From Pseudomonadota bacterium (GTDB lineage: Bacteria > Desulfobacterota > Desulfobacteria > Desulfobacterales > Desulfobacteraceae), in the NCBI GenBank assembly GCA_018816605.1, contig JAHIVS010000181.1, positions 1-25,608 on the forward strand: a stretch of DNA of 25,608 nt, in the 5' to 3' direction. How positions within the stretch are numbered: the first letter of the stretch is position 1; every line of letters begins with the position of its first letter. Shown piece by piece: positions 1 to 25,608 of this stretch. Made by a program: the position numbers and the translations under genes. The notes beneath the pieces were generated by a model. That model had not been told where the DNA came from, did not search any database, and worked only from the letters and a program-made list of their open reading frames with translations.

Positions 1-143
1 CCGATATGGATCACCTCGACCCCTGAGTCCTGTAAAATCCGGCGCATGATATTGATGGACGCATCATGTCCGTCAAACAGGGAGGTGGCGGTTACGATTT
101 TTACAGAATTGACAGGCTTATATACTTCAGGTTCTGTGCTCAT
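1..143 (-). CDS. icmF: Fused isobutyryl-CoA mutase IcmF, N-terminal fragment (cut by window edge)
   Basis: Only the first 47 codons are present; the gene runs off the left edge. The start ATG at 143-141 follows a good ribosome binding site (AAGGAG) about 8 nt upstream. The residues match the N-terminal B12-binding domain of IcmF-type fused mutases: a short leader, a [10 protein letters not shown] strand, then [15 protein letters not shown], where D24-x-H26 is the cobalt-coordinating DxH motif. In the family this domain is followed by a MeaI-type GTPase chaperone domain and the acyl-CoA mutase barrel; none of that can be seen here. The enzyme interconverts isobutyryl-CoA and n-butyryl-CoA, or related branched acyl-CoAs. 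It lies 109 nt downstream of the TetR gene on the same strand. A stand-alone small mutase subunit is possible but the N-terminal leader favours the fused form. Confidence 0.75.
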
Positions 144-168
144 GACTTCTCCTTTTCAAAAAACCGAG

Positions 169-200
169 AGTTTGACCAAACTAAACAGAGTTTATACTCT
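169..200 (-). promoter_or_regulatory. Two adjacent dyads in the icmF leader, candidate operators over its promoter
   Basis: Two 14-nt inverted repeats lie with centres 18 bp apart: AGTTTG-AC-CAAACT at 169-182 and AGAGT-TTAT-ACTCT at 187-200. On the minus strand the second contains TATAAA (196-191), a plausible -10 box for icmF; no convincing -35 was found. A pair of dyads on a promoter suggests repressor binding. They do not match the GAGCGCTC palindrome found near the TetR gene, so the bound protein is unknown. Confidence 0.4.
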
Positions 201-252
201 ATTGTAGTGGCACAGAAATCCAGAAAAATAAACACAAATTTTTATTTTTCTA

Positions 253-903
253 CTATAAGATGAGACCCAGAATGAAATCGGTTTGAATGGAGATATATTC
301 GTCAATGGTAAATTCTTTTTTCAGGTGCCAGCGGCGAAACGCCCACATCTGACCTAAAACGGAAATATTGTGCCCCACAAGGTTTAATACTTTCCCGTCC
401 AATTTGGGGAAATTATTCTTGCCCGACAATTTGCCCAGGGTCTTAATAAAGATATCGGTAATGTTCAATTCATTGACCAGCACCTGCTCCTTCCATTTCT
501 GGGGCAAAAACTGGGTCACCTGGTACATCATCAGGATGTGGTCTGCCATCTTATCGCACACATAAAAATATTGCCGGATCACTCCGGCCAGCTTTTCTTT
601 TTCCTTTGCGCTTTTGGAAAGGGCATCTTCCACTGCATCCTGAACCTCTTCGTGGATGGCTTTGCAGACCAGATACAAAAGGTCTTCCTTGGAGCTGACA
701 TATTCATATAAGGATCCGATGGAAAAATTGGCAGCCTTGGCAATCATCCGGGTGGTGGTTTTGTGATAGCCGTGTTCGATGAAAAGCGTGACCGTCGAGT
801 CGATAATATGCCGTCTCCGCTCCCTTACCAGGTCCGGGTTCTTTATCTGGGTGGGGACCTCTTCATCCGCCGCAGGCATTGATGAGTTGTTGTTTTTGGC
901 CAA
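253..903 (-). CDS. TetR/AcrR-family transcriptional repressor
   Basis: A 216-residue protein with an N-terminal TetR helix-turn-helix. Residues about 27-75 show the family pattern: a helix ending in TLFIEHGYHKTTTRMIA, then the recognition helix FSIGSLYEYVSSKEDLL. The rest is an all-helical ligand-binding domain with no membrane segment. The start is TTG at 903-901, chosen because AAAGGAAAG lies just upstream; an in-frame ATG eight codons later is the alternative. Related regulators of fatty-acid and branched-chain acyl-CoA genes respond to acyl-CoAs. A near-perfect palindrome upstream of this gene recurs before the acyl-CoA dehydrogenase operon, so autoregulation and control of that operon are likely (inference). 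It reads toward icmF, with 109 nt between. Confidence 0.9.
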   Translation of the reverse strand: MAKNNNSSMPAADEEVPTQIKNPDLVRERRRHIIDSTVTLFIEHGYHKTTTRMIAKAANFSIGSLYEYVSSKEDLLYLVCKAIHEEVQDAVEDALSKSAKEKEKLAGVIRQYFYVCDKMADHILMMYQVTQFLPQKWKEQVLVNELNITDIFIKTLGKLSGKNNFPKLDGKVLNLVGHNISVLGQMWAFRRWHLKKEFTIDEYISIQTDFILGLIL

Positions 904-947
904 ATTTTCTTTCCTTTACTGCCTGGATTCCGGTTTTCCCGTGCTTT

Positions 948-999
948 TGAACGAGCGCTCAGTCATATTATTTTTTACATTTATTCACAGGGTTGTCAA
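948..999 (-). promoter_or_regulatory. TetR gene promoter and 18-nt palindromic operator
   Basis: The 18-nt site at 948-965, TGAACGAGCGCTCAGTCA, is a pseudo-palindrome with half-site TGAnYGAGC around a perfect GAGCGCTC core. On the minus strand a consensus -35 TTGACA lies at 999-994, and a weak -10 (TAAAAA) follows after 16 nt. The palindrome then falls between promoter and TTG start, ending 45 nt before the start codon. The same site, inverted and matching at 16 of 18 positions, occurs at 11217-11234. Confidence 0.7.
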
Positions 1000-1042
1000 G
1001 GACAATATACTCCCGGTTTCCATGGCATCCATATTTAAGGTA

Positions 1043-1061
1043 GGGGGGCCTGGACCCCCCC
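1043..1061. other. G/C-only hairpin between TetR gene and transporter gene
   Basis: GGGGGG at 1043-1048 pairs with CCCCCC at 1055-1060 around a 6-nt loop. An A-run follows on the plus strand, so the T-run precedes the stem on the minus strand and neither direction gives a normal intrinsic terminator. It lies 108 nt past the transporter stop codon and may act as a transcript end or processing structure. Nothing else between 1000 and 1168 looks like a gene. Confidence 0.35.
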
Positions 1062-1168
1062 AAAAAAATGCCGGAACGAGACCCCCATGGCGCAAATCAT
1101 CAGGATTTGGAATCTGCACTCAGCCGGGTCCCGTTAAAAAAGCCGCCGCCGGCCTAACCGTCCGCCTC

Positions 1169-2602
1169 CTAGCGCACCTCGGTTTTTTCCGCAACCGGCA
1201 GAATATAGCGATACAGATAAATTGAAATTATCCCGGCCACGTACATTACCAGCCCAAAAATTCCAGCGGTCACAAACATGGAGCTGAAAAAATCTCCCAT
1301 TGAATCCTGGATCAGCAGCGCCAGGGTCATGGCAAGTGCAGAGTTCCGCAAACCGGTTTCAATCGAAATGGCCCGGGCCTGGTAGTTATCGACCCCAAAC
1401 AGCCTGGAAAAGACAATGCCCAGCAGCATTCCGATCATGGTGATGGCAAAAATGGTCCCATAAAATGCAACCCCATAGCGCGCTGTATCCACAAAAATAT
1501 TCAGGTTGCTCAAAATTCCGGCAATGATCAGTACAAGCAAGGCGATAATGCCAAGGGCAGAGAAGAAAGGCGTTGCTTTTTTCGCGGCAAGCGGCCACTT
1601 CCAGCGAAATAGCATGCCGATGATCAGCGGAATAATAACAAGGATCATAATGGTCTGGACAACCACTTTTACAGGAATGGTTATCTCGGGCATGTTCGCG
1701 CAGTATAAGGCCAGTAACAGCGGGGTAAAAACAATGGAAAGCACCGTGGAAAAGGAGGTCAACGAAATGGAGAGGGCCAAGTCTCCTTTGCCGTAATAGG
1801 TCATAAGGTTCGAAGTCACACCACCCGGTGTTGCCGTAATCAAAATTAACCCGACAAAAATAAAAGGATAGGTCTCATAAAATCCGAGTGCATGTCCTAT
1901 CACCATTGCCAGCAACGGCATGAGCCCGAAAACCAGAATCAGACCGATGATGATCCCCCGGGGTTTGAGAAAAACCAGGGCAAAATCTTCTGTGGTCAGG
2001 GTCATGCCCATTCCCACCATCACAAAGAACAACATGAGAATTATGCAGATTTTGAACAACCGGTCCATGGGCAATTGTTCGGGTTTTTCAATCAATTGTG
2101 CAAAGGTATAGCTATGGCCGGCTATGGTTCCTTCCATTGTTCTCACTTTAAACAGGTTCTTGCTTTCAAAGGATTTGTCCAGGTTGGCATAGGGGGAGGC
2201 CAAATCCAATTTTTCCATGTTTTCCGGAACAGAAAGGATCAGCAGATCACCGGTAAGCTTTCGCACCAGGTAAACGCTGGCGCCGGCCGTGGAACCGTTT
2301 GTATTTCTGTTCTTAATCAGTCTCAAATTACCGACAAATTGTGTCTCCGGTGCCGTCGACCATTCAAGATTTCTGGATTCCAAATTCAGGGTTTCCAGCA
2401 CAGAAGCATCTGTTTTACCATTTGCTGCATCTGAAAGCCTATTGTACGTTGCCTCGCCCGGGGCAGCCGACGCTAGTTGCAGAAACGGTGCCCCAACCAG
2501 CATCCAGAACAGGATCGGCATGAACAGACACAAAACCATGCTGATTTTAGGTTTGAGCGGAGTCTTATTGGGTAGATTGCCTGTCGTCGATTTGCTGTTC
2601 AT
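1169..2602 (-). CDS. BASS-family (bile acid:sodium symporter-like) transporter with N-terminal extracytoplasmic domain
   Basis: A 477-residue membrane protein. Residues 21-47 form a signal-anchor ending in ASAAPGE. Residues about 48-180 are hydrophilic and presumably outside the membrane. From 182 on there are about nine hydrophobic helices typical of the SBF/BASS fold: VGMGMTL near 196, TPGGVTSNLMTYYGKGD at 258-274 (a discontinuous helix), and ETGLRNSALA at 415-424, the family's Na+-site region. Relatives import organic anions such as bile acids, pantoate or keto acids with sodium; the substrate here is unknown. The ATG follows a GGGAGGAAAAA ribosome site. Odd points are the roughly 130-residue extracytoplasmic domain and an Arg where ASBT-type members have Gln (ETGxQN). 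The neighbouring acyl-CoA genes suggest a carboxylic acid substrate, but this is a guess. Confidence 0.85.
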   Translation of the reverse strand: MNSKSTTGNLPNKTPLKPKISMVLCLFMPILFWMLVGAPFLQLASAAPGEATYNRLSDAANGKTDASVLETLNLESRNLEWSTAPETQFVGNLRLIKNRNTNGSTAGASVYLVRKLTGDLLILSVPENMEKLDLASPYANLDKSFESKNLFKVRTMEGTIAGHSYTFAQLIEKPEQLPMDRLFKICIILMLFFVMVGMGMTLTTEDFALVFLKPRGIIIGLILVFGLMPLLAMVIGHALGFYETYPFIFVGLILITATPGGVTSNLMTYYGKGDLALSISLTSFSTVLSIVFTPLLLALYCANMPEITIPVKVVVQTIMILVIIPLIIGMLFRWKWPLAAKKATPFFSALGIIALLVLIIAGILSNLNIFVDTARYGVAFYGTIFAITMIGMLLGIVFSRLFGVDNYQARAISIETGLRNSALAMTLALLIQDSMGDFFSSMFVTAGIFGLVMYVAGIISIYLYRYILPVAEKTEVR

Positions 2603-3057
2603 TTTTTCCTCCCGGGTGCTGTTCTAAAGGTCAATTGTGATCCACTGTGCACAACTTGAGTATGCAGAAGTCGCTCGGTCCTGGAACTCCAAAAATCAGT
2701 TCAACATAGCCCTGTTCCGGCAAACCCTGAAACAAAGTCTGTTGGTCTCTCTACCGAATAGTGGTCGATATGTCAATCACCATCCAAAAAAATAATTCTC
2801 CTGTTTTCACCCCTGGCAACCACCCCATTTTTTTAAGAAAATCATTTCCCGGTCACTGACCGTAGGTATCCATCTGCCTTTTTATGGATTAAATAATAAA
2901 AGAACCGATTTTTATTTTCCTGGGAACTTGCAGGAAGGGGTCAGGCTTTTTTCATTGTGGTTTTTATCACTATTTCATTGTCAGATTGGACAAAACGCCA
3001 TAAAGAAAGCCTGACCCCGTTTGAATGGATAAGGATACAACTGCTGGCCAAAGCCGA
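2603..3057. other. 455-nt non-coding gap
   Basis: No convincing gene is seen on either strand. It holds the upstream region of the minus-strand transporter (GGAGG site close to its ATG), an AT-rich stretch at 2760-2920, and the inverted-repeat element at 2937-3018 just downstream of the universal stress protein gene. No tRNA-like or riboswitch-like fold was recognised. Confidence 0.6.
2937..3018. repeat. 82-nt MITE/REP-like element with 17-nt terminal inverted repeats
   Basis: The left end GGGGTCAGGCTTTTTTC starts at 2937 and the right end AAAGAAAGCCTGACCCC finishes at 3018. The right arm reversed reads GGGGTCAGGCTTTCTTT, matching the left at 15 of 17 positions. The 48-nt centre is AT-rich and has no coding capacity. 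GGGGTCAGGC-type ends recur, as I remember them, in short palindromic elements mobilised by REP-associated (IS200-like) transposases, but no such gene lies in this window. The gap between the arms makes a simple terminator unlikely. Confidence 0.6.
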
Positions 3058-3483
3058 TCACTTAACGATGAACACAGGGCATTCCGATTTATGAAGCACC
3101 TGGTGGGCAACGCTGCCCAGAAACAATCCCTCGAAATTAGAGACACCCCGTGATCCCATGACGATCAAATCCATCTTCTCTTGTCTGACAAGATCGGAAA
3201 TCGTACTTCCCGGAAGGCCTTCCAATATCCGCACTTCATAGGCCACCCTGCTTTTTTCCAGAAGGATTTCAAAGGGTTTTACCAGCTCTTCCGATGTTTC
3301 CATGATTTCATCAATTGCCTGTTGGAAATAGGGTTCTGACAATACCACGGGAAAACGGCTGTGGCAGTGTAAAAGAACAATCTTTGACTTAAATTGTTTT
3401 GCCAGCTCAATGGCAGCCAGAGTTGAATTCAACGAGTGTTTTGACCCGTCAACCGGGTTTAATATTTTTTCAAACTTCATCAC
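3058..3483 (-). CDS. Universal stress protein, UspA family
   Basis: A 141-residue single-domain Usp protein, the normal family length. The N-terminal strand FEKILNPVDGSKHS and the C-terminal ATP-binding motif G-2x-G-9x-G-S are present: GSRG at 110-113, then GS at 123-124, ending in SECPVFIV. It is therefore likely to be of the ATP-binding type. These cytosolic dimers help survival under stress and starvation. Two consecutive ATGs begin the frame; a G-rich ribosome site (AAAGGGGG) sits 4-10 nt upstream. It is monocistronic, divergent from the CheX-HTH gene with a 273-nt shared upstream region in which no clear promoter was resolved. Confidence 0.93.
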   Translation of the reverse strand: MMKFEKILNPVDGSKHSLNSTLAAIELAKQFKSKIVLLHCHSRFPVVLSEPYFQQAIDEIMETSEELVKPFEILLEKSRVAYEVRILEGLPGSTISDLVRQEKMDLIVMGSRGVSNFEGLFLGSVAHQVLHKSECPVFIVK

Positions 3484-3756
3484 GCCCCCTTTCCGGCCTG
3501 GACATTAACCGGATCTTAATGGATTGACACCCTCCTTTTGAAACAACCGCTTCTAAACCGAGCGGACTTAAGGGTTCTTGTCAAAAAAACAATACATAAA
3601 ACCGGTCTTAAAAATGATCTGTTTGAAGATAGGGACATTATACCTCTTCCCGGAAAAGATTTAAATTACTTTCTTTAAAAAAATCCCGGGAAACCTTGTA
3701 AAACAGAGATACCAGGTCTATAATCCCGACTGATTTTTATGATTGTTAAGGATAAC

Positions 3757-4632
3757 ATGAACGTTAATTACATTAATCCCTTTATCAATGCATCCATTGA
3801 TGTCTTTAAAACCTTTGCAGGTGTCCTCTCCCTTCCGGGGCGCCCCCGTGTCAGAACCAAACCGGAAGCCGCCGGGGATATCAACGGTTTTATCAAGCTC
3901 AACGGACATGGAATCAACGGCTATTTTGTCATTCATTTTTCCGAGGGATTTTTGAATAAAATTCTTGTCACTTTATTTGACGGCCACACGACGGCCTCCC
4001 AGACAGAATTGTTTGACCTTGCCGGTGAGCTGACCAACATGATCACAGGTGCTGCCAAGGCAGAATTGTCAAAAAAGGGATTTTTCTTTGATGTGGCCGT
4101 TCCCATGATCAGCCATACCACTCCCCAAATTCCGTCTGACCTCAAAAACAACCCTGTTATCATTGTCCCCTTTGAAACACGGGCCGGACAATTTAATATC
4201 GAAGCGTCCATACGGACCATTGAAGAAGACCTTGCCAAGGATACCATGCCGGAGGTTTTACCTCCCCTTGGATACACCTCGGTCGAGCTGTTTGCAAAGA
4301 AAACAAAAATTGATCCCATCAAAATACGGCGATTTCTTAAAACCGGTTTCCTTGTCGGGACAAAAATCAGCAACCGCCAATGGCATATTCCTGAATCAGA
4401 GTTTGAAAAAATCCTGGGTTCCCAGAAAACGCCTTCCGACAAGGCCAAAACAACACCCAATAAACTGCCTGAAAACACCATCGGCATAGAGGATTTTTCC
4501 AAACTTTCGGGCCTGTCTTCTGCAAAAATCAAAAGTTTTCTTCGGACCGGATTTCTGAAAGGGAGCCTGGACGCCAGCAATACCTGGAAGATCGCCCAGG
4601 ACGAGATATCAAAGTTTAAAAAAAAGTTCTGA
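3757..4632 (+). CDS. CheX-like domain fused to two tandem helix-turn-helix domains
   Basis: A 291-residue protein. Residues about 1-150 resemble CheX: an NPFINASIDVF start, then GELTNMITGAAK, where E91 and N94 form the ExxN pattern that CheC/CheX phosphatases use on phospho-CheY. The C-terminus carries two homologous units of about 49 residues, at 173-221 and 243-291. Both contain KI-(R/K)-x-FL-(K/R)-TGFL followed by an aromatic (QWHI or TWKI) strand, like excisionase/MerR-type winged helices. ATG 3757 is chosen over an ATG 18 nt earlier because AAGGA lies 6 nt before it and CheX proteins start this way. No che genes are adjacent. The rubrerythrin-like gene follows after 45 nt and could be co-transcribed. 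DNA binding and phosphatase activity are both inferred from motifs only. Confidence 0.75.
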   Translation: MNVNYINPFINASIDVFKTFAGVLSLPGRPRVRTKPEAAGDINGFIKLNGHGINGYFVIHFSEGFLNKILVTLFDGHTTASQTELFDLAGELTNMITGAAKAELSKKGFFFDVAVPMISHTTPQIPSDLKNNPVIIVPFETRAGQFNIEASIRTIEEDLAKDTMPEVLPPLGYTSVELFAKKTKIDPIKIRRFLKTGFLVGTKISNRQWHIPESEFEKILGSQKTPSDKAKTTPNKLPENTIGIEDFSKLSGLSSAKIKSFLRTGFLKGSLDASNTWKIAQDEISKFKKKF

Positions 4633-4677
4633 CATTTCGGTTTTAAGAAAACACCCGAACCAAAAAGGAGCGTTTAA

Positions 4678-5175
4678 ATGGCATATAATTTTAATGCAGT
4701 AGAAGTCTTTGACATGGCGGTGCGAATAGAGGAAAACGGGGCTGCTTTCTACAGAAAAGCAGCAAACCTCCAGACAAAGGATGAAGACAGATTGTTCCTG
4801 GAAACCCTTGCCAAAATGGAAGATCGTCACAAATCAATCTTTGAGGACATGAAAGGCAAGCTGGCAGACAGGGAAACACCCCAGACCGTGTTTGACCCTG
4901 ATGAAGAACTGTCCCTATACCTGGGTGCCATGGCTGATTCCCACGGCGGAGAGGGTGATCCGGACATCGCAGATACCTTTACCGGCAAGGAAACCATGGC
5001 GGAAGTGGTTGCCATTGCCGTTGGCCTGGAAAAGGAAAGCATCCTTTTTTATGTGGGTATCAGGGACATGGTTCCCCCCAGATTCGGCCAGGATAGAATC
5101 GATCAGATCATCAGGGAAGAGGCCCAGCATGTGGCCCAGCTGAAAGGATTTTTGCAAAAAGCCAAGGACGCATAA
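4678..5175 (+). CDS. Rubrerythrin/ferritin-like diiron protein without rubredoxin domain
   Basis: A 165-residue four-helix protein with the expected ligand pattern in order: E18/E19 in RIEENGAAFY, E48-x-x-H51 in MEDRH, E118/E120 in LEKESILFY, and E147/E148-x-x-H151 in REEAQH. No CxxC pairs are present, so the C-terminal rubredoxin domain of classic rubrerythrin is missing. Such cytosolic proteins are common in anaerobes and are linked to peroxide removal or iron handling. The ATG is preceded by AAAAGGAG at good spacing. It lies 45 nt after the CheX-HTH gene and is closed by the terminator at 5200-5237. Confidence 0.88.
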   Translation: MAYNFNAVEVFDMAVRIEENGAAFYRKAANLQTKDEDRLFLETLAKMEDRHKSIFEDMKGKLADRETPQTVFDPDEELSLYLGAMADSHGGEGDPDIADTFTGKETMAEVVAIAVGLEKESILFYVGIRDMVPPRFGQDRIDQIIREEAQHVAQLKGFLQKAKDA

Positions 5176-5199
5176 CCGCTATCCCGCTTGAAAAACGGT

Positions 5200-5237
5200 C
5201 CGGGCAGGGGGTATGCTGCCCGGCCTTACTTTTTTTT
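5200..5237 (+). terminator. Intrinsic terminator of the rubrerythrin-like gene
   Basis: CCGGGCAG at 5200-5207 pairs perfectly with CTGCCCGG at 5216-5223, with an 8-nt loop. It is followed by CCTTAC and an eight-T run. The end overlaps the stop codon of the convergent uvsE gene (5226-5228). Confidence 0.88.
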
Positions 5238-6125
5238 GTCCAGGTCTTTCATGAGTCTCATCACGGCCAGTTCCTTGGCCTTGGCCTCCACTTCAACGGT
5301 GATGTCCAGGCCCACCCATTCCTGGGGGAAATCCTTCACATCAATATAGTCATGGTGTTTTCGGATATGGTTTTTCTGCCAGCCGTTGATGGGGGAGGAC
5401 AGGTGGAATAAGGGTTCCCGGTTCCAGGTGGCCAGGGCCTTGTCTGTGGCTGCCGAAACCGTGAGGCCGTCCTCCAGGCAGCGGTGGTGATGGACATCAT
5501 AGACCAGGGGAATGTCCATGGCCTGGCACAGGGGCAGCAGATCCTGGGGGGAATAGCTTCTGTCGTCGTTTTCCAGGGTCAGGCGCTGACGAACCCCGGT
5601 CGGCAGACGGCTGATTTCCCTGGACAGCCGTTTCAATGCCGAGGGCTTGTCCCCATACACCCCGCCTCCATGCAAATTGATCACATCTGCCCCCACCCAT
5701 TGGGCCACCTCTGCCTGGTAGACCAGGTCTGCCACTGACCGGCTGACCACAGCGGCATTGGGAGAAGACAGCACGATGAACTGATCCGGATGAAAACTGG
5801 TCCGAAGGCCGTTTTCCCGGCAGAATCGGCCGCAGTCCATGAACTGGGCCACAATGGACGTGGCTCCCGGCAGCTCCTGGATATCATATCCTGCCGCAGG
5901 GTGGGTTTTCACGGGCAGAATCTGGCTGTTGATACGGAAACACCCAATGCCGGAATCCCGGCAAAAGACCAGGGCTCGTTTAAGGCTGAGGCTGTTGTGA
6001 CGGCAGATGTCAGCGAGCATTTCCACTTGTTTCTGACGGGGAAATTTGGCCAGGTGACTGGCAGTGACCTGCCTGAATTTTATATCCTGTTCCTTGAAAA
6101 GACAGCAGAGCCCGAGTCTCAGCAT
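5226..6125 (-). CDS. uvsE: UV DNA damage endonuclease UvsE (UVDE)
   Basis: A 299-residue TIM-barrel nuclease of normal family length. It shows the family signatures in order: LGLCC near the N-terminus, FRINSQILP at 63-71, SFHPDQF at 110-116, NLHGGGVYGDK at 150-160, LENDD at 184-188, DVHHHR at 210-215 and KHHDYID at 256-262. The His, Glu and Asp residues in these motifs bind the metal cluster. The enzyme nicks DNA 5' to UV photoproducts and some abasic sites, starting a repair route independent of UvrABC. The ATG at 6125 has GAGG close upstream. It is convergent with the rubrerythrin-like gene; the upstream gap contains a 14-nt palindrome. Confidence 0.95.
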   Translation of the reverse strand: MLRLGLCCLFKEQDIKFRQVTASHLAKFPRQKQVEMLADICRHNSLSLKRALVFCRDSGIGCFRINSQILPVKTHPAAGYDIQELPGATSIVAQFMDCGRFCRENGLRTSFHPDQFIVLSSPNAAVVSRSVADLVYQAEVAQWVGADVINLHGGGVYGDKPSALKRLSREISRLPTGVRQRLTLENDDRSYSPQDLLPLCQAMDIPLVYDVHHHRCLEDGLTVSAATDKALATWNREPLFHLSSPINGWQKNHIRKHHDYIDVKDFPQEWVGLDITVEVEAKAKELAVMRLMKDLDKKK

Positions 6126-6242
6126 GGGGCCTCGGTTGGGTCTAAGGGGAGAATCCTATGGGAAATAAACTGGATCATATGGGATCATTCTAAACAATAG
6201 TTGGGGCTTGTACAAGTTTTGTTTTCTGGGGTCTGGGCGGTT

Positions 6243-6256
6243 CACTATTTATAGTG
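6243..6256. promoter_or_regulatory. Perfect 14-nt palindrome between uvsE and the small acidic protein
   Basis: CACTATTTATAGTG is a 6+2+6 dyad. It lies 118 nt upstream of uvsE and 144 nt upstream of the plus-strand small gene. Its AT-rich flanks suit a promoter or operator serving either side. It does not match a LexA box that I can name, so its role is open. Confidence 0.3.
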
Positions 6257-6399
6257 GTTTTTAACTATCATTAAACCCCTTTAATCCCAGTATTGAAAAA
6301 AATCATTCCATACCTAACTTATGTCTGTGGTAAAGGATAAGAGGCTATAAAACAAGAAAACGATACACAAAGACCCGACGCAAACAAAGAGGTGACATA

Positions 6400-6543
6400 A
6401 TGACTGAAAAAAGAATTGAAGACTATGGCGAAAGCGACAGGGAAAGAAACCAGGGACACGTGGACACCAGACACAGCAACTTTGAATGTGAGAATCCCGA
6501 TGATCATCTCGGATGCGACCTGGGAATCGACGTGGCCGGATAG
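6400..6543 (+). CDS. Small acidic hypothetical protein, 47 residues
   Basis: An ATG at 6400 is preceded by AAAGAGGTGA at ideal spacing. The frame encodes 47 residues, beginning MTEKRIEDYGESDRERNQ and ending in LGCDLGIDVAG. It is rich in Asp, Glu, Arg and His, has two cysteines (C33 in NFECEN, C42 in LGCDLG), and has no membrane segment or signal peptide. A 14-bp-stem terminator begins 18 nt after the stop. The ribosome site, stop and terminator together support a real short transcript. I recognise no family. It precedes the ABC transporter operon but is cut off from it by that terminator. Confidence 0.6.
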   Translation: MTEKRIEDYGESDRERNQGHVDTRHSNFECENPDDHLGCDLGIDVAG

Positions 6544-6560
6544 GCCCATGACAACCCATA

Positions 6561-6592
6561 AAACCCCGGAGCCTTTCCAGGCTCCGGGGTTT
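6561..6592 (+). terminator. Strong intrinsic hairpin after the small acidic gene
   Basis: AAACCCCGGAGCCT at 6561-6574 and AGGCTCCGGGGTTT at 6579-6592 form a perfect 14-bp stem with a 4-nt TTCC loop. The stem's own TTT and the following AT form a short U-tract. It separates the small gene from the ABC ATPase start 35 nt later and could work in both directions. Confidence 0.85.
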
Positions 6593-6626
6593 ATCTTCGG
6601 GCCAGGTTAAATACGGGGGGAATGGC

Positions 6627-7301
6627 GTGGATATAGTGCTTTCAGATATCAGCAAGACCTATTCAGGCGGAGACCGGGTCATCTTCAAGCACCTGGATGC
6701 CGTATTCAGGGCCGGCCAGGTCTCGGTGATCCTGGGGAAAAGTGGGTCCGGCAAAAGCAGTCTGCTGAATCTTGTGGCAGGGATTGATCTTCCGGATTCC
6801 GGACAAATCCGTATTGGCAGCACAAGGGTAACCGAGCTGGATGATACGGCCAGAAGTATTTTCCGGCGCAGGCACATTGGGTTTGTTTTCCAGTCCTTTA
6901 ATCTGATTCCTGTGCTGACAGTGATGGAAAATATTACCCTGGTCAGCCAGCTGGACGGCCGGGTCCCGGGGGAATACCGGGACAGAGCCAAAGCCCTGCT
7001 GGATACCATGGGGCTGCTGGATCGGCAAAATGATTTTCCAGACCGGCTGTCCGGGGGGGAGCAACAGCGGGTGGCCCTGGCCCGGGCCCTGGTGAATCAG
7101 CCCCAGATCATTCTGGCCGATGAGCCCACAGGAAACCTGGATGCCAGGACCGGAGCCGGGATGCTGGATCTGATTACCAGCCAGGCGAGACGTCTGGGCA
7201 AAACCCTGATCATGGTGACCCACAGCCGGGATGCCATGGATCATGCAGACCAGGTATTCAGGGTCCAGGAAAATCACCTCATCCCCGGGAGAGGGATATG
7301 A
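6627..7301 (+). CDS. ABC transporter ATP-binding protein, LolD/MacB/AttE type
   Basis: A complete 224-residue ATPase. It has Walker A GKSGSGKSS (37-45), Q-loop Q89 in FVFQSFNLIP, signature LSGGEQQR (141-148), Walker B IILADEPT (161-168) and switch His199 in VTHS. The VFQSFNLIP loop and QQRVALARAL stretch are typical of the LolD/MacB group, which powers FtsX-type permeases from the cytoplasmic face rather than importing solutes. The start is GTG 6627 with a run of G 7-12 nt upstream; an out-of-frame ATG at 6622 stops at once. It overlaps the permease gene by 4 nt (ATGA), so the two are translationally coupled. Confidence 0.95.
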   Translation: MDIVLSDISKTYSGGDRVIFKHLDAVFRAGQVSVILGKSGSGKSSLLNLVAGIDLPDSGQIRIGSTRVTELDDTARSIFRRRHIGFVFQSFNLIPVLTVMENITLVSQLDGRVPGEYRDRAKALLDTMGLLDRQNDFPDRLSGGEQQRVALARALVNQPQIILADEPTGNLDARTGAGMLDLITSQARRLGKTLIMVTHSRDAMDHADQVFRVQENHLIPGRGI

Positions 7302-9928
7302 CCCTCCTTCCCTTGATTCGTATCTGCTTTCGAAGCAGCAGAGCCCATCCCCTCAGAACCTTTCTTCTGATCTTTGGAATTGCCCTGGGGGTTGCCGGGA
7401 CGGTTGGCATTGATATTGCCAAGACCAGTGTGAGCCGCTCCTTTGAACTGTCCACCGCCGCCTTGACATCCCGATCCACCCACCAGGTTGTGGGCAGCCA
7501 GTTTTCCCTTCCCCAGTCAATTTTCACAAAAATCAGAACCCGCATAGACATCCATGACAGTGCTCCGGTGATCACGGCCCAGGTGCAGGTCAAGGAGATG
7601 AACTTTCAGGCCATGACCCTCATGGGGGTGGACCCGTTTTCGGAAAAAAAGTTCAGGGAGGTGGATTTCCGGCAACAGGACCGCCGATTCTCTGGAAATC
7701 TGGCCCATATGATTGCCCGGGCATCTGGGGTTTTGATGTCCAGCTCCCTGGCCCGTATCCATGACCTTAAGATGGGCGGACTCCTGACCCTGATGTTTGG
7801 AGACCGGGGAATTCCGGTCCCCATTGCAGGGTTTATTGAGGAAAACGATACCACAGCCGGACAGGCCTTCCAGGGAATACTTCTGGCAGACATCAGCCTG
7901 GCCCAGGAGATCCTGGGGCTGGAGGACCGGATCAGCCGGATTGATCTGGTTCTAAAAGATGAATCTGAGATTGCGGCTGTAAAAAATTTGCTTTCCCCAT
8001 CCATGGTGCTGGTAAAAACAGACCAGCAGAACCAGACCATCCGCAGCTTATCAAACTCCTTTGAGACCAGCTTAACAGCATTTTCCATGCTCACCCTGTT
8101 CATGGGCATTTTTCTGATTTACAATACCGTTTCCTTTTCCGTTGTCCGCCAGCAAAAACGCAACGGGACCCTGAGGGCCCTGGGTGCCACCCGGCAGGAG
8201 ATCTTCTGGGCAGTGGAGGCCGAGGTGATGGTGTATGCCCTGGTGGGGTCCCTCCTGGGGCTTGTTCTGGGCATTGCTCTGGGCAGGGGAGCGGTTTACG
8301 GGGTGTGCGCCACGGTGTCGGACATGTACTTTACCCTCACCGTCAGCCAGATCCACATCAGCCCGGTCACATTGGTGAAGGGACTTGCCACCGGTCTTTT
8401 GGCCGCCGTTGCCGCCTCCCTTGTCCCTGCCCTGAATGCTGCAGGGGCACGACCCATCTCCCTGATGCAGCCGTCCGGCGGTGAAACCGATTTCAAGGGG
8501 TATCTCCCGGGACTGGCCCTGGCCGGAGGAGGAATGATCCTGGGTGCGCTTATGATTTTCAGCCGGCCGGAAAGCAGCAGCACGCTTATTTTTTCAGGGG
8601 TCTTTCTGGTGTTCGGGGGCAGCTCATTTTTAAGCCCCTGTCTGGTTCTGGGCCTGACCCGCCTGATTCCCTTAATTTCGGGAAGTGTTGCCGGCCTGGT
8701 GAAAAAGGGAGCCACAGCGCAACTGACCCTGGCGGGTATGGCCCTGCGGAATATCCGAAGGTCCCTGAGCCGGTCTTCGGTTCTCATTGCCTCGCTCACC
8801 GTTGTGATTTCCGTGTACATTGGAATTGATACCATGACCACAAGTTTCAGGCGTTCTATTATTGACTGGGTGGAGGGCCATATCGGAGGGGACGTTCATA
8901 TCTCATCAACGGATGAACTGAACCGGTCCCTGGACCCTGTGCTGGTGGAAAAAATTCAGGCCCTGGAGGGGGTCAGGGGAATCTCGGCCTACAATATCCA
9001 CAAGGTATTCTCCCGGGTATCCGGCGAGGTTCATATTTTTTCCTATGTCCGGGATCTGTCTGAAAAACAATGGACCTGGACCGCCCTGGACGCAATTGAA
9101 TCGGATGCAATTGGACCACCTGGAACCGGAACAACCGCAGCGGATCCCGATGACCAGTCCCTGAATGCTCTGCTGGAGGAGGGCTGGATTTTTGTATCTG
9201 AAATTTTTGCCAGAAGAAATGGATTCATCCCTGGACCGGGGGCTTTCGTGACCATGGAAACACGGAAAGGCCCGGTTTCTTTCAGGGTTGCCGGTGTGTT
9301 CAGGGATTTTTTCATGGGCGGCGGCCGGATTATTGTCAGCCGTGATACAATGAACGCCTATTGGGGACATCAGGATATCACGGCGGTCCAGATGTTTGTG
9401 AAAGACCCATCTGCCATTGACCGGCTCATGGCCGATGTCCTTTCCCTGGTTTCTGATAAAACCAGGGTGAGTGTCCAATCGGGCATGGCCATCAAGGCCG
9501 GTATCCTCGGGGTGTTTGATAAAACCTTTCTGATCACCTCCGCCCTTCAGGTCCTTACGGCCATTGTGGCATTGACCGGTATTTTAAATTCGGTCATGGC
9601 CTTGATCCTGGAACGTTCCCGGGAATTGGGAATATTAAGGGCCTGCGGTGCAGACCCCGGGCAAGTCCGGAGCCTGGTGCTTTGGGAATGCACATTCAAC
9701 GGGTTTTTTGCAGGCGTTCTGGCCCTGCCCCTGGGATACGCACTCGCCTGGATTCTGGTGTATATTGTAAATTATACCGCCTTTGGCTGGACCTACGAAA
9801 TGCAGGCCTCCATGTCAACCTTTGTCCAGGCCCTGGTATTTTCAAGTCTTGCCGCCTTTGGCGCCGGTATGGTTCCGGCCATTGGCGCCGGACGCATATC
9901 CGTGGCCCAGGCCCTTCGGACCGAATAG
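7298..9928 (+). CDS. FtsX-family ABC permease with two FtsX domains (AttF/AttG-like)
   Basis: An 876-residue membrane protein. One helix at about 20-40 leads into a large extracytoplasmic MacB-like domain (about 41-255). Helices follow at about 262-282, 308-335 and 360-380 (first FtsX domain), with a linker region of helices at 403-447. The pattern then repeats: a helix at about 493-511, a second extracytoplasmic domain, and a C-terminal FtsX domain from about 750. Both FtsX domains carry the R-x-L-R/GIL-RA-(L/C)-GA-(T/D) coupling motif: RNGTLRALGATRQEI near 288-302 and RELGILRACGADPGQV near the C-terminus. The sequence is thus two half-permeases in one chain, where AttEFGH-type systems (as I recall) use AttF plus AttG. 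It presumably transports or extracts a lipid or lipoprotein-like substrate with the ATPase and lipoprotein. Confidence 0.93.
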   Translation: MTLLPLIRICFRSSRAHPLRTFLLIFGIALGVAGTVGIDIAKTSVSRSFELSTAALTSRSTHQVVGSQFSLPQSIFTKIRTRIDIHDSAPVITAQVQVKEMNFQAMTLMGVDPFSEKKFREVDFRQQDRRFSGNLAHMIARASGVLMSSSLARIHDLKMGGLLTLMFGDRGIPVPIAGFIEENDTTAGQAFQGILLADISLAQEILGLEDRISRIDLVLKDESEIAAVKNLLSPSMVLVKTDQQNQTIRSLSNSFETSLTAFSMLTLFMGIFLIYNTVSFSVVRQQKRNGTLRALGATRQEIFWAVEAEVMVYALVGSLLGLVLGIALGRGAVYGVCATVSDMYFTLTVSQIHISPVTLVKGLATGLLAAVAASLVPALNAAGARPISLMQPSGGETDFKGYLPGLALAGGGMILGALMIFSRPESSSTLIFSGVFLVFGGSSFLSPCLVLGLTRLIPLISGSVAGLVKKGATAQLTLAGMALRNIRRSLSRSSVLIASLTVVISVYIGIDTMTTSFRRSIIDWVEGHIGGDVHISSTDELNRSLDPVLVEKIQALEGVRGISAYNIHKVFSRVSGEVHIFSYVRDLSEKQWTWTALDAIESDAIGPPGTGTTAADPDDQSLNALLEEGWIFVSEIFARRNGFIPGPGAFVTMETRKGPVSFRVAGVFRDFFMGGGRIIVSRDTMNAYWGHQDITAVQMFVKDPSAIDRLMADVLSLVSDKTRVSVQSGMAIKAGILGVFDKTFLITSALQVLTAIVALTGILNSVMALILERSRELGILRACGADPGQVRSLVLWECTFNGFFAGVLALPLGYALAWILVYIVNYTAFGWTYEMQASMSTFVQALVFSSLAAFGAGMVPAIGAGRISVAQALRTE

Positions 9929-9939
9929 GAGCATTTGCA

Positions 9940-11073
9940 ATGAAACCATTTAAGGCCCTGATTGTACAATGGGCGATAATAATAATGACCGGTATGGTCG
10001 GTGGGTGCAGCTCTCCCGTGCCGCCCCCGTCCCTGGATATTGCCCAGGCCCTGTCCTCAGATGAGGATTCGGCCTGTTATGACAGGGCCGAAAAGAGCAA
10101 GACCATCAATTTACCTTCGGACCACGGCCCTCACAATGGTTTTAAAACCGAGTGGTGGTATTATACCGGAAATTTAAAAACGGCTTCAGGCAGGCACTTC
10201 GGGTATCAACTGACCTTTTTCCGCCAGGCCCTGGCCTGCAAAACAGCCCCGGGCCCCTCAAAATGGCGCACCAACCAGTTTTATTTTGCCCATTTTGCTG
10301 TGACCGATACCCAAAACCTGAAATTTTATTCTGCCCACCGCATGAACCGACAAAGTGTGGAAATTGCCGGGGCCAGCAGTTCCCCCTTCCGGGTGTGGAT
10401 CGATGCCTGGTCTGCCAAGGAGATAAAGGATGCCGACCATTCCCGGCCCGGATCCTTTCAGCTGAAGGCCCGGGACCATGACAGGGCAATCGACCTGACC
10501 CTGGTTAGGGAAAAAGCGGTCATCCTTCAGGGGGACAGGGGCCTGAGTCGAAAAGGTCCCGGCCCCTTTGATGCCTCCCATTATTATTCTATTCCTGTTC
10601 TCATCACCCAGGGCAAATTAAAAATCGGCAATGAGACCTTTGAGGTTCGGGGCAAAACCTGGTTTGACCACGAATGGAGCACCTCGGCCCTGGGCGATGA
10701 TGCAAAGGGATGGGACTGGTTTGCCATCCACTTGGACGACGGCCGGGAGCTGATGGTCTGCCAGGTGCGGGAAAAAGACAATAGCCCCAATAAATACGGA
10801 TTTGGCAGCATTTCGTTTGGGGACGGGACCTATGAAATCCTTGACCAGATCGATTTTTCAATCCAGGCCGTTCAGTTATGGGAAAGCCCCAAAACCGGCC
10901 GCCAGTATCCGGCCCGCTGGAAAATCCTCGTGCCGGACCATACCCTTGACCTTGAGGTATCTCCGGTCATGGACGGCCAGGAGCATTCCCATATGTTTGT
11001 CTATTATGAAGGGGCTGTCCGGGCAGAAGGAACGGTCACGGGTCTGGGATATGTGGAAATGACCGGGTATTGA
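9940..11073 (+). CDS. AttH/CrtC-like lipocalin-fold lipoprotein
   Basis: A 377-residue protein. The N-terminus is a lipoprotein signal, with a hydrophobic stretch at 5-20 and lipobox V20-G-G-C23. The mature part has AttH/carotenoid 1,2-hydratase (DUF2006-type) signatures: HNGFKTEWWYYTGNL at 65-79, HYYSIPVLITQGKL at 214-227, GKTWFDHEWS at 238-247 and GWDWFAIHLDDGREL at 257-271. I choose ATG 9940 because AGGAG overlaps the permease stop 9 nt upstream and it yields a proper lipobox; the frame stays open further upstream only as a shadow of the permease gene. It is the last gene of the ABC operon. It probably acts on or binds the ABC system's lipid-like substrate at a membrane surface; the substrate is unknown. 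Confidence 0.9.
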   Translation: MKPFKALIVQWAIIIMTGMVGGCSSPVPPPSLDIAQALSSDEDSACYDRAEKSKTINLPSDHGPHNGFKTEWWYYTGNLKTASGRHFGYQLTFFRQALACKTAPGPSKWRTNQFYFAHFAVTDTQNLKFYSAHRMNRQSVEIAGASSSPFRVWIDAWSAKEIKDADHSRPGSFQLKARDHDRAIDLTLVREKAVILQGDRGLSRKGPGPFDASHYYSIPVLITQGKLKIGNETFEVRGKTWFDHEWSTSALGDDAKGWDWFAIHLDDGRELMVCQVREKDNSPNKYGFGSISFGDGTYEILDQIDFSIQAVQLWESPKTGRQYPARWKILVPDHTLDLEVSPVMDGQEHSHMFVYYEGAVRAEGTVTGLGYVEMTGY

Positions 11074-11176
11074 ATCCCTGAAATTTCCCCTGTTTGGCGA
11101 AAAACAAAGCTGGGCCGTCTGGCGACCGTAATTTTCATCGCCGTCCACTTTTTATTCCCATGGGGCCAAAAATTGT

Positions 11177-11204
11177 TTGACAAAATAATTGCTTTAAATA
11201 TAGT
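11177..11204 (+). promoter_or_regulatory. Sigma70-type promoter of the acyl-CoA operon
   Basis: A consensus -35 TTGACA at 11177-11182 and a near-consensus -10 TATAGT at 11199-11204 are separated by 16 nt. Transcription would begin near 11211, just before the palindromic operator and about 107 nt before the first start codon. The 103 nt between the AttH stop and this promoter contain no convincing gene. Confidence 0.7.
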
Positions 11205-11216
11205 ATCTTGAAAAAT

Positions 11217-11234
11217 AGACTGAGCGCTCGATCA
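11217..11234. promoter_or_regulatory. TetR-type operator of the acyl-CoA operon
   Basis: AGACTGAGCGCTCGATCA is a pseudo-palindrome around the perfect core GAGCGCTC. Reversed, it matches the site upstream of the TetR gene (948-965) at 16 of 18 positions. It overlaps or immediately follows the predicted transcription start, where a bound repressor would block the polymerase. Confidence 0.7.
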
Positions 11235-11317
11235 GTTTTGTAAATATCCCGGACAGAGTGCTGAATCTGTGTATGCGCAAATATGAAGTTAACCCATAAA
11301 TACGAAGGAGGCGCAGG

Positions 11318-12466
11318 GTGGATTTTGACCTTACCAAAGAGCAGGAGATGATCCGTAAGGAAGTCAGAAAGTTTGCCCAGAAAGAGATTGCCCCCATAGC
11401 AGGTGAGCTGGATGAACAAGAAGCGTTTTCAGAAGCCCTCACCCGCAAAATGGGAGAAATCGGTCTTTTCGGCATGTTTGTTTCAGAAAAATACCAAGGC
11501 CAGGCAATGGACTATATCTCTTACATCATTGCGGTTGAAGAGGTGGCCAGAATAGATGGATCCCAGGCAGCCACCATTGCAGCGGGCAACTCCCTTGGGA
11601 TCGGCCCGATTTACTATTTCGGCACCGAAGAACAAAAACAAAAATATCTGCCAAAACTATGCGCCGGGGAAGGGCTCTGGGGATTCGGCCTCACAGAACC
11701 CACGGCCGGATCCGATGCCGGCGGCAGCAAGACAACAGCCGTTCTGGACGGCAACGAATGGGTGATCAACGGATCCAAAATATTTATCACCAATGCGGCC
11801 TGCGATCTGACCATGGGCGTCACGGTCCAGGCCATTACCGGCACCCGGGACAACGGCAAGCCCGAATATTCGTGCATCCTGGTTGAAGCCGGAACTCCCG
11901 GTTTCAAGGCCGTTCCCATGCACAAGAAAATGATGTGGCGGGCTTCAAACACGGCAGAGCTCTATTTTGACGATGTCCGGGTCCCAAAAACCAATATCCT
12001 GGGCAAAAAAGGGGACGGCTTCCACCAGATGCTGTCCACCCTGGACGGGGGGCGCCTCTCCATCGGGGCCATGGGATTGGGCGGCGCCCAGGGTGCCTAT
12101 GACCTTGCCTTAAAATATGCCAGGGAAAGACAGCAATTCGGCCAGCCCATTTCCAAATTCCAGGCCATTGCATTCAAGCTGGCCGATTCTGCCATGGAAA
12201 TCGAATGCGCCAGAAATCTGCTCTACAAAGCCTGCTGGCTGAAATCCAACCACAGGCCCTATGAAAAGGAAGCAGCCATGGGCAAGCTTTACTGCTCGGA
12301 GGTCATGGGCCGGGTTGCGGACCATGCGGTCCAGATCCACGGCGGGTATGGACTGATGAAAGAATACAATGTGGAACGATTTTACAGGGACCAGAAACTC
12401 CTTGAAATAGGGGAAGGCACCTCGGAAGTCCAGCGCCTTGTCATTTCAAGATATATCGGCTGTTAA
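11318..12466 (+). CDS. Acyl-CoA dehydrogenase (short/branched-chain type)
   Basis: A 382-residue FAD flavoenzyme of normal length. Family motifs are GFGLTEPTAGSDAGG (122-136), WVINGSKIFITNA (148-160), RQQFGQPISKFQ (271-282) and QIHGGYGLMKEY (339-350). The catalytic base is E366 in LEIGEGTSEVQR, the common C-terminal position. Isovaleryl-CoA dehydrogenases have Ala there and a Glu in the LDLERL helix; here that helix reads LDGGRL (242-247). A straight-chain, isobutyryl- or 2-methylbutyryl-type substrate therefore fits the active site better than isovaleryl-CoA, although the downstream genes look Liu-like. GTG 11318 is the start, with AAGGAGG 6 nt before it. It is the first gene of the operon behind the operator at 11217. 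Confidence 0.93.
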   Translation: MDFDLTKEQEMIRKEVRKFAQKEIAPIAGELDEQEAFSEALTRKMGEIGLFGMFVSEKYQGQAMDYISYIIAVEEVARIDGSQAATIAAGNSLGIGPIYYFGTEEQKQKYLPKLCAGEGLWGFGLTEPTAGSDAGGSKTTAVLDGNEWVINGSKIFITNAACDLTMGVTVQAITGTRDNGKPEYSCILVEAGTPGFKAVPMHKKMMWRASNTAELYFDDVRVPKTNILGKKGDGFHQMLSTLDGGRLSIGAMGLGGAQGAYDLALKYARERQQFGQPISKFQAIAFKLADSAMEIECARNLLYKACWLKSNHRPYEKEAAMGKLYCSEVMGRVADHAVQIHGGYGLMKEYNVERFYRDQKLLEIGEGTSEVQRLVISRYIGC

Positions 12467-12486
12467 GCTGTTCAAACGGAGACACT

Positions 12487-13272
12487 ATGAGCCACCAAGA
12501 TCTTTTGCGGGTCGAAGAAAAAAACCAGGCCATACTTCTGACCCTGAACCGGCCGGAGGTGATGAATTGCCTGAATTTTGACCTGTTGTATGCCCTTCGG
12601 GATGAAATTGATGCCATCCAATACAAAACCGACATCCGTTGCGCCATCATCACGGGGGCCGGTGAAAAATCCTTTTGCGCCGGCGCAGACCTGAAGGAAA
12701 GGGCCACCCTGACACCGGACCAGGTAAAAAAATTTATTCTTACCATCCGCAATCTCTTAACCTCCCTCCAGAACCTTCCCATACCCGTGATATCAGCTGT
12801 CAACGGCATCGCCCTGGGCGGGGGAACTGAAGTGGCCCTGGCATCGGATATCCGCATTGCCGCAGACACGGCCTCCATGGGCCTGACCGAAGCAAGGCTT
12901 GCCATTATTCCCGGCGGCGGCGGCACCCAGCGGCTGCCCCGGATCATCGGGGTGGCCAAGGCCAAGGAGCTGATCTTTACCGGCCGGCGGGTGGATGCAA
13001 CGGAAGCCCTTGAAATCGGCCTGGTCAATCGGGTGGTCCCCCGGGAAAAGCTGCTGGACGCCTGCATGGAAATGGCAGGCATGATTGCCGAAACCGGTCC
13101 CATTGCCGTGGAAATGGCCAAATACGCCATTGACAAGGGGATAGAAACAGACCTTGCCACGGGCCTTGCCATTGAATCCAATGCCTACCGGGTCACCATC
13201 CCCACCGAAGACAGGGTGGAGGGACTCACCGCATTCAGAGAAAAAAGAAAACCTGTATACAAAGGGAGATAA
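12487..13272 (+). CDS. Enoyl-CoA hydratase, methylglutaconyl-CoA hydratase-like (LiuC/AUH type)
   Basis: A 261-residue crotonase-fold enzyme. The oxyanion-hole motifs are FCAGADLKERA (63-73) and ALGGGTEVALASDIR (109-123). Both catalytic glutamates are present and correctly spaced: E115, and E135 in GLTEARLAIIPGGGGTQRLPR. The stretches FCAGADLKERA, IIPGGGGTQRLPR, DLATGLAIE and EGLTAFREKRKPVYKG closely follow remembered AUH/LiuC sequences, which hydrate 3-methylglutaconyl-CoA to HMG-CoA in leucine breakdown. A general short-chain enoyl-CoA hydratase is the alternative. The gap to the dehydrogenase is 20 nt, with a CGGAGA ribosome site; the carboxylase gene starts 9 nt after it. Confidence 0.9.
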   Translation: MSHQDLLRVEEKNQAILLTLNRPEVMNCLNFDLLYALRDEIDAIQYKTDIRCAIITGAGEKSFCAGADLKERATLTPDQVKKFILTIRNLLTSLQNLPIPVISAVNGIALGGGTEVALASDIRIAADTASMGLTEARLAIIPGGGGTQRLPRIIGVAKAKELIFTGRRVDATEALEIGLVNRVVPREKLLDACMEMAGMIAETGPIAVEMAKYAIDKGIETDLATGLAIESNAYRVTIPTEDRVEGLTAFREKRKPVYKGR

Positions 13273-13281
13273 ACACAATCC

Positions 13282-14871
13282 ATGACTGACACACGCACAT
13301 TCTGGGAAAACGAGGAAGCAACGCTTTCTGCCCGCCAGCAGGAAGCCATATGGCCCGGCGGCCAGAAAGCCGTGGACACCCTTGCAAAGCGAAACAAACG
13401 GCCGGTCAGACAATTGATAACCGACCTTATTGATGCAAACACCCCGTTTTTTGAATTGTCCATGCTGGCAGGATTCGGCATGGACTATCCAGGGGTTGAA
13501 GATGTGCCCTGTGCCGGTATTGTCACGGGAATCGGAAAAGTACACGGTAACTGGACCATGATCATGGCCAATGATGCAAGGGTCAAGGCAGGCACCTATT
13601 TTCCCATCACCTTGAAAAAACACATGCGGGCCCAGGCCATTGCGGAAAAATGCGGCCTTAATTGTATTTATATTGCCGACTCGGGCGGGGTGTTTCTGCC
13701 CATGCAGGCGGAAGTTTTCCCCGATGACCAGCATTTTGGCTCCATTTTTTACAATATGGCCCGCATGTCGGCAAAAGGACTTCGCCAGGTGACCCTGAGC
13801 ACCGGCGGCAACACGGCCGGGGGCGCCTATATTGTCTTCATGGCCTGTGAATCCATTATGATCGACAAGCAGTCCTTTTCCTTTTTGGGAGGACCGCCCC
13901 TGGTAAAAATGGCCACAGGAGAAGAGATCTCTGCCGAAGACCTGGGAGGCGCAAAGGTGCACACCCAGGTGTCCGGCGGCGCCGACCATCTGTGCGCCGA
14001 CCAGGCCCAGGCCATCGGAAGGGTAAGGGAACTGCTGTCCCTGAGCCGCCCCCAGCAGCTGAATCTGCACCGATATCCCATACAGGAGCCCGAGGCTTCC
14101 AAAAAATCACTTTATGAGGTTCTGCCCACCTCTCCCCACAAGGGAATCAACGGGTATAAGGTGCTCCAGGCCATTGCCGACGGGTCCCAATTCATAGAGG
14201 CCAAAAAGGATTTTGCCCCTGGCAGGGGATCCAATATCCTCACGGGCAAAATCCGGATAAAAGGACTTCCCGTGGGCGTGATCTGCTCCAACGGGGCCGG
14301 CATCATCTTCCATGAGGCTGCCAAAAAAGTGGCCGAATGGGTGGTCCGGTGCTCCTATGAAAAAATCCCCCTGCTGTTTATCCAGAGTGCTCCGGGGTAT
14401 ATGGTAGGGTCAGACTCCGAACATGCGGGCATCGGCAAGTTCGGGGCCGACATGGTACGGGCGGTCTCCTGTGCCCAGGTGCCCCGGGTCCAGCTGGTGA
14501 TCGGCCCTGACAACGGGGCGGCCAACTACGGCATGTGCGGCCGGGCCTATAAACCCCACTTCCTTTTTTCCACCATGCGGGCCAGAACAGGGGTCATGAG
14601 CGGCAAAAGCGCCGGCGGCGTATTGCTGCACATCGAACAGGCCAAACGCAAAGCAAAGGGCAACCCCATGACCGAACAAGAGATCGAGGCCTTCCAGCAG
14701 ACAATGATTGAGAAGTACGACGGGGAAGCCCATCCTTTTTTCTGCGGGGCAAGGCTGTTTAACGACCGGGTCCTTAAATTTTCGGAAATCAGGGATTGGC
14801 TGGCCATGGCATTTGAGGTCAGCCTGATAAAACCCATTGGGGACGCCACCTTTGGAAATTTCAGGTTTTAA
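13282..14871 (+). CDS. Acyl-CoA carboxylase beta subunit, methylcrotonyl-CoA carboxylase-like (LiuB type)
   Basis: A 529-residue carboxyltransferase, matching the usual 530-560 of MCC beta. Two crotonase-like halves are visible. The N-terminal half has MANDARVKAGTYFP (95-108), DSGGVFLPMQAEVFPD (133-148), TAGGAY (178-183) and GGPPLVKMATGEEISAEDLGG (203-223). The C-terminal half has GYMVGSDSEHAGI, GAANYGMCGRAY and an ending in DATFGNFRF much like MCC beta (FGIFRM). It would transfer CO2 from carboxybiotin to a branched enoyl-CoA. The partner biotin carboxylase/biotin carrier subunit is not in this window. The ribosome site AGGGAGA overlaps the preceding gene's end. Geranyl-CoA carboxylase beta is a possible alternative; a propionyl-CoA type seems less likely. 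Confidence 0.9.
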   Translation: MTDTRTFWENEEATLSARQQEAIWPGGQKAVDTLAKRNKRPVRQLITDLIDANTPFFELSMLAGFGMDYPGVEDVPCAGIVTGIGKVHGNWTMIMANDARVKAGTYFPITLKKHMRAQAIAEKCGLNCIYIADSGGVFLPMQAEVFPDDQHFGSIFYNMARMSAKGLRQVTLSTGGNTAGGAYIVFMACESIMIDKQSFSFLGGPPLVKMATGEEISAEDLGGAKVHTQVSGGADHLCADQAQAIGRVRELLSLSRPQQLNLHRYPIQEPEASKKSLYEVLPTSPHKGINGYKVLQAIADGSQFIEAKKDFAPGRGSNILTGKIRIKGLPVGVICSNGAGIIFHEAAKKVAEWVVRCSYEKIPLLFIQSAPGYMVGSDSEHAGIGKFGADMVRAVSCAQVPRVQLVIGPDNGAANYGMCGRAYKPHFLFSTMRARTGVMSGKSAGGVLLHIEQAKRKAKGNPMTEQEIEAFQQTMIEKYDGEAHPFFCGARLFNDRVLKFSEIRDWLAMAFEVSLIKPIGDATFGNFRF

Positions 14872-14961
14872 AAGCACCCGATGTGGAGAGACCAAGGAGA
14901 TACCCTTGTACAAATTGACGAAATGGGTATAGAACATGGCCAGGCTGTTGACAAAATTTTA

Positions 14962-14986
14962 GTGAGGCCATCACCAACGGCCTCAC
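14962..14986. other. Hairpin in the 262-nt gap between the carboxylase and XRE-cupin genes
   Basis: GTGAGGCC (14962-14969) and GGCCTCAC (14979-14986) form a perfect 8-bp stem with a 9-nt loop. No T-run follows on the plus strand, so it is more likely an mRNA processing or stability element than a terminator. The surrounding gap (14872-15133) encodes only short broken frames, such as one from ATG 14881 of 36 codons, and is unusually long for this operon. Confidence 0.4.
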
Positions 14987-15133
14987 CCTGAAAAAAGGCC
15001 ATATGCACCAGGCCAGACCAGGGCTTGGCCGTTTAAAAGAAACACTAAGTGAAGCACCGGATCAGAACTTTCCCAAAATATAGATCTTTCCGATTTTAAA
15101 AGTCTGATTGGAAAATCTAGCAAAGGAGATGCC

Positions 15134-15769
15134 ATGGAAAAAAAAGAGACTATTCCCCATATCAATGTAGACTATTTTGAAGATCTCACCGGAAATATCA
15201 AAAATGGCAAGGCCGGGGAAGTGGATGAGGTGGGAACCCGTATCCGCCTGCTGAGACAGGAAAGGGGAATTTCCCTTGAAGATCTGTCCAGCCTCACCGG
15301 GTTTGAAATCTCCGACCTTGAAGATATCGAAAACGGCAAACAAAAACCCCAGCTGGGCATGGTCATGAAGCTGTCCAAAGCTCTGGATGCCGCTGTGGGA
15401 CGCCTTGTTTCCGGCCTGGGCACCAAATTGTATTCCATCACCCGGAAAAATGACAGAAAGCAGGTGGCAAGATCGGCTTCCAAAACCAATAAGAAAAATG
15501 TCTACGCTTATATGAGCCTGGCCCCTGAAGTCCAGGGACGCCACATGGAAGCCTTGATCGTGCAATTGGAAAAAATTGAAGAAAAAGAAGTTTCCGTCCA
15601 CAACGGAGAAGAGTTTATCTTCGTTCTGGAAGGAATCGTCAACCTGACCATTGCCAATGAAACCTATGACCTTGAACCCGGAGACAGCGCCTATTATCTT
15701 TCCACAACATCCCATTACATAACGGCAAAAACCGACAAAGCCACCATACTTGCCGTTTTGTATGAATAA
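15134..15769 (+). CDS. XRE-family regulator with C-terminal cupin sensor domain
   Basis: A 211-residue two-domain protein. Residues about 32-92 form a Cro/C1 helix-turn-helix (VGTRIRLLRQERGISLEDL, then the recognition region FEISDLEDIENGKQKP). Residues about 125-210 form a small cupin barrel (HNGEEFIFVLEGIVNLTI, LEPGDSAYYLSTTSH). Regulators of this type commonly sit next to, and control, genes for acyl-CoA synthetases, amine or amino-acid catabolism, with the cupin binding a small ligand. Only one His of a full metal site is obvious in cupin motif 1 (H156), so metal binding is uncertain. An AAAGGAG site lies 6 nt before the ATG. It is 15 nt upstream of the acetoacetyl-CoA synthetase gene, the most likely target. 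Confidence 0.9.
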   Translation: MEKKETIPHINVDYFEDLTGNIKNGKAGEVDEVGTRIRLLRQERGISLEDLSSLTGFEISDLEDIENGKQKPQLGMVMKLSKALDAAVGRLVSGLGTKLYSITRKNDRKQVARSASKTNKKNVYAYMSLAPEVQGRHMEALIVQLEKIEEKEVSVHNGEEFIFVLEGIVNLTIANETYDLEPGDSAYYLSTTSHYITAKTDKATILAVLYE

Positions 15770-15784
15770 GGAGGTACCCCAAAC

Positions 15785-17734
15785 ATGATATCCCCATTGT
15801 GGCAGCCATCGGAGGACAGAATCAAAGCCACCAACATGTACCGTTTTATGACCCGTGTAAACAAACAATTCAACAAAGGTTTTACAGACTACCCGGCGCT
15901 TTGGGAATGGTCCGTGGAAAATCTGGAAGATTTCTGGTCATTGGCCTGGGATTTTCTGGATATCAAGGCCTCTGTCCCCTTTACAAAGGCCATTGAAAAC
16001 AAGGACAAAATGCCCGGGGCAAAATTTTTCGTGGGAAGCAAACTCAATTTTGCAGAAAATCTTCTGCAATTTCGAAATGACAAGACAGCCCTTATTTTCA
16101 GGGGAGAAGATTTGGTCCGGCGAACCCTGACCTATAACCAGCTCTATGATCAAGTGGCCAAAACAGCCGCCTCCCTGAAAGCCATGGGTATCACAAAGGG
16201 AGACCGGGTGGTGGGCTTTGTGCCCAACATGCCCGAAAGCATCATTGCCATGCTGGCCGCCACAAGCCTCGGTGCCATCTGGTCCTCCTGTTCCCCGGAT
16301 TTCGGCATCAAAGGCGTCCTGGACCGGTTCGGCCAAACCCAGCCCAGGGTATTGTTCACGGCAGACGGGTATTTTTTCAAGGGCAAACCCCTAGACAGCA
16401 TCCAGCGCATTGCCGGAATTGTCAAAGAACTGCCCTCCATTGAAAAAATTGTGGTCATCCCCTATACAAGCGCGGACCCGGATATCTCGTCCCTGGCCAA
16501 TGCTGTGTTATTTGACAATTTCAAAGATCCCAACGCAACAAAGATCGAATTTACCCAGATGGATTTTGATGACCCTTTGTATATCATGTATTCTTCCGGG
16601 ACCACGGGTCTTCCCAAATGCATGGTCCAGAGCGGAGGCGGGGTTCTTGTCCACCAGAAAAAAGAGCTGGTGCTCCATACGGACTTAAAAGAAGAGGACA
16701 CCATTTTTTATTTTACCACCTGCGGGTGGATGATGTGGAATTGGCTGACCTGTTCCCTGAGTGTGGGGGCCACCCTGGTGCTCTTTGACGGCAATCCCTT
16801 TCATCCCGGACCGGACGCCCTATGGGAAATGGCCCAAGATGAAAAAGTCACGGTATTCGGCACCAGTGCCGGTTATATTGAAGCCTTGAAGAATGCCGGT
16901 GTGCGCCCGAAAGAGCAATTCGATCTGTCCCATCTTAAATCCGTCCTTTCCACCGGCTCTCCCCTGTCCAATGAAAACTTTGATTTCATCTATGCCCATG
17001 TAAAAAAAGACCTGCTTCTGGCTTCCATTTCCGGCGGGTCTGACCTGAATGGATGTTTTGCCCTGGGCAATCCCATGGGACCGGTGTATCCAGGAGAACT
17101 TCAATGCCGGGGCCTTGGCATGAAGGTGTATGCCTTTGACGATGCCGGAAAGCCGGTGGTCGGCCAACAGGCAGAACTGGTCTGCTGCGCTCCCTTCCCC
17201 TCCATGCCCATTTATTTCTGGGGAGATACCGACGGTTCCAAATACCATTCCGCCTATTTTGACCAATATCCCGGCATCTGGGCCCACGGAGATTTCATCC
17301 AGGTGACCCCCCGGGGCGGGGTCATCATGTTCGGAAGGTCGGACACCACACTGAACCCCGGGGGGGTCAGGATCGGCACAGCAGAAATTTACCGGCGCCT
17401 GGATGCCATGGCAGAACTGGAAGACTCGGTGGTGGTGGGCCAGTCCTGGAACAATGATGTGCGGGTAATCCTGTTTGTCAAAATGGCCCCGGGGTATACG
17501 CTCACAAAGGAGCTGGAGGCCAAAATCCGGGCAGACATCCGGGCCAATGCATCTCCCCGCCATGTGCCGGCCAAGATCATTGAAACCCCGGACGTGCCCT
17601 ATACCCTGAACATGAAAAAAGTAGAACTGGCGGTGAAAAAAGTGATTGAAGGCAAGGAGGTTAAAAACAAAGACGCCCTGAAAAATCCGGAAGCCCTTGA
17701 TTTTTTTGCCGACCTTGAACAACTGAGAACCTGA
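15785..17734 (+). CDS. aacS: Acetoacetyl-CoA synthetase (acetoacetate-CoA ligase)
   Basis: A 649-residue ANL-superfamily acyl-CoA synthetase, the usual AacS length. The N-terminus (LWQPSEDRIKATNMYRF, TDYPALWEWSVEN, MPGAKFFVGSKLNFAENLL) is characteristic of AacS rather than acetyl-CoA synthetase. The AMP-binding P-loop is YSSGTTGLPK (269-278). Later motifs are the TGSPL stretch, FWGDTDGSKYHSAYF, WAHGDF, GRSDTTLNPGGVRIGTAEIYR, and a C-terminal TLNMKKVE whose lysine is expected to catalyse adenylation. It makes acetoacetyl-CoA from acetoacetate, ATP and CoA, feeding thiolysis to acetyl-CoA. In leucine degradation acetoacetate comes from HMG-CoA lyase, which is not in this window. An AAGGAGG site lies before ATG 15785. 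A large hairpin follows the stop. Confidence 0.93.
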   Translation: MISPLWQPSEDRIKATNMYRFMTRVNKQFNKGFTDYPALWEWSVENLEDFWSLAWDFLDIKASVPFTKAIENKDKMPGAKFFVGSKLNFAENLLQFRNDKTALIFRGEDLVRRTLTYNQLYDQVAKTAASLKAMGITKGDRVVGFVPNMPESIIAMLAATSLGAIWSSCSPDFGIKGVLDRFGQTQPRVLFTADGYFFKGKPLDSIQRIAGIVKELPSIEKIVVIPYTSADPDISSLANAVLFDNFKDPNATKIEFTQMDFDDPLYIMYSSGTTGLPKCMVQSGGGVLVHQKKELVLHTDLKEEDTIFYFTTCGWMMWNWLTCSLSVGATLVLFDGNPFHPGPDALWEMAQDEKVTVFGTSAGYIEALKNAGVRPKEQFDLSHLKSVLSTGSPLSNENFDFIYAHVKKDLLLASISGGSDLNGCFALGNPMGPVYPGELQCRGLGMKVYAFDDAGKPVVGQQAELVCCAPFPSMPIYFWGDTDGSKYHSAYFDQYPGIWAHGDFIQVTPRGGVIMFGRSDTTLNPGGVRIGTAEIYRRLDAMAELEDSVVVGQSWNNDVRVILFVKMAPGYTLTKELEAKIRADIRANASPRHVPAKIIETPDVPYTLNMKKVELAVKKVIEGKEVKNKDALKNPEALDFFADLEQLRT

Positions 17735-17735
17735 T

Positions 17736-17790
17736 ATGGCTGCAACCGGCCGGAACAGCCTGTCTTCTGAGTGTTCCGGCCGCCAGCCAT
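17736..17790. terminator. Long interrupted hairpin at the end of the acyl-CoA operon
   Basis: ATGGCTG (17736-17742) pairs with CAGCCAT (17784-17790), and CGGCCGGAACA (17747-17757) pairs with TGTTCCGGCCG (17772-17782). That makes 18 bp with a small asymmetric bulge and a 14-nt loop. It starts 2 nt after the aacS stop codon. No T-run follows, so it is a non-canonical terminator, an mRNA 3'-end protector or a REP-like palindrome. Confidence 0.55.
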
Positions 17791-17812
17791 CGGATAAATC
17801 CAGAGGCGCGGC

Positions 17813-18646
17813 ATGGACGCTTGTGTAGAAAACCATTATCATTCCCGGAACCTGTCCCGCAGAATCCAGGATGCCTTAAAAGAATCAGGGAAAAACACCC
17901 TGCCCCTTGCCATTAAGAGCTTGAGCCCTGTTGACCAGCTCCACACAGGGGGGGCGCCTGCCACCCTTGCCCTCCTCGAAAAGACGGGCCTGTCCGGCAC
18001 CATATCCACGACAAAAAACTTCCACATTCTGGATGCAGGATGCGGCATCGGCGGGTCATCCCGGCTGATGGCCGCGACATTTGACTGCCGGGTCACGGGC
18101 ATTGATCTTGGCCGGGCCTTTATTGAGACGGCAAAGGATCTGACCCGCCAGTGCAGCCTTGATGTTCGCTTTGAACAGGGGTCTGTCCTGGCCATGCCCT
18201 TTGAGAACGATTCCTTTGATCTGATTCTCTGCCAGCATATTCTCATGAATATCCGGGACAAAAAAACAGCCCTGGAAGAGTTTTACCGGGTTTTAAAACC
18301 CGGCGCCCACCTCATCCTCCATGAAATTTTCCAGGGGGAAAACAAAACAATCGCCCTGCCCGTTCCCTGGGCAGGCGACCCCGCCATTTCTTTTCTTTTG
18401 CCCTGGGAAGAATTTCATCTTATTCCTGTCCGCACAGGGTTTACTCCCGACTATTTTTCCAATGAAACAAAAAGTGCATTGGCCTGGTGGCAAATGGTCC
18501 ATGCCGCAGGAGAGAACAAAAACCCCCGCCCCTTGGGCCCCCACCTTGTCTTTGGCCCAAATGCCGCTTTTTTTGCCGCCAACATGCAAAAAAATTTCCA
18601 AGATAATTCTCTCCAATGTATTGAAGCTGTCTTTAAAAAAAGTTAA
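17813..18646 (+). CDS. Class I SAM-dependent methyltransferase
   Basis: A 277-residue protein with a Rossmann-type methyltransferase core. SAM motif I is ILDAGCGIGGSSR (72-84), the acidic loop is VTGIDLG (94-100), motif II is FDLILCQHILMNI, followed by FYRVLKPGAHLILHE. The preceding SPVDQLHTGG (38-47) is shared with UbiE/sarcosine-methyltransferase-like enzymes that act on small molecules. The substrate cannot be assigned. The ribosome site is weak (GAGGCG). It lies 78 nt after aacS, beyond the long hairpin, and 59 nt before ferritin, so it may head a new transcript or read through. Confidence 0.85.
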   Translation: MDACVENHYHSRNLSRRIQDALKESGKNTLPLAIKSLSPVDQLHTGGAPATLALLEKTGLSGTISTTKNFHILDAGCGIGGSSRLMAATFDCRVTGIDLGRAFIETAKDLTRQCSLDVRFEQGSVLAMPFENDSFDLILCQHILMNIRDKKTALEEFYRVLKPGAHLILHEIFQGENKTIALPVPWAGDPAISFLLPWEEFHLIPVRTGFTPDYFSNETKSALAWWQMVHAAGENKNPRPLGPHLVFGPNAAFFAANMQKNFQDNSLQCIEAVFKKS

Positions 18647-18705
18647 GATAGACGAGCATTCCACCCAATTTTCAGACGCATCCTAATATATAAAGGAGTA
18701 TATCC

Positions 18706-19212
18706 ATGATTTCACAAAAATTAGAAGAAGCCATCAACCACCAGATCAACCGCGAACTATTTTCAGATTATTACTATCTTTCCATGGCGGCCTATTTCAG
18801 CGCCACGGGGTTAAGCGGGTTTGAAAATTTTTTCCTGGTCCAGGTGGAGGAAGAAAGGGCCCATGCAATGAAAATGTACCGGTTTCTCAATGAGCGGGGC
18901 GGCCGGGTTCTTCTCAAGGAGATCGAAGCCCCCAAGACTGAGTTTTCCTCCCCCCTGGAGGTTTTTGAACTGGCATATGCACACGAAAAACTGGTCTCGG
19001 GCCTGATCAACGACATCATGGACCTGGCCATCCAGGAAAACGACCATGCCGCCAGAAGGCATTTTGACTGGTTTGTGGAAGAGCAGGTGGAAGAAGAAGC
19101 CACCATGGAAGCCATTCTCAACAAGCTCAAACTGGTAAAAGGAGAAGGCCATGGCCTGCTCATGCTGGACAGTGAATTGGCCCAGCGGGTATTTACCCCC
19201 CCTGTAAATTAG
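18706..19212 (+). CDS. ftnA: Bacterial non-heme ferritin (FtnA type)
   Basis: A 168-residue ferritin of normal length. The ferroxidase-centre residues are all visible: E17 (NRELFSDYYY), E50 and H53 (EEERAHAM), E94 (AHEKL), Q127 and E130 (EEQVEEE). The protein would assemble into a 24-mer shell that oxidises and stores iron in the cytoplasm. A strong AAAGGAG site precedes the ATG. The stop is only 11 nt before the aminotransferase start, so the two are probably co-transcribed, although no functional link is obvious. This is the second diiron four-helix protein in the window, after the rubrerythrin-like protein at 4678. Confidence 0.95.
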   Translation: MISQKLEEAINHQINRELFSDYYYLSMAAYFSATGLSGFENFFLVQVEEERAHAMKMYRFLNERGGRVLLKEIEAPKTEFSSPLEVFELAYAHEKLVSGLINDIMDLAIQENDHAARRHFDWFVEEQVEEEATMEAILNKLKLVKGEGHGLLMLDSELAQRVFTPPVN

Positions 19213-19223
19213 AGGAAGTCATC

Positions 19224-20072
19224 ATGGATGTCTATTATATTGACGGTGAATTTGTCGATGATGAAAAGGCTGTGGTTTCTGCAAAAGACATCACGGTATT
19301 GAGGGGGTATGGGGTGTTTGATTTTTTAATCACCTATAACAAACGCCCTTTTTTTGTTGAAGAGCATGTGGCCCGCCTGGAGAACTCGGCCAGACAAATC
19401 GGCCTGGTCCTCGGGCACACCCATGAAGAAATCTGCAAAATTGTGGTCCGGACCATCCAAAAGAACCCCCATCATACGGAATCCAATATCCGGATCATTT
19501 ACACGGGGGGAATCAGTCCGGATGGGGTTACCCCCCAGGGCAACGGAATTCTCATGGTCATGGTGACCCCGAAATTTCAATTGCCGGCATGGTGGTACAC
19601 AGAGGGTACCAAAATCATCACCGTTGATATGGAGCGGTTCATCCCGACATCCAAAACGACCAACTATCTGTCTGCCGTTTTTGCCCTGCAAAAGGCCCAC
19701 AAAACCGGTGCTGTGGAAGCCATTTACAAAGACCGGAAAAACCGATTATTGGAAGGCACCACCACCAATCTTTTCTGCTTTAAAGGCGATCGGCTGATCA
19801 CCCCGCCCGACTCCATCCTGCCGGGAGTCACCCGGCGGGTGGTTCTGGACCTGACAAAGGATCGGTATCAACTTCAATTGCGCCATGTGGCTGCCGATGA
19901 ATTAAACCAGATGGACGAGATCTTTATCACCGCCTCAAATAAAGAAATCGTTCCCGTCATCCAGGTGGACGACCTAACAATAGGCACCGGAAAACCCGGC
20001 GAAAAAACCGCCCATGTGATGGCATTGTTTAAAGCATATACCCAGGCCTATGGACAAGGTGAAATTCTCTGA
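19224..20072 (+). CDS. Class IV PLP aminotransferase (branched-chain or D-amino-acid type)
   Basis: A 282-residue fold-type IV enzyme. The PLP lysine is K144 in IPTSKTTNYLSA, the cofactor-nitrogen Glu is E177 in LLEGTTTNLF, and the PLP-phosphate region is LPGVTRRVVLDL (199-210). EIFITASNKEIVPVIQVD is the usual C-terminal signature. The length fits both D-amino-acid transaminase (about 285) and short branched-chain transaminases (about 300). The neighbouring racemases and ligase make a D-amino-acid role attractive, but RGYGVFDFLITYNKRPFFVEEH near the N-terminus also fits IlvE. A GAGGAAG ribosome site is present. Its stop overlaps the next start by 1 nt (TGATG), showing translational coupling to the alanine racemase. 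Confidence 0.9.
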   Translation: MDVYYIDGEFVDDEKAVVSAKDITVLRGYGVFDFLITYNKRPFFVEEHVARLENSARQIGLVLGHTHEEICKIVVRTIQKNPHHTESNIRIIYTGGISPDGVTPQGNGILMVMVTPKFQLPAWWYTEGTKIITVDMERFIPTSKTTNYLSAVFALQKAHKTGAVEAIYKDRKNRLLEGTTTNLFCFKGDRLITPPDSILPGVTRRVVLDLTKDRYQLQLRHVAADELNQMDEIFITASNKEIVPVIQVDDLTIGTGKPGEKTAHVMALFKAYTQAYGQGEIL

Positions 20073-21262
20073 TGCACCTGTCTTCTCCCCTGCTGCAACC
20101 CCAGACCCGGGTTCAGGTGGACCTTGGGGCATTGGCCCACAATGCCAGAAGTTTGAAAAACCTTCTGCCCGGGGACACCCTTCTCATGGCGGTGGTCAAG
20201 GCAAATGCCTATGGCCACGGCGCTGTCCAGACCGCCAGGACCGCACTTAAAAACGGAGCAGATTTTCTGGCGGTCGGACGGATATCCGAAGCCGTTGAAT
20301 TAAAGCAGGCAGGAATCCAGGCCCCCATCCTTTTGTTCGGGGACATTTTGCCCGATCAGATACCCTATGCTTGCGCCCATGATATCCGCATTACCCTGAC
20401 CAGCCTTGAAACAGCCAAACCCATTGCAGCAATGGCTGAAAAGCAGAAACTTGCCTTAAAAGTCCATATCAAGGTGGACACGGGAATGGGCCGGCTGGGA
20501 ATTCTCCATGACCAGCTTTTAAGCCCCAAAACCCTGGATGAAGCCCCCTGGAAAAGTCTTGATGAAATACTGGCCATCCACAGCTTAAAAGGACTGGCCA
20601 TTGAAGGGATCTACACCCATCTGGCCAATTCAGATGCCAGAGACAAAGCCCATGCCAAGGACCAGCTGGACCGGTTTAAGCTGCTGGTCAAACGGTTGGA
20701 GGAAAAAGGCATCACACCGGCCATCTGCCATGCCGCCAATTCGGCGGCAACCATCGACATGCCCGATTCCCACTTACAGATGGTCCGCACGGGCATTGCC
20801 CTTTACGGGCTCTGGCCCTCGGATGAGACAGACCACACCCGGATTACCCTGAAACCGGCCATGTCCATCCTTTCAAAAATCATCCATTTGAAAAGCGTGC
20901 CCAAAGGGTTTGCCGTCAGCTATGGGTCCACCCACCTCACAAAAACAGCCACCCGGATTGCCACGATCCCCATCGGATATGCAGACGGGTACAGCCGCCA
21001 ATTGTCAAACCAGGGCCAGATGCTGGTCAGGGGAATAAAGGCCTCCATTGTCGGCAGGGTGTGTATGGATTTTACCATGATCGACGTGGGCCACATCCCT
21101 GACTGCGTTCTGGGGGATGAAGTGGTGGTCATGGGCGCCCAGGGCAATGGAAAAATTACTGCCGATGATATTGCGGCAACCCTGGGGACCATCAATTATG
21201 AAATCACGGCATCCCTGACAACGCGGATGCCCATTTGCTACACTTCTCCAGGAGACCGGTAG
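20072..21262 (+). CDS. alr: Alanine racemase
   Basis: A 396-residue PLP enzyme of fold type III, somewhat longer than the typical 360-380. The PLP lysine is K43 in MAVVKANAYGHG. The second catalytic base is Y284 in VSYGSTH. Other signatures are KVDTGMGRLG (134-143), IPIGYADGYSR and GRVCMDFTMIDV. It interconverts L- and D-alanine in the cytoplasm, normally to supply peptidoglycan. The start overlaps the aminotransferase stop by 1 nt, and the CapA-like gene begins 2 nt after its stop, so it is locked into this operon. It could be the cell's housekeeping enzyme or dedicated to the operon's product; the sequence cannot tell. Confidence 0.95.
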   Translation: MHLSSPLLQPQTRVQVDLGALAHNARSLKNLLPGDTLLMAVVKANAYGHGAVQTARTALKNGADFLAVGRISEAVELKQAGIQAPILLFGDILPDQIPYACAHDIRITLTSLETAKPIAAMAEKQKLALKVHIKVDTGMGRLGILHDQLLSPKTLDEAPWKSLDEILAIHSLKGLAIEGIYTHLANSDARDKAHAKDQLDRFKLLVKRLEEKGITPAICHAANSAATIDMPDSHLQMVRTGIALYGLWPSDETDHTRITLKPAMSILSKIIHLKSVPKGFAVSYGSTHLTKTATRIATIPIGYADGYSRQLSNQGQMLVRGIKASIVGRVCMDFTMIDVGHIPDCVLGDEVVVMGAQGNGKITADDIAATLGTINYEITASLTTRMPICYTSPGDR

Positions 21263-21263
21263 A

Positions 21264-22487
21264 ATGCTCTGTGCTTCTTCCTTTAACTGGGAGAATGGCT
21301 GCTGGTCATCGGGAAACCCTCCTTTGGCCACCCTGTGCGTTGCAGGGGACTGGGCCCCCATCCGCCTCTTTAAACCCATCATTGAAACAAATCCAGCGTC
21401 CCTTTACGGAGATCTTTTGCCCGTGATTCGGTCAACGGATCTGTGTGTGGTCAATCTGGAAGCCCCCTTGAGCGACCGGGGCAGCCCGGTTGTCAAAAGC
21501 GGGGCGGTGTTCAAGGGCGAATCCCGGCATATCCAAGGATTGACGGCCCTTCCTGTTGATGCCGTCACCCTGGCCAATAACCATGTGTTTGACTTTGGTC
21601 CGGCCGCCTTCCAGGACACCCTTGGCCTCCTGGAAAAGAACAACATCAAATGGACGGGTGCGGGCATGTCCATTGAAGAAGCCGAAAAACCCATGATCCT
21701 TACGGCCAAGGGCATCACCATTGCCATTGTCAATTTTTCCGAAGGCGAAGATCTGACCGCCGCAGGCAAAGGCCCCGGTGTCATGGGCTGGGAAATTCCC
21801 CGGATTGAGGCCCAGATTCAGACCTTAAAAAAAGAGGTGGACCAGGTGGTTGTCATTGCCCATTGCGGCCTTGAATATATTCCCTTTGCCCCGCCCTATG
21901 TGATGGATGCCTTTATAAAAATGGCTGAGGCCGGGGCTAATGCGGTGATAGGTCACCACCCCCATGTCCCCCAGGGCATTAAATTTCACAGGGGGGTGCC
22001 CATCTGCTGCAGCCTGGGCAATTTTGTCTTTTACCAGGACACGGACCTATATTTCCGCAAACTTGGCTATCTTGTAAAACTGGGCCTGACACGTGACGCG
22101 CTCGTCTCCCTTGACCTTGTTCCCTACCAGATCCGGGATCAGGGACTTTCTGCCTTAAAAGGAGAGGATCAAGACACTTTTTTCACCCGGTTCAAAGAGA
22201 TATCCCTTCCCCTGGACACCCCCCAGGGAATTGACGATGCCTGGAACGGATTCCTCCATTATTACGGCCGGAAGGGATTCAAGAGTGAACTGGCCTGGAT
22301 CATGGAAACCATGGAGTCCCATCCCCAAAAGGGGGCGGCCATGTTCCGGAACCGGCTCACCTGCCCCCAGCATTTTTACCATTGGCGAGACATGATGACC
22401 CGCATGGTGACAGGGGAAATTGAAACCTCTTTGACCTGGGCCCGGAACCTTGCCGAAGAATGGCTCACCCGGAAAAAACTGGATTGA
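21264..22487 (+). CDS. CapA-family (poly-gamma-glutamate synthesis-type) metallophosphatase-like protein, apparently cytosolic
   Basis: A 407-residue protein with the PGA_cap pattern: VAGDW (26-30), VVNLEAPL (62-69), LANNHVFDFG (103-112), HCGLE (200-204), GHHPHVPQG (230-238) and SLGNFVF (250-256). These supply the metal-binding Asp, Asn and His of a calcineurin-like fold. Classic CapA/PgsA proteins are membrane-anchored; here there is no signal peptide or membrane helix, so cytosolic action is likely. The C-terminal 120 residues are helical and not recognised. It starts 2 nt after alr. Its role in an amide-forming pathway is unknown; some CapA-like proteins (as recalled) act alongside ATP-grasp ligases. 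Confidence 0.85.
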   Translation: MLCASSFNWENGCWSSGNPPLATLCVAGDWAPIRLFKPIIETNPASLYGDLLPVIRSTDLCVVNLEAPLSDRGSPVVKSGAVFKGESRHIQGLTALPVDAVTLANNHVFDFGPAAFQDTLGLLEKNNIKWTGAGMSIEEAEKPMILTAKGITIAIVNFSEGEDLTAAGKGPGVMGWEIPRIEAQIQTLKKEVDQVVVIAHCGLEYIPFAPPYVMDAFIKMAEAGANAVIGHHPHVPQGIKFHRGVPICCSLGNFVFYQDTDLYFRKLGYLVKLGLTRDALVSLDLVPYQIRDQGLSALKGEDQDTFFTRFKEISLPLDTPQGIDDAWNGFLHYYGRKGFKSELAWIMETMESHPQKGAAMFRNRLTCPQHFYHWRDMMTRMVTGEIETSLTWARNLAEEWLTRKKLD

Positions 22488-22506
22488 AACCCATGGGACT
22501 TTGTGG

Positions 22507-23406
22507 ATGAATAAAACCAAAACAACCCTCCTGGTAACCGACTCGGGCCTTGGGGGCCTGTCTGTTTTTGCCGATATCGCCGGACGAATGGAAAAAAATG
22601 CGCCCGTTGAACAGATCTCCCTGGTTTATTTTAATGCATGGCCATTTGAGGACAAAGGGTATAATCATCTGCCGGACATGGCGGAAAAGGCAATGGTGTT
22701 CAATAACGCCATGGAAGCCATGGCAGAATTTTCCCCCGATGCCATCCTCATTGCCTGCAACACCCTGTCGGTGATCTATCCGTTCACCCCATTTTCCCGC
22801 ACCGGGCAGATCCGGGTAACCGGCATTGTGGATCACGGGGTTGACCTCATTTATGACCATCTGGTGCAAACCCCTGACAGCCGGGTGGTCATCTTCGCAA
22901 CCCCCACCACCATTGGGGAACAAACCCATGAAAAGGCCCTGGTGAACTTGGGGATAGCCCCTGGAAGAATCGTCACCCAGGGCTGTATCGACCTGGCAGG
23001 AAAAATTGAAAGGGATCCCTTCAGCCCGGATGTCTTTGGGATGATTGACGCCAATGCAAGGCAAGCCGCCTTAAAATTGGGACCCTCGGGAGGAAACATT
23101 TTTGCCGCCCTTTGCTGCACCCATTTCGGCTATTGCAGCCAGGGGTTTGCCTCAGCCCTGGAAAAGCATACCCGAAACAAAATTTTTATCTTAAATCCCA
23201 ATATTCGGATGGCCCAGGCGGTTTTTGACAAACATTCCGGGTCCGGATTTGCCTGTCCTGAAATTACCATGAAAATCGTGTCACGGGTATGCTGGGACGA
23301 GGCGCGCATCAATTCCTATGAAAAACTGCTCAAACCCGTATCCCCCCGGACCGTAGATGCACTGAAACGCTACACCTGGGACAAAGACTTGTTCCAGGTT
23401 ACCTGA
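22507..23406 (+). CDS. Glutamate racemase-like protein (Asp/Glu racemase superfamily)
   Basis: A 299-residue protein retaining the cofactor-independent racemase catalytic set: D12-S13 in TDSGLGGLSV, C84 in IACNTLS, and C204-T-H206 in CCTHFGY. The two cysteines would act as acid and base on either face of the substrate carbon. It departs from MurI in the substrate loop: the usual YF-x-DT-x-x-x-PYG is replaced by YFNAWPFEDKGYNHLPD (41-57), and the C-terminus after C204 differs, so it may act on another amino acid. ATG 22507 is preferred because an upstream in-frame ATG at 22450 lies inside the CapA-like gene; the ribosome site is weak. The gap to capA is 19 nt. Confidence 0.85.
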   Translation: MNKTKTTLLVTDSGLGGLSVFADIAGRMEKNAPVEQISLVYFNAWPFEDKGYNHLPDMAEKAMVFNNAMEAMAEFSPDAILIACNTLSVIYPFTPFSRTGQIRVTGIVDHGVDLIYDHLVQTPDSRVVIFATPTTIGEQTHEKALVNLGIAPGRIVTQGCIDLAGKIERDPFSPDVFGMIDANARQAALKLGPSGGNIFAALCCTHFGYCSQGFASALEKHTRNKIFILNPNIRMAQAVFDKHSGSGFACPEITMKIVSRVCWDEARINSYEKLLKPVSPRTVDALKRYTWDKDLFQVT

Positions 23407-23440
23407 ACATTATTGCAAAGGAAAACCTATCAGGAGAAAC

Positions 23441-24430
23441 ATGAAAAAAATATTATTGATCACAGGACCGGCCGGAGATGCCCAGGGATGGGGCGATCTT
23501 TCCGTGACACAAGAAATGGCCCGGGCCATTGAAGCCTCGGGCAAGGCTGCAGAAATTGCCTTTGTTTCCACCATGGAGCAGTTTTATACCGCCATTGAAA
23601 CAAAGGGCTTTGATATTGCCTGGAGTGCCCTCTACCACATCTCCGGCAAGTCGGAAACCATCGGCATGGGCGAAGGCGATGAAAAATGGCTGGCCGATAT
23701 ACTGGACACCCGCAGCATCCCCTATATCGGCCCCAATGCCGCCACCATGAAGGCCTTGATTCACAAGACCGCCACCCACAAAATCATGCATGCCCATGGG
23801 GTGCCCGTTCCCTATCACCACCAGATCGAGGCGGGAGGCGCCCTGCCCGACATCCCTTTTCCGGCCTTTGTAAAACCCAGTTATGAATCCAGATCCGTGG
23901 GCATCAGCGACAACAGCGTGGTGGAAAACCGATCTGACCTGGAAAAACAGGTGGCCTTCATCCACAAACAGTTTGACCAGCCGGCACTGGTGGAAGAATA
24001 CCTGCCGGGCCAGGAATATACCGTCCTCATGCTGGGCAATGGAGAACTTCAAAAATTTCTTCCCGGAAGAGTGGAGGTGAATAACGCCTTATTTGGAAAA
24101 TATCCCATTTTAAGGGCAGAACTGCGCGGGGTGGGGGCCACCAAAATCAAGCCCGCAGGCCGTTATGCAGAAGAGGCCATTGCGGTGACCCGAAAGGCCA
24201 TGGAAGCGCTTAAATGCCTGGACCATGTCAGGACAGACCTGCGCCTGGATGGAAAGGGAAACCTGAAAATCATAGAGGTCAATGGTATTCCGGGATTAAA
24301 ACCCGTAAAAAGCTGGAGTCCCCAGATGCTTACCCTGCACCACCCTTCGACCCAAGGCCCCATGGAAGACTATCGACAGCTCATTGACCTTATTGTCACC
24401 TCGGCACTGACCCGGTACAATCTGATCTGA
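23441..24430 (+). CDS. ATP-grasp ligase related to D-alanine-D-alanine ligase, non-canonical
   Basis: A 329-residue ATP-grasp protein. FPAFVKPSYESRSVGI (140-155) is the ATP lysine and glycine-loop region, LVEEYLPGQEYTVLML (183-198) follows, HVRTDLRLD (262-270) gives a metal-binding Asp, and IIEVNGIPGLKP (277-288) matches Ddl's E-(I/V)-N-T-x-PG-(M/F)-T metal-site motif with changes. The N-terminal GGxSxEHxVS of true Ddl enzymes, which contacts the first D-Ala, is replaced by GPAGDAQGWGDLSV (9-22), and the GSSxGV loop is ESRSVGI. It probably joins amino acids through an acyl-phosphate but not simply D-Ala to D-Ala. A CAGGAGA site precedes the ATG, 34 nt after the racemase-like gene. It is the last gene of the run. 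Confidence 0.85.
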   Translation: MKKILLITGPAGDAQGWGDLSVTQEMARAIEASGKAAEIAFVSTMEQFYTAIETKGFDIAWSALYHISGKSETIGMGEGDEKWLADILDTRSIPYIGPNAATMKALIHKTATHKIMHAHGVPVPYHHQIEAGGALPDIPFPAFVKPSYESRSVGISDNSVVENRSDLEKQVAFIHKQFDQPALVEEYLPGQEYTVLMLGNGELQKFLPGRVEVNNALFGKYPILRAELRGVGATKIKPAGRYAEEAIAVTRKAMEALKCLDHVRTDLRLDGKGNLKIIEVNGIPGLKPVKSWSPQMLTLHHPSTQGPMEDYRQLIDLIVTSALTRYNLI

Positions 24431-24432
24431 GA

Positions 24433-24464
24433 AAAAGGGGACGCAGATTTTCTTTTTACGTCCC
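24433..24464 (-). terminator. Intrinsic terminator of the minus-strand gene at 24464
   Basis: Read on the minus strand, GGGACG (24464-24459) pairs with CGTCCC (24443-24438) around a 15-nt loop, and CTTTTT follows. The first base overlaps the stop codon of the minus-strand gene. The GGGGACGCAGATTTT wording resembles dispersed palindromes seen in many genomes, so it may have arrived as a repeat. It also separates the convergent ligase gene. Confidence 0.7.
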
Positions 24465-25276
24465 TAAACAAAATCGTTTAAGCTTGTTTTAAAGGCCGTT
24501 TTAAGCATATCGTTGATGACCTGGTCCAGCTGTTCTCCCGCACTCTTCAGGGCTTCATAGGCCGGGGTCTTGGTTTCATCGGCATCTTCCTGGTTTTTCA
24601 GGAGCTGGTCAAACAATGCCGCCAGCGGGTGCTGGGCTTTTGCCAGCAGTTTTTCGTCCTGTTTTTCCAAAAATCGGGCCATCTGGTCCACCAGAGAAGC
24701 CACCTGCTTGGCGCCATCAAGAATACCTGTATCCCGCGCTGAACTCGGCAATCTCCCATGGGAGACCGAACTTGTTTCCTGGCTGACCGCATAGGACCGC
24801 TGATAGGAAATGTCGGCTGAATACATGGAGACAGAATCATAGCTGCCCATGGACATGGCTTTTTCCATGGCCTTCCCCATATCCCCCCGGACCATTTCAC
24901 CGGCGATTGTGTCCACACCTTTTACAATGGCCTCGATGTCTGCAAGCTCCTGCTCGTTTAAATCCCCTTGAACGGAAAAGGAAAAACGCTCTCCAGTGGT
25001 CAGGGTGATCTCCCGGATGTGCCGGTTCATCTGGGCGCTTCCGGAATCACTCCGAATCTGTCCCCTGCTCGTGTATTCAAAGGCATTGAGTTCTGAAAAA
25101 CTTTTGGATGACAGCGTGACAACGTCCCCCTCCCGGGTCTTTATGGTCAGGCCGGTATCAAGGCTTTCATGGGCATTGGCGGACATTTTCCTTAAATTTC
25201 CTGAAAACTGGGCATTCTGAAGATTGCCCCGCCCGCCGGACAGCCCTGTGGATGAAGTGTCTGGTATGGTGCTCAT
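24464..25276 (-). CDS. Unrecognised soluble protein, DUF5610-like at best
   Basis: A 270-residue hydrophilic protein without signal peptide or membrane helix. The N-terminal 50 residues are Ser/Gly/Asn-rich and probably disordered. Residues about 45-100 look beta-rich (TIKTREGDVVTLSSKS, REITLTTGERFSFSVQG). Residues about 105-150 are helical with GEMVRGDMGKAMEKAMSM. A serine- and tyrosine-rich stretch follows, then a charged helical C-terminus from about 185. The strand-then-helix centre with an amphipathic 'G-D-x-x-x-A-x-x-K-A' stretch recalls DUF5610-type proteins, but I cannot assign it firmly. The start has a GGAGA site 7-8 nt upstream. It is convergent with the ligase gene. Confidence 0.75.
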   Translation of the reverse strand: MSTIPDTSSTGLSGGRGNLQNAQFSGNLRKMSANAHESLDTGLTIKTREGDVVTLSSKSFSELNAFEYTSRGQIRSDSGSAQMNRHIREITLTTGERFSFSVQGDLNEQELADIEAIVKGVDTIAGEMVRGDMGKAMEKAMSMGSYDSVSMYSADISYQRSYAVSQETSSVSHGRLPSSARDTGILDGAKQVASLVDQMARFLEKQDEKLLAKAQHPLAALFDQLLKNQEDADETKTPAYEALKSAGEQLDQVINDMLKTAFKTSLNDFV

Positions 25277-25400
25277 TGGATGTCTCCTTCACTAAAAAAA
25301 TAGAAACGCAAGGTTCCATATACAAAACCCCATCGGCACATCTGTAAAAAACATTAATTTGCACCACCCGCTGCCCGGTCCAAAGAGAGGCTTATTCTGA

Positions 25401-25608
25401 TCAATTGATACGCTTTTCACCTTCAGGGCTAATCAGCAATGCCATGGACCGGATCACCCCCAGACACAACAACAATCTCCCGAATCCGACCAGGGTGTTG
25501 TTCACCAGGTGCTCGTGGGTGTACAATTGAAGGATCAGTTCCCGGACAATAAAAATGATAATGTACAAAATTAAAATATTGACGATATATTTTAAAACAG
25601 TATCAAAA
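25401..25608 (-). CDS. C-terminal end of an unidentified membrane protein (cut by window edge)
   Basis: A minus-strand frame is open from the right edge to a TGA at 25403-25401, giving 68 residues. It contains a strongly hydrophobic stretch, LKYIVNILILYIIIFIV, then a polar turn with YTHEHLVNN, a second hydrophobic stretch LLLCLGVIRSMALLI and a short charged tail. That fits two transmembrane helices at the end of a membrane protein. No family is recognised. The stop lies 124 nt upstream of the next minus-strand gene; no terminator is apparent between them. Confidence 0.6.
   Translation of the reverse strand, partial: FDTVLKYIVNILILYIIIFIVRELILQLYTHEHLVNNTLVGFGRLLLCLGVIRSMALLISPEGEKRIN

Follow-up and report, generated by a model that had tools for sequence, protein, structure and literature searches.

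Several described systems share parts with the locus analysed here. ATP-grasp amidoligases are known from gene neighbourhoods with linked hydrolases, in which a ligase is found beside an amide hydrolase, whilst Puu-type catabolism of gamma-glutamylated amines employs a C26 gamma-glutamyl hydrolase-like partner. In the glutamate racemase MurI, a Cys84/Cys204-type pair provides the acid/base residues. The PGA_cap domain is carried by CapA of the poly-gamma-glutamate synthase CapBCA and by the lasso peptide epimerase MslH. The gene module to which the locus belongs resembles the amidoligase neighbourhoods in its ligase and the amide hydrolase often adjacent to it; however, no pairing of these with a MurI-like and a CapA-like protein turned up in the titles and abstract beginnings of the literature searched. 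It resembles the Puu-type systems in the C26 partner that it has in Lentisphaerota, but its ligase is Ddl-like and it contains a racemase. The enzyme families are known, whereas the same titles and abstract beginnings yielded no description of the gene set, a cluster in which an ATP-grasp ligase is combined with a racemase and a hydrolase of its own.

The window, i.e., the whole stretch of 25,608 nucleotides that was analysed, carries five genes on one strand (Table 1), separated by −1, 1, 19 and 34 nt exactly as the initial annotation had described. For the MurI-like two-cysteine racemase (MurIL), the ATG at 22507 was favoured over the TTG at 22450 as the start codon. The source annotations name MurIL a glutamate racemase and the Ddl-fold ligase (DdlL) a D-alanine-D-alanine ligase. 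A scan for promoters and terminators carried no information, as its counts (6 versus 5.1 and 14 versus 12.1, respectively) were close to the shuffled expectation. A role in anti-phage defence was dropped, since none of the five proteins matched a PADLOC model at E 0.001.

Table 1 Features of the five-gene cluster in the window.
Feature	Position	Strand	Profile or domain
Class IV aminotransferase (AT4; D-amino-acid or branched-chain type)	19224..20072	+	PF01063, 156 bits
Alanine racemase (Alr)	20072..21262	+	TIGR00492, 374 bits, over cut-off
Core gene 1, CapA-like PGA_cap metalloenzyme (calcineurin-like family)	21264..22487	+	PF09587, 190 bits
Core gene 2, MurI-like two-cysteine racemase (MurIL)	22507..23406	+	TIGR00067, 44 bits, below cut-off
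Core gene 3, Ddl-fold ATP-grasp ligase (DdlL)	23441..24430	+	Dala_Dala_lig_C domain
Arg151 codon of DdlL, at the position of donor-site Ser150 of Ddl (E. coli DdlB numbering)	23891..23893	+	

Conservation of the cluster was followed through relatives of DdlL, of which a profile search across genome contigs gave 401. The best 80 loci were analysed, with core and accessory genes scored by tblastn. The CapA-like protein, MurIL and DdlL were all present in 64/80 loci, a count in which closely related rows are not independent and appear many times. Among these 64, MurIL and DdlL always shared a strand, with a gap of 150 nt or less in 59; the order CapA-MurIL-DdlL on one strand was found in 48, the CapA-like gene was on the opposite strand in 14 and downstream in 2. 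AT4 and Alr each occurred in 18/80 loci and together in 15/80, these being the loci with the full five-gene set. The conserved unit is thus one of three genes and not five: of the gene order first proposed, the last three members extend well beyond this strain, whereas the complete set does not hold widely. According to record titles, the 80 loci came from Desulfobacterales and other deltaproteobacteria, Lentisphaerae, Acidobacteria, Aminicenantes and one Spirochaetes bin; metagenome bins predominate, and two named strains among them, Desulfocicer vacuolatum DSM 3385 and Desulfosarcina alkanivorans PL12, are isolates that carry the module. The core was also whole in five of six further genomes (G131, G157, G178, G226, G333 and G343), considered with ~1.5 kb of flank. 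With the centre genomes included, DdlL was found in 1/59 genomes of a phylum sample, 7/116 of an order sample and 6/194 of another phylum sample, which marks the module as accessory.

The association of the three proteins was maintained where their linkage breaks. MurIL was found in all 22 genomes with DdlL that were searched genome-wide (hereafter, module genomes) and in 11/16 genomes whose DdlL locus had no intact MurIL, which equates to 32/37 distinct DdlL genomes, G009 being common to both sets. In all five genomes lacking a MurIL match, DdlL was located no more than 2.1 kb from a contig end. In 9 of the 16, the CapA-like gene and MurIL adjoined each other away from the DdlL locus; this separation was clear from the flanks in eight, and that in G392 may correspond to a contig break. 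In-frame stops inside some MurIL matches, and likewise in some matches to the N-formylglutamate amidohydrolase family (FGase, PF05013), are probably the genes' own terminal stops, judging from the alignment ends, since the models of longer relatives extend past them. Co-occurrence that persists without linkage argues that the three proteins function together and are not chance neighbours. The protein distance matrices of the three core proteins were also correlated (r = 0.90 to 0.91, 60 loci plus the window; 0/999 permutations as high), which fits joint inheritance but was given little weight because common descent alone would suffice.

Our leading reading, held tentatively and at somewhat less than even confidence, is that the core is a conserved accessory module for making, and in most cases also cleaving, the amide of an acidic amino acid, D-glutamate or a close analogue being the likeliest. 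The sequences themselves establish gene content, linkage and co-occurrence, predicted folds, the conservation of catalytic residues and the presence of separate canonical enzymes in the nearest relatives; the substrates, the product and every chemical step are those we infer from the enzymes, as is the D-configuration of the amino acid. DdlL has the Dala_Dala_lig_C domain and the ATP-grasp fold (structure prediction covered DdlL and MurIL), and the ATP-grasp residues Arg264, Asp266, Glu279 and Asn281 were kept in 80/81 rows, the remaining row being truncated. Its score against TIGR01205 was 69.5 bits (cut-off 245.65), and it fell below every NCBIfam cut-off. Arg151 was invariant in all 81 sequences at the position occupied by Ser150 in Ddl, a correspondence on which the phmmer, MAFFT and hhalign alignments agreed. 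Gln15 and Arg225 were placed at Glu15 and Tyr216 of Ddl by MAFFT only, whereas hhalign and phmmer put those loops elsewhere; the roles of Ser150 and Tyr216 are those given in PMC7691350. An invariant arginine in the donor subsite suggests that the donor, and hence the substrate of DdlL, is probably anionic. Among plasmids, 466 records matched DdlL, all below 60% identity, and those among the matches listed were other ATP-grasp ligases.

The genes beside the core may point towards turnover of an amide. In 45/80 loci the core was adjoined by an amide hydrolase, drawn from five mutually unrelated families, where adjoining means the same strand and a distance of 350 nt or less from a core gene, and the families were chosen after the neighbourhoods had been inspected. 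These were FGase (19/80), M20 (10/80), peptidase C26 (10/80, five of them together with a D-aminoacylase-like Amidohydro_3 gene), Amidohydro_3 alone (1/80) and the isochorismatase family (5/80). The best PDB matches of the Amidohydro_3 protein were of the D-aminoacylase and N-acyl-D-glutamate deacylase types, and those of the M20 protein were HmrA and Xaa-Arg dipeptidase. FGase was found beside the core in both Desulfobacterota and Lentisphaerae loci (L037, L068) and occurred in 7/22 module genomes, adjoining DdlL every time. If hydrolase families had displaced one another at this site, that would fit a shared turnover step. A hydrolase lay beside the core in two (L100, L103) of the six further genomes, within their ~1.5 kb flanks. 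In the clade of the window the core has no adjoining hydrolase, and a search of G001 and G002, the genomes that match the window best, did not find this FGase in either. Thirteen loci contained a TRAP-type permease gene and five a gene for a substrate-binding NMT1_3 protein.

These hydrolases could also belong to catabolic salvage, the strongest of the alternatives, to which we give a real though clearly lesser chance. Here, the hydrolase would open an N-acyl or gamma-glutamyl (D-)amino acid, whether taken up or made by the cell, MurIL would convert the freed D-acid to its L-form, and DdlL and the CapA-like protein would protect or prime an intermediate transiently, comparable to the catabolism of gamma-glutamylated amines. 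The frequency of adjoining hydrolases, with gamma-glutamyl hydrolase-like C26 and D-aminoacylase-like members among them, and the two transport-related genes are what salvage would predict. However, it is the ATP-consuming ligase and the PGA_cap enzyme that are the constant parts, whereas the hydrolase is not, and no recurrent amine oxidase or dehydrogenase occurred among the neighbour clusters listed.

MurIL scored 44 bits against TIGR00067, for which the cut-off is 146.65, and its predicted structure resembles glutamate racemases. It has the fold of MurI, both catalytic cysteines and the neighbouring aspartate and histidine, within conserved DSG, ACNT and CTH motifs. C84 was present in 65/67 rows (two gaps), C204 in 66/67 (one gap) and H206 in 67/67, so that the cysteines were kept in every ungapped row. 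It differs from MurI in its low family score, its accessory distribution and the loss of the PYG motif, which was not conserved in an alignment with canonical rows and is replaced by a different loop. The assignment to glutamate was drawn from the relatives of MurIL and the names of the hydrolases, rather than from the MurIL pocket, and may be read accordingly as a candidate substrate.

An alternative that we regard as unlikely is that MurIL is a divergent glutamate racemase providing D-glutamate for peptidoglycan where canonical MurI is absent, with the other genes linked for another reason. MurI exceeded the cut-off in 6/22 module genomes (G001, G002, G008, G011, G017 and G020), and two more had copies of 100 to 118 bits. 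In the order sample the direction was as this alternative predicts, with MurI over the cut-off in 2/7 DdlL genomes versus 72/109 without DdlL, but the gap narrowed to 4/7 versus 82/109 at 100 bits or more, and MurI was also missing from many genomes without DdlL. In searches of four Lentisphaerota genomes (G009, G016, G018 and G019), canonical MurI was not found, nor was any class IV aminotransferase beyond the first. With many module genomes lacking a recognisable MurI, MurIL may supply D-glutamate in some of them. However, both genes coexist in the six genomes named above, so D-glutamate supply is not the sole role of MurIL there; G002 even carries two MurIL genes alongside canonical MurI, and the tie to DdlL and the CapA-like protein is left unexplained. 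As the comparison of MurI presence was not clean either way, MurIL was set aside as a universal substitute for MurI.

The CapA-like protein matched the MslH structure 8gq9 at 64 bits (phmmer), and its metal-site motifs were intact in every ungapped row of a 65-row alignment. Measured against the MslH active-site residues listed in PMC10406935, it retains six of the seven covered by the alignment (Glu44, Asn87, His88, Asp91, His259 and His295). The exception is His261, replaced by an invariant glycine (65/65). Asp11 of MslH falls outside the alignment, although a comparable motif in the CapA-like family also contains an aspartate. A conserved C-terminal KGAAMxRNR region is unique to the CapA-like family, which also differs from MslH in gene context. 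The retained residues together with the glycine for His261 leave phosphatase and epimerase both as candidate activities. The likeness to MslH is what would be expected if the CapA-like protein were a peptide epimerase in RiPP tailoring and DdlL modified a ribosomal peptide, but the invariant glycine and the lack of a recurrent precursor (ORFs of at least 90 aa) among the neighbour clusters listed make this quite improbable. Synthesis of a poly-gamma-glutamate capsule, suggested by the PGA_cap domain, was rejected as highly improbable because CapC (PF14102) is not linked to the module: it was found in 6/22 module genomes, never on the contig that bears the module, and not in G001 or G002.

Tests for further copies of ddl, murI and alr were made on the genomes of relatives. 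Canonical Ddl was encoded elsewhere in 21/22 module genomes, which with the sub-cut-off score and the arginine for Ser150 sets DdlL apart from Ddl. In G001, the closest relative, whose DdlL (locus L001) shares 95% identity with that of the window, canonical Ddl (302 bits) and canonical MurI (212 bits) are both located elsewhere, and G002 likewise has canonical MurI elsewhere; DdlL and MurIL are therefore extra copies there. This bears out the proposal that the ligase and the MurI-like protein are not the canonical enzymes, and the possibility that the genome lacks another ddl or murI, raised at the outset as fatal to it, did not apply in G001 for either gene. The case is different for alanine racemase. 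Alr of the window has both N- and C-terminal domains and greatly exceeded the TIGR00492 cut-off of 168 bits; alr over the cut-off was present in 22/22 module genomes, and where a cluster alr existed (6/22) it was the sole such copy in 6/6. The window Alr is therefore very probably the cell's housekeeping alanine racemase. Separate canonical copies, as initially envisaged, were thus found for ddl and murI but not for alr, and the idea that all five genes form one pathway, with both racemases devoted to it, is not sustained, given this and the rarity of the full set. A product containing D-amino acids is still plausible. AT4 had PRK08320 as its best NCBIfam model (184 bits, cut-off 363); its scores for branched-chain (TIGR01122 ilvE, 149 versus a cut-off of 246) and D-amino-acid transaminase (TIGR01121, 143 versus 277) were near-equal and both below cut-off, and its best PDB match was 7p8o (150 bits). 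Apart from Alr, the view that these are ordinary housekeeping peptidoglycan genes is very hard to credit: a murein role for the three-gene core was rejected because the nearest relatives encode canonical Ddl and MurI at other sites, and DdlL is accessory in every sample.

Under the favoured reading of an amide-forming module, MurIL would use its two cysteines as acid and base to invert the alpha-carbon of an acidic amino acid. DdlL would activate a carboxylate with ATP as an acyl phosphate and join it to an amine, the donor probably placing its negative charge at the invariant arginine in the Ddl serine position. Either the product or an intermediate would be the substrate of the CapA-like metalloenzyme, working as a phosphatase or a second epimerase, and in most lineages the adjoining hydrolase would cleave an amide belonging to the same pathway. 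In the clade of the window, the housekeeping Alr and AT4, upstream of the core, could supply D-alanine and, via transamination, D-glutamate. A bolder version is that of a multi-phylum module in which a Ddl with a charge-changed donor pocket, a MurI working away from the wall, a CapA-like enzyme that adds a second example of an epimerase with a calcineurin-like fold, and unrelated hydrolases (FGase, M20, C26 with D-aminoacylase, isochorismatase-type) exchanged between lineages for one turnover step together make and recycle an acidic D-amino-acid amide; taken as a whole, we consider it doubtful.

If the favoured reading is correct, the module would represent a pathway in environmental and gut bacteria that has been overlooked because its enzymes are labelled as if they served the cell wall or the capsule. 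Genes of the MurIL and DdlL type should accordingly not be counted as murein genes. The module would also provide a clean case of cell-wall enzymes recruited for another purpose, and would pose a direct biochemical question, namely the substrates of MurIL and DdlL.

A ferritin gene lies 11 nt upstream of the class IV aminotransferase gene in the window. Among the best 80 of 401 DdlL (Ddl-fold ATP-grasp ligase) loci, ferritin was found ahead of the module only in the five nearest Desulfobacterales loci (L001, L002, L004, L005 and L065). The 270-aa protein encoded in the window, for which Pfam and NCBIfam searches returned no matches, recurred in five or six close-kin loci in the neighbour-gene comparison. 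Near the module in L009, L010, L016 and L024, a fused TRAP-type permease gene and a universal stress protein gene were observed, accompanied in some of these loci by an NMT1_3 substrate-binding gene.

Certain Lentisphaeria have DdlL immediately downstream of a phosphoglycerate kinase gene, with CapA and MurIL (MurI-like racemase) located elsewhere.

Features flanking the five-gene run and Ddl-related loci in relatives
Feature	Location	Strand	Detail
Ferritin gene	window 18706-19212		
270-aa protein	window 24464-25276	-	
DdlL after phosphoglycerate kinase gene, Lentisphaeria	L047:425-1675		
DdlL after phosphoglycerate kinase gene, Lentisphaeria	L049:8668-9918		
Tandem Ddl genes (n = 2)	G008:C150:5091-7421		255 and 245 bits
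alr, same contig as tandem Ddl pair	3019-4116		

Module genomes also carried other Ddl genes. An adjoining pair of additional Ddl paralogs occurred in G010, G012, G013, G014 and G015 (Acidobacteria, Aminicenantes); these paralogs scored ~128 to 141 bits, under the Ddl cut-off (245.65), and are unconnected with the module.

The module itself was present twice in two genomes, with the extra copies (L018 and L021, from the same isolates as L004 and L002) retaining the aminotransferase and lacking alr. In keeping with this, two MurIL genes were found in G002, the genome of one of the two best matches to the window.
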